35,212 nucleotides of DNA, from positions 1-35,212 of the IMG/VR virus record IMGVR_UViG_3300046734_000216; one strand, written 5' to 3'. The notes beneath the pieces were generated by a model that was given only the letters and a program-made list of their open reading frames with translations, did not search any database and was not told where the DNA came from. The position numbers were made by a program, and so were the translations under genes. Each line of letters opens with the position of its first letter. Positions within the stretch are counted from its first letter, which is position 1. Below, one piece after another: positions 1-35,212 of the stretch. This stretch comes from a virus.

Positions 1-143
1 TGAAAATATCTGAGAACACATCTGTAGCTATGCCAATTAAGAACATGGTTGGTATTATCGTAGCTGTTGCTATGGGAATCTTTGCTTATACAGAAGTTAC
101 AGCTAGACTTACTTCATTAGAGACATCAAGAGAATTAATGAAC
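1..143. repeat. Left copy of 143-bp terminal overlap
   Basis: Bases 1-143 reappear at 35070-35212 with one difference (C at 17, T at 35086). The overlap lies inside a coding gene whose ATG is only present at the right end (35069), so the contig closes into a circle of about 35,069 bp. This is either a circularly permuted genome or a short direct terminal repeat; the sequence alone does not decide. Confidence 0.9.
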
Positions 144-362
144 TCTGACTTACTTAAAAAATCAGAACAAACAACAACTGATAAAGAACAATACTTACTT
201 CTTGAAGATTTATACGAAACAGTAGAAAAACACCAAGAACTTTTAGATAAAAATATTCATACTCAAGTTATGTTAGATCACATAGAAGCACAATTAGATA
301 AAGCATTAAAAGATATTGAAGAACTAAAAGATAAGGTAAGACAAAATGGAAACAATCATTAG
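1..362 (+). CDS. Membrane-anchored coiled-coil protein (5' end at 35069)
   Basis: The true start is the ATG at 35069; joined across the contig ends the protein has 120 residues, and only the codons after ATG are here. It has a short polar N-terminus, one hydrophobic segment at about residues 15-31 (VGIIVAVAMGIFAYTEV), then a long charged heptad-like region rich in E, K and L to the end. That is the build of a single-span membrane protein with a coiled coil. It heads a run of three small genes before the large terminase and overlaps the next gene by 17 bases. Function is not recognised; a lysis or membrane accessory role is possible. Confidence 0.85.
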   Translation, partial: KISENTSVAMPIKNMVGIIVAVAMGIFAYTEVTARLTSLETSRELMNSDLLKKSEQTTTDKEQYLLLEDLYETVEKHQELLDKNIHTQVMLDHIEAQLDKALKDIEELKDKVRQNGNNH

Positions 363-573
363 CTCAGTAGTTGCACTTTGTATGTTTGTGGCTGGAGAGT
401 TACAAGAACATAGAATCCAAGATAAGATGTCAGATTGTTTAAAAGGCAAAAGAGTAGCTGAAAGAACAAATACAGGAGATAACATTGAATACAAGTGTGG
501 CAAGGTAAAAGCTGAATTAGAAGAAAATATTGATGGAAGTAAGTCTATAAAAAAGATAGTATCCAAAGAATGA
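346..573 (+). CDS. Small protein with hydrophobic N-terminus
   Basis: 75 residues. The first 17 are hydrophobic (ISSVVALCMFVAG), resembling a signal sequence or short membrane anchor, followed by a charged domain with two cysteines (about residues 31 and 51). It overlaps the gene before it by 17 bases and the next by an ATGA junction, so the three are translationally coupled. No family recognised. An opposite-strand frame over the same bases has no ribosome binding site and is a shadow. Confidence 0.7.
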   Translation: METIISSVVALCMFVAGELQEHRIQDKMSDCLKGKRVAERTNTGDNIEYKCGKVKAELEENIDGSKSIKKIVSKE

Positions 574-791
574 AATTTGTTTTAGCTTATACTATCTGTT
601 CTGCAATAACAGGATTCTGTAACACACCGGCTGTTCATCCTGTAAAGTTTAACACATGGACAGATTGCACTAAAGCTGGTGCTATGGTAACAATCAAAAC
701 AACAAACCAATACAAAGAAAAATTCGAGGAAGACAAATTATACATATCTTACTTTTGTAATGAAAATCACTCTGACAAAACCCCAGCTTAA
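570..791 (+). CDS. Small secreted-type protein with signal peptide and cysteines
   Basis: 73 residues, starting in an ATGA overlap with the gene before. The N-terminus (KFVLAYTICSAITGFCNTPA) looks like a signal peptide. The rest has cysteines at about residues 33 and 63 that could form a disulfide in the periplasm. It overlaps the start of the large terminase by 32 bases. No family recognised; similar tiny exported proteins are common next to phage terminase genes and stay uncharacterised. Confidence 0.7.
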   Translation: MKFVLAYTICSAITGFCNTPAVHPVKFNTWTDCTKAGAMVTIKTTNQYKEKFEEDKLYISYFCNENHSDKTPA

Positions 792-1995
792 AGTATCATC
801 AAATAGTAGTAGGTTTAGAGTTTTAATATCAGGTCGTAGATTTGGTAAAACTTATTTATGTATTACTGAAATGATGAAGTATGCGTCACAACCAAATAAG
901 AAAATTTGGTATGTTGCACCTACATTTAAGATGGCCAAAGAAATAGCATGGTCTAGTTTAAAAGAAATGTTAAATCAATTTAATTGGATTGAAGACATTA
1001 ATGAAACTACTATGACTATTACAGTTAAAAAATCTCATAGTAAAATATCTCTTAAAGGTGCTGACAATTATGATTCACTTCGTGGTACAGGATTAGACTT
1101 TTTAATTTTAGACGAATTTGCTGACATAGATAAAAAAACTTGGTTTGAAGTACTAAGAGCCTCAGTTGCTGATACTATGGGTCATGTTCTTATGTGTGGA
1201 ACTCCAAAAGGATATGGTAATTGGACTTATGAGATGTATCTAAAAGGTAAGCAAGATAAGGAATGGGATAGCTTTCAATACACTACACTAGAGGGTGGAA
1301 TGGTTAGCGAAGATGAAATCCAACAAGCAAGACTAGACTTAGATCAAAGAACTTTTAGACAAGAATTTGAGGGTACGTTTGAGAACTATGCTGGAAGTAT
1401 TTATTATAACTTTCATCCTGTTGAATCTGTTATAGAGAAATCTATTGATTGGAGTAAATCATTACATATTGGAATGGACTTTAACGTATCGCCAATGTCA
1501 GCTTGTGTTTCTCAAATAGAAAAAGATAGAATTTATATTGTAGATGAAGTTATTATTTATGGAAGTAATACTGATGAGATGTGTGAAGAAATTAGAAATA
1601 GATATGGAACTAGAATGCCTATTTTTATTTATCCTGACCCAGCTTCAAGGCAAAGAAAGACTTCTGCTGGAGGAAGAACTGATTTAAGTATATTACAAAA
1701 TGCTGGTTTCCAAGTTAAAGTAAAACATAAGCACCCAGCTGTTAGAGATAGAATTAATGCTGTCAATTCCAAACTTAAAGATTCACAAGGCAATAGATAC
1801 ATTTTTGTTAGTAAATCTTGCAAAACTTTGATAAAAGGGTTACAAAGACAAACATACAAGGAAGATACAAACATTCCTAACAAGGAAGACGGATTTGACC
1901 ATATGAACGACGCTTTAGGATACATGATTGATTACATTAAGCCTCTAGTTGTTCAAACACCAAATTCTAATCCAGCAAGATGGACAATGAAATAA
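760..1995 (+). CDS. terL: Terminase large subunit
   Basis: 411 residues, usual length for TerL, the motor that pumps DNA into the prohead and cuts it. The ATPase domain has Walker A SGRRFGKT (24-31), Walker B LDFLILDE (112-119, D118/E119) and coupling motif CGTPK (146-150). The C-terminal RNase-H-like nuclease begins near HIGMDFNVSP, with D240 the likely first metal-binding acid, and a further acidic site near FDHMNDALGY by the end. The start overlaps the preceding gene and lacks a strong Shine-Dalgarno, but residues 8-30 match the usual start of this family. The portal follows 1 base later. The small terminase is at 33844, in order on the circular map. Confidence 0.95.
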   Translation: MKITLTKPQLKVSSNSSRFRVLISGRRFGKTYLCITEMMKYASQPNKKIWYVAPTFKMAKEIAWSSLKEMLNQFNWIEDINETTMTITVKKSHSKISLKGADNYDSLRGTGLDFLILDEFADIDKKTWFEVLRASVADTMGHVLMCGTPKGYGNWTYEMYLKGKQDKEWDSFQYTTLEGGMVSEDEIQQARLDLDQRTFRQEFEGTFENYAGSIYYNFHPVESVIEKSIDWSKSLHIGMDFNVSPMSACVSQIEKDRIYIVDEVIIYGSNTDEMCEEIRNRYGTRMPIFIYPDPASRQRKTSAGGRTDLSILQNAGFQVKVKHKHPAVRDRINAVNSKLKDSQGNRYIFVSKSCKTLIKGLQRQTYKEDTNIPNKEDGFDHMNDALGYMIDYIKPLVVQTPNSNPARWTMK

Positions 1996-1996
1996 T

Positions 1997-3409
1997 ATGG
2001 CAAACTCAGACAAAATTATATCAGTTCATAAAGACTATGAAGAATCAGTAAATAAATGGGAGTTTTATATCAGATCATACAATGGTGGATTTGATTATAG
2101 TGCTGGTCAATATTTACATAGATATAATTTAGAACTTGATAATGAATATGCAAAAAGGTTAGGCAACACTGCATTAGATAATCATTGTAAAAATATAGTT
2201 CAAATTTATTCATCTTTTTTGTTTAGAGTTAAACCAAGCAGAGACTTTGGTAACTTAGATAATGACCCTATGTTAGAATTATTCTTAAAAGATGCTGACT
2301 TAGATGGTAACTCTTTCAATACAGTTATTGCACAAGCTCAAAACTATGCATCTATTTATGGTCATTGTTTTATGATGTTAGATAAGCCAAACTTTACAAC
2401 TCAAACGATGGCACAAGAACTTGATGCAGAAGTTAGACCTTATGTTTCTATAGTTACTCCTGAAAATGTTTTTGATTGGAATTATGAAAGACAAGTTAAT
2501 GGACGATATGTTTTAAATTACATGAAAATTCGAGAAGAAGTTGATAGTGAGGGCGGAACTTACTTTAGGTTATGGTACACAGATAGAATTGAAACTGTGT
2601 ATGTAAAAAGTGAGTATGATGAACCTCAAATAATAGATACTGTACCTAATCGCTTAGGCAAAATACCAGCAGTTATTTTATTCAATTCTAAATCTCACAA
2701 AAGAGGAATTGGCATGAGCGATCTTACTGATATTGCTGATCTTCAAAAATCTATTTACAATGAATACTCTGAAATTGAACAACTTGTTAGATTAACTAAC
2801 CACCCCTCACTAGTTAAGACTCCTGGAGTAAATGCTTCAGCTGGAGCTGGTGCTATAATTGAGATTCCTGAAGAAATGGAACCAAACTTAAAACCTTATC
2901 TATTACAACCTAGTGGTCAGAACTTACAAGCCATTATGGATTCTATTTCAACTAAAGTAGATGCAATCAATAGAATAAGTCATGTTGGAGCAGTAAGAAC
3001 TACTAAACAACAAATAGCATCAGGAATAGCCTTACAAACAGAATTTGAATTATTGAATGCTAGACTATCTGAAAAAGCAGATCACTTACAGTTAGCAGAA
3101 GAACAAATATTTAAAATGTTTGCTGAGTTCCAAGGCAAAGAGTTTGATGGCGAAATAAATTATCCTGATTCATTCAACATAAGAGACTACGCATCTGATC
3201 TTATGTTCTATCAACAAGCAAAAGCAATCAATGTAGGATCTCCAACTCTTAACAAAGAAATTGATAAAGAGATAGCTAGATCAATAGTAGATGATGATGA
3301 GAAGTTAGGAACTATCTTTGATGAGATTGATGCTAAAGCTGAAGTTGGAGAATTTACTCAGGATGAAGTAGAACAAGAGGCAGAGGTTACTGCAGAACCT
3401 ATACAGTAA
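1997..3409 (+). CDS. Portal protein
   Basis: 470 residues directly after TerL, the standard place and size for the dodecameric portal at the packaging vertex. Sequence features fit the family: an N-terminal region with NGGFDYSAGQYLHRY, a central DPMLELFLKDADLDG stretch, a conserved-looking KTPGVNASAGAGAIIEIPE loop in the second half, and a glutamate-rich disordered tail (about 445-470). The gene is followed 16 bases later by the stop of a minus-strand gene, so this is where + strand transcription meets the opposing island. Assigned from context and overall pattern. Confidence 0.88.
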   Translation: MANSDKIISVHKDYEESVNKWEFYIRSYNGGFDYSAGQYLHRYNLELDNEYAKRLGNTALDNHCKNIVQIYSSFLFRVKPSRDFGNLDNDPMLELFLKDADLDGNSFNTVIAQAQNYASIYGHCFMMLDKPNFTTQTMAQELDAEVRPYVSIVTPENVFDWNYERQVNGRYVLNYMKIREEVDSEGGTYFRLWYTDRIETVYVKSEYDEPQIIDTVPNRLGKIPAVILFNSKSHKRGIGMSDLTDIADLQKSIYNEYSEIEQLVRLTNHPSLVKTPGVNASAGAGAIIEIPEEMEPNLKPYLLQPSGQNLQAIMDSISTKVDAINRISHVGAVRTTKQQIASGIALQTEFELLNARLSEKADHLQLAEEQIFKMFAEFQGKEFDGEINYPDSFNIRDYASDLMFYQQAKAINVGSPTLNKEIDKEIARSIVDDDEKLGTIFDEIDAKAEVGEFTQDEVEQEAEVTAEPIQ

Positions 3410-3425
3410 CCCCTTTTAAGAATAA

Positions 3426-3668
3426 TTAGAATCCTTCTCGTTTTTTTTTAAACTCCTCTATCTCATCTTCTAGTTCTTGAACCAAATAAGTTGTATTTAA
3501 TTTTTTTAACAACTCAACTTTACAAGTAGTATAAGAAGTACCATTATTCATTTTAACTATCGCAACTTGTTCATCATCTCCTCTAACAGACAAAATTATA
3601 TCTACAATATGATTACTGTTAATTAAATGAACATTAAAAGAGCCTTTAGATTGAATTGGAATAAACAT
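3426..3668 (-). CDS. Hypothetical protein, minus-strand island
   Basis: 80 residues, last gene of the five-gene minus-strand operon; its start overlaps the stop of the upstream minus gene by one base. The first two thirds look beta-rich (HIVDIILSVRG, QVAIVKMNNGTSYTTCKVE), like a small barrel, ending in a charged helix (LEDEIEEFKKKREGF). Spacing and ribosome binding site GGAGGTTAAATA support translation. No family recognised. Confidence 0.7.
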   Translation of the reverse strand: MFIPIQSKGSFNVHLINSNHIVDIILSVRGDDEQVAIVKMNNGTSYTTCKVELLKKLNTTYLVQELEDEIEEFKKKREGF

Positions 3669-3913
3669 TATTTAACCTCCTTGTTAAATTCAATTTGAGA
3701 AACATGGAATACAGGATAACTTCTAAACTCCATTTCCTTTCCATCCATAACCATTCTAGAAAGTTTAGTAACTGCTTTACTTCCTTTGATTACTTTACCA
3801 CCTAATTTTCTAGCTTGGTTAAAAGTACAAAATCCACCTTGTAGATTTGTAGATTGTAACTTCTCAAGATTCTTTCCTGAGAACTCTTTCTTAGTGTATA
3901 TGTTGTAGTACAT
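3668..3913 (-). CDS. Mini ArdC-like N-terminal domain protein
   Basis: 81 residues. FCTFNQARKLGGKVIKGSKA (about 28-47) followed by YPVFHVSQIE (about 66-75) matches the core of the ArdC N-terminal domain (formerly DUF1738), which binds single-stranded DNA; plasmid ArdC has antirestriction activity and is about 300 residues. Here only that domain is left, with no metalloprotease-like C-terminal part. It is translated from GGGAGATCATAATG and overlaps both neighbours. The domain match is from motif recall without a database search. The role, protecting incoming DNA or binding ssDNA, is inferred. Confidence 0.65.
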   Translation of the reverse strand: MYYNIYTKKEFSGKNLEKLQSTNLQGGFCTFNQARKLGGKVIKGSKAVTKLSRMVMDGKEMEFRSYPVFHVSQIEFNKEVK

Positions 3914-4260
3914 TATGATCTCCCTTGTTTAAAATTATTTAATGCTTCTAAAAATTCTTTCAGCATTGGATTTTCTTCAGAAATAATTCCAGCTTCTAAT
4001 TGTTTCCTTTCTTTTAAACTTGCTAACACAACAGTGTAATGATATGATTTTTTTTGTTTATCATACCAACCATCAACTCTGTTATGATACGAAGCAGTAT
4101 AAGTAAAGTGTTCATTAGAAGGATCAAATTTAATTCCTGTTACTCTTGAACCTCCTAGAAAACTTCTCTTGATCATTGATTTTAAAAATGATTGGTTTCT
4201 CCAAACCCATTTGTCAATAGGATTGAACTTTTCCCAATAGTATGTTTTTTCTTTTTCCAT
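3913..4260 (-). CDS. Hypothetical protein, minus-strand island
   Basis: 115 residues from the ATG at 4260, chosen because AGGAGATAAA lies just before it; the open frame runs 22 codons further upstream but without a comparable ribosome binding site. The protein is basic and aromatic (YYWEKFNPIDKWVWRNQSF), with a middle section that looks beta-stranded and a C-terminal helix. No family recognised. Its stop overlaps the start of the ArdC-like gene, so the pair is coupled. Confidence 0.7.
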   Translation of the reverse strand: MEKEKTYYWEKFNPIDKWVWRNQSFLKSMIKRSFLGGSRVTGIKFDPSNEHFTYTASYHNRVDGWYDKQKKSYHYTVVLASLKERKQLEAGIISEENPMLKEFLEALNNFKQGRS

Positions 4261-4349
4261 TTTATCTCCTGTTATTGTTTTTTTCATATACGTTACCCTC
4301 GTATATTCCATTTTTAGGATCAACAATTAATACAGAGCATAGTTAGTGG

Positions 4350-4517
4350 TTATTTCTTGTTTTCTCTAACAAAATATAATTTTAAATGATCTCCAACAGT
4401 CGAAACAGTTACTTTGATTAAATGTTTATCATCATCCCAATCATCGTATTTAGATTTCTCTAACTCTATTCCTCTTGCCATAGCTTCGTTTAGTATTTCT
4501 TCTTGTTTCTTATTCAT
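4350..4517 (-). CDS. Small acidic/basic hypothetical protein
   Basis: 55 residues read on the minus strand (MNKKQEEILNEAMARG... ending LKLYFVRENKK), with ribosome binding site AAGGAGTTAAAT before the ATG. It contains a helix rich in E and K, a DDWDDDK acidic patch and a beta-like end. Its start overlaps the stop of the upstream minus gene. The 89 bases between its stop and the next minus gene hold no obvious gene. Function unknown. Confidence 0.65.
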   Translation of the reverse strand: MNKKQEEILNEAMARGIELEKSKYDDWDDDKHLIKVTVSTVGDHLKLYFVRENKK

Positions 4518-4686
4518 ATTTAACTCCTTGTTGATATTTCATTTGCCAAAGTAATAGTTTGTCTTCTTTTTCTAATTCTTTAGCTTGTTTGTTTTGTTCT
4601 TCCATTGGTACAACTTCTAAAGGTTCTAACTTTTCATTCTTAGACTTCTCTAAAAGTTCATCCCAATACTTTTTAGACTTGATCAT
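4510..4686 (-). CDS. Small helical hypothetical protein, first gene of minus-strand island
   Basis: 58 residues on the minus strand, beginning MIKSKKYWDELLEKSKNEK and ending YQQGVKYE, highly charged and probably helical. Ribosome binding site ACGGAGAGT precedes the ATG. It is first in the island, about 30 bases after a TATAAT on the same strand. No family recognised. An AT-rich + strand frame over the same bases has no support. Confidence 0.65.
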   Translation of the reverse strand: MIKSKKYWDELLEKSKNEKLEPLEVVPMEEQNKQAKELEKEDKLLLWQMKYQQGVKYE

Positions 4687-4716
4687 TTTTTACTCTCCGT
4701 TTTTTTTTCATTCTTT

Positions 4717-4722
4717 ATTATA
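4717..4722 (-). promoter_or_regulatory. Putative -10 box for the minus-strand island
   Basis: A perfect TATAAT reads on the minus strand about 30 bases ahead of the first minus gene. No good -35 is present at 16-18 bases, so this rests on the -10 match, the position and the need for a separate promoter for an opposing operon. Confidence 0.45.
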
Positions 4723-4784
4723 CAACATTCGGTTTTACACATCCTGTAGGTTCTAATCGATTTGTTCCAATTTGTAAAAAATGA

Positions 4785-4795
4785 GTAACTGTTAC
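4785..4795. promoter_or_regulatory. Palindrome in the divergent intergenic region, possible operator
   Basis: GTAAC-T-GTTAC is a perfect 5-bp inverted repeat around one base. It lies in the 175-base gap (4687-4861) between the minus island and the head gene, the only divergent junction besides 23752-24038. The gap is otherwise AT-rich with long T and A runs and shows no gene. Operator function is a guess from place and symmetry. Confidence 0.3.
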
Positions 4796-4861
4796 CAATC
4801 AAAAAAAAATTAATTTTATCTGTTGCTTGGTTTTTTTGTCTTTTAATGATATTTAACTTTC

Positions 4862-5881
4862 ATGTCCGATATTGTTGAACAAATGACAAATTATAGAATC
4901 TCTCAAATTGAGTTAGCTGAAGCTAGATACTATGAAGATTTGATTAGAGCATTAGATAAAATAGAAAAAGAAGTAATGGCTTATGTTGGAACACTTCCTT
5001 TAAAAGAGGGTAAGCTATTTGAATTAAAGTCAGCAATAGCATCAAGACCTATAATTAGAGAAATTTTAGAAAGAGAATATTTAGCTTGGTCAGATACAGT
5101 TGTTCGAGAGGGATATTCTAAACAAGCAAAAAGAATTGAAAGAGCATTTAAGACTATTGGTAGGATTCCTGTTGAGTTCCAACAACTAACTGATTCTGAC
5201 TTATCTGTTATAACAAATCTTAAAAGACAAACCTTTAGTCAATTCAAAGATGTAGCAAATACATTTACAAGAACAATCTCAGATAAAATATATCAAAGTA
5301 CATTAGTTGGAACTAACTTTACTGAACTACAAACAGAACTAAGACAAACAATAAATGGAATCTATGCAACTGCTGATGATACAGAAGTACAAAAACTAAT
5401 TAATCAAATTAAAAAAGATGAAGTTAGAGTTAGAAGACTTACAGGACCAGAAAGAATAACAATTAGATCAAAATTAAATAAAAATATTCAAACATTACAA
5501 TCTAAGTATGCAACAACAAGGTCAGGCGAAAACATGAAACGATATGCTGGCCAAATCTTAAATGATGGTCTTAGAGAATTTGATGCAACTCTTAATTTAC
5601 ATAAGTCAGTAGAAGCAGGATTAACAATGTGTAAGTATTTTGGTAATATTATCCCTACAACTAGAGATCATTGTAGGCTTGTAAGAAGTGGGGAATATGA
5701 TATACGAAATGGAGGACTATTTACGATTGATGAAGTCAAACAACTTTGGGCATCTAAGTCTTGGAAAGGCAAGAAGTCTGGAGATCCATTATTAGTTCGT
5801 GGTGGATATAATTGTCGTCATCAATGGAGCTTCGTTAACCCAGATTGGTATGACGAAAGCGGAACAATAATAACTGAATAA
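4862..5881 (+). CDS. Minor head protein, phage Mu F-like
   Basis: 339 residues. Long helical N-terminal half, then a C-terminal module with TTRDHCRLVRSGEYD and, about 50 residues on, RGGYNCRHQWSFVNPDW. This Cys/His pattern is typical of the Mu gpF/SPP1 gp7-like head morphogenesis domain. Such proteins enter the prohead in a few copies. Place between portal and scaffold fits, although here five minus-strand genes interrupt the usual portal-F junction. No Shine-Dalgarno is visible before ATG 4862 (AACTTTC), so start confidence is moderate. Confidence 0.85.
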   Translation: MSDIVEQMTNYRISQIELAEARYYEDLIRALDKIEKEVMAYVGTLPLKEGKLFELKSAIASRPIIREILEREYLAWSDTVVREGYSKQAKRIERAFKTIGRIPVEFQQLTDSDLSVITNLKRQTFSQFKDVANTFTRTISDKIYQSTLVGTNFTELQTELRQTINGIYATADDTEVQKLINQIKKDEVRVRRLTGPERITIRSKLNKNIQTLQSKYATTRSGENMKRYAGQILNDGLREFDATLNLHKSVEAGLTMCKYFGNIIPTTRDHCRLVRSGEYDIRNGGLFTIDEVKQLWASKSWKGKKSGDPLLVRGGYNCRHQWSFVNPDWYDESGTIITE

Positions 5882-5889
5882 GGAGTAAT

Positions 5890-6597
5890 ATGTCAGAAGA
5901 AACAAACGTAGCAGAACCTACAAATGAAAATACAGAAACTAATACAAATGAAGTTTCTCAACAAACACAAGAACAAAAAACTTTCACACAAGATCAATTA
6001 AATAGCATAATTGAATCTAGAGTTATGGCTGAAAGAAGAAAATATGAAAAGAAAATACAAGAAGAAGAAAACCAAAAAGCTGAACTTGTTAAACAAGAAC
6101 AATTAAAAGAAGCTAAAACTAAACAAGACCTTGAAAAGATAATGCAAGAACGATTATCTGAAAAGGAACAGGAAATCCAAAGAATTAAAAATGAAATGGT
6201 AGCTGAGAAGATTGATAAACAAATTCTTTCTGTAGCATCTTCAAACAAAGCTGTTGTTCCTGAACAAATAGTATCTTTGTTAAAATCTGAACTTCAATTA
6301 GCTGATGATGGTAGAGTAGAAGTACTTGATAATAACCGAAACATCAGATATAACGAAAAAGGACAACCTTTAACTGTAGAAGATAGAGTAAAGGAGTTTT
6401 TAGATACTAACCCACATTTCCGTCAAGGGTCTTTGTCTGGAGCAGGAAGCCAGAGCAGTATCGGTGGTAATAGCCTACAACCCAAATCAATAGGCGACTT
6501 AGATTTGAATAATCCTGCTGATAGAAAAGTTTATGCAGAAATGCGTAAGACTAGAAGTGGGTTTAAATTGAATCCTAAATTAACAATTAACAATTAA
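5890..6597 (+). CDS. Capsid scaffolding protein
   Basis: 235 residues, just upstream of the major capsid gene, with ribosome binding site AGGAGTAAT. Low-complexity N-terminus rich in T, N, E and Q, then a long charged coiled coil (about 40-115) with many K/E/Q residues. The C-terminal third contains a short folded region (VEDRVKEFLDTNPHFRQG) and a glycine/serine linker. This is the classic build and place of a siphovirus scaffold. No protease motif is seen, and no separate prohead protease gene is found nearby. Confidence 0.88.
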   Translation: MSEETNVAEPTNENTETNTNEVSQQTQEQKTFTQDQLNSIIESRVMAERRKYEKKIQEEENQKAELVKQEQLKEAKTKQDLEKIMQERLSEKEQEIQRIKNEMVAEKIDKQILSVASSNKAVVPEQIVSLLKSELQLADDGRVEVLDNNRNIRYNEKGQPLTVEDRVKEFLDTNPHFRQGSLSGAGSQSSIGGNSLQPKSIGDLDLNNPADRKVYAEMRKTRSGFKLNPKLTINN

Positions 6598-6608
6598 TAG
6601 GTAATAAA

Positions 6609-7460
6609 ATGGCAAACGAAACAACATCGTCAACGCTATCGGAACTGTATACAGAAATTATCCAAGAAGCTATTTTTAACTTCCAAGAAACTTCTGTAAT
6701 GAGACCGTTGGTTACGACTTACAATATATCAGGACAAGGCAAACAAGTTGCAGTTCCTGTATACCCAACTGTCAGTGCGGCGGCAGTAGCTGAAGCAACT
6801 GATCTATCAAATACAGCAATCAACCCAACTGAAGCAACTATAACTGCTTCTGAAGTTGGAGTTATGACTACATTAACTGACTTAGGTAGAGATACTGCGT
6901 CAAGAGATGTGGCGGCTGACATCGGAAAACTTTTCGGTGAAGCGATTGCTAAAAAAGTAGATGCAGATTTATCAGCTCTATTTGGTTCTTTTGCGTCAGG
7001 AAACGATCTTGGTGCGGCTGGAACTGAATTAACTGCTGATCTGTTATTACAAGCTGAAGCAACTTTAAGATCATTAAACATCCCTAGACCTTACTATGGT
7101 GTGTTTGCTCCAAAAGCAATGTTCAACTTGAAGAAAACTCTAACAGCGGCTGGTTACTCAACTGGTGCAAACGCATTAGGTCAATCTCAAGAGCAAATTT
7201 TAAGAAGTGGTTATGCTGGAACAGTATTCGGTATCGATCTTTTTGAAAATGCAAATATTGCAACTGATGGAAATGATGATGGAGTAGGTGGTGTATTCCA
7301 TCCTCAATCATTAGGTCTTGCTATGAAATCTGATTTCAAAATCGAGACTCAAAGAGACGCATCTTTAAGAGCAACTGAAATCGTAGGTTCTGTAACTTAC
7401 GGTACAGGCGTTGTTAAAGACGACTTTGGCTGTCAAGTAACAGTGGACGCGGCATTCTAA
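6609..7460 (+). CDS. Major capsid protein
   Basis: 283 residues, after the scaffold and before the connectors, with the size and composition of an HK97-fold capsid protein (Ala/Thr-rich, few Lys). Features seen: ETSVMRPLVTTYNISGQGKQ near the N-arm, PRPYYGVFAPKAMFNLKK in the middle and a C-terminal VGSVTYGTGVVKDDFGCQVT strand. Codon use stands out: less AT-biased than its neighbours (frequent GCG, ATC, TTC), as expected for the most highly expressed gene. All five Ala-Ala runs begin with GCG. A GC-rich hairpin follows the stop. Confidence 0.92.
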   Translation: MANETTSSTLSELYTEIIQEAIFNFQETSVMRPLVTTYNISGQGKQVAVPVYPTVSAAAVAEATDLSNTAINPTEATITASEVGVMTTLTDLGRDTASRDVAADIGKLFGEAIAKKVDADLSALFGSFASGNDLGAAGTELTADLLLQAEATLRSLNIPRPYYGVFAPKAMFNLKKTLTAAGYSTGANALGQSQEQILRSGYAGTVFGIDLFENANIATDGNDDGVGGVFHPQSLGLAMKSDFKIETQRDASLRATEIVGSVTYGTGVVKDDFGCQVTVDAAF

Positions 7461-7474
7461 TTAATGCAACTTTT

Positions 7475-7496
7475 GGTGGGGGAGCAATCCCCCATC
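7475..7496 (+). terminator. GC-rich hairpin after the capsid gene (attenuator or partial terminator)
   Basis: GGTGGGGGA-GCAA-TCCCCCATC folds into a 9-bp stem (one G-U pair) with a GCAA GNRA-type tetraloop. It sits between capsid and connector genes in a genome where such GC runs are very rare. No T run follows on the + strand, so it may be an RNA stabiliser, a processing site or a leaky terminator limiting transcription past the capsid gene. Confidence 0.65.
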
Positions 7497-7518
7497 AATC
7501 AATTAAAGGAATATTATT

Positions 7519-8004
7519 ATGGCAAATTTTACAGGTGCAGATGTTATTACAGTAGCAAATGTTCAAACATATCAACCAGATGCTTTTGATTTTGGTATAG
7601 CTTCTAACGATGCAAAAGTTACTACATGGTTAGGATTAACAACAGATGATATTTTAAGAGAGTTAAGAATAAGATGGTGGCAAACATATAAGTCAAATGT
7701 TTTTACAGATATAACAGTTTTAAATACAGTAGAGTTAGACAACACTAGAGTTAATTTAGATCAATTTACTAGAGCTGGTGTTTATTTATTTTTAGGTAAA
7801 TTCTTTTTTCCAGCATTAACAAAATTTAGACCTGAAGCTGACAAAGATAGATTTGAAAGAATGATTGAATTTTATAATAGCCAATACAATATTGAGTTTC
7901 AAAAAATACTTGAAGATGGAGTAGAATATGATTCAGATGATAGTGGTACTATTAGTGTTGCTGAAAGAGAAAACTTACATGGTTCAGGAAGACTTATTAG
8001 ATAA
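7519..8004 (+). CDS. Head-tail connector (adaptor) protein with EF-hand-like loop
   Basis: 161 residues, first gene after the capsid hairpin, with ribosome binding site AAAGGAATA. The helical body (WLGLTTDDILRELRIRWWQ; FTRAGVYLFLGKFFFPALTK) and place fit a gp6/gp15-type adaptor on the portal ring. Residues 138-149, DSDDSGTISVAE, match the 12-residue EF-hand calcium loop at all key positions (D1, D3, S5, G6, I8, E12). Calcium binding is inferred. It overlaps the next gene by one base. Confidence 0.75.
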   Translation: MANFTGADVITVANVQTYQPDAFDFGIASNDAKVTTWLGLTTDDILRELRIRWWQTYKSNVFTDITVLNTVELDNTRVNLDQFTRAGVYLFLGKFFFPALTKFRPEADKDRFERMIEFYNSQYNIEFQKILEDGVEYDSDDSGTISVAERENLHGSGRLIR

Positions 8005-8465
8005 TGGCTTTATCGGTTCACTTCTCTACTAATACAAAAAAGATACAAAAGAAATTTAATAGATTTCTAAAAAGATTTCCTCGTGTTACTAGAAAAGGAT
8101 TAGAACAAGCTGGAGAACAATTAAGAAGAATTATTGAAGAAAAAACTACTAGAGGAGAAAAATATACTGCTGGTAGGTTTGTTGGATACTCTCCTGAGTA
8201 CTCAGCACTAAAAGGTAAGACGACTGTTGATCTACAAGATAGTAACAGAATGTTACAAAGTATGAAATCAAGAGTAGTCAATAACTACAAATCACAAGTT
8301 TATTTTAATGATATGGGAATGGGTAAGAGAGCTTATTGGCATCAAACAGGATCAGGCAATCTTCCTGAAAGACCTTTTTTTGGATTTAACAAAAAAGTAG
8401 AAAATGTTATAAAAAAACAATTTGAGAATTTAGTAAGTAAAGAAATAAGAAGATTAAAATTATGA
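8004..8465 (+). CDS. Neck / head closure protein, HK97 gp10-like
   Basis: 153 residues. N-terminal basic helices (KKIQKKFNRFLKRFPRVTRK) with LEQAGEQLRRIIEEKTTRGE, then a beta region ending in the signature AYWHQTGSGNLPERPFFGF, which is characteristic of the HK97gp10/phage virion morphogenesis family. These proteins act at the head-tail joint. Start and stop overlap both neighbours (TAATG and ATGA type junctions), typical for a neck operon. Confidence 0.82.
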   Translation: MALSVHFSTNTKKIQKKFNRFLKRFPRVTRKGLEQAGEQLRRIIEEKTTRGEKYTAGRFVGYSPEYSALKGKTTVDLQDSNRMLQSMKSRVVNNYKSQVYFNDMGMGKRAYWHQTGSGNLPERPFFGFNKKVENVIKKQFENLVSKEIRRLKL

Positions 8466-8899
8466 GTACAAGAGAAAACATTGCAAGTCATATAGCAAGT
8501 ACTATTTCTGGTATTACTGCTATAACAATTAAAAAAGTAACTAGACAACCTTTTCCATTAGAAGAATTATCTGAACAACAGTTCCCAGCAGTACTAGTTC
8601 AAACACAAGAAGAAATAAAAGAAGATCAAGAATTAGGAAGTGGAGCTAAAACTAGAATCAATACATTAGAATTTTTAGTATCAGGATTTGTAAAAACAAA
8701 TGAAACAAATATTGACACAGCAAGGAATCAATTAATGGAAGTTATCGAAGAAGCATTAGAAACTGATATAACTAGAAATGGAAATGCTTTAGATACAGAG
8801 GTTGTATCTATAGAAACTGATGCTGGTACCTTGTTTCCTTATGGTGGAGTGTCAATGATAGTTAGAGTAATGTACGAACATCAAGCTGGTACTGTATAA
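8462..8899 (+). CDS. Tail terminator / tail completion protein
   Basis: 145 residues after the gp10-like gene and before the tail tube, the position of lambda gpU-type terminators that cap the tail tube. The pattern is alternating beta and helix: REQ-type N-terminal helix, FPAVLVQTQEE strand, an insertion, LEFLVSGFVK strand, IDTARNQLMEVIEEALE helix and a final VSMIVRVMYEHQ strand. This fits the small alpha/beta fold of tail terminators. Assigned from order and predicted fold. Confidence 0.75.
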   Translation: MSTRENIASHIASTISGITAITIKKVTRQPFPLEELSEQQFPAVLVQTQEEIKEDQELGSGAKTRINTLEFLVSGFVKTNETNIDTARNQLMEVIEEALETDITRNGNALDTEVVSIETDAGTLFPYGGVSMIVRVMYEHQAGTV

Positions 8900-9048
8900 T
8901 GAGTATTTTAAAAAAAATTAACAAAATAGAAAAACTTAATGATAAGATTTCAATACTTTGTGAAGAAATCAAAGAGGAGGTTGAAAATGAAGACCCTTAC
9001 GAAGATTATGAAGAAGATTTGGAAGAAGAACTTGAAGAAGAAGATTAA
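8899..9048 (+). CDS. Small acidic helical protein
   Basis: 49 residues starting in a TAATG overlap. The first half is a helix (ILKKINKIEKLNDKISILCEE) and the second almost only E, D and Y (DPYEDYEEDLEEELEEED). Such tiny acidic proteins may act as assembly chaperones or masks for basic surfaces; that is speculation. Kept as a gene because of coupling, helix pattern and lack of any other use of the space. Confidence 0.5.
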   Translation: MSILKKINKIEKLNDKISILCEEIKEEVENEDPYEDYEEDLEEELEEED

Positions 9049-9066
9049 ATCAATTATAAAGGCGTT

Positions 9067-9246
9067 ATGGCAAAAGATATAAAAATGTTCAAAGGTAATG
9101 ACGAGATTACAATAAACGAAAATAATCTTGCACACTATGAGAAGCTAGGATATAAACCAGCTAACACGAAAACTAAAACCAAGGAGAAAAAATCATGGCA
9201 ACCCATCACGGAAAAGAAGGTGTCGTCAAAACAGGATCTAACGTAA
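9067..9246 (+). CDS. Small hypothetical tail-region protein
   Basis: 59 residues, 18 bases after the acidic gene, overlapping the tail tube start by 52 bases. N-terminal MFKGNDEITINENNLAHYEKLGYKPA looks like a small folded unit resembling short 'Y-LGYK' proteins seen near phage tail tubes; the K/T-rich end runs into the next gene. The long overlap makes the C-terminus questionable, but the conserved-looking first 35 residues favour a real gene. Confidence 0.5.
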   Translation: MAKDIKMFKGNDEITINENNLAHYEKLGYKPANTKTKTKEKKSWQPITEKKVSSKQDLT

Positions 9247-9581
9247 CAGGCGAAGTAACTGCCTTTACTTTAGAAACTACAGGCGATGTTGTTGAAGATA
9301 CATCATTATCAGATTCTGCAAAAACTTTTTTAGCAGGAAGAACTTCATTTAGTGGTTCTGTTGAATGTCATTTTGACGAAACAGATACTTCACAAGAAGA
9401 AATGACAGTAGGTTCATCTTTAACTTTCACATTACTTCCAGAGGGTGACACATCAGGCGATGCTTCATATTCAGGTAGTGGAATTGTAACAGGAATGTCA
9501 ATTTCAAATACTTTAGATGGAGTTATTTCTAGAAGTGTTACTTTTCAAGGTACAGGCGCTTTAACAGTAGGAACAGTATAA
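9195..9581 (+). CDS. Major tail tube protein
   Basis: 128 residues, strong ribosome binding site AAGGAGAAAAAATC before the ATG. Sequence is almost all beta-strand: KEGVVKTGSNVTGEVTAFTLETTG, then repeated T/S/G-rich strands and a VSRSVTFQGTG-like end. Length, composition and location right before the tail assembly chaperone pair and tape measure identify it as the protein that polymerises into the siphovirus tail tube. Confidence 0.88.
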   Translation: MATHHGKEGVVKTGSNVTGEVTAFTLETTGDVVEDTSLSDSAKTFLAGRTSFSGSVECHFDETDTSQEEMTVGSSLTFTLLPEGDTSGDASYSGSGIVTGMSISNTLDGVISRSVTFQGTGALTVGTV

Positions 9582-9589
9582 TCTGATTT

Positions 9590-9931
9590 ATGAAGATTAT
9601 TGATAGAGCAAAATCTCATTTTGAGTCTCTAGGTGTTCAATCTATTGAAGTGGAAGAATGGCAAGACGATAAAGGTCAACCAACTATTATATATTGGCAA
9701 CCAATAACTCTTGCAGAAAAGAAAAAACTTTTTAATAAGACAGAAAATCTAAACGATGCTGGATTATTAGCTGACGTAGTTATTATGAAAGCTATTGATA
9801 AAGATGGCGAAAAGATTTTTTCACTAGAAGACAAACTTCCAATCATGCATAAAGTAGATTCCGATGTACTATCGAAGATAGCTATAGCCATGGTTCAAAC
9901 TCCAAGTGCTGAGGAATTAAAAAAAAAGTAA
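9590..9931 (+). CDS. Tail assembly chaperone, short form (G-like)
   Basis: 113 residues, between tail tube and tape measure. Contains a DUF-type small domain (VEEWQDDKGQPTIIYWQPIT, LAEKKKLF) typical of lambda G-like chaperones. The last sense codons are TTA AAA AAA AAG before TAA at 9929-9931, providing a slippery heptamer at 9922-9928. Known siphoviruses make a G protein and a G-T fusion here; both coat the tape measure during tail assembly and are not in the final virion. Confidence 0.85.
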   Translation: MKIIDRAKSHFESLGVQSIEVEEWQDDKGQPTIIYWQPITLAEKKKLFNKTENLNDAGLLADVVIMKAIDKDGEKIFSLEDKLPIMHKVDSDVLSKIAIAMVQTPSAEELKKK

Positions 9932-10086
9932 GTACTGACATAGAGCTTAAAAATATGCTAATACTAGCAGATAGGCTCAAAATAAATTTATCTGAATTAG
10001 GTCAGATGAGTGAATATGAGTTTAATCTTTGGATTGGATTTATGTTAGATGAAAGTGAACAGTCCAAAGCTAACATGAAGAAATAA
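9590..10086 (+). CDS. Tail assembly chaperone, frameshifted long form (G-T-like fusion)
   Basis: A -1 slip at A AAA AAG (9922-9928) joins the G-like frame to a second frame, giving about 165 residues. The extension reads VSTDIELKNMLILADRLKI... and includes SEYEFNLWIGFML, resembling the T-type segments of TAC proteins. This frame has no start codon or ribosome binding site near its beginning, so shifting is the simplest way to express it. The downstream frame stops at 10084-10086, 2 bases before the tape measure ATG. Confidence 0.8.
9922..9928 (+). promoter_or_regulatory. Programmed -1 ribosomal frameshift slippery site
   Basis: A AAA AAG in the zero frame is the classic X XXY YYZ heptamer, the same as in E. 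coli dnaX. A zero-frame TAA follows directly. It is at the expected spot in the tail assembly chaperone gene, and the -1 frame stays open for 52 codons. No strong downstream stem-loop was identified by eye. Confidence 0.8.
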
Positions 10087-10088
10087 AT

Positions 10089-12041
10089 ATGGCTCAAAAT
10101 TTACTTATAAACATCCTTGCAAAAGATAAAACAAAACAAGCATTAGGTTCTGTTCAAGCTGGTTTAGGTAGATTACAAAATACAGTATTTTCAATACAAG
10201 GTGCATTAGCTGGTATAGGTGGTGCGTTAGTTATCAAATCATTATTAAGTGTTGGTTCACAAGTAGAAAATTTAGGTGTTAGATTTGCATTTCTATTTAA
10301 AGGAATGGAAGAAGGTAACAAAGCATTTAACGAATTAATTAATTTTGCGGCTAAAGTACCTTTTTCACTTGGAGAAATTTCAGCGGCTTCAGGAAATCTA
10401 GCTGTTGTATCTAAAGATGCAGAAGAACTTGCAAAGATTTTAGAAGTTACCGGTAATGTTGCAACAGTAACAGGATTGGACTTTGCTATTACTGCAACAC
10501 AAATTCAAAGAGCATTCTCAGGTGGTATAGCGGCCGCCGATGTATTTAGAGAAAGAGGTGTTAGAGATTTATTAGGATTTGAAGCTGGTGCTAAAAAGAC
10601 TGCAAAAGAAACTAGAGATGCTTTTTTCAAAGTATTTGGACCAGATGGAGAATTTGGTAATGCGATGAAAGTTATGGCAGTTACCTTTACAGGAACACTT
10701 TCAATGTTAGGAGATAAACTTTTTAAATTTAAACTTGAAACTAATAGAGCTGGGTTCTTTGATTTTATTAAAAATGGTCTTGTTGTTATAAATGAAATGA
10801 TTGAACAAAATGGAGAGATGTTAGCAAAAGCTAGTGCAAGGACTTCAGATTTTTTAATCGGAATAACTAAACAAATATTAATTAGTGGTGCGATTATTGT
10901 AGATGCACTAAGACCTGTTTTTAAATTTGTGGCTAAATCCATTGGTGGTTTGATGGAAGTTTTAAAATCGTTACCTCCTGGTGCACAAGAATTTGGAGTA
11001 ATTGGTTTTTTAATGTTAGGTGGTAAAGGTAAAGGATTAGTTTTAATAATAGGTGGATTTATAGATGAAATAAGATCAAAACTAGGAACTCTTTTAGAGG
11101 AGTTTGCATTATTTAATCAAAAAATATTAGACACCAGAAAAAGTTTATTTTTAGTTAGTAAAGAAGGGTATGAAAAAATTTTACAACAAAACAAAGACTT
11201 ATTAGAAATTTCAGAAAAACTAAAAAAACCTCTTGCAGAAATTAACAATGAAACACAAAAAGTTGGACAATATTCTGAAGAATGGATGATGAGTACAAGA
11301 GCAGTTAATGATTTTCTAAAAAAGGTTGAAGAAAACATGGCTTTGACTAACGAGCAAATGAAAAAACTTTTAGAACTAGCTGGTAAAGTAAATAAGGAAG
11401 TTGAAGAAACAGGAGTCGATTTCAATAAGGTTGGAGACATAATTAAAGAGAAAATAAAAAAACAATTAGAAAGTGTTAATGAAAGAATTGCAAAAGGAAT
11501 AATTGGTTCAGTTAAAAGTTTATCAAAAGGTCTTGCAGAAGTAGTTGTTAGAGGAAAAGAGTTAAACATGACACTTAAAGAAATAGCACAAAGTATTATG
11601 GTAAATATTTTATCAAGTCTAATTGAAGAAATAGCCTTAAGACAAATCAATAAAATTTTAGGTGGAGAAGAAGTTAAAACAGAAGCAACAAAATTAAACT
11701 TATTAAAATCTCAAAACACAGAACGAAAGAGAGCAATACTATTTAATGCTTTAGGTGGTGGTGGTGGATTCTCATTACCTGGTTTTGCAAAAGGTGGTGC
11801 TGTATCAAAAGGTAAAGCTATTGTAGTTGGAGAGCGTGGTCCTGAAATGTTCGTGCCAAATAGTACAGGACAAATAACTCAATCATCTAGAGGAACTTCT
11901 GGAAATGGAACTACAGTTAATTTTAACATTAACACAGTAGATGCTTCTGGCTTTGAAGAATTGTTAGTTAGATCAAGAGGAACTATAACTCAATTAATTA
12001 ACAGTGCAGTTAATGAAAGAGGTAAGGAGAGTTTAATTTAA
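10089..12041 (+). CDS. Tape measure protein
   Basis: 650 residues, the longest helical protein here, sited right after the TAC pair. N-terminal helix (KDKTKQALGSVQAGLGRLQN) with a glycine-rich hydrophobic stretch (GALAGIGGALVIKSLLSVG), the SQVENLGVRFAFLFKG block, hydrophobic membrane-active-like segments near 300-330, then charged coiled coil. Near the C-terminus GFAKGGAVSKGKAIVVGERG precedes PEMFVP, a hallmark of tape measure proteins. At about 1.5 angstrom per residue the tail would be near 95-100 nm (rule of thumb). The Ala run at 10530 creates a NotI-type GCGGCCGC. Confidence 0.93.
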   Translation: MAQNLLINILAKDKTKQALGSVQAGLGRLQNTVFSIQGALAGIGGALVIKSLLSVGSQVENLGVRFAFLFKGMEEGNKAFNELINFAAKVPFSLGEISAASGNLAVVSKDAEELAKILEVTGNVATVTGLDFAITATQIQRAFSGGIAAADVFRERGVRDLLGFEAGAKKTAKETRDAFFKVFGPDGEFGNAMKVMAVTFTGTLSMLGDKLFKFKLETNRAGFFDFIKNGLVVINEMIEQNGEMLAKASARTSDFLIGITKQILISGAIIVDALRPVFKFVAKSIGGLMEVLKSLPPGAQEFGVIGFLMLGGKGKGLVLIIGGFIDEIRSKLGTLLEEFALFNQKILDTRKSLFLVSKEGYEKILQQNKDLLEISEKLKKPLAEINNETQKVGQYSEEWMMSTRAVNDFLKKVEENMALTNEQMKKLLELAGKVNKEVEETGVDFNKVGDIIKEKIKKQLESVNERIAKGIIGSVKSLSKGLAEVVVRGKELNMTLKEIAQSIMVNILSSLIEEIALRQINKILGGEEVKTEATKLNLLKSQNTERKRAILFNALGGGGGFSLPGFAKGGAVSKGKAIVVGERGPEMFVPNSTGQITQSSRGTSGNGTTVNFNINTVDASGFEELLVRSRGTITQLINSAVNERGKESLI

Positions 12042-12640
12042 TGTCTGGTGCTTTCCCTATATCATCTGCTAAGTTTCAAACTTTAGGAATAAAGTCTATA
12101 CAAAATACTATTATCTCAAAAAGTGTATCTGGTAAGAAACTTGCAAGACAAATAGATGGTCAAAGATGGGCATTCACAGTTGAGATTATTGCTGGAAACA
12201 GATCAGATATTTATGGAGAGTTGATGGCATTTATAGTTAAACAAAGATCAGGTAAAGAAAACTTTACTATAATCCCACCAGAAGTAGAAGATGCTAGAGG
12301 AACAGCTAGTGGAACACCTCATGGTACTGCAAGTATTGGAGATACATCTATAACATTAGGTGGAACAGGAACAGGAACACTTAAAGCTGGAGATTTTATA
12401 AAATTTACAAATCACGATAAAGTTTACATGGTAGTTGCAGATCAATCAGATATTTCAACAGGAACTCTAACTATTGAACCACCATTGAACACAGCAGTAT
12501 CCTCAACAAACATAACTTATGACAATGTTCCATTCACTGTTTATTTAACAAACGATATTCAAGAATTTGGTGGAGTAGGAGCGGACAAAGATGGAAATGT
12601 TTTATATAAATATGAAATGGATGTAGAAGAAGCTCTTTAA
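12041..12640 (+). CDS. Minor tail protein (distal tail-like)
   Basis: 199 residues, coupled to the tape measure by TAATG and with GGAGAG as ribosome binding site. N-terminal SSAKFQTLGIKSIQNTIISK and RQIDGQRWAFTVEI resemble the beta-barrel start of tail-tip proteins of this class. A central T/G-rich insertion (ASIGDTSITLGGTGTGTL...) looks like a small beta domain. By order (after the tape measure, before lambda L-like and J-like genes) it takes the place of the lambda M/distal tail protein. Confidence 0.72.
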   Translation: MSGAFPISSAKFQTLGIKSIQNTIISKSVSGKKLARQIDGQRWAFTVEIIAGNRSDIYGELMAFIVKQRSGKENFTIIPPEVEDARGTASGTPHGTASIGDTSITLGGTGTGTLKAGDFIKFTNHDKVYMVVADQSDISTGTLTIEPPLNTAVSSTNITYDNVPFTVYLTNDIQEFGGVGADKDGNVLYKYEMDVEEAL

Positions 12641-12870
12641 TGAAATATAAAATAACCCATCTTGTTACTGCTGACTTTGTTGCTGAGATTATTGTTGATG
12701 AAAGTGAAATAGATATAAGAACAAACGACCTTAAGGAATTCAAAAAACCTAATGGCAAGTTCGAAATTACTATGATAAAAGGTACAGAACAATTAGTTAG
12801 AACAACTTACGAGAAGCATAATGACAAGGAATTTAACATCATCAATCAAGACAGCATTAGCGACGAATGA
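12640..12870 (+). CDS. Small hypothetical tail-region protein
   Basis: 76 residues, coupled to the gene before by TAATG. Mixed beta pattern (YKITHLVTADFVAEIIVDES) with an acidic end. Its last 50 bases overlap the start of the next gene in another frame, which is likely real because the downstream protein's N-terminus fits its family. Unknown role; similar short genes often sit between tail-tip genes and may help assembly. Confidence 0.65.
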   Translation: MKYKITHLVTADFVAEIIVDESEIDIRTNDLKEFKKPNGKFEITMIKGTEQLVRTTYEKHNDKEFNIINQDSISDE

Positions 12871-13396
12871 TATTAAGCCTGTTCATTTACTTACAATAGG
12901 TTTTAGTACTCCTGTTAATTTTACAGACTGTCCATTCTCATTAACTTCATCAGTATCAGGTTCTTCAGTTACTTATTCTCCATCAGATTTTATTATTGGT
13001 GTATCAGATTTTACAGAAGAAATTGATGTAACTAAATCAAGTTTAGGAATATCTTTATCAGGAGCAGATCAAACATTTATCTCAACAGTATTGAATGAAA
13101 ATGTAACAAATGATGTAGTTACTATATTTAGAGGATTATTAACCAATACTAGTAACTCAGTTCAGTTAATTGCTGATCCTTTTTTACTTTACAAAGGAAA
13201 TATTGAAAACTTCTCTGTAAATGAAACAGATAAAGATAGTGTTGTTAATTTAACAGTAGTTTCACATTGGGCTGACTTTGAAAAAAAGAATGGTCGTAAA
13301 ACAAACAATACATCACAACAAAGATTCTTTAGTACAGATGTTGGTATGGATTTTTCATCACAAACAGTTTTAGATATTAAATGGGGTAGAGAGTAA
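12821..13396 (+). CDS. Minor tail protein, DUF2163-like (lambda L-type position)
   Basis: 191 residues. N-terminus TSSIKTALATNDIKPVHLLT followed by a DFTEEIDVTKSSLGISLSG segment is typical of DUF2163 tail-hub proteins of alphaproteobacterial phages and gene transfer agents. The C-terminal part ends FFSTDVGMDFSSQTVLDIKW, also usual for such proteins and in lambda gpL a site of an iron-sulfur cluster, though here I see only one cysteine (FTDCPF). Followed by the J-like gene in a TAATG overlap. Confidence 0.75.
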   Translation: MTRNLTSSIKTALATNDIKPVHLLTIGFSTPVNFTDCPFSLTSSVSGSSVTYSPSDFIIGVSDFTEEIDVTKSSLGISLSGADQTFISTVLNENVTNDVVTIFRGLLTNTSNSVQLIADPFLLYKGNIENFSVNETDKDSVVNLTVVSHWADFEKKNGRKTNNTSQQRFFSTDVGMDFSSQTVLDIKWGRE

Positions 13397-16257
13397 TGGG
13401 ATTTGGAAGTTTTTTTAGTTCTGTAGTAAGTTTTTTTACAGGCATGAATCCTATTGTAAAGTTAATTGCAACTGTAGCAATATCATGGTTGTTTAGACCT
13501 AAAGTTCCTGACTTACCTGATTATGGATTAAACGAAGCAGATGATTTTGAAAGTGGAGTACTTTTAAATAAACAAAGTAATGATGCAAACATTCCTGTAA
13601 TTTATGGAACAAGACTTGTTGGAGGAACTAGAGTTTTCATAGAAACTTCAGGAGACGACAATACTTATTTGTATGTTGCTCTAGTAATGTCGGAGGGAGA
13701 AGTTAATGATATTACAGAAATAAGAGTAGATGATAAAGTAGTTACTTGGTCAGGCGATCTTCAAGATAATGTTCAAAGAACAGTTAATAGTTCTGATAGT
13801 AACTTCTACAAAGATTCAGAAAGTTTAATTACAGTAGAACCACATTATGGAACAGATGGTCAATCAGCATCTAGTTTATTATCTACATTATCATCATGGG
13901 GAAGTAATCATAAATTATCTGGTCTATGTTATTTAGCATTAAGATTTAAATGGAATCAGGATGTATTTTCAGGAATACCAAAAGTACAAGCAGTTTTACA
14001 AGGTAAAAAAGTTGTTAGTTACAATTCAAGCCTAGTTGCACAATCTCCTGCATTCTCAACTAATCCAGCTTGGTGTTTGTTAGACTACTTAACAAATAGT
14101 AGATATGGAAAAGGAATATCAATAAGTGAAATAAATTTACAAAGTTTTTATGATGCCTCAGTTGTTTGTACAACACAAGTAACTCCTTATTCTGGTGGAA
14201 ATGATATAAACATATTTGATGCAAATGCAGTACTAGATACTTCAAAAAAATTATTAGAAAATGTAAGAGAATTGTTAAAAGGGTGCAGAGGTTATCTTCC
14301 ATACACACAAGGTAAATATAGTTTAATTATAGAAACAACAGGAACTGCGTCTTTAACTTTAACTGAAGATGATATTATTGGTGGCTACACTTTACAAACT
14401 CCAGCAAAAAATGAAAAATATAACAGAGTTATAGTTAGTTATGTTGACCCAGATAGGAATTACCAAGTAAATGAAACACAATTTCCGCCACTAGATGATT
14501 CAGGATTACCAAGTGCAGATCAACACGCAACTATGAAATCTGATGATGGTGGATTTTTGTTAGAGGGTAGATTTGATTTTGGTAAAGTAATAACTAATAC
14601 ATACCAAGCCGAAGAAATGGCAGAAGTTATACTTAGACGAACTAGAGATTCTTTAAGATTATCAATTAATGTTTCATTTAGTGCTTATGATTTAGCTATT
14701 GGAGATATTGTAAATATAACACATAGTTCTATTGGTTTCAGTTCCAAACCTTTTCGAGTGTTATCAATAAAATTTAATCCTGATTACACACTAGGTTTAG
14801 ATTTAGTAGAACACCAAGATGCACATTTTACATGGGCGACTAAAACACAAGCTCCAACAGTACCATCTACAAATTTACCAAATCCTTTTGCAGTTCAACC
14901 TCCATCTTCTATTACATTAGATGACACTTTAGTTGAATATAATGATGGAACTGTAATCGTAGCTTTAGATGTAACAATAGGTGCTTCTACTGATAGCTTT
15001 GTTGATTATTACCAAGTAGAATACAAATTAAGTACAGATTCAGATTATATTATTTACGCACAAGGTTCAGGATTAAATCATAGAGTGTTAAATGTAATTG
15101 ACCAAAAAGTTTATGATGTAAGAGTTAAAGCAGTTTCTACTTTTGGAGTTAGTTCAACTTATGTATCTGCACAAAGAACTATTATTGGTGCAGTAGAACC
15201 ACCAGAAGATGTTCAAGATTTCTCATGCAATATTGTAGGACAAGAAGCACACTTGGGTTGGACACAAATTGGAGATTTAGATTTAGCATACTATCAATTA
15301 AGATTTAGCGATAAAACAGATGGTACAGGAACTTGGGCAGATTCAGTAGCATTAGTAGAAAAAATATCACGACCAGCAACTTCAATATCTGTACCAGCTA
15401 GACAAGGAACTTACTTAATAAAAGCTGTAGATAAACTTGGTAACTTTAGTTCTAATGCAACTGCAATTATTTCTAATGTTGTAGGTATTACTAATTTTAA
15501 TGCTATTGCAAATCAATCAGAACACCCTGACTTTGATGGTACTAAAACAAATGTAATTAAAACTGATAGCACATTAAGATTAGATTCTTCTGAATTATTT
15601 GATTCTGCTAGTGGAGATTTTGATACAGAAGTTAGTAGATTTTTTGATTCAGGTGTAGCTAATGCTGACTTCTTTGCTAGTGGTAATTATGAATTTTCAG
15701 ATGTTATTGATATAGGTGCTAAACATACTGCTAGAATTACTGCAAGTTTATCTCAATCTTCTGACAACCCAGATGACTTGTTTGATAATAGACCAGGACT
15801 TTTTGATAGCACAAATTCTAACTTTGATGGAGATACACCAGCTAATGCAAATGCACACTTAGAAATAGCAACATCAGATGACAATGTAACTTATACTTCT
15901 TTTAGATCATTTGTTATTGGAGATTACACAGCTAGATATTTTAAATTTAGAGTTGTTTTAATTTCAAGAGATTTAGCATCTACTCCTGTTGTATCAGCAG
16001 TATCAGTTTCAATAGATATGCAAGATAGAATATTTAGTGGTAATGATATTGTATCTGGTGCTGGAACTAAAACTGTAACATTTACAAATCCATATAAAAC
16101 TGTTAATTATGCTTTAGGAATTACAGGCGAAGATATGGCTACAGGCGACTTCTTTACTGTATCTAACAAAACTATTAATGGTTTTGATATTTTGTTTAAA
16201 AATTCAGGTGGAACAAATGTATCAAGGACGTTTGATTTTATTGCAAAAGGCTTTTAA
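13396..16257 (+). CDS. Tail tip / central fibre attachment protein, lambda J-like
   Basis: 953 residues, the largest gene. N-terminal hydrophobic helix region then IPVIYGTRLVGGTRVFIETS, YLYVALVMSEGEVNDI, and a hub-like region (LLDYLTNSRYGKGI; CRGYLPYTQGKYSLIIE), all usual for J-type receptor-binding hub proteins. Residues about 500-690 look like two fibronectin-III-like repeats (VDYYQVEYKLSTDSDYI; LAYYQLRFSDKTDG). The last third is D/S/F-rich with short repeated LFDSASGDFD-, RFFDSG-type motifs. The usual NlpC/P60 (lambda K) and I genes are not found upstream. Confidence 0.88.
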   Translation: MGFGSFFSSVVSFFTGMNPIVKLIATVAISWLFRPKVPDLPDYGLNEADDFESGVLLNKQSNDANIPVIYGTRLVGGTRVFIETSGDDNTYLYVALVMSEGEVNDITEIRVDDKVVTWSGDLQDNVQRTVNSSDSNFYKDSESLITVEPHYGTDGQSASSLLSTLSSWGSNHKLSGLCYLALRFKWNQDVFSGIPKVQAVLQGKKVVSYNSSLVAQSPAFSTNPAWCLLDYLTNSRYGKGISISEINLQSFYDASVVCTTQVTPYSGGNDINIFDANAVLDTSKKLLENVRELLKGCRGYLPYTQGKYSLIIETTGTASLTLTEDDIIGGYTLQTPAKNEKYNRVIVSYVDPDRNYQVNETQFPPLDDSGLPSADQHATMKSDDGGFLLEGRFDFGKVITNTYQAEEMAEVILRRTRDSLRLSINVSFSAYDLAIGDIVNITHSSIGFSSKPFRVLSIKFNPDYTLGLDLVEHQDAHFTWATKTQAPTVPSTNLPNPFAVQPPSSITLDDTLVEYNDGTVIVALDVTIGASTDSFVDYYQVEYKLSTDSDYIIYAQGSGLNHRVLNVIDQKVYDVRVKAVSTFGVSSTYVSAQRTIIGAVEPPEDVQDFSCNIVGQEAHLGWTQIGDLDLAYYQLRFSDKTDGTGTWADSVALVEKISRPATSISVPARQGTYLIKAVDKLGNFSSNATAIISNVVGITNFNAIANQSEHPDFDGTKTNVIKTDSTLRLDSSELFDSASGDFDTEVSRFFDSGVANADFFASGNYEFSDVIDIGAKHTARITASLSQSSDNPDDLFDNRPGLFDSTNSNFDGDTPANANAHLEIATSDDNVTYTSFRSFVIGDYTARYFKFRVVLISRDLASTPVVSAVSVSIDMQDRIFSGNDIVSGAGTKTVTFTNPYKTVNYALGITGEDMATGDFFTVSNKTINGFDILFKNSGGTNVSRTFDFIAKGF

Positions 16258-16274
16258 AAAGAGTATAAGAAATT

Positions 16275-16586
16275 ATGGCAACACACGATTTAAATATAGC
16301 TAACCAATCTTTTCCAAATTTTAGATCAGATTTAAATAACGCACTTGTAGCTTTAGGTAGCACAAACTCAGGAAGTTCAGCACCTAGTTCTCCACAATCA
16401 GGAATGATTTGGATTGACACTACAACTGCTACTGCTTGGCAACCAAAAATTTATGATGGTAGTGCATGGATTAACTTGCCTTTTTACATAAATACTACTA
16501 CAAATGACGCAAACTTAACAACAACAGAAGTGACGAGTTTAGAGGCTGACCCTCAGGCTGTTGCTCTAGCAATTGCATTAGGATAA
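16275..16586 (+). CDS. Small tail tip / fibre-associated protein
   Basis: 103 residues. HDLNIANQSFPNFRSDLNNA and the pattern APSSPQSGMIWIDTTTATAW + KIYDGSAWI recall short modules found in phage fibre proteins, where 'G-MWiDTs' and 'DGSaWv' strands form beta structure. Located right after the J-like gene, first of a series of fibre genes. A separate small structural protein is likely, exact role unknown. Confidence 0.7.
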   Translation: MATHDLNIANQSFPNFRSDLNNALVALGSTNSGSSAPSSPQSGMIWIDTTTATAWQPKIYDGSAWINLPFYINTTTNDANLTTTEVTSLEADPQAVALAIALG

Positions 16587-16589
16587 ATT

Positions 16590-16940
16590 ATGGCTAATAC
16601 ATTTAAAGTAAAAACAAATGGTGCTATGCCGAGTTCTTCAGGAACTCCTGACACACTTTACACAGTTCCAAGTTCAACAACCTCTGTAGTTCTTGGCTTA
16701 ATACTTTGCAACATTCACACAACTGCTGTAACAGTAGATGTTCAATTAGTTTCAGATACTTCTGACACAGAAACAAACGAAACAGTTAAACTTGCAGAAA
16801 ATGTAAGCATACCAGCTGGAAGTTCTTTAGAATTATTATCTGGTGGAAAAGTTGTTCTACAAACAACAGATATTTTAAAAATTGATTGTTCTGTTTCTGC
16901 AAAGATAGATTCTACATTATCAATAATGGAAATAACATAG
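16590..16940 (+). CDS. Small beta-rich virion protein
   Basis: 116 residues. Pattern of beta strands with T/S/V (TLYTVPSSTTSVVLGLILCN; VSIPAGSSLELLSGGKVVLQ), as in small immunoglobulin-like or jelly-roll phage decoration proteins. It shares style with the protein at 21649. In the tail-fibre block, so a tip or fibre accessory is plausible. No definite family. Confidence 0.68.
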   Translation: MANTFKVKTNGAMPSSSGTPDTLYTVPSSTTSVVLGLILCNIHTTAVTVDVQLVSDTSDTETNETVKLAENVSIPAGSSLELLSGGKVVLQTTDILKIDCSVSAKIDSTLSIMEIT

Positions 16941-16951
16941 GAGTTAGTTAA

Positions 16952-17488
16952 ATGGCTTTTATAGGTGCAAAACCAACTAATGTTCCACTTACTGCAAACG
17001 ATATTACAGATGGCAGTATTTCTGTTGCTAAACTTACATCAACTTTAGATTTATCATCTAACACAGTTACTTTACCTAGTGGTGTAGGTGGTAAGGTTTT
17101 GCAAGTTGTTCAAGCGACTGACACGGCAGAAACTGACACATCATCAACTAGCTATGTAGCAACTGGATTAAGTGTTAATATAACTCCATCTTCTTCTTCA
17201 AATAAAGTTTTAATTATAGCTATGGGAATAATTGATAATAATAGTAGTGGAACTGCACCAAAAGTAACACTTTATAGAGATTCAACAAATATTGGTATTG
17301 CTGATGGTTTGTCTAGAAATTATGCAACAGTTAGATTAATTGTTCCTGTTACATTAAGTAAATTAGATACTCCAAATTCTACCTCACAAATTACATATAC
17401 AGTTTATATAAAAAGTTCAAGTGGTTCTCAAGTAAGATTTGGAGAATCTACACAACAAACTATAGTTGCAATGGAGATAGAAGGATGA
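16952..17488 (+). CDS. Tail fibre protein 1
   Basis: 178 residues, ribosome binding site AGGAGTTAGTTAA. N-terminus AFIGAKPTNVPLTANDITDG then SVAKLTSTLDLSSNTVTLPS is the attachment-type start seen in many marine phage fibres. The C-terminal 100 residues (VNITPSSSSNKVLIIAMGII...) form a predicted beta-sandwich receptor-binding knob. It overlaps by four bases the small gene behind it, which looks like its chaperone. Confidence 0.75.
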   Translation: MAFIGAKPTNVPLTANDITDGSISVAKLTSTLDLSSNTVTLPSGVGGKVLQVVQATDTAETDTSSTSYVATGLSVNITPSSSSNKVLIIAMGIIDNNSSGTAPKVTLYRDSTNIGIADGLSRNYATVRLIVPVTLSKLDTPNSTSQITYTVYIKSSSGSQVRFGESTQQTIVAMEIEG

Positions 17489-17778
17489 TTATAGAAGCAA
17501 TACTTAAAATAAATCCAAAAGCAGAAGTAACTGTAAGAGGAAATGATATTAATAATATTGAATGGCACAATGGAACAACACCTATACCAGTAGCTGACAT
17601 AGAAGCTAAGATGGTAGAGTTACAAGCTGAGTATGATGCTGAAGAATGGAAAAGAAATAGACAATCAGAATATCCAAAAATAGACGATTGTATTCATGCT
17701 TTATTAGATGGTGGAGAAACATTAGAAAATTTACAAACTTTAAGACAAACAATTAAAAATAAATATCCAAAGGAATAA
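17485..17778 (+). CDS. Tail fibre assembly-type small protein (XkdW-like)
   Basis: 97 residues, in an ATGA overlap with fibre 1. N-terminal half beta-like (KAEVTVRGNDINNIEWHNGT), C-terminal half helical with EYPKIDDCIHALLDGGETLE, matching the Y-P-I-dQ-D-al-G pattern of small XkdW-like or fibre chaperone proteins. Pairing with an upstream fibre is repeated twice more downstream (18641, 20790). Confidence 0.6.
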   Translation: MIIEAILKINPKAEVTVRGNDINNIEWHNGTTPIPVADIEAKMVELQAEYDAEEWKRNRQSEYPKIDDCIHALLDGGETLENLQTLRQTIKNKYPKE

Positions 17779-17781
17779 TTA

Positions 17782-18639
17782 ATGAGTTATATAGGAACAG
17801 CACCCACAATAGGAAACTTTCAAGTTTGTGATGCTATATCAGTAGTAAATGGACAAGCTAGTTATACTATGCAAGTAAGTGGAGTAAATGCAACTCCTCA
17901 ATCGGCTAATCATATGCTAGTCAGTTTGAATGGAATTTTACAAGCACCAAATTCTTCATTCACAGTTTCAGGCTCAGTTATCACATTCGCCTCAAATTTA
18001 GTTACGGGAGATGTAATCGACTTTATTCAAATACTTGGAGATGTTTTAGACTTAGGCGTACCCTCTGATAATACTGTTTCACTTGCTAAGCTAACAGCAA
18101 CAGGAACTAAAGATGCTACAACCTTTTTAAGAGGAGATAATAGTTTTCAAGAAGTACCAGCTGGTGGAATCACAATGGTAGATCAATTTAGATTAACAAC
18201 AACTTTTCAAGGAGATGCAGTTCCTATTGCTTCTAATTTAGAAAGAGTTGATACAGATGGTTTTAGTCAAATAGGAACAGGAATGACAGAAAGTTCTGGT
18301 GTTTTTACTTTTCCAGCAACAGGAATATATTTAGTACAATTTAATGTTCATTTTACAACAACACAAACAGATGATAGTAGATATAATAGAGCAGAAACTT
18401 ATGTAACTTTAAATAATTCAAGTTATTCAGAAGCTAATTTTACAGCTACAGGACTTCCTTTAATAGATAGTTCTTTCACATCAGGAAATACACATAGTCA
18501 ATGTATTATTGATGTTACAGATACATCAAACGTAAAAGTTAAATTTCATATTGATGTTCATAATTCAAATATGTACGTCTCTGGAAATACAGACAGAAAT
18601 GAAACATATATGACGTTTATACGTCTAGGAGATACATAG
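17782..18639 (+). CDS. Tail fibre protein 2 with C1q-like head domain
   Basis: 285 residues. N-terminal half: YIGTAPTIGNFQ..., NGILQAPNSSFTVSGSVITF and DNTVSLAKLTATGTKDATTF, common in marine phage fibres. C-terminal half (about 145-285): ESSGVFTFPATGIYLVQFNV is the core strand motif of the C1q/TNF-like jelly roll, continuing to YMTFIRLGDT. C1q-like heads form trimers that bind surface ligands; a host-recognition role is inferred. Confidence 0.75.
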   Translation: MSYIGTAPTIGNFQVCDAISVVNGQASYTMQVSGVNATPQSANHMLVSLNGILQAPNSSFTVSGSVITFASNLVTGDVIDFIQILGDVLDLGVPSDNTVSLAKLTATGTKDATTFLRGDNSFQEVPAGGITMVDQFRLTTTFQGDAVPIASNLERVDTDGFSQIGTGMTESSGVFTFPATGIYLVQFNVHFTTTQTDDSRYNRAETYVTLNNSSYSEANFTATGLPLIDSSFTSGNTHSQCIIDVTDTSNVKVKFHIDVHNSNMYVSGNTDRNETYMTFIRLGDT

Positions 18640-18640
18640 A

Positions 18641-18934
18641 ATGAATAGAAATACAGGCAGACCAGATCACATAGAAGATTATTTGGTTGCGTTACATAAA
18701 GGTCAATGGTTTGGTTGGAGTGATAGCAAAAATAAAGTTTATGCTAATTTAATTATATATGATGACAGTAAAACAAAACCTACTGAACAAGAATGTATTA
18801 ATGGTTTAGCACAATTACAATCTGATTTTGATAATAAAAAAACAGAAGAAGAAACTAAAAAAGCATCTGGCAAACAAAAACTTTTAAACTTAGGTTTAAC
18901 TGAAGAAGAAGTAAAAGCATTGATAGGAGTTTAA
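18641..18934 (+). CDS. Small fibre-associated protein
   Basis: 97 residues, right behind fibre 2, ribosome binding site AGGAGATACATAGA. DHIEDYLVALHKGQWFGWSD, then IIYDDSKTKPTEQECINGLA and a helical E/K-rich end closing with LGLTEEEVKALIGV. The pattern is of a small tail assembly chaperone with helical C-terminus. Function inferred only from pairing with a fibre gene. Confidence 0.6.
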   Translation: MNRNTGRPDHIEDYLVALHKGQWFGWSDSKNKVYANLIIYDDSKTKPTEQECINGLAQLQSDFDNKKTEEETKKASGKQKLLNLGLTEEEVKALIGV

Positions 18935-19540
18935 ATGGCTCTTAACTTTGCTTCCAATAATTCCTTATCAGCAATAACATCATTACCAGCATCTATTTCT
19001 GGTGGTGGTATGACTTTAATCTCAGAGCAAACTGCATCAAGTTCAGCTACAATAGATTTTACATCTGGCATAGATTCTACTTATGATTCTTATGTGTTTA
19101 AATTTATAGATATACACCCAGCGACAGATAATGCTAATTTTGAATTTAATATGAGTACAGATGGTGGTAGTAATTATAATGTTGTTAAAACTACTACTTC
19201 TTTTCTAGCAGAACATAATGAATCAGATGTTTATACAGGTTTATTTTACACTACTAATCTTGATTTAGCACAAAGCACAAATTATCAAACATTAAAAAAT
19301 TCTATTGGTTCTGGCTCTGATGAATGTGCAGTTGGAACATTACAAATATTTAATCCCTCATCAAACACATTTGTGAAACATTTTATTGCAAATATAAATG
19401 GCTATACATCTTCTGATTTTTCTCAAAATGAATATATTGCTGGTTATGGAAATACTACTAGCAGTATTGATGCTTTAAGGTTTAAAATGTCATCTGGTAA
19501 CATAGATAGTGGAGTAATAAAATTATATGGCATTAGTTAA
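18935..19540 (+). CDS. Tail fibre/tip protein, tandem paralogue A
   Basis: 201 residues, first of three tandem paralogues of about 200 residues. Shared blocks in order: IHPATDNANFEFNMSTDGGS with NYNV following, DLAQST, CAVGTLQIFNPSSNTFVKHF, YIAGYGNTTSSIDALRFKMS, SGNIDSGVIKLYGIS. The repeated beta pattern suggests a compact jelly-roll unit. Variation between copies lies mostly between the shared blocks, as expected for receptor-binding surfaces. It overlaps the second copy by 14 bases. Confidence 0.72.
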   Translation: MALNFASNNSLSAITSLPASISGGGMTLISEQTASSSATIDFTSGIDSTYDSYVFKFIDIHPATDNANFEFNMSTDGGSNYNVVKTTTSFLAEHNESDVYTGLFYTTNLDLAQSTNYQTLKNSIGSGSDECAVGTLQIFNPSSNTFVKHFIANINGYTSSDFSQNEYIAGYGNTTSSIDALRFKMSSGNIDSGVIKLYGIS

Positions 19541-20144
19541 GTATAACAACAATAGCATATCAAATGTTACTACTACTGCTTTAGCAGAGGGAAGCCTAGT
19601 ACCTATTAAAACTTTAACTGCTAGTTCTAGTTCTACATTGTCATTCGTACATGGAAGTAATGATGTAGTCTTGGATAGCACATATCCAATATATCGCTTT
19701 GAGTTTATTAACTGCCACCCGGCAACTGATAATGTTCAATTTGAATTTAATTTAAGCACAGATTCTGGTAGTAATTACAATGTTACTAAAACAAGTACAT
19801 TTTTTAGAGCATATCATAGTGAATCTTCTGGAGAAAATTTATCATATAGAACAAATAGAGATTTGGCTCAATCTACTTCAAACCAACCTTTAGTAGAAGA
19901 AATTGGAAATGACAATGACCAACAATTAAGTGGATATTTACATCTATTTAATCCATCAAGCACAACATTTGTGAAACATTTTATTTCAGTTACTAATGCA
20001 GTTGCTTCAGCAGATTATTCTACTAATGGATATATTGCTGGGTACGGAAATACTACAAATCCTGTTGATGCAATTAGATTTAATATGTCGTCTGGCAACA
20101 TAGATTCTGGTAAAATAAAACTATATGGAATAAAGGATTCATAA
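19527..20144 (+). CDS. Tail fibre/tip protein, tandem paralogue B
   Basis: 205 residues. Same blocks as copy A: CHPATDNVQFEFNLSTDSGS, FFRAYHSES, DLAQST, YLHLFNPSSTTFVKHFI, YIAGYGNTTNPVDAIRFNMS, SGNIDSGKIKLYGI. The N-terminus differs from A (ALVKYNNNSISNVTTTAL) and is similar to C. Nucleotide identity with A is high in the FVKHFI and AGYGNT blocks, showing recent duplication or recombination. Confidence 0.72.
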   Translation: MALVKYNNNSISNVTTTALAEGSLVPIKTLTASSSSTLSFVHGSNDVVLDSTYPIYRFEFINCHPATDNVQFEFNLSTDSGSNYNVTKTSTFFRAYHSESSGENLSYRTNRDLAQSTSNQPLVEEIGNDNDQQLSGYLHLFNPSSTTFVKHFISVTNAVASADYSTNGYIAGYGNTTNPVDAIRFNMSSGNIDSGKIKLYGIKDS

Positions 20145-20145
20145 T

Positions 20146-20763
20146 ATGTCTATCATTAAATTAAATAATCAAGCTGTAAAAAACGCAACTTCATTTGGTT
20201 CTATATCAAGTTTAGGCAGTATGACATTTATTAAAAAGCTAACAGCTAGTTCTTCTGCTACTTTATCTTTTGTTGATGGCTCTGATGGAGTTGTCTTAGA
20301 TAATACTTACAAGGAATACTTATTTACATTTAATAACATTCACCCTCAAACATTAGGTAGATTTCAATTTAATTTTTCAACAGATGGTGGTTCTACTTAT
20401 AATGTTACAAAAACATCAACTAATTTTAGAGCATATCACAATGAAGCTGGTAATGATAGTGGTTTAGAATATCAAGGTGCAGATGATTTAGCACAATCTA
20501 CAGCATATCAAACTCATGGTACATCTAATATTGGAAACAATAATGATGAATGTTTAAGTGGATATTTACAAATATTTAATCCATCATCAGATACATTTGT
20601 AAAACATTATATTATGAGAAATAATGTTTTAGGAAGTGATTATGGAATACAATCTTTTGTTGCTGGGTACGGAAACACTCAAAGTTCAGTTGATGCTATT
20701 AGATTTCAAATGGGTTCTGGCAACATAGATGCTGGAGATATTTGCCTTTATGGTATTGCTTAA
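20146..20763 (+). CDS. Tail fibre/tip protein, tandem paralogue C
   Basis: 205 residues. Blocks match A and B (IHPQTLGRFQFNFSTDGGST, NFRAYHNEAG, DLAQST, GYLQIFNPSSDTFVKHYI, AGYGNTQSSVDAIRFQMGSG, NIDAGDICLYGIA). The N-terminus, IIKLNNQAVKNATSFGSISS, is a typical short peptide joining phage fibres to the baseplate. It is followed by an APC-family small protein. Confidence 0.72.
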   Translation: MSIIKLNNQAVKNATSFGSISSLGSMTFIKKLTASSSATLSFVDGSDGVVLDNTYKEYLFTFNNIHPQTLGRFQFNFSTDGGSTYNVTKTSTNFRAYHNEAGNDSGLEYQGADDLAQSTAYQTHGTSNIGNNNDECLSGYLQIFNPSSDTFVKHYIMRNNVLGSDYGIQSFVAGYGNTQSSVDAIRFQMGSGNIDAGDICLYGIA

Positions 20764-20789
20764 CAATTAACAATGGAGTATAAATAATT

Positions 20790-21077
20790 ATGCCAAGACA
20801 TCACAACATAAATGGGGTTCAAGTACCCTTTACAGCAGAAGAAGAAGCACAAAGAGATGCTGAAGAACAAGCATGGAATGATGGTGCTTTTGATCGTGCT
20901 ATGGCAGATTTAAGACAAAGACGAGATAGTTTATTAAAAGCTACAGACTATTTAGCATTATCTGACAATACACTTTCTGCTGACATGACAACATATAGAC
21001 AAGATTTACGAGATATTACAAATGGCTTAACAACTGTTGAAGATATTAACTCTGTTACATGGCCAACTAAACCATAG
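20790..21077 (+). CDS. Tail fibre assembly chaperone, Phage_tail_APC-like
   Basis: 95 residues. The C-terminal half, RQRRDSLLKATDYLALSDNT with MTTYRQDLRDIT and a closing VTWPTKP, fits the Phage_tail_APC family (R-RD-LL--TD---LsD---s--m--YRq-LRD----...-WPtkP). The N-terminal half is E/A-rich. It follows the third fibre paralogue, so it probably helps fold or trimerise a fibre. High confidence in the family, moderate in the partner. Confidence 0.78.
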   Translation: MPRHHNINGVQVPFTAEEEAQRDAEEQAWNDGAFDRAMADLRQRRDSLLKATDYLALSDNTLSADMTTYRQDLRDITNGLTTVEDINSVTWPTKP

Positions 21078-21084
21078 GGGTTTA
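21068..21084 (+). promoter_or_regulatory. Hairpin holding the endolysin ribosome binding site
   Basis: TAAACC-atagg-GGTTTA makes a 6-bp stem. The Shine-Dalgarno AGGGG of the endolysin gene (ATG 21086) lies partly in the loop and partly in the 3' arm. The stem also covers the end of the previous gene, so translating ribosomes would open it. Modest stability; a regulatory role is inferred. Confidence 0.35.
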
Positions 21085-21085
21085 A

Positions 21086-21565
21086 ATGCAACTTTCCAAA
21101 CATTTTACATTAGAGGAGTTTGAAAAATCACAAACTGCTACAAGAAAAGGTATTAAGAATAAAGCTGGTGCTGGAGAAATAAAAAACTTAGGCGATCTTT
21201 GTTATGAAATACTTGAGCCTGTAAGAATTAAATTTGATAAGCCTGTTACAATTACATCTGGTTATAGATCAGAAGAATTATGCGAAGCAATAGGCAGTAA
21301 AAAAACATCACAACACACCACAGGAAACGCAACAGATTTTGAAATAGCTGGTGTATCTAATCTTGAAGTAGCTTTGTGGATTGAAAACCATTGTGACTTT
21401 GACCAACTGATCTTAGAGTATTACACAGGCGAAGCTAATAGTGGGTGGATTCATGTTTCATATAAAGATGGCTCAAATAGAAAACAAGTATTAACATTTG
21501 ATGGCAAATCATATACTAATGGATTACCTGAAGCAAAATGGTCAGGTGGAAAACTAACTAACTAA
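21086..21565 (+). CDS. Endolysin, peptidase M15A-type
   Basis: 159 residues. TITSGYRSEELCEAIGSKKT leads to SQHTTGNATDFEI, with H77 and D84, and GWIHVSY with H123: the zinc triad of M15A peptidases (D-Ala-D-Ala carboxypeptidase/L-Ala-D-Glu endopeptidase type). These cut peptidoglycan cross-bridges or stem peptides at lysis. Starts MQLSKHFTLEEF, the usual N-terminus. No signal peptide, so it needs a holin; candidates lie at 21933 and 23125. Confidence 0.92.
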   Translation: MQLSKHFTLEEFEKSQTATRKGIKNKAGAGEIKNLGDLCYEILEPVRIKFDKPVTITSGYRSEELCEAIGSKKTSQHTTGNATDFEIAGVSNLEVALWIENHCDFDQLILEYYTGEANSGWIHVSYKDGSNRKQVLTFDGKSYTNGLPEAKWSGGKLTN

Positions 21566-21577
21566 CAGGAGCATAAA

Positions 21578-21649
21578 ATGGCTTACAGTAAAAAGAAGAA
21601 AAAAACAAAAATGAAATCTAAAATGGGTAAAAGAAGAAAGAAAATGTAA
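21578..21649 (+). CDS. Tiny lysine/arginine-rich peptide
   Basis: 23 residues (MAYSKKKKKT... ending GKRRKKM), preceded by the ribosome binding site AGGAGC and overlapping the next gene by TAATG. Sixteen or so of the residues are K, R or M. It resembles tiny basic peptides found in marine phage genomes. Possibly binds DNA or RNA; expression not shown. Confidence 0.5.
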   Translation: MAYSKKKKKTKMKSKMGKRRKKM

Positions 21650-21933
21650 TGACAAATGTAACTAGAATAGACCCTGATTTTACACCAGAGACTCATACAG
21701 TTGGGTCCTCATCAGCTCAAAGTTCAGCTATAAATACCGGTTCAGGTAAAGTCAGAATTTCAGTTACTACACATTGTCATATTAAATTTGGCAGTAATCC
21801 TACTGCTACTGAAGAAGATGTATTGCTTCCATCAGATACTGTAGAAGTATTTAGTTTTATCTCAGGAGATAAAGTTGCGTTTTTACATCATGGTGGAGGC
21901 AGTGGCGAAATAAACATCTGTGCAGTTGACTAA
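21649..21933 (+). CDS. Small beta-rich protein
   Basis: 94 residues, TAATG coupled on both sides. Beta-strand pattern (TVGSSSAQSSAINTGSGKVR; VEVFSFISGDKVAFLHHGG) similar to small phage decoration or fibre-associated domains. Located between lysis genes and the fibre block; probably a virion component, but no family is recognised. Confidence 0.65.
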   Translation: MTNVTRIDPDFTPETHTVGSSSAQSSAINTGSGKVRISVTTHCHIKFGSNPTATEEDVLLPSDTVEVFSFISGDKVAFLHHGGGSGEINICAVD

Positions 21934-22175
21934 TGGCTAAGACACCAAAAACAACAGGAGAGCATATCGTTAGTTTATATGGACATATTAAAGGTTTAAG
22001 CAGAGAAATAAATACAATAAAAAATAATCATCTTAAACATATGCATCAAGACATAGATAAGATTGATTCTAAACTAGATACAAAATTTGATAGCTTAACA
22101 AATAAAATTTTATATGGAGTTGGTGCTATAGCAATTCTGTTTATTGCTCAGGTTCTTTACTTTCTCTCAAAATAA
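21933..22175 (+). CDS. Coiled coil with C-terminal membrane span, holin-type accessory
   Basis: 80 residues. Helical charged region (IKGLSREINTIKNNHLKHMH, DKIDSKLDTKFDSLTNK) followed by one membrane segment (ILYGVGAIAILFIAQVLYFL) at the end. This layout is like XhlA-type hemolysin/holin accessory proteins. It lies behind the endolysin, supporting a role in lysis. The second membrane gene, 23125, is the better holin candidate. Confidence 0.7.
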   Translation: MAKTPKTTGEHIVSLYGHIKGLSREINTIKNNHLKHMHQDIDKIDSKLDTKFDSLTNKILYGVGAIAILFIAQVLYFLSK

Positions 22176-22193
22176 TATACAAGGAATACTTGT

Positions 22194-22895
22194 ATGAAAA
22201 ATTCTAGAATCTTAGTCATTTCTGACATGCACATCCCATATCATCACAAAGATAGTTTTGCATTTTTAAAAGCAATAAAAAAAGAATTTAAACCTGACAC
22301 AGTTGTTAACATTGGAGATAGTTTAGACTTTCATGCAATTTCTATGCACGAACATAACCCTGATCTTTTTTCTGCAGGACATGAACTTCAACAAGCAAGA
22401 AAATATGTTAAAGAACTAGAGGGTATATTTCCTGAAGTTACAGAGGTCGATTCTAATCATTCTAGTTTAGTTTATAGACGAGCATTAAAGTTTGGAATGA
22501 GTAAAGAATTTTTGAAAGATTATGGAGATTTCTTAGGTACTAAAAAATGGAAGTGGATTGATGATCTAACACTTACAATGTCAAATGGCCAAAGATGTTT
22601 CTTTACACATGGTAGAAGTGCAGATGTTTTAAAGGTTTCACAAGCAATGGGAATGAGTTGCGTTCAAGGTCATTACCACACGAAGTTTGTAGTATCTTGG
22701 TGGGCAAATCCTGACAACTTATTTTTTGGCATGAATGTGGGGTGCCTCATAAACCAAAAGAGCATGGCTTTTGCATATGCAAAGAATTTTAAAACTAGGT
22801 TCATTATTGGTTGTGGAATCATAATAAATGGCATACCTAGGTTATTACCAATGGTGCTAAATGCCAAAGGAGATTGGATAGGAGACATAGTATGA
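22194..22895 (+). CDS. Calcineurin-like metallophosphoesterase
   Basis: 233 residues. Motifs in order: D-x-H (DMH, 11-13), GD (41-42), D-S-N-H (86-89), H139-G, GHYHT (159-163), i.e. the full two-metal site of the calcineurin-like superfamily. Substrate cannot be told from the sequence; phage members include phosphatases, nucleases and nucleotidases. It sits among late genes, ribosome binding site AAGGAATA. Only the MPE fold is certain. Confidence 0.88.
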   Translation: MKNSRILVISDMHIPYHHKDSFAFLKAIKKEFKPDTVVNIGDSLDFHAISMHEHNPDLFSAGHELQQARKYVKELEGIFPEVTEVDSNHSSLVYRRALKFGMSKEFLKDYGDFLGTKKWKWIDDLTLTMSNGQRCFFTHGRSADVLKVSQAMGMSCVQGHYHTKFVVSWWANPDNLFFGMNVGCLINQKSMAFAYAKNFKTRFIIGCGIIINGIPRLLPMVLNAKGDWIGDIV

Positions 22896-23134
22896 AAAAA
22901 GGACGTTTAAACAGCCATAGAGCCACAGAGAGTGCATTAGACACTCAAATAGGTGGTACACACTACAAAGGCAAAATTCAACCAATAGAGCTAATAGTTT
23001 CTCATAATTTAGACTTTATTGATGGTAATATTGTAAAATATGCAGTGAGGCAAAAAAAAGGCGAGAATCCTGCAGAACGATATGATAAGATAATTCATTA
23101 TTGTAAATTAGCAAAGGAGCTAAAATGTGGTTAA
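22892..23134 (+). CDS. DUF3310 protein
   Basis: 80 residues, start chosen at 22892 because GGAGACATAGT precedes it (an in-frame ATG 18 bases upstream lacks one). DTQIGGTHYKGKIQPIELI with IDGNIVKYAVRQKKGENPAE and Y--KIIHYCKLA is the full DUF3310 signature. The family is common in phages, sometimes labelled nucleotide kinase, without proven function. It overlaps the phosphoesterase by 4 bases and the next gene by 10. Confidence 0.85.
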   Translation: MKKGRLNSHRATESALDTQIGGTHYKGKIQPIELIVSHNLDFIDGNIVKYAVRQKKGENPAERYDKIIHYCKLAKELKCG

Positions 23135-23502
23135 GTGCGATTAAACTTGCAATTAATGCTGGCAGTCATGTATATAAGCAACGACAAAAAACTAAGATGC
23201 TTATGGCAGATGCTGAAAGCAAACATGCAGAAAGATTAGCAAGTGGAGAACTCGAATATACAAAAGTTATTAAATCTGATCAGCAAAATTCGTGGAAAGA
23301 TGAATTTGTATTATTGCTTGTTTCCGCTCCTATTCTTTTATTGGTGTGGAGTGTTTTTAGCGACGATCCAGACATTAAAATAAAAATAGACTTATTCTTT
23401 GGATATTTCCAAGAACTTCCGATGTGGTTCCAAATTTTATTCGTATCAGTAGTTGGTGCAATCTATGGCATAAAAGGTACTGAATTAATCAAAAGAAAAT
23501 AG
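23125..23502 (+). CDS. Probable holin, two membrane segments
   Basis: 125 residues with strong ribosome binding site AAAGGAGCTAAA. Amphipathic N-terminal region rich in K, A and E, then two hydrophobic spans (FVLLLVSAPILLLVWSVF, about 65-82; MWFQILFVSVVGAIYGI, about 100-117) and a basic tail (TELIKRK). Two-span proteins with this layout near an endolysin are usual holins in marine phages. Function not provable from sequence. Confidence 0.65.
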   Translation: MWLSAIKLAINAGSHVYKQRQKTKMLMADAESKHAERLASGELEYTKVIKSDQQNSWKDEFVLLLVSAPILLLVWSVFSDDPDIKIKIDLFFGYFQELPMWFQILFVSVVGAIYGIKGTELIKRK

Positions 23503-23514
23503 TATAATACATCC

Positions 23515-23751
23515 ATGAAAGTGGATGCAGTTATTACAGAATTAGAATTTCAATTAGAGACTCAAACAAGTCCATATGGACACTATGTGGTTTTTAGATT
23601 CGTAGATGTTTTTCCATACTTCACAAAAGTAAATGAAATGGTTTCTGAAATAGAAAAAAGACAAGATGTTTATTTAGTCAATTACGAAATGACTTACACA
23701 GGCATACATGAAGATACTGACATGACAGGATTAGAAAGAGTTATAAATTGA
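23515..23751 (+). CDS. Hypothetical small protein, last gene before the control region
   Basis: 78 residues, mixed alpha/beta (AVITELEFQLETQTSPYGHY; FPYFTKVNEMVSEIEKRQDV). No Shine-Dalgarno; a TATAAT-like string (23503-23508) is just upstream, which could mean a promoter for a leaderless-like message, though no -35 is seen. It ends directly at a strong hairpin. No family recognised. Confidence 0.6.
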   Translation: MKVDAVITELEFQLETQTSPYGHYVVFRFVDVFPYFTKVNEMVSEIEKRQDVYLVNYEMTYTGIHEDTDMTGLERVIN

Positions 23752-23754
23752 AAA

Positions 23755-23774
23755 GGGGTGGATTGCTCCACCCC
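23755..23774. terminator. GC-rich hairpin, end of late operon
   Basis: GGGGTGGA-TTGC-TCCACCCC is a perfect 8-bp stem with a four-base loop, 3 bases after the last late stop codon. There is no T run on the + side; the minus side reads TTTTC after the stem. It shares the ten bases GGATTGCTCC with the minus strand of the hairpin at 7475. A transcription terminator between late and early operons is the likely role. Confidence 0.7.
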
Positions 23775-23809
23775 CAAACAGAGAGATATACTTTTATATG
23801 AAAAAAAGC

Positions 23810-23825
23810 GATCAATTAAATGATC
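23810..23825. promoter_or_regulatory. Inverted repeat GATCA-N6-TGATC, possible operator
   Basis: Perfect 5-bp arms with a 6-base AT centre; the full 16-mer departs from symmetry at one base pair only. It lies about 75 bases ahead of the early promoter. The HTH regulator at 25850 is a possible binder. The assignment rests on symmetry and location. Confidence 0.35.
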
Positions 23826-23897
23826 AAAAACAATATATGACATACCACAAATAATTGAAAGAAGTTTTTTAATTCAATTTTAAATACATAGCATAAC

Positions 23898-23926
23898 TTG
23901 GTACAAAACATAAAACTGCATATTAT
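23898..23926 (+). promoter_or_regulatory. Sigma70-like promoter of the early operon
   Basis: -35 TTGGTA (4 of 6), 17-base spacer, -10 TATTAT (5 of 6). It lies just past the late-operon hairpin and about 115 bases ahead of the first early gene, from which genes run without a sizeable gap to the contig end and on through the terminase. Confidence 0.6.
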
Positions 23927-24038
23927 GTAGTAAATAAACCACATTTAAGTAAATAAAAAAAATATCTTTTCTAGTTGAACTATATATGAAAATTTCCTAA
24001 TCTTAGTTATGAAAAAAAACAAACAAGGAGATACGCAA

Positions 24039-24287
24039 ATGACTAAAAAAATAACAATCGACTTTGATAACAGAACATTAACTAAAATTGTTTTTCGTTC
24101 TTTCAAAGAACAATCTAAACCTAAAAACATTTCTAATATTTTGTTTATAGAAAAATCTATGAACGAAGTTTTTAAAGATGTTAAGTCTGACTTACAATCA
24201 CAAGGTTTTAACTTTACTATCAGTTCATTGAAGATGGCTGATAAGTTTTTTAGAACTAATAACATACAATCAGTTAAGGAGATATAA
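24039..24287 (+). CDS. Early hypothetical protein
   Basis: 82 residues from the ATG at 24039, chosen because AAGGAGATACGCAA precedes it; an in-frame ATG 30 bases upstream has no ribosome binding site. Basic, mixed alpha/beta (TIDFDNRTLTKIVFRSFKEQ; IEKSMNEVFKDVKSDLQSQG). First gene of the early operon, a typical site for host-takeover proteins. Shows the ACGCAAATG start motif. No family. Confidence 0.7.
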   Translation: MTKKITIDFDNRTLTKIVFRSFKEQSKPKNISNILFIEKSMNEVFKDVKSDLQSQGFNFTISSLKMADKFFRTNNIQSVKEI

Positions 24288-24469
24288 TGAAAAAATATAA
24301 GGTAAATTTTTCTATAAATAGAAAAAGTAGAGTTGAAGACGATAAAAATGGAAAAAGAAATTTTGAGGCTGAAAATTTATTTGAGGCTGTAGAAAAAATT
24401 AAAACTTTTATTCATGGATTTTATGGTCCAAATATTCAAATTATAAAATTAAATATTGAGGAGATATAA
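24287..24469 (+). CDS. Small early protein
   Basis: 60 residues, ribosome binding site AAGGAGATATA, one-base overlap with the gene before. Basic beta-hairpin-like start (KYKVNFSINRKSRVEDD), a central helix (AENLFEAVEKIKTFIHGF) and a last strand (IQIIKLNIEEI), recalling a small ferredoxin-like fold. No family recognised. Confidence 0.62.
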   Translation: MKKYKVNFSINRKSRVEDDKNGKRNFEAENLFEAVEKIKTFIHGFYGPNIQIIKLNIEEI

Positions 24470-24470
24470 T

Positions 24471-24584
24471 ATGAACAAGAAAGATTTATTATGGGGAACT
24501 GTTTTTTTTATAACAACAGTTATCGGTTTAGTTTCATTAACGATGTATGCTCTACACATCTGGGCAACACAAGGAGTTATATAA
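24471..24584 (+). CDS. Single-span membrane peptide
   Basis: 37 residues, ribosome binding site GAGGAGATATAAT. MNKKDLLW then one hydrophobic span (GTVFFITTVIGLVSLTMYAL), short end. Start and stop are coupled to both neighbours (TAATG to the next gene). Early tiny membrane proteins in phages often alter the host envelope or block superinfection; that role is a guess. Confidence 0.6.
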   Translation: MNKKDLLWGTVFFITTVIGLVSLTMYALHIWATQGVI

Positions 24585-24838
24585 TGTCTAAAAGAAAAAT
24601 GAATCAAGCTCATAAAGATGTTACTTCTCATTTAGAATGTTTAGTAAATAAATATAGCGACACGATAGGAATATCTAATATTTTATACTTAATATTTTTT
24701 GAGACATTTAGATGTTTGTTTGATGTAGCACCTACAAAGAAAGATGCTATGGAACTTATGAAAGATGCTATGAGTAGTTCCAAAGAACTAACAGCTAAAC
24801 CAAAAAAGAAAAAACCAACCAACGCAACATTACATTAA
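24584..24838 (+). CDS. Small early protein with lysine-rich tail
   Basis: 84 residues from ATG 24584 (AAGGAGTTATATA before it); the open frame extends upstream across the membrane peptide without reason. Helical body (HKDVTSHLECLVNKYSDTIG; KDAMELMKDAMSSSKELT) and a basic end (KPKKKKPTNATLH). No family recognised. Confidence 0.62.
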   Translation: MSKRKMNQAHKDVTSHLECLVNKYSDTIGISNILYLIFFETFRCLFDVAPTKKDAMELMKDAMSSSKELTAKPKKKKPTNATLH

Positions 24839-24847
24839 GGAGAATAT

Positions 24848-25204
24848 ATGAACTTAGGACAAGTACTAGAAGATGTAGAAGTAGTAATAAGAAAAGAAAA
24901 AATAGTTAAACTAAACGATTGGTTAAGAAAAGAGGGTAAAGGAGGTCAAATTATTTGTACTGCTGGAGTTTTTAGTTCAGGTAATTATAATAAAATTATT
25001 GAAGAAGTTAGAAACTTTGATAAATTTAATGAAGATAATGACCCATACAAAGAACATGACTTTGGGAAAGTATCGGTTGATGGAACTGATTATTTTTTTA
25101 AGATAGACTATTATGACAAAAGACATAGTGGGTTATCTGAAGATCCAGCTGACCAAACTAAAACAAGACGAGTAATGACAATAATGAAAGCGGAGGAATA
25201 TTAA
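24848..25204 (+). CDS. DUF3768 protein
   Basis: 118 residues, ribosome binding site AAGGAGAATAT. FNEDNDPYKEHDFG, FFKIDYYDKRHSGLSEDPAD and TRRVMTIMKAEEY are the conserved blocks of DUF3768, a small family found in alphaproteobacteria, their plasmids and phages. Function of the family is unknown. Its presence supports an alphaproteobacterial host. Confidence 0.8.
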   Translation: MNLGQVLEDVEVVIRKEKIVKLNDWLRKEGKGGQIICTAGVFSSGNYNKIIEEVRNFDKFNEDNDPYKEHDFGKVSVDGTDYFFKIDYYDKRHSGLSEDPADQTKTRRVMTIMKAEEY

Positions 25205-25205
25205 T

Positions 25206-25316
25206 ATGCAACTATTTGGAAAGACACCTAAAGATTGGAAAGCATTAGAACTTTACTATCGTAGAGAATGGATATGCTTTGTAGTAGGTTTTATTGTAGG
25301 AGTTATATTATGGTAG
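25206..25316 (+). CDS. Tiny membrane peptide
   Basis: 36 residues, ribosome binding site GCGGAGGAATATTA. Charged start (LFGKTPKDWKALELYYRREW) followed by a short hydrophobic span (ICFVVGFIVGVILW) to the last residue. Tail-anchored layout. Overlaps the next gene by 7 bases. Second single-span peptide of the early region. Confidence 0.58.
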   Translation: MQLFGKTPKDWKALELYYRREWICFVVGFIVGVILW

Positions 25317-25594
25317 AACAAACTAGATGGGGAATTTCAGATGTTATAAGTGAAAACAAAGGAAGAACATTTGAGATTAAAAAAAAGAAAATAGAAAAGT
25401 TTCAAGAAAGAAGAATAAAAGCTATGACGAAACTTTCTAAAAAGAGAGGGTGGACATTTGGAGACAACAATCCATTTTTTGAAGATGTTTATTCTATAAT
25501 GCCACACTCAAAAGCAACAAACTCAAAAGAGTACAAACAAGAGAGACGCAAATATGAAAAAAATATACTTAATACTTTTAATATTTCTAACTAA
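25310..25594 (+). CDS. Small basic early protein
   Basis: 94 residues from ATG 25310 (TAGGAGTTATATT before it); an in-frame ATG upstream falls in the membrane peptide gene. Very basic helical middle (TFEIKKKKIEKFQERRIKAM) and aromatic part (WTFGDNNPFFEDVYSIM). Overlaps the lipoprotein gene by 41 bases. Nucleic-acid binding is plausible but unproven. Confidence 0.62.
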   Translation: MVEQTRWGISDVISENKGRTFEIKKKKIEKFQERRIKAMTKLSKKRGWTFGDNNPFFEDVYSIMPHSKATNSKEYKQERRKYEKNILNTFNISN

Positions 25595-25823
25595 CTGTGC
25601 TTATCAGCCATTAGTAGATACAAGTGGGCGAAGTGGAACTTTTAATAAATCAAGAGCAGTAGAACTCACAAATGATCTTCAACATTGTAAAACTATAGGT
25701 AAAGATAATACTAATTTTGTTAGTAATATTTTTTATTGGTCATTTAGTTCAACAATGGATACGAAGTATGAAGCATTAGTAAGGAACTGCCTTGATGGAA
25801 GAGGACATTCTGTACTTAATTAA
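25554..25823 (+). CDS. Early lipoprotein
   Basis: 89 residues. MKKIYLILLIFLTNC is a complete lipoprotein signal peptide with lipobox LTNC, cleaved before Cys15. The mature part (AYQPLVDTSGRSGTFNKSRA) resembles small outer-membrane lipoproteins with D-LqHC-T patterns and carries two further cysteines. It lies in the early operon, not near the endolysin, so a superinfection-exclusion role is more likely than an outer spanin. Start shows the ACGCAAAT motif. Confidence 0.75.
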   Translation: MKKIYLILLIFLTNCAYQPLVDTSGRSGTFNKSRAVELTNDLQHCKTIGKDNTNFVSNIFYWSFSSTMDTKYEALVRNCLDGRGHSVLN

Positions 25824-25849
25824 CAACAAACAAAAGAGAGGATAAAGTT

Positions 25850-26275
25850 ATGATAGTAACTATACCAACTAAGATAAAAACACCTGAACAGTGTGAAGAA
25901 GTAATACAAAAAAGATTAGATCAGTTAGGTCTTAATCAACAAGAGAACATTAGTATTTTCTATGATGTTCTTGGTCTAACAATGAAAAAAATTAGACTAA
26001 AAAAAGAAATACAAAGAGGAGGTCATGTTATAGGAAAATACTATACTCAAGAAAGAGTTGCTAGTTGGTTAGGAGTAACCTTCCAACAAATTCAGAAGTA
26101 TGAGAATGGTATAAACAGAATACCTTTTCATTCTATTTTAATATTTGTCGAAAAGATAAAATGTGATATATCTGAGTTTACAAATTATTTTGATGGTATA
26201 GTATTATCAATGAACAAAAACGCAATACAAAACGCAAAAACAGAGGAGAACGCAAATGAGCAACCAAGAGCATAA
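25850..26275 (+). CDS. HTH transcriptional regulator, Cro/CI type
   Basis: 141 residues, ribosome binding site GAGAGGATAAAGTT. The HTH unit is YYTQERVASWLGVTFQQIQK followed by YENGINRIPFHSI, typical of the XRE family; the N-terminal 60 residues are unusual. It lies mid-operon rather than next to a divergent promoter. Candidate binding sites: inverted repeats at 23810 and 4785. With no integrase present, control of the early-late switch is likelier than lysogeny. Confidence 0.82.
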   Translation: MIVTIPTKIKTPEQCEEVIQKRLDQLGLNQQENISIFYDVLGLTMKKIRLKKEIQRGGHVIGKYYTQERVASWLGVTFQQIQKYENGINRIPFHSILIFVEKIKCDISEFTNYFDGIVLSMNKNAIQNAKTEENANEQPRA

Positions 26276-27050
26276 GACCGAACATGGTCATACAATAATT
26301 TTCAACGAATCAGGTCATAAGTATGTAAAGGACAATCAGTATGTTCCAGGAACATCTGGAGTTCTAGATATGATGGCTAATAATGGTTTATGGAATTGGA
26401 AGTTATTTAATCAGAAGAAATTAATTAAACAAGCTATGGTATCTAAAAAAATTCCTTTAGATGTTATAGAAGATGTAATGATTGAAGCTGATGCCATTAA
26501 TCAAAAAACACAACAAAAGACTTTAGGAATAGGAACGATAGTTCATAAACTTGCTGAAGATTGGCTTAAAGGATTAGAAGTCATAGAACCAGAAGATAAG
26601 ATTGTCGGAAACTGTTTCAAAAAGTTTAAAGACTTTTGGATAACTAATAAACTTAAATTATTAGAATCTGAAAAACTCTTGTATTCAGAAAAGGGTTTTT
26701 GTGGAACATTAGATATAGTTGCTACTGATAACAGTAACAATTTGATCTTAATAGACATAAAAACAAGTAATGGTATATTTCATAACTATTGCTTACAACT
26801 TCATGCTTACAAGTATGCTTATGAGGAACAAACAGGCAAAAAAATTAATAAACTTTGCATTGTTAGATTACCTAAGAACGATGATGATTTTGAATCTCGT
26901 ATCTTATCTTATAAGCCTTTACACACAAAAGCATTCCTTGGACTATTAGATTGTTATAAGTCATTAGAACTTTATAACGATCAGCTTAAGGAATATAACG
27001 CAAACAAAAGGAAAAACGCAAATGCAAAACCAATACGCAAAAAAAAGTAA
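26256..27050 (+). CDS. PD-(D/E)XK nuclease, RecB/exonuclease-like
   Basis: 264 residues. GIGTIVHKLAEDWLKG (about 92-107), GFCGTLDIVA, LILIDIKTS and YCLQLHAYKYA form the order H/E ... G-x-x-D ... D-x-K ... Q-x-x-x-Y of RecB/Cas4-family nucleases. Phage members process DNA ends for recombination. The SSB-like gene follows and overlaps it by 29 bases, supporting a DNA replication/recombination module. A recombinase (annealing) protein is not recognised next to it. Start shows the ACGCAAATG motif. Confidence 0.85.
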   Translation: MSNQEHKTEHGHTIIFNESGHKYVKDNQYVPGTSGVLDMMANNGLWNWKLFNQKKLIKQAMVSKKIPLDVIEDVMIEADAINQKTQQKTLGIGTIVHKLAEDWLKGLEVIEPEDKIVGNCFKKFKDFWITNKLKLLESEKLLYSEKGFCGTLDIVATDNSNNLILIDIKTSNGIFHNYCLQLHAYKYAYEEQTGKKINKLCIVRLPKNDDDFESRILSYKPLHTKAFLGLLDCYKSLELYNDQLKEYNANKRKNANAKPIRKKK

Positions 27051-27390
27051 CTTTAAAGGAATAACTTTAAAGGTATTTAAAAACAAATACAAAGCCAAGC
27101 CAACTAGTTATGATTTCAAAGGAGATGGAGATGAGTTCTTCTTAAAAAAACTTGGAGAATGGTTAAAAAGTCCTGACATTAAACAAGAAAGAGCAAATGG
27201 AAATCCTCTTAAAATTGGTGTTAGGATGACTGAATATAATGGTAATGAAAATTGTGAAATTACTTTTTATATTGGAAAACCAAAACAACAACAATACCAA
27301 CAAAACAATTCATATAATCAGCCACAACAAGTTGATCAAAGACCTGATTTAATGGATGATGACTTACCAATGGAAGATGCACCATTCTAA
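27022..27390 (+). CDS. Single-stranded DNA-binding protein-like
   Basis: 122 residues. A compact N-terminal beta-rich part (FKGITLKVFKNKYKAKPTSY; KIGVRMTEYNGNENCEITFY), a Q/N-rich linker (QQQYQQNNSYNQPQQV) and an acidic tail ending DDDLPMEDAPF. This three-part layout with an acid-rich end closing in Phe mirrors bacterial SSB (DDDIPF). The OB fold itself is an inference. Located behind the nuclease; start with the ACGCAAATG motif. Confidence 0.65.
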   Translation: MQNQYAKKSNFKGITLKVFKNKYKAKPTSYDFKGDGDEFFLKKLGEWLKSPDIKQERANGNPLKIGVRMTEYNGNENCEITFYIGKPKQQQYQQNNSYNQPQQVDQRPDLMDDDLPMEDAPF

Positions 27391-27587
27391 TGAGTGATAA
27401 AAGTAAAAAAATTAAGGCTACTGAAGATCGTGGTAGCCTTGATCTAACAAGACAGATTGATGAAAGCGATCTTGCTTTTAAAACATTAAAGCAAATTATT
27501 CATAATCTACAAGAAGAAAACAAAAACTTAAAACAACAAATAAGAAACTTGGAGAGAGAAGCGGAAGAAATGTTACTCTATCCTTAG
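27390..27587 (+). CDS. Small coiled-coil protein
   Basis: 65 residues, one-base overlap with the SSB-like gene. Charged start (SDKSKKIKATEDRGSLDLTR) then a leucine-zipper-like helix (FKTLKQIIHNLQEENKNLKQ and onward). Could be a partner of the replication or recombination proteins around it. No family recognised. Confidence 0.6.
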   Translation: MSDKSKKIKATEDRGSLDLTRQIDESDLAFKTLKQIIHNLQEENKNLKQQIRNLEREAEEMLLYP

Positions 27588-27596
27588 GAGATAAAT

Positions 27597-27863
27597 ATGA
27601 AAATAAAACAATTACTAGAGATACAAAGTTTTCTAGAAAAAAGAGCAGTACCAGAAGATTTAGGAAGATTGTTAAATTTAACTTACTATTCTAAATCTAA
27701 AATGCAATTACTTAACATTGGAGATATGCACTTAACTCATTTTGTAAGAGTATTTGCTAAGATGTTAGAAAGTAATGATAGTCCATTACAAAACGAAATA
27801 GATAAGATGAGAGAAAGATTAGATGAAATAGAACAGGAGAATAATAATGACAATACTCACTAG
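27597..27863 (+). CDS. Helical hypothetical protein
   Basis: 88 residues, ribosome binding site AGGAGATAAAT. Helical throughout (KIKQLLEIQSFLEKRAVPED; MHLTHFVRVFAKMLESNDSP) with a coiled-coil end (KMRERLDEIEQENNND). Its last 17 bases overlap the next gene. Unknown function within the replication region. Confidence 0.62.
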   Translation: MKIKQLLEIQSFLEKRAVPEDLGRLLNLTYYSKSKMQLLNIGDMHLTHFVRVFAKMLESNDSPLQNEIDKMRERLDEIEQENNNDNTH

Positions 27864-28164
27864 TGATCAAATTAAAGAAGAACTTAATGAGTTATCTAAC
27901 AAATGGTCTGATGCAGAAGAAAAAGTTATTCTTTTAGAAGCTGGAAAAAAAGCAATGTTTTCAAAATGTGTACTTAAACACAAAAAGTTTGTTAAAACAA
28001 ATGCTGAAGCTGAACATGAAGCGATGCTAGATAAAGATTATCAAGATGTAGTTAAAAGTTATGCTCTTGCAGAGAAGAAGTTAATTCAAGCAAGGTATGA
28101 ATATGATAATTATAAAATAGCTATTTCATTCAAACAAACAGAAATGAAACTTGGAGTTAGTTAG
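27847..28164 (+). CDS. Coiled-coil protein
   Basis: 105 residues, ribosome binding site AGGAGAATAATA. Two long helices (IKEELNELSNKWSDAEEKVI; AEAEHEAMLDKDYQDVVKSY) with heptad character, the overall look of small phage coiled-coil proteins in recombination modules. Length and helix pattern recall proteins annotated only as hypothetical in marine phages. Confidence 0.62.
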   Translation: MTILTSDQIKEELNELSNKWSDAEEKVILLEAGKKAMFSKCVLKHKKFVKTNAEAEHEAMLDKDYQDVVKSYALAEKKLIQARYEYDNYKIAISFKQTEMKLGVS

Positions 28165-28464
28165 ATGAGCAATTATGATTTATTTAATTATAAAGCACAT
28201 AATAATACAGAGACATCAAAACACGCTTATGAAAAACAACAACCAAAAGTAAAAACTCTTAGAGAGAGAGTACACGACCTTATAAAAACACAACCAAGTT
28301 CTAATGAACAAATAGCATATGAACTAGAAATGGTTTTATCAAGTGTGTGTGCAAGAGTAAGAGAGTTACAAGTGTTGAACTTCATAGAAGATAGTGGAAA
28401 GAGAGTTACAACTCAATATGGAAGAAAAGCGATTGTATGGCAAGATATAAGTCAAAAATTTTAA
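28165..28464 (+). CDS. Winged-helix DNA-binding protein
   Basis: 99 residues, adjacent to the gene before with no gap. Residues about 35-98: VHDLIKTQPSSNEQIAYELE, then SSVCARVRELQVLNFIEDSG and KRVTTQYGRKAIVWQ, a helix-turn-helix plus beta-wing as in small phage regulators or replication accessory proteins. It overlaps the HNH-like gene by 28 bases. Confidence 0.7.
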   Translation: MSNYDLFNYKAHNNTETSKHAYEKQQPKVKTLRERVHDLIKTQPSSNEQIAYELEMVLSSVCARVRELQVLNFIEDSGKRVTTQYGRKAIVWQDISQKF

Positions 28465-28748
28465 AAAAACATCTTAACAGTGTCGCTGAATTAGGTTGTT
28501 TGGTTTGTAGAAGACCTCCACAACTTCATCACATTAGAGTTAACACAGGAATAGGAAGAAGAAGTTCTGATTGGTGTGTTATTCCATTATGTATGGATCA
28601 TCACACAGGAAAATTTAGTATTCATGGAAGTAAGAGAACATTTGTAGAACAAATGGGTACTGAGTTGGAACTTTTAGAAAAAGTATATAAGACCCTATAC
28701 AAAGAAGAATATGAAAAACCATTTAAACTAGCTAAGGAGATGATATGA
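28437..28748 (+). CDS. HNH-like/DUF968-type nuclease
   Basis: 103 residues. Motif string: LGCLVCRRPPQLHHIRVNTG, IGRRSSDWCVIPLC, MDHHTGKFSIHGS. Two Cys pairs and the HH/HHxG clusters fit DUF968/Ref-type HNH endonucleases; in phage P1, Ref acts with RecA. It lies between a winged-helix protein and the replication protein. A Holliday junction or recombination nuclease role is likely but inferred. Confidence 0.75.
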   Translation: MARYKSKILKKHLNSVAELGCLVCRRPPQLHHIRVNTGIGRRSSDWCVIPLCMDHHTGKFSIHGSKRTFVEQMGTELELLEKVYKTLYKEEYEKPFKLAKEMI

Positions 28749-29530
28749 AACTACCCTCAATACCATTATTTACAGATACATTTACTGCTGAAACAGTACA
28801 TTTATCTAACGAAGAAGTTGGAATATATATAAGATTATTGTGTTTTGCATGGACAAAGAATGCAAAGCCATTTTCTACTTTATCAGCAGAACGAATATGT
28901 CATTGTATAGATATAAATTGTAAGGAGACTGTAAAAAAAGTTTTAAAAGAATTTTTTAACAATACAGAAAAAGTTGAAAACGATACAATAAATACATGGA
29001 CACATGGAAGAATAACAAAAGAATACGAATATTTACAAAAATATTACTTAAATAAAAGTGAATCAGGTAAGCGAGGAGCATCTAAAAGGTGGAATGGTGC
29101 TAATGGCGAAACGATGGCACCTATACCTAGTCCTATACCTATTCCTAAAAATAATAATAATAATTTTGAAATTTTTTGGGATAAGATTAGCAACAAGAGA
29201 GGTAGTAAAAAGATTGCTAAAGTTAAATATGAAAAAGAATGTAAAGATCAAGACCCTGAACAACTTGCTAGAATATTTAATAATTTTTCTAGTAAAATTA
29301 AAGATAAGACATTTATTCCTCATGTGGCAACTTGGATTAATCAAAGAAGATTCGAAGATGAAGATGTTAAATTAGACCCCAAAAAAGCCATAATTCAAAC
29401 AAAATTAAAAGATGGCAGAGAATATAAGATTGTAGGTAGTTTTGGTAATTATATGGAAATATTGCTAGATGGAGAAAAATGGTATAAACACAAGTTTAAA
29501 GATGATGAACCACTTAAAAAGGATTTTTAG
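28745..29530 (+). CDS. Replication initiator-type protein, DUF1376
   Basis: 261 residues, ribosome binding site AAGGAGATGAT. N-terminal LPSIPLFTDTFTAETVHLSN with GIYIRLLCFAW is the DUF1376 winged-helix signature, followed by the usual KSESGKRGASKRW turn. A linker (PIPSPIPIPKNNNN) leads to a C-terminal region like phage replication proteins (FEIFWDKISNKRGSKKIAKV; FIPHVATWINQRRFED). Such proteins bind the origin and recruit host replisome. It is the only replication initiator seen, consistent with dependence on host polymerase and helicase. Confidence 0.82.
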   Translation: MKLPSIPLFTDTFTAETVHLSNEEVGIYIRLLCFAWTKNAKPFSTLSAERICHCIDINCKETVKKVLKEFFNNTEKVENDTINTWTHGRITKEYEYLQKYYLNKSESGKRGASKRWNGANGETMAPIPSPIPIPKNNNNNFEIFWDKISNKRGSKKIAKVKYEKECKDQDPEQLARIFNNFSSKIKDKTFIPHVATWINQRRFEDEDVKLDPKKAIIQTKLKDGREYKIVGSFGNYMEILLDGEKWYKHKFKDDEPLKKDF

Positions 29531-29532
29531 CT

Positions 29533-29661
29533 ATGACCATTGCGACGTCAACATCGCTCTCTGTTTTATACACTAAAAAGATAGTAGGTAAAAAAAGAAG
29601 AGGAAAAGTTAATGTTAACAGATCAATTCAAAAGGTTGTAAGAAAATACAAACTTAAATGA
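29533..29661 (+). CDS. Tiny basic protein
   Basis: 42 residues (MTIATSTSLSVLYTKKIVGK... then a K/R-rich end). Starts 2 bases after the replication gene's stop; its stop overlaps the ATG of the next frame. No Shine-Dalgarno except in the previous coding end (AAAAAGGATT). Basic content resembles the other tiny proteins of this genome. Low certainty. Confidence 0.42.
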   Translation: MTIATSTSLSVLYTKKIVGKKRRGKVNVNRSIQKVVRKYKLK

Positions 29662-29792
29662 AAAATTTTTTAAGAATTTTTAGATATTTAAGAACTAGAC
29701 TCATTAATTTGTCTTTAGAAAATAAAATATTGAAAACACAATTAGAATTTTACAAAGCATTAGCTGAAAGTCAAAATGAAACAAAACAATAG
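29658..29792 (+). CDS. Tiny helical protein
   Basis: 44 residues: MKNFLRIFRYLRTRLINLSL followed by ENKILKTQLEFYKALAESQN, an amphipathic basic helix then a zipper-like helix. Overlaps both neighbours (4 and 17 bases). No clear ribosome binding site, coupling is the likely way of translation. Function unknown. Confidence 0.45.
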   Translation: MKNFLRIFRYLRTRLINLSLENKILKTQLEFYKALAESQNETKQ

Positions 29793-30042
29793 TGTTATAG
29801 TTAATAAAAGAAAATATTATCTATATAAAATTACATGGGTTGATATTTTTGGGGATGCTGGACACAGAAGTTATGATGGATTAGCTAGCATGGAACCTGC
29901 ATCTAAAACAACATTTGCATTTATTTTTAAAAATAGTAATAAGTTTGTACATACATTTTGTACTTATGATAACAAGGAAGAAGAATTTTCAGATTGTAAT
30001 GTGTTTCCTAAAGGTTGCATTATAAAAATGGAAAAAATCTAA
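29776..30042 (+). CDS. Hypothetical protein before the 7-deazaguanine genes
   Basis: 88 residues, beta-rich (VIVNKRKYYLYKITWVDIFG; KTTFAFIFKNSNKFVHTFCT) with three cysteines; DIFGDAGHRSYDGL and FPKGCIIKMEKI look like conserved turns. It lies 1 base before queE, so it may be part of the same module, but no family is recognised. Confidence 0.62.
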   Translation: MKQNNSVIVNKRKYYLYKITWVDIFGDAGHRSYDGLASMEPASKTTFAFIFKNSNKFVHTFCTYDNKEEEFSDCNVFPKGCIIKMEKI

Positions 30043-30043
30043 T

Positions 30044-30661
30044 ATGATTAATATACATGAAACTTTTCAAGAAACTTTACAAGGAGAGGGTTATTATACC
30101 GGTACTGCTTGTGATTTTATAAGAACTTATGGATGTCCTGTTGGATGTTATTTTTGTGATACAGGATATGAACCAGATGGAGATTATTATAACAAAAAAA
30201 TAAAAAAACATAAGAAATCTATAGAAGAACTTATTGCTGAACTAAAATCTGATCTAGTTGTTATTAGTGGTGGCGAACCATTTATTAATAAAAATTTACC
30301 ACAACTTTGTAATGAAATAATTAAGACAGGAAGAAAAGTTAGTATTGAAACTTCAGGAAGTTATTGGCAACCTATATCTGAAGATGTATTTGTAACTCTA
30401 TCCCCAAAACAACATATAAGTCCTAAATTTCCTGTATTGCAAGGCTTTTGGAGACGAGCAAATGAATTTAAATTAGTTATATCAGAGGGAAACGAATTGG
30501 ATTTTTATAAAGAACATTTAAAGAACTTTAAAGGTTATAAGTACTTGCAACCAGAATACAACGAACACTCTAAGTCTTTACAAAACTGTTTATCTTTGAT
30601 AAAGGACAATCAAGAGTTTAAATTAAGTTTACAAACTCATAAAATTATAAATGTTAAATGA
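30044..30661 (+). CDS. queE: 7-carboxy-7-deazaguanine synthase QueE (radical SAM)
   Basis: 205 residues. IHETFQETLQGEGYYTGTA precedes C31-P-V-G-C35-Y-F-C38, the C-x3-C-x2-C cluster of radical SAM enzymes, and SGGEP (75-79) follows, together diagnostic for QueE. It converts 6-carboxy-tetrahydropterin to 7-carboxy-7-deazaguanine (CDG), the branch point of the preQ0/preQ1/archaeosine pathway. First of a tight set with QueD- and FolE-like genes (ATGA overlaps). In phages this set supplies 7-deazaguanine for DNA modification. Confidence 0.93.
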   Translation: MINIHETFQETLQGEGYYTGTACDFIRTYGCPVGCYFCDTGYEPDGDYYNKKIKKHKKSIEELIAELKSDLVVISGGEPFINKNLPQLCNEIIKTGRKVSIETSGSYWQPISEDVFVTLSPKQHISPKFPVLQGFWRRANEFKLVISEGNELDFYKEHLKNFKGYKYLQPEYNEHSKSLQNCLSLIKDNQEFKLSLQTHKIINVK

Positions 30662-31104
30662 GCTTTATATCAACTAAAACTTACAATCACAGTATTGGAT
30701 TATCTTGTGCGTTCCGACAATGGAGAGCAAAACATAGTCATTGTAAATATATTCATGGTTATGCTTTATCAGTAAGATTAAATTTTAAAGGAATGTTAAA
30801 CGATAGAAATTGGGTTTATGACTTTGGCGACCTAAAATTTGTTAAGGAATTTTTAGAAGATACTTTTGATCATAAAACTGTAGTTGCAGAAGATGACCCA
30901 GAACTAGAAACTTTTAAAGAACTAGAAGAAAAAGGTTTGATACAACTTAAAATTATTCCTCATGTAGGATGTGAGAAATTTGCAGAATATATTTGCAAAC
31001 AAATAGCTACTACGATAGAAGTTAATAGTAATGAACGAGTTAAGTTAATGTCAGTTGAAGTAAGAGAACATTCAGGAAATTCAGCAATATATATTAATGA
31101 TTAA
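30658..31104 (+). CDS. queD: QueD-like 6-carboxy-tetrahydropterin synthase (T-fold)
   Basis: 148 residues. Likely converts dihydroneopterin triphosphate to 6-carboxy-tetrahydropterin. Aligned by eye with E. coli QueD, the catalytic Cys (C29 in HSHCKYIHGY), Asp71-His72 and Glu137 (VREH) are kept. Two of the three usual zinc histidines are not: the F-x-A-A-H site reads SCAFRQW, and H-G-H reads H-G-Y. Nearby H26 and H28 might compensate. The same FRQW/SHC/HGY form is, as I recall, common in alphaproteobacterial and phage QueD-type proteins. It overlaps queE by 4 bases and the next gene by 8. Confidence 0.85.
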   Translation: MSFISTKTYNHSIGLSCAFRQWRAKHSHCKYIHGYALSVRLNFKGMLNDRNWVYDFGDLKFVKEFLEDTFDHKTVVAEDDPELETFKELEEKGLIQLKIIPHVGCEKFAEYICKQIATTIEVNSNERVKLMSVEVREHSGNSAIYIND

Positions 31105-31951
31105 AAAATATTTAACTTGGGATGACTTCTTTGAACTTCTCATCCCTGTCCAAGACAAAATAACACCAGATGATATAGTTTTTGGGATTCCAAAAGGTGG
31201 AATGATTGTTTCTAATTTCTTAGAATGTAAAAAAACCCATGATCCAAATGAAGCGACTGTCATTGTAGATGATATTGTAGATAGTGGTAGAACAAAAAAA
31301 CTTCATACAGAAAACTTTCCAAAAGCTAGATTTATAACAGTAGTAGATAAACAAATTGGAAGTAAATATGATGGTTATATTGTGTTTCCTTGGGAACAGG
31401 CTGAAGAAGACGCAGAACATACTGTTGCTAAAATGATTGAACATTTAGGAGATAACCCTCTAAGAGAAGGAATAATAGATACACCCAAAAGAGTAGTTAA
31501 ATCATGGAAAACTATTTATGGTGGTTATAATCAAACACCTGAAGAAGTTTTAAAAACAAGTTTTAATGTCGATTATGATGAAATGATTATTTCTAAAGAC
31601 ATAGAATTTTATTCTACTTGCGAACATCATATGTTACCATTTTTTGGTAAAGCACATATTGCATATATTCCAAGAGCAAATGTTGTAGGACTTTCTAAAT
31701 TATCAAGATTGTTAGAAGTGTATGCAAGAAGAATGCAAATACAAGAAAGACTTACTAACCAAATAGCTGATGGAATGATGAAAGTAATGAATCCTTTAGG
31801 ATGTGGAGTTATTATAGAAGCTAAACATTTTTGTATGGTTTGCAGAGGTGTTCAAAAGAAAAACTCTACAATGATAACTTCAGCAATAAGAGGTTTATTT
31901 AAATCAGCAGAAGTTAAAAACGAGTTTCACAGTCTTTGTAGGCATAAATGA
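31097..31951 (+). CDS. folE: Phosphoribosyltransferase domain fused to GTP cyclohydrolase I
   Basis: 284 residues, two domains. Residues 1 to about 100 are a short type I phosphoribosyltransferase-like domain: GIPKGGM (30-36) as pyrophosphate loop and VIVDDIVDSGRT (55-66), the classic PRPP-binding motif. Residues about 105-284 are GTP cyclohydrolase I: CEHHMLPFFGKAHIAYIP with C175 and H178, VVGLSKLSRLLEVYARRMQI, QERLTNQIA, and EAKHFCMVCRGVQ with C246, i.e. the full zinc site. FolE makes 7,8-dihydroneopterin triphosphate from GTP, the first step to 7-deazaguanines. Stand-alone FolE lacks the N-terminal domain. One continuous frame; the fusion is not a sequencing join. Confidence 0.9.
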   Translation: MIKKYLTWDDFFELLIPVQDKITPDDIVFGIPKGGMIVSNFLECKKTHDPNEATVIVDDIVDSGRTKKLHTENFPKARFITVVDKQIGSKYDGYIVFPWEQAEEDAEHTVAKMIEHLGDNPLREGIIDTPKRVVKSWKTIYGGYNQTPEEVLKTSFNVDYDEMIISKDIEFYSTCEHHMLPFFGKAHIAYIPRANVVGLSKLSRLLEVYARRMQIQERLTNQIADGMMKVMNPLGCGVIIEAKHFCMVCRGVQKKNSTMITSAIRGLFKSAEVKNEFHSLCRHK

Positions 31952-32292
31952 AAACAACTATAGTTTGTAGATTACAAGTAGAGGGTATTCATCAATGGTC
32001 TAATTGTCCATTTGAAGATGTTAAATTTTTAAAGGACCCACATAGACATATCTTTCATATAGAATGTGAAAAGAAAGTTAACCATGATGACAGAGATGTT
32101 GAATTTATAAGATTTAAAAGAGAAATTTTAGATTATTTACATGATAAGTATTCAGATAGTGAATGTTGTAAGTTTGGAAATATGTCATGTGAAATGATTG
32201 CAAAAGAATTACTTAAAGAGTATGATCTAGAAAAATGTTCAGTTTTTGAAGATAATGAAAACGGTTCAGTAGTTTATCAATACGAGGTTTAA
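31948..32292 (+). CDS. Small T-fold-like protein, divergent QueD relative
   Basis: 114 residues, in an ATGA overlap with the FolE fusion. PHRHIFHIECEKKVNHDDRD then VEFIRFKREILDYL lines up with the IHGYALSVRLNFKG...VYDFGDLKFVKEFL part of the phage QueD, and MSCEMIAKELL plus CSVFED lines up with VGCEKFAEYICK plus VEVREH. H15, H32 and H34 could be the zinc triad and E101 matches the catalytic Glu, but Cys at the catalytic place and the Asp-His pair are missing. Similar small proteins occur in other phages, as I recall, without known function. T-fold assignment is by eye only. Confidence 0.6.
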   Translation: MKTTIVCRLQVEGIHQWSNCPFEDVKFLKDPHRHIFHIECEKKVNHDDRDVEFIRFKREILDYLHDKYSDSECCKFGNMSCEMIAKELLKEYDLEKCSVFEDNENGSVVYQYEV

Positions 32293-32293
32293 C

Positions 32294-32437
32294 ATGGCAA
32301 AAAAAACAGTATCAGCACCTAGAGGATTTCATTGGATGAAAGTTGGAAGAGGATTTAGATTAATGAAAGGTGCATACAAACCACATAAGGGAGCAGTAAA
32401 AAAAGCTAGTTTTACTGTGCAAAAAAAACATAAGTAA
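32294..32437 (+). CDS. Tiny basic protein within the modification cluster
   Basis: 47 residues: MAKKTVSAPRGFHWMKVGRG, then a KR-rich end closing in VQKKHK. Coupled to dpdA by a TAATG-type overlap. GFHWMKVGRGFRLMKG looks like a small beta-turn unit seen in other short phage proteins. A nucleic-acid-binding helper is possible; unproven. Confidence 0.55.
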   Translation: MAKKTVSAPRGFHWMKVGRGFRLMKGAYKPHKGAVKKASFTVQKKHK

Positions 32438-33243
32438 TGAAAGTTCACTTTGCTGGGCATGAAGATGTAGGAATGTCTAAGCCATTAAAAAAAGCTGGAG
32501 TTAATTATGTTCTTGGAAGTTTTTATCAAATAAGAAGATACAAAGACCAACATGCTATTGATTTTATTAAGTGTCTTAATAGTTATACTCATACTATTAT
32601 AGATTCAGGTCTATTCACATTAATGTTTGGTGCAAAAAGCCATACAGTACTTACAGAACAAATGATTATAGATTGGCAAAATGATTATGCTAATTTTGTT
32701 AACAAGACAGGATATAAACATTCAATAGTAGAATGTGATGTTCAAAAGAAAATATCTCCTGAGTTTGCATGGGAAATGAGAAAAAAATTTAAGACTCAAG
32801 TAAATGTTCCAATTATAAATGTTTATCACTTAGAAGATGAAAACCCAGATAAGCTAATTGATTATTCAGATTACATTGCTGTATCAGTTCCTGAGTTAAG
32901 ATTTAATGTATCTAATGCTGAAAGATTAAAGATAACAAGATACATAAGTCAAAAAGCTACTTCTAAAGGTAAGAAAGTACATTTGTTAGGTTGCACAGAG
33001 TTAAAAATGATGAAAGAATTTCAATATTGTTACAGTTGTGACAGTACAAGTTGGTTTTCAGGTAGTAGATTCAACAGTTTCAGATCCAAGGCTTTGCCAA
33101 ATATGGAAAAAGTCGATATAAACAAACTAAAAGAGAATAAAATTGACGAATTTAAAGATTCAAGTAAATCAACTAATGTATTCTATTGGGAGGCTTACCT
33201 AAAACTTCAGGAATACAAAAAATATGCTGGGAGCCAAGAATGA
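32437..33243 (+). CDS. dpdA: DpdA/TGT-like DNA guanine transglycosylase
   Basis: 268 residues. TIIDSGLFTLMFG (53-65) corresponds to the TGT substrate-site DSGG loop (D56), SIVECDVQ (96-103) to the second acid loop, VHLLGCTEL (181-189) to the G-x-G turn and YSCDSTSW (199-206) to the catalytic Asp loop (D202). This pattern is that of the tRNA-guanine transglycosylase superfamily branch that includes DpdA, which swaps guanine in DNA for a 7-deazaguanine base. About 100 residues shorter than bacterial TGT and without its C-terminal zinc Cys cluster, as expected for phage DpdA. Coupled to the ParB-like gene by ATGA. Confidence 0.78.
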   Translation: MKVHFAGHEDVGMSKPLKKAGVNYVLGSFYQIRRYKDQHAIDFIKCLNSYTHTIIDSGLFTLMFGAKSHTVLTEQMIIDWQNDYANFVNKTGYKHSIVECDVQKKISPEFAWEMRKKFKTQVNVPIINVYHLEDENPDKLIDYSDYIAVSVPELRFNVSNAERLKITRYISQKATSKGKKVHLLGCTELKMMKEFQYCYSCDSTSWFSGSRFNSFRSKALPNMEKVDINKLKENKIDEFKDSSKSTNVFYWEAYLKLQEYKKYAGSQE

Positions 33244-33857
33244 ACAAAGTAGAAACCATGAATATAGACAATTTAGTTAAAGCTGAATGGAACTATAAAA
33301 CAGATGGAACAGAAGAACAGATAAATAAATTAATTAAATCTATTAAATATGACGATTCTGCGGGTATATTAGCAGTAAGAAAACTAAATAATAAGTATGA
33401 GGTTATAGATGGAAACCATAGATTAGAAGCATTAAAAAGAATAGGATGGCAAGAAATTCAGGTTGAAAACTTTGGAGATATTCCAAAGTCAAAAGCCATT
33501 ATTATTGCTAGACGAAGAAATCATGTATGGTTTGATGATGACTTAAAAGCATTTAGTGATCTAATTAAGAATGATGTACTACCAGATATAGATACAGATA
33601 CATTAAAAGACATATTACCAGATACACCAGATGAGATAGATAACTTAGTTAACTTTGGTAATTTTGATTGGGAAGAACCTACTCAAAAAGAAGCTAAAGA
33701 ATCTGATGGTACTAAGACATTAACTCTAAAAATAGACGAACAAGTATATCAAATGTGGCTAGATTGGGTCAAGTGGTGTGCTGATCAAACTGATTATAAG
33801 AATGATAGTGAAGCATTTGAGTATTTAATTGTAGAGGCTAAAAATGGACAAAAGTAA
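33240..33857 (+). CDS. ParB/sulfiredoxin-fold protein upstream of small terminase
   Basis: 205 residues from ATG 33240 (ATGA overlap with dpdA); the open frame begins earlier but inside dpdA. EQINKLIKSIKYDDSAGILA, then YEVIDGNHRLEALKRIGWQE is the ParB N-terminal signature (DGNHRLEA). The second half is acidic (LPDIDTDTLKDILPDTPDE) with a helical C-terminus. No ParA and no HTH of chromosomal ParB. Phage ParB-domain proteins next to terminases are widespread; proposed roles include packaging-site recognition or nuclease/NTPase activity. It overlaps TerS by 14 bases. Confidence 0.85.
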   Translation: MNKVETMNIDNLVKAEWNYKTDGTEEQINKLIKSIKYDDSAGILAVRKLNNKYEVIDGNHRLEALKRIGWQEIQVENFGDIPKSKAIIIARRRNHVWFDDDLKAFSDLIKNDVLPDIDTDTLKDILPDTPDEIDNLVNFGNFDWEEPTQKEAKESDGTKTLTLKIDEQVYQMWLDWVKWCADQTDYKNDSEAFEYLIVEAKNGQK

Positions 33858-34212
33858 CAGTAAAGAACTAATAACTATTGGAAGACCTAAAAAAGAAGTA
33901 GATGTAAAAATACTAGGAAACTTAGCATCTATTGGTTGTACTATAGAAGAATGTGCATCTGTTATGGGTGTATCAGCTAGAACATTAAGGCGTAATTATG
34001 CCGAAATTATTGACCAGAATAGAGAAAAAGGTAAGGCATCACTCAGAAAGAAAATGTTTGATAAGGCTATTAAAAAAGACAATACACCAATGCAGATATG
34101 GTTAAGTAAAAACTATTTAGGAATGAAAGATAGAACTGTTAATGAAAACATAAATGAACCATTACCATTAATTATTGAAGCACAAGTAGAAGATGTCAAA
34201 GAAGAAAGGTAA
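33844..34212 (+). CDS. terS: Terminase small subunit
   Basis: 122 residues. LGNLASIGCTIEECASVMGV with SARTLRRNYAEII is a HTH of the kind TerS uses to bind the packaging site. A helical region follows (KGKASLRKKMFDKAIKKDNT) with PMQIWLSKNYLGMKD, a string very usual in phage small terminases. Acidic C-terminus. It is separated from TerL by about 2.0 kb of tiny genes across the contig ends. Confidence 0.85.
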   Translation: MDKSNSKELITIGRPKKEVDVKILGNLASIGCTIEECASVMGVSARTLRRNYAEIIDQNREKGKASLRKKMFDKAIKKDNTPMQIWLSKNYLGMKDRTVNENINEPLPLIIEAQVEDVKEER

Positions 34213-34348
34213 TATTTTTGGATCAACTGTTGAATATACTAAGACTGAGAAAGGTACCTCTATCGGTAGGAAACCTATTACATCTACTATGAACAAAAGC
34301 AAAAGAAGATTAAGAGGCAAAAGTAAGTATCGTGGACAAGGAAAATAA
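34193..34348 (+). CDS. Tiny basic protein
   Basis: 51 residues (MSKKKGNIFGSTVEYTKTEK..., basic end NKSKRRLRGKSKYRGQGK), overlapping terS by 20 bases with AGTAGAAG as a weak ribosome binding site. K, R and G in the last 20 residues give a protamine-like look. It is one of at least six such tiny basic genes here. No family. Confidence 0.5.
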   Translation: MSKKKGNIFGSTVEYTKTEKGTSIGRKPITSTMNKSKRRLRGKSKYRGQGK

Positions 34349-34460
34349 ACAATTAAAACAAATAAAATCTGAACTAAAGTTAGTTAAAGATCAAAGAGAC
34401 AATCTTCTTAAACTGTTTTCAAAGATCAAAAAACTATTAGAAATGTATGGTCTAGTATGA
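34332..34460 (+). CDS. Small coiled-coil protein (GTG start)
   Basis: 42 residues starting at GTG 34332, overlapping the basic gene before by 17 bases. A single charged helix (KENKQLKQIKSELKLVKDQR, DNLLKLFSKIKKLLEMYG) with leucine heptads. Start codon and ribosome binding site are weak (AAGTAAG), so the entry is tentative. Confidence 0.4.
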   Translation: MDKENKQLKQIKSELKLVKDQRDNLLKLFSKIKKLLEMYGLV

Positions 34461-34473
34461 TATTTAGTCTTGT

Positions 34474-34737
34474 ATGGCTAAATACAAAGGACGAACAGTT
34501 AGGTTAAATAAACCATTTAGAACACCAGGCAAATCAAAAAAGTTTGGTGTGTATGTTAAGAACAAGCGTTCAGGTAGAGTTCAAGTTGTAAGATTTGGCG
34601 ATCCCTCAATGAAAATCAAAAAAAACATACCAGCAAGACGAAAATCATTTTTAGCTAGACATGGTGCAACTCTTAAAAAAGTAAGAGGTCAAAAGAACTT
34701 AGCTCCTGTGTATTGGGCTATAAGGAGTTGGAAATGA
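34474..34737 (+). CDS. Small basic conserved phage protein
   Basis: 87 residues. Pattern GKSKKFGVYVKNKRSGRVQV, VRFGDPSMKIKK, ARRKSFLARHGATLKK and a final YWAIRSWK matches a small basic protein I recall from many tailed phages (K-FGVYVK-...-V-FGDp-m-I---...RRKSFraRH...YWs-r-W). In some phages that unit is found beside capsid or packaging genes. Its function is not established. Highly basic, so contact with DNA is plausible. Confidence 0.68.
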   Translation: MAKYKGRTVRLNKPFRTPGKSKKFGVYVKNKRSGRVQVVRFGDPSMKIKKNIPARRKSFLARHGATLKKVRGQKNLAPVYWAIRSWK

Positions 34738-34826
34738 TTGATAAGTATATTATTAAATTTTTATCAGCTATTGATAAAGTATTTGATGGTCTTGCAAAAG
34801 CATTAAGAAAAAAAAAGAAAAAATGA
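34734..34826 (+). CDS. Tiny basic-tailed peptide
   Basis: 30 residues: MIDKYIIKFLSAIDKVFDGL, then AKALRKKKKK. Ribosome binding site AAGGAGTTGGAA in the previous gene, ATGA overlaps at both ends. Amphipathic helix with a lysine end; could touch membrane or nucleic acid. Small size keeps confidence low, coupling and ribosome binding site raise it. Confidence 0.5.
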   Translation: MIDKYIIKFLSAIDKVFDGLAKALRKKKKK

Positions 34827-34987
34827 GAGATACTAAAGTTTTAGAATCTTTTAAAAAGCAAACTGAGAAGAAGTTAAAAGAGATGAATATATTTAAACAT
34901 ATGAAAAAAGAAGTAGAACATGGTGCTAATGGTACTCAGCAATATGTAATAAAAAAAGGCATTAACAAAGGCAAGGTTGCTAAATAA
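34823..34987 (+). CDS. Small basic helical protein
   Basis: 54 residues: VLESFKKQTEKKLKEMNIFK, HMKKEVEHGANGTQQYVIKK and a GINKGKVAK end. Starts in an ATGA overlap with the lysine-tailed peptide; the ribosome binding site is within a run of A and G. Unknown function. Confidence 0.5.
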   Translation: MRDTKVLESFKKQTEKKLKEMNIFKHMKKEVEHGANGTQQYVIKKGINKGKVAK

Positions 34988-34988
34988 T

Positions 34989-35072
34989 ATGGGTAGGATT
35001 ATGAATTATTATTTTACAGGAATGTTGATTTTAGGATTTGTATTTTTAGCTCTTTGTATGAAACCATTATGA
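34989..35072 (+). CDS. Tiny membrane peptide
   Basis: 27 residues (MGRIMNYYFTGMLILGFVFL, ALCMKPL), nearly all one membrane span. An alternative start at 35001 gives 23 residues. It ends in an ATGA overlap with the gene starting at 35069. A third single-span peptide in the genome; role unknown. Confidence 0.45.
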   Translation: MGRIMNYYFTGMLILGFVFLALCMKPL

Positions 35073-35212
35073 AAATATCTGAGAATACATCTGTAGCTAT
35101 GCCAATTAAGAACATGGTTGGTATTATCGTAGCTGTTGCTATGGGAATCTTTGCTTATACAGAAGTTACAGCTAGACTTACTTCATTAGAGACATCAAGA
35201 GAATTAATGAAC
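35069..35212 (+). CDS. Start of membrane-anchored coiled-coil protein (continues at 1)
   Basis: Contains the true ATG and the first 48 codons of the gene completed at 1-362. The first ten residues (MKISENTSVA) are read only partly at the left end because the contig starts within the ATG. The codon for Asn6 is AAT here and AAC in the left copy. Confidence 0.85.
   Translation, partial: MKISENTSVAMPIKNMVGIIVAVAMGIFAYTEVTARLTSLETSRELMN
35070..35212. repeat. Right copy of 143-bp terminal overlap
   Basis: Matches 1-143 at 142 of 143 bases; the difference at 35086 is synonymous. It proves that the window spans the whole genome plus a short overlap. Confidence 0.9.

Follow-up and report, generated by a model that had tools for sequence, protein, structure and literature searches.

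Organization of the predicted 7-deazaguanine operon

The operon in the window, by which we mean the whole 35,212-nt stretch of DNA that was analysed, comprises the genes for QueE, a QueD-like protein, a phosphoribosyltransferase-FolE fusion, a small T-fold protein, a 47-amino acid ORF product and a DpdA-type transglycosylase, all on the plus strand and with overlapping reading frames. The overlaps amount to 4, 8 and 4 bp, and the 144-bp gap upstream of dpdA contains the conserved basic 47-amino acid ORF (32294-32437, plus strand). This Lys/Arg-rich ORF has no assigned function, its TAA stop overlaps the ATG of dpdA (TAATG), and its product is 91% identical in the relatives L020 and L022. The sequence-only reading had placed QueE, a QueD-like protein, a fused FolE, a small T-fold protein and DpdA in one coupled operon, and profile searches identified all five at these positions. 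The dN/dS values of QueE, QueD, the T-fold gene and dpdA, calculated against a relative of about 89% identity, were between 0.05 and 0.14, indicating that all four are genuine and kept under selection. The operon is followed in the same orientation by a gene (33240-33857, plus strand) for a ParB-like protein (phrog_723, E 4e-15; PF02195, E 3e-6), the start codon of which (ATG, 33240) overlaps with the stop of dpdA. The ParB-like protein is probably a neighbour that stands outside the modification pathway.

The two ends of the window repeat each other over 143 bp (positions 1-143 and 35070-35212, 99.3% identity), and the sequence of the relative G001 is continuous across the end-to-start junction. 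The record is a complete, terminally redundant small phage genome, which rules out that the absence of QueC described below is an artefact of a fragmentary or truncated record.

QueE, the QueD-like protein and the FolE fusion

The QueE-like radical-SAM protein (7-carboxy-7-deazaguanine synthase; 30044-30661, plus strand) was matched by phrog_2076 (E 4e-33), PF04055 and TIGR04322 (E 1e-32, which falls below the curated cut-off of that family), and its sequence contains the radical-SAM motif CX3CX2C. The QueD-like 6-carboxytetrahydropterin synthase (30658-31104, plus strand; PF01242, E 1e-18; phrog_2389, E 2e-40) belongs to a phage 'HGY' type. It keeps Cys27, Asp70-His71 and Glu110 of QueD, and the Zn triad H16/H31/H33 reads F, H and Y, so that two of the Zn histidines are replaced. 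Close relatives of this type were found in phages annotated with QueC. We also considered a composite active site formed by the window QueD, which lacks two Zn histidines, and the small T-fold protein, which has all three. As a general rule this was rejected, since relatives with a classical QueD carry the same small T-fold protein and the window-type QueD occurs in QueC-annotated phages.

The fusion protein (31097-31951, plus strand) consists of a mini-phosphoribosyltransferase (approximately residues 1-105) and FolE GTP cyclohydrolase I (approximately residues 106-284; PF01227, E 9e-70). The partner domain, of about 100 amino acids, has an intact PRPP loop (VIVDDIVDSGRTKK) and a PWE motif, and residues 42-101 of the fusion match phrog_8995 (E 2e-7) and the xanthine phosphoribosyltransferase family NF006613 (E 7e-8). 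Since the phosphoribosyltransferase is also present beside QueC clusters (10 of 41) and is thus not tied to the QueC-less branch, it was rejected as a candidate for the enzyme that handles 7-carboxy-7-deazaguanine (CDG). Taken together, the family matches support the earlier view that FolE, QueD and QueE lead to CDG and that the cluster is a CDG-forming, QueC-less DNA-modification cluster.

Structure and conserved residues of the small T-fold protein

The small T-fold protein (phrog_17812; 31948-32292, plus strand) comprises 114 amino acids. Its AlphaFold model has a pLDDT of 94.7, and the top Foldseek match of this model is E. coli QueD (PDB 4ntk, E 4e-5), so that the T-fold label, first given from the letters alone, was borne out. 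Alignment with phage QueD by hhalign gave an E value of 1e-7, and Foldseek also returned a weak match to QueF-Like (PDB 5jyx). QueD removes the pterin side chain, and QueF-Like, a T-fold enzyme as well, works on the group at C7 of preQ0 by means of a Cys residue.

Among 50 members of the small T-fold family, H15, H32, R49, E52, S80-C81-E82, E101 and D102 are invariant, and R33 and H34 are near-invariant. The Zn triad H16/H31/H33 of QueD corresponds to H15, H32 and H34, with the third His present in 49 of the 50 members. The fold, the His triad and the anchoring Glu are thus common to the small T-fold protein and QueD/6-pyruvoyl-tetrahydropterin synthase (E. coli, 4ntk; P. horikoshii, 2dj6), whereas the two differ at other positions and share only about 16% identity. 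Cys27 and Asp70-His71 of QueD have no conserved equivalents among the aligned members, the segment being deleted, and the small T-fold protein contains instead conserved R33, R49, E52 and C81. Since these catalytic residues of QueD are missing, we regard the protein as a QueD paralogue and not as QueD itself. The residue pattern suggests that it likely has a metal and purine site without the chemistry of QueD.

The DpdA-type transglycosylase

The DpdA-type DNA-guanine transglycosylase (32437-33243, plus strand, 268 amino acids) falls into phrog_887, the family of 9g DpdA (E 7.5e-18). D56 (DSG) and D202 (DSTSW) align with D72 and D215 of 9g DpdA, showing that both catalytic aspartates of TGT are kept, and H182 aligns with H196, a position at which the histidine is conserved in DpdA and absent in DpdA2 (PMC6884629). 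The only PDB match of the DpdA family profile is 7ui4, a DNA-guanine transglycosylase, and the protein has no Pfam TGT match. The AlphaFold model (pLDDT 82) is TIM-barrel-like, and a fold search with it gave pyruvate-kinase TIM barrels and nothing beyond that description. Homology to 9g DpdA suggests that the target is DNA and not tRNA.

In the clustering of FolE, QueD, QueE and a DpdA with the conserved His, the window resembles the 7-deazaguanine clusters of the Enterobacteria phage 9g type (Hutinet et al. 2019, PMC6884629). In contrast to them it has no QueC or Gat-QueC, contains the QueD-paralogous small T-fold protein instead, and its FolE carries a phosphoribosyltransferase domain.

Replacement of QueC by the small T-fold protein

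Profile searches of the complete genome found no QueC, no separate QueF and no amidotransferase, in agreement with the sequence-only reading. QueC and Gat-QueC, which stand for the preQ0, archaeosine and ADG branches, were not found in the complete record, and the larger of the remaining ORFs, when scanned with Pfam, gave no match to an amidotransferase, formyltransferase or methyltransferase. The sole QueF profile match (31637-31810) lies inside FolE, and a QueF hidden in the operon was rejected because this region scores far higher as FolE (234 bits) than as QueF (31 bits).

The QueC-less layout is not peculiar to the window phage, being common to dozens of viral contigs and to the named phages Cellulophaga phiST, Acidovorax ACP17 and Pseudomonas PA5oct. 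These three, together with Synechococcus BUCT-ZZ01 and Chryseobacterium MA9V-3, resemble the window in having FolE, a QueD-like protein, QueE and phrog_17812 and in lacking any match to QueC across their full records. Unlike the window, phiST and MA9V-3 have another DpdA-like protein (phrog_20335), and ACP17, PA5oct and BUCT-ZZ01 have a third DpdA-like type (phrog_10773-type) and a GT4 glycosyltransferase.

We compared the distribution of the two genes in two samples. Among 50 viral contigs collected via QueD, QueC was present in 36 and the small T-fold protein in 7, and none contained both (Fisher p 3.4e-5). When 50 records were collected via the small T-fold protein, only 2 had QueC above the cut-off and 44 had QueE. 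In local neighbourhoods the small T-fold protein was counted 12 times and QueC 41 times with an overlap of 0. Based on these observations, the small T-fold protein replaces QueC across many phages. It adjoins three different DpdA-like types. A GT4 glycosyltransferase, which the window lacks, lies beside the small T-fold protein in 63 of 93 loci and beside QueC in 0 of 41.

The complete Faecalibacterium phage Roos (PP479939) places the small T-fold protein within the pathway. As in the window, its small T-fold gene and dpdA (33% identical to that of the window) are adjacent, and they are the only pathway genes found there. FolE, QueD, QueE and QueC were all searched for in this complete phage without a match, and Roos, unlike the window, presumably uses host CDG. 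The small T-fold protein is therefore placed after CDG, next to base insertion.

Proposed pathway and alternative explanations

On balance, and with moderate confidence, we propose that the operon is self-contained, that the small T-fold protein takes CDG after QueE and most likely decarboxylates it, and that the resulting plain 7-deazaguanine is inserted into DNA by DpdA. As expected from their families, FolE would convert GTP to dihydroneopterin triphosphate, the QueD-like protein would convert this to 6-carboxytetrahydropterin, and QueE would form CDG. The small T-fold protein, with its predicted metal site, would then act instead of QueC and most likely remove the carboxyl group to give 7-deazaguanine, which DpdA, by homology to 9g DpdA, would exchange for guanine in phage DNA. 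More speculatively, the phosphoribosyltransferase domain on FolE probably returns the released guanine through GMP to GTP, the substrate of FolE. In DNA with 2'-deoxy-7-deazaguanosine, the N7 contact needed by many restriction enzymes would be gone. With regard to the QueD step, we note as a caveat that the window QueD is without two Zn ligands, as are QueD proteins of QueC-bearing phages.

Decarboxylation was chosen as the most likely reaction by elimination and in view of a reported prediction. Phage DNA reportedly contains dDG as well as dCDG (Cui et al. 2023), and the same study is reported to have predicted a CDG decarboxylase, DpdL, which may correspond to phrog_17812. The role ascribed to DpdL, formation of 7-deazaguanine from CDG in QueC-less phages, is that expected for the small T-fold protein of the window, a likeness of role. 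The sequence-only reading had offered CDG, a derivative made by some local enzyme, or use of host QueC. The local enzyme now has its best candidate in the small T-fold protein, which had been given no role, and host QueC has become less likely, since a QueD paralogue replaces QueC across many phages.

A caveat to decarboxylation is that GT4 accompanies the small T-fold protein in relatives, and plain 7-deazaguanine has no obvious group to glycosylate. Thus the product may differ in GT4-bearing relatives, or the sugar may go elsewhere.

The linkage of GT4 to the small T-fold protein and not to QueC also fits a second, unlikely explanation, that the protein acts on CDG in place of QueC to give a product other than plain 7-deazaguanine, for example one whose C7 group is activated, amidated or changed in some other way and serves as a sugar handle in relatives. 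The invariant Cys81 in the SCE motif and the use of Cys for C7 chemistry by QueF-Like (5jyx, the weak Foldseek match) agree with this, whereas many QueC-less clusters have no glycosyltransferase, and such clusters, including the window, lack a conserved cofactor-binding domain or second enzyme.

Still less likely, CDG itself would be inserted as dCDG, with the small T-fold protein a carrier, an inactive QueD subunit or a regulator. The record contains no QueC, and dCDG reportedly occurs in phages (Cui et al. 2023). A pathway stopping at CDG has also been considered for phage Bipper (PMC6884629). However, the His triad, Cys81, Glu82, Glu101 and Asp102 remain invariant or nearly so down to 32% identity, which speaks for catalysis, and the protein persists in Roos without QueD, QueE and FolE, making it more than a QueD subunit.

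It is hardly probable that host QueC converts CDG to preQ0 for insertion by DpdA and that the small T-fold protein is unrelated, because the latter and QueC are mutually exclusive in phages and it adjoins three DpdA-like types. In favour of this reading, QueC is, in general, present in most hosts. Likewise in its favour, 9g DpdA by itself inserts host preQ0 in E. coli (PMC6884629).

Finally, although FolE, QueD and QueE are common to queuosine synthesis and DpdA is a TGT relative, it is highly improbable that the operon raises queuosine in host tRNA through a tRNA-acting product of the gene at 32437, since this protein has no Pfam TGT match, groups with 9g DpdA and keeps its His196, its family profile matches in the PDB only a DNA-guanine transglycosylase, and the genome has no QueC or separate QueF.

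Implications for phage DNA modification

The modification is a known kind of DNA protection, and what is new is a further example with a candidate T-fold enzyme. The question of which base is inserted is narrowed to a single gene, that of the 114-amino acid T-fold protein. Should CDG be decarboxylated by this protein, plain 7-deazaguanine would be the product of a very small enzyme, and the case would show how a QueD fold moved away from pterins to the tailoring of bases. A broader reading, which we consider rather doubtful, is that phrog_17812 founds a QueC-independent 7-deazaguanine branch with novel C7 chemistry on CDG, a GT4-added sugar in many relatives and, in the window, a phosphoribosyltransferase that recycles the guanine released by DpdA. 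If the GT4 part were true, the DNA of those relatives would carry glycosylated 7-deazaguanine, a DNA base of which we know no example. The phage group whose glycosyltransferase is tied to the QueC-less branch is a new lead, and the presence of phrog_17812 versus QueC may serve as a simple genome rule to predict the modified guanine of a phage.

Genome and operon organization

The 35,212-base virus record carries a terminal direct repeat, in which positions 1-143 match 35070-35212 at 142 of 143 bases (99.3% identity), and its joined ends are spanned by a related contig, G001. Based on these two observations, the genome is complete, the record being redundant around a genome of about 35.07 kb. 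From its genes for terminase, portal, head protein, tape measure and a J-type tail fibre, the virus is a tailed phage with a siphovirus-like make-up. Three adjacent paralogues of about 200 aa each in the tail region (18935-20763) all belong to phrog_14820, whose function is not annotated.

The five cluster genes called in the sequence-only reading were confirmed in position, all on the plus strand: QueE (30044-30661; phrog_2076, E 4e-33), QueD-like (30658-31104; PF01242, phrog_2389), FolE (31097-31951; PF01227, E 9e-70), the small T-fold protein (31948-32292; phrog_17812) and DpdA (32437-33243; phrog_887, E 7.5e-18). The first three junctions overlap by 4, 8 and 4 bases, and the 144-base gap upstream of DpdA contains a Lys/Arg-rich basic ORF of 47 codons (32294-32437, plus strand), which escapes ORF lists with a 60-aa cut-off, is kept in relatives and is joined at its end to the dpdA start by TAATG. 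The dN/dS values of QueE, QueD, the small gene and dpdA (0.05-0.14) indicate purifying selection on all four.

The pathway up to CDG

The complete genome contains no QueC, which upholds and strengthens the earlier observation of a QueC-less cluster. A QueF match sits within FolE and was rejected as a cross-match rather than a separate QueF, and when the larger remaining ORFs of the window were scanned with Pfam, no amidotransferase, formyltransferase or methyltransferase was found. On these results, the last intermediate made by known enzymes in this phage would be 7-carboxy-7-deazaguanine (CDG).

The QueD-like protein is of a phage "HGY" type, in which two Zn-ligand His residues are replaced by F/Y/L and Y while Cys27, Asp-His and Glu are retained; this type is common among phages, some with annotated QueC. 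FolE is preceded by a phosphoribosyltransferase of about 100 residues (31097-31417) with an intact PRPP loop and a PWE motif. Of the 37 loci that have this domain, 12 carry it as a FolE fusion. Because it also occurs in QueC clusters, recycling of the guanine released by DpdA fits better than tailoring of CDG. The fusion is found in the window clade and in the related loci L044, L051, L069, L074/L075 and L097, and phosphoribosyltransferases from mini to full HGPRT-like forms recur in phage 7-deazaguanine clusters (L005:3441-3902, L058:6223-6795).

The small T-fold protein resembles QueD

PHROGs lists phrog_17812 as "unknown function". Searched against the PDB, its profile hits a PTPS-like protein (2dj6, E 0.004); the profile also aligns with the phage QueD family in hhalign (probability 94%, E 1e-7), and the best structural match of the AlphaFold model (pLDDT 94.7) is E. 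coli QueD (4ntk, E 4e-5, TM 0.77). Among 50 non-redundant members with 32-63% identity to the window copy, H15, L28, H32, R49, E52, S80-C81-E82, V99, E101 and D102 are invariant, and R33 and H34 are kept in 49. H15, H32 and H34 occupy the positions of the QueD Zn ligands, and E101 that of the substrate-anchoring Glu. While the T-fold and the His triad positions of QueD are kept, the catalytic Cys27 and the Asp70-His71 segment have no counterpart in the alignment, and because of this combination the protein is a QueD paralogue with likely metal and purine sites but a different chemistry. The T-fold domain is also found fused to a domain of about 260 aa without known function in Vibrio phage Bakedbeans (L006:7221-8372), and in Chryseobacterium phage MA9V-3 (L002:7461-8342) its fusion partner is endonuclease VII-like.

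The small protein and QueC exclude each other

When records were found through the small protein (n = 50), 44 contained QueE and two contained QueC over the cut-off, both partial. Among 50 contigs found independently through QueD, 48 contained QueE, 36 QueC and 7 the small protein, and none contained both QueC and the small protein (Fisher p 3.4e-5, which overstates independence, since contigs in both sets are related to varying degrees). The immediate neighbourhoods of 75 QueD-found loci likewise contained the small protein in 12 and QueC in 41, with no overlap. In addition, the DpdA-like proteins found with the small protein fall into three different families. In the complete genome of Faecalibacterium phage Roos, the T-fold gene and dpdA (L001:8001-9219) were the only pathway genes found; FolE, QueD, QueE and QueC were not, and Roos probably depends on host CDG. 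A scan of 84,980 species genomes with a single peptide pattern found the small protein in six non-viral bins, in several of which it adjoins dpdA. Taken together, the exclusion of QueC, the three DpdA partners and the Roos gene set would place the small protein downstream of CDG, either ahead of base insertion or at that step.

Predicted base insertion and possible glycosylation

The window DpdA belongs to the same PHROG family as the DNA-guanine transglycosylase of Enterobacteria phage 9g. Its D56 and D202 align with D72 and D215 of the 9g enzyme, and its H182 aligns with H196, the position that distinguishes DpdA from DpdA2 (PMC6884629). The sole solved structure matched by the family profile in the PDB is a DNA-guanine transglycosylase (7ui4, E 0.005); the AlphaFold model is TIM-barrel-like, with a non-specific fold search. 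The target of the window enzyme is presumably DNA.

Of 93 small-protein loci, 63 contain a GT4-type glycosyltransferase (Pfam Glycos_transf_1, with GT4 enzymes as PDB matches), for example beside phrog_17812 at L007:6963-7991, L004:6849-7910 and L055:9184-10146; the 41 QueC loci contain none, and the gene is absent from the window. Some relatives may thus glycosylate a 7-deazaguanine-type base. Plain 7-deazaguanine offers no obvious attachment point for a sugar, and mainly for this reason we keep the chemistry of the small protein open.

A candidate for the step after CDG

Cui et al. reportedly found dDG and dCDG in phages in 2023 and predicted a CDG decarboxylase, DpdL, to which phrog_17812 may correspond. 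Decarboxylation of CDG is the most likely activity of the small protein: it would strip the 7-carboxyl group using its metal site, with E101 gripping the guanine edge, and DpdA would then insert 7-deazaguanine. Gene content, fold, conservation and exclusion with QueC were observed directly, and from there we infer CDG as the substrate, its decarboxylation and DNA as the target. The sequence-only reading had left the base as CDG, a derivative made by some local enzyme or a product of host QueC; that interpretation was only partly right, and the candidate for the local enzyme lies in the operon among the genes already listed. We suggest that the small T-fold protein replaces QueC in these phages.

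Follow-up and report, generated by a model that had tools for sequence, protein, structure and literature searches.

The best reading of our data is that a family of small phage proteins with the tunnelling fold (T-fold) takes the place of QueC in phage 7-deazaguanine pathways, and this replacement is the strongest new fact to come out of the analysis. The member that we studied is encoded in the window, by which we mean the whole stretch of 35,212 nucleotides that was analysed (IMG/VR virus record IMGVR_UViG_3300046734_000216), and it belongs to phrog_17812 (E = 3e-22), a family annotated as 'unknown function'. In the genomes and loci surveyed, the family and QueC exclude each other; therefore, the protein stands where QueC would, after 7-carboxy-7-deazaguanine (CDG).

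The T-fold gene and its cassette

The T-fold gene lies in a tight operon (Table 1), where the start and stop codons overlap between queE and queD, between queD and folE, and between folE and the T-fold gene, the last of these junctions being an ATGA at positions 31948–31951. FolE, QueD, QueE and a DpdA-type transglycosylase are all encoded between positions 30044 and 33243, and QueC (PF06508) has no match in the 35,212-base record, making this a QueC-less variant of the cassette. A long FolE of about 280 residues, similar to the window's fusion, is also found at loci L034, L057 and L027, and stand-alone phosphoribosyltransferases occur in the cassettes of phages BUCT-ZZ01 and immuto.

The T-fold gene differs from its counterpart at locus L002 by 27 synonymous and 7 non-synonymous changes (6, 1 and 30 differences at the first, second and third codon positions). 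Across the close relatives at loci L002 to L005, the codon differences are likewise mainly synonymous and at third positions. Because the differences have this character, we conclude that the gene is real and constrained by purifying selection.

Table 1. Features of the window (upper seven rows) and of other records discussed in the text
Feature	Position	Strand	Evidence or remark
queE, 7-carboxy-7-deazaguanine synthase (radical SAM)	30044..30661	+	phrog_2076 E 4e-33; TIGR04322 E 1e-32
queD, 'HGY' type	30658..31104	+	C29, D71-H72, E137 retained; zinc histidines replaced by F19, Y35
folE (GTP cyclohydrolase I) with phosphoribosyltransferase-like N-terminal segment	31097..31951	+	profile matches
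T-fold protein, family phrog_17812, 114 aa	31948..32292	+	H15, H32 and H34 (putative zinc ligands); E101; S80-C81-E82 and E101-D102 of invariant type
basic ORF, 47 aa, between T-fold gene and dpdA	32294..32437	+	sequence only
dpdA-like transglycosylase (phrog_887)	32437..33243	+	E 7.5e-18
ParB-like protein, longest frame; start probably further in	33186..33857	+	recurrent dpdA neighbour
DpdA, T-fold and PF02592 cassette, Faecalibacterium phage Roos	L118:5168-7896
DpdA, T-fold and PF02592 cassette, G040 (also G042, G043)	L070:9127-12867
GT-B glycosyltransferase examples (cluster 3)	L006:10311-11342; L040:10332-11354; L070:10290-11447		34 further loci
GT-B glycosyltransferase, PA5oct	W02:224607-225608
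stand-alone phosphoribosyltransferase, BUCT-ZZ01	L119:1441-1902
stand-alone phosphoribosyltransferase, immuto	L127:6256-6651
HGY-type queD, further example	L127:4333-4794
formyltransferase-like gene and DpdA, immuto_2-6A	L127:8414-9891		PurN-type annotation
two QueD-like genes, PA5oct (MK797984)	169212-169721; 171504-171962		one HGH, one HGY

Relation to QueD and conserved residues

The first-pass annotation had aligned the protein by eye with the phage's own QueD and proposed a tunnelling fold. The AlphaFold2 model of the protein alone (pLDDT 95.3, pTM 0.88) agrees with this fold, having the order beta-beta-alpha-alpha-beta-beta and lying nearest to QueD. Foldseek's best matches in the PDB were to E. 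coli QueD (4ntk, E 2.5e-5), with the top 30 all being QueD/PTPS proteins or their homologues, and the best VIA match was also E. coli QueD (4ntm, Z 13.0, rmsd 2.0, 106 residues aligned), followed at Z about 9 by dihydroneopterin aldolases and then by QueF-like proteins (Z 8.6). The sequence profile matches the PTPS protein PH0634 over its full length (2dj6, E 0.0018), and profile–profile comparison with canonical phage QueDs gives P = 9e-6 with the HHxH columns aligned. The relationship behind the by-eye alignment thus stands, while the similarity of the two window proteins as a pair does not (BLASTP E 0.22, not significant).

Searches with the window protein returned no significant Pfam or NCBIfam family, and no PF01242 match at E values up to 1. 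A Pfam match to Mo25 fell below the cut-off (E 0.017) and was taken as chance, since the fold is the tunnelling fold.

The alignments place H15 and H32-x-H34 onto the zinc ligands of QueD, S80-C81-E82 onto its PTxEN motif, and E101 onto the glutamate of its last hairpin. Residue counts were taken from 61 aligned rows drawn from 60 non-redundant loci. The putative zinc triad is nearly invariant (H15 in 60/61 rows, H32 in 61/61 and H34 in 60/61), as are C81 (60/61), E82 (61/61) and E101 (61/61). A 44-sequence alignment has invariant H15, L28, H32, R33, R49, E52, S80, C81, E82, V99, E101, D102 and G106. The catalytic cysteine and the Asp-His pair are invariant in canonical QueDs; in the T-fold family, the place of the cysteine, four residues ahead of the first histidine of HxH, is Leu28 in 60 of the 61 rows, and no Asp-His pair is conserved in the family alignment. 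The first-pass annotation had already read H15, H32, H34 and E101, and the lack of the catalytic Cys and Asp-His, from the window protein, as well as the retained catalytic residues and departed zinc histidines of the window's QueD, and all of these readings hold. The window protein therefore retains the fold, a metal site presumed from the sequence alignments and a substrate anchor, with the catalytic residues of QueD gone.

The family is carried by 27 named phage records (tblastn) and by 80 IMG/VR loci (scan), the latter collected with the window protein as the query and often lying on partial contigs. Genome assemblies contributed only six family loci, all on MAG contigs, so the family is essentially a phage one. 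Domain fusions were considered as a functional clue and set aside, since Pfam gave nothing informative for either the 293-residue form in MA9V-3 or the 383-residue form in Bakedbeans. By eye, the extension of the MA9V-3 form resembles the HNH type.

Mutual exclusion with QueC

Among 49 family-bearing records, the search for QueC returned one partial match only. QueE is present in 11 of 12 named carriers and full-length QueC in none of the 12, with weak partial QueC matches in D479 and X1. Conversely, 12 of 13 named QueE phages without the family have a near full-length QueC, and the 13th (NCTB) has a partial one. The exclusivity among named genomes is significant (Fisher P = 1.9e-7, with NCTB counted as QueC-positive and the genomes treated as unrelated).

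The same pattern was found when QueC was the starting point. The T-fold family is present in none of 80 IMG/VR loci collected with QueC as the only criterion, of which 72 have QueE or QueD and 74 have a DpdA-like gene, and a profile search of the whole contigs of 46 of these loci did not find it either. As a positive control, the same query recovered all 12 named carriers. The survey suggested in the first-pass annotation therefore gave the pattern that it looked for: the gene co-occurs tightly with queE, queD and dpdA, queC is absent, and the gene is not widespread outside the company of queuosine-type genes.

Cassette composition and transglycosylase types

QueE is present in 42 of 48 family-bearing records, QueD in 42 of 49 (the window included) and a phrog_887 DpdA in 22 of 49; a Pfam TGT match above the cut-off was found in none of the 49. 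Four loci (L028, L031, L032 and L036) have no Q gene near the T-fold gene, yet queE lies elsewhere on their contigs, which rules them out as Q-free carriers.

Clustering the neighbours at 60 non-redundant loci revealed three TGT-like transglycosylase types, never together, that account for 48 of the loci (phrog_887 in 28, c9 in 13 and c15 in 7). The phrog_887 profile has a weak match to the DNA-guanine transglycosylase 7ui4 (E 0.046). The c9 type has DSGG..Q and TDSS motifs and includes a protein of Xanthomonas phage X1 annotated as queuine tRNA-ribosyltransferase. Because the c9 profile matches TGTs weakly, the assignment of c9 and c15 to DpdA subfamilies is putative. The T-fold gene often directly adjoins dpdA, which itself recurrently neighbours the ParB-like gene.

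Two further associations were seen. Carriers of the c15 type often have a small AAA/dNMP-kinase-like protein together with a dCTP-deaminase/dUTPase-like or MazG protein (clusters c15, c32 and c13; loci L083, L081, L030, L122, L124 and L126), and these kinase-like, dUTPase-like and MazG genes could point to nucleotide-level handling. In Flavobacterium phage immuto_2-6A, a formyltransferase-like gene adjoins the gene annotated as DpdA, and QueF follows just downstream; the formyltransferase-like gene is a candidate for producing formylated preQ1 DNA.

Glycosyltransferases and transporters in the cassettes

A GT-B protein is encoded at 37 of the 60 T-fold loci, often next to the T-fold gene, compared to 1 of the 80 QueC loci. 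Its presence varies with the transglycosylase type (13/13 for c9, 22/28 for phrog_887 and 0/7 for c15), and it is absent from the window and from 23 of the 60 loci. The GT-B model (pLDDT 88.5) has GlgM, PglA, BshA and MshA as its nearest folds, of which PglA, BshA and MshA are retaining, GT4-like enzymes. The best sequence match is to PDB entry 8xsg, a putative glycosyltransferase (1.4e-6); this accession also appears in a paper on a glucosyltransferase (PMC12159676). A link to the tRNA-queuosine mannosyl- and galactosyltransferases was considered but did not emerge, the best match being 8xsg and the fold matches being generically GT4-like. The presence of GT-B proteins in a QueC-less cassette suggests glycosylated 7-deazaguanine DNA.

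QueE is absent from four T-fold carriers (G040, G042, G043 and Faecalibacterium phage Roos), and all four contain PF02592, which we take to be the YhhQ-type queuosine-precursor transporter. PF02592 had no match in the other virus records tested, the only other hit being a 5.5-Mb bacterial assembly (G092). The T-fold protein has one and the same sequence in G040, G042 and G043, so there are at most two independent QueE-less cases. These carriers probably salvage their base rather than make it.

Proposed function

In the established pathway (PMC6884629), CDG forms the one known branch point that lies between QueE and QueC. FolE, QueD and QueE together convert GTP into CDG, which QueC phages then convert into preQ0. 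With QueC missing, CDG could either be inserted itself or be changed. We propose that the T-fold protein is a QueD/PTPS-derived enzyme that replaces QueC and processes CDG, most simply by zinc-assisted decarboxylation, and we regard this proposal as evenly poised between right and wrong; the decarboxylation chemistry is likewise given about an even chance. In the window phage and its relatives, one or more pocket glutamates of the T-fold protein would hold CDG beside the three-histidine metal site. A pocket that combines putative metal-binding histidines, a purine-anchoring glutamate and the conserved R33 and R49 would be a good place for the carboxylate to sit next to the metal. The simplest outcome would be conversion of CDG to 7-deazaguanine as a free base, prior to insertion, after which the DpdA-type transglycosylase and its ParB-like partner would swap it for guanine in the DNA. 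The cassette of Cellulophaga phage phi13:1 (queD-queE-folE-MazG-T-fold gene-kinase-transglycosylase-like) leaves the T-fold gene as the main candidate for the CDG-modifying step. We know of no T-fold decarboxylase.

The QueE-less carriers count against a CDG decarboxylase. All four have the T-fold gene together with dpdA and the transporter; therefore, the substrate there may be an imported base instead of CDG, except where CDG comes from the host. Decarboxylation also fits the GT-B-bearing phages poorly, since plain 7-deazaguanine has no obvious sugar acceptor. The T-fold protein could instead bind a 7-deazaguanine base other than preQ0, whether CDG or an imported one, and either deliver it to DpdA or make DpdA accept it, leaving the base chemically unchanged. 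Such a role would suit a gene that so often lies directly beside dpdA, that is found with all three transglycosylase types and that QueE-less phages retain alongside DpdA and a precursor transporter, and it would suit a protein that has lost the catalytic residues of QueD. However, the near-invariant metal triad, R33, R49, E52, S80-C81-E82 and E101-D102 look catalytic and not merely binding, and QueC phages do without the protein even though their DpdA is of the same broad family; we consider delivery of an unchanged base fairly unlikely. A different tailoring of C7, for example one that makes a sugar-acceptor group on a base later glycosylated in the glycosyltransferase phages, would account for the enrichment of GT-B proteins in the c9 and phrog_887 cassettes over the QueC loci. 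We rate it unlikely as well, because the window and more than a third of the loci have no GT-B protein and a T-fold of 114 residues shows no evident site for a redox cofactor. The GT-B and transporter contexts thus keep both the carrier and the other-tailoring accounts alive and motivate the case for glycosylated DNA. The first-pass annotation had itself raised the alternative of a factor that tailors or delivers the 7-deazaguanine base, and this alternative is supported.

The other suggestion of that annotation fared worse. The active sites of T-fold enzymes lie between subunits, and a hetero-oligomer was envisaged in which the T-fold protein, with its three histidines, lends zinc ligands to a phage QueD of the same fold that is short of two. 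Near the T-fold gene, the zinc-poor HGY QueD is found at 26 loci, but the zinc-complete HGH type is found at 12. HGY QueDs also occur without the T-fold gene in immuto, phiSM and MaInes and at 37 of the 80 QueC loci. Moreover, QueD was not found in G040, G042 and G043, the three of the four QueE-less carriers that were searched for it. The loss of zinc histidines in QueD and the presence of the T-fold protein are thus uncoupled, and zinc sharing is ruled out as the general function; we hold such a partnership to be highly improbable. The HGY type, which is widespread among phage QueDs, usually misses the first zinc histidine and keeps the Cys, Asp-His and Glu residues; it is found in the window, at L127 and at those 37 QueC loci. 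Phage PA5oct has two QueD-like genes, one of canonical HGH type and one an HGY variant that retains the first zinc histidine.

Significance and comparison with known systems

Our results give a family of 'unknown function' a concrete place in a pathway and a testable activity. In phages that have queE and dpdA without queC, the T-fold protein may explain how the modified base is finished, and the distribution of phrog_17812 marks the phages to assay. If the decarboxylation is true, it would be a new reaction for the tunnelling fold. If the link to the GT-B protein is real, it would point to an undescribed glycosylated guanine analogue in phage DNA, with relevance to restriction evasion. More broadly, and with rather more doubt than conviction, we suggest that the T-fold protein sets apart a QueC-less branch of the pathway. 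In this branch, a base that is tailored, or imported in the transporter-bearing phages, would be inserted by one of three alternative transglycosylases and, in over half of the cassettes sampled, would then be glycosylated by a dedicated GT-B enzyme. Were this correct, the products would include 7-deazaguanine DNA that bears sugars, a kind of hypermodification of which we know no description.

Cui et al. (2023) are said to have reported the bases dDG and dCDG and to have predicted a CDG decarboxylase, 'DpdL'. By analogy of context, phrog_17812 is a likely candidate for that family: DpdL would be expected where CDG synthesis and DpdA are present but QueC is absent, and the T-fold family occurs in just this setting, for example in Cellulophaga phages of the phiST type. 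The association with GT-B proteins and transporters seen for the T-fold family is not known to be part of the DpdL description. QueC (PF06508) occupies the same slot in the pathway, after QueE and before transglycosylation; however, it has an ATP-pyrophosphatase fold and a different chemistry, and it is not homologous to the T-fold protein. The closest known relatives are the QueD/PTPS proteins (PF01242), which share the fold, the size, the H..HxH zinc motif and the pocket glutamate of the last hairpin, and whose PTxEN has a counterpart in the 'xCE' of the T-fold protein. The T-fold protein differs from them in having Leu28 for the catalytic cysteine, no Asp-His pair and no PF01242 match. Unlike QueD, its family has invariant motifs of its own (HRH, DRxxEF, SCE and EDNENGA), and, unlike a plain QueD, its gene occurs beside a separate QueD.
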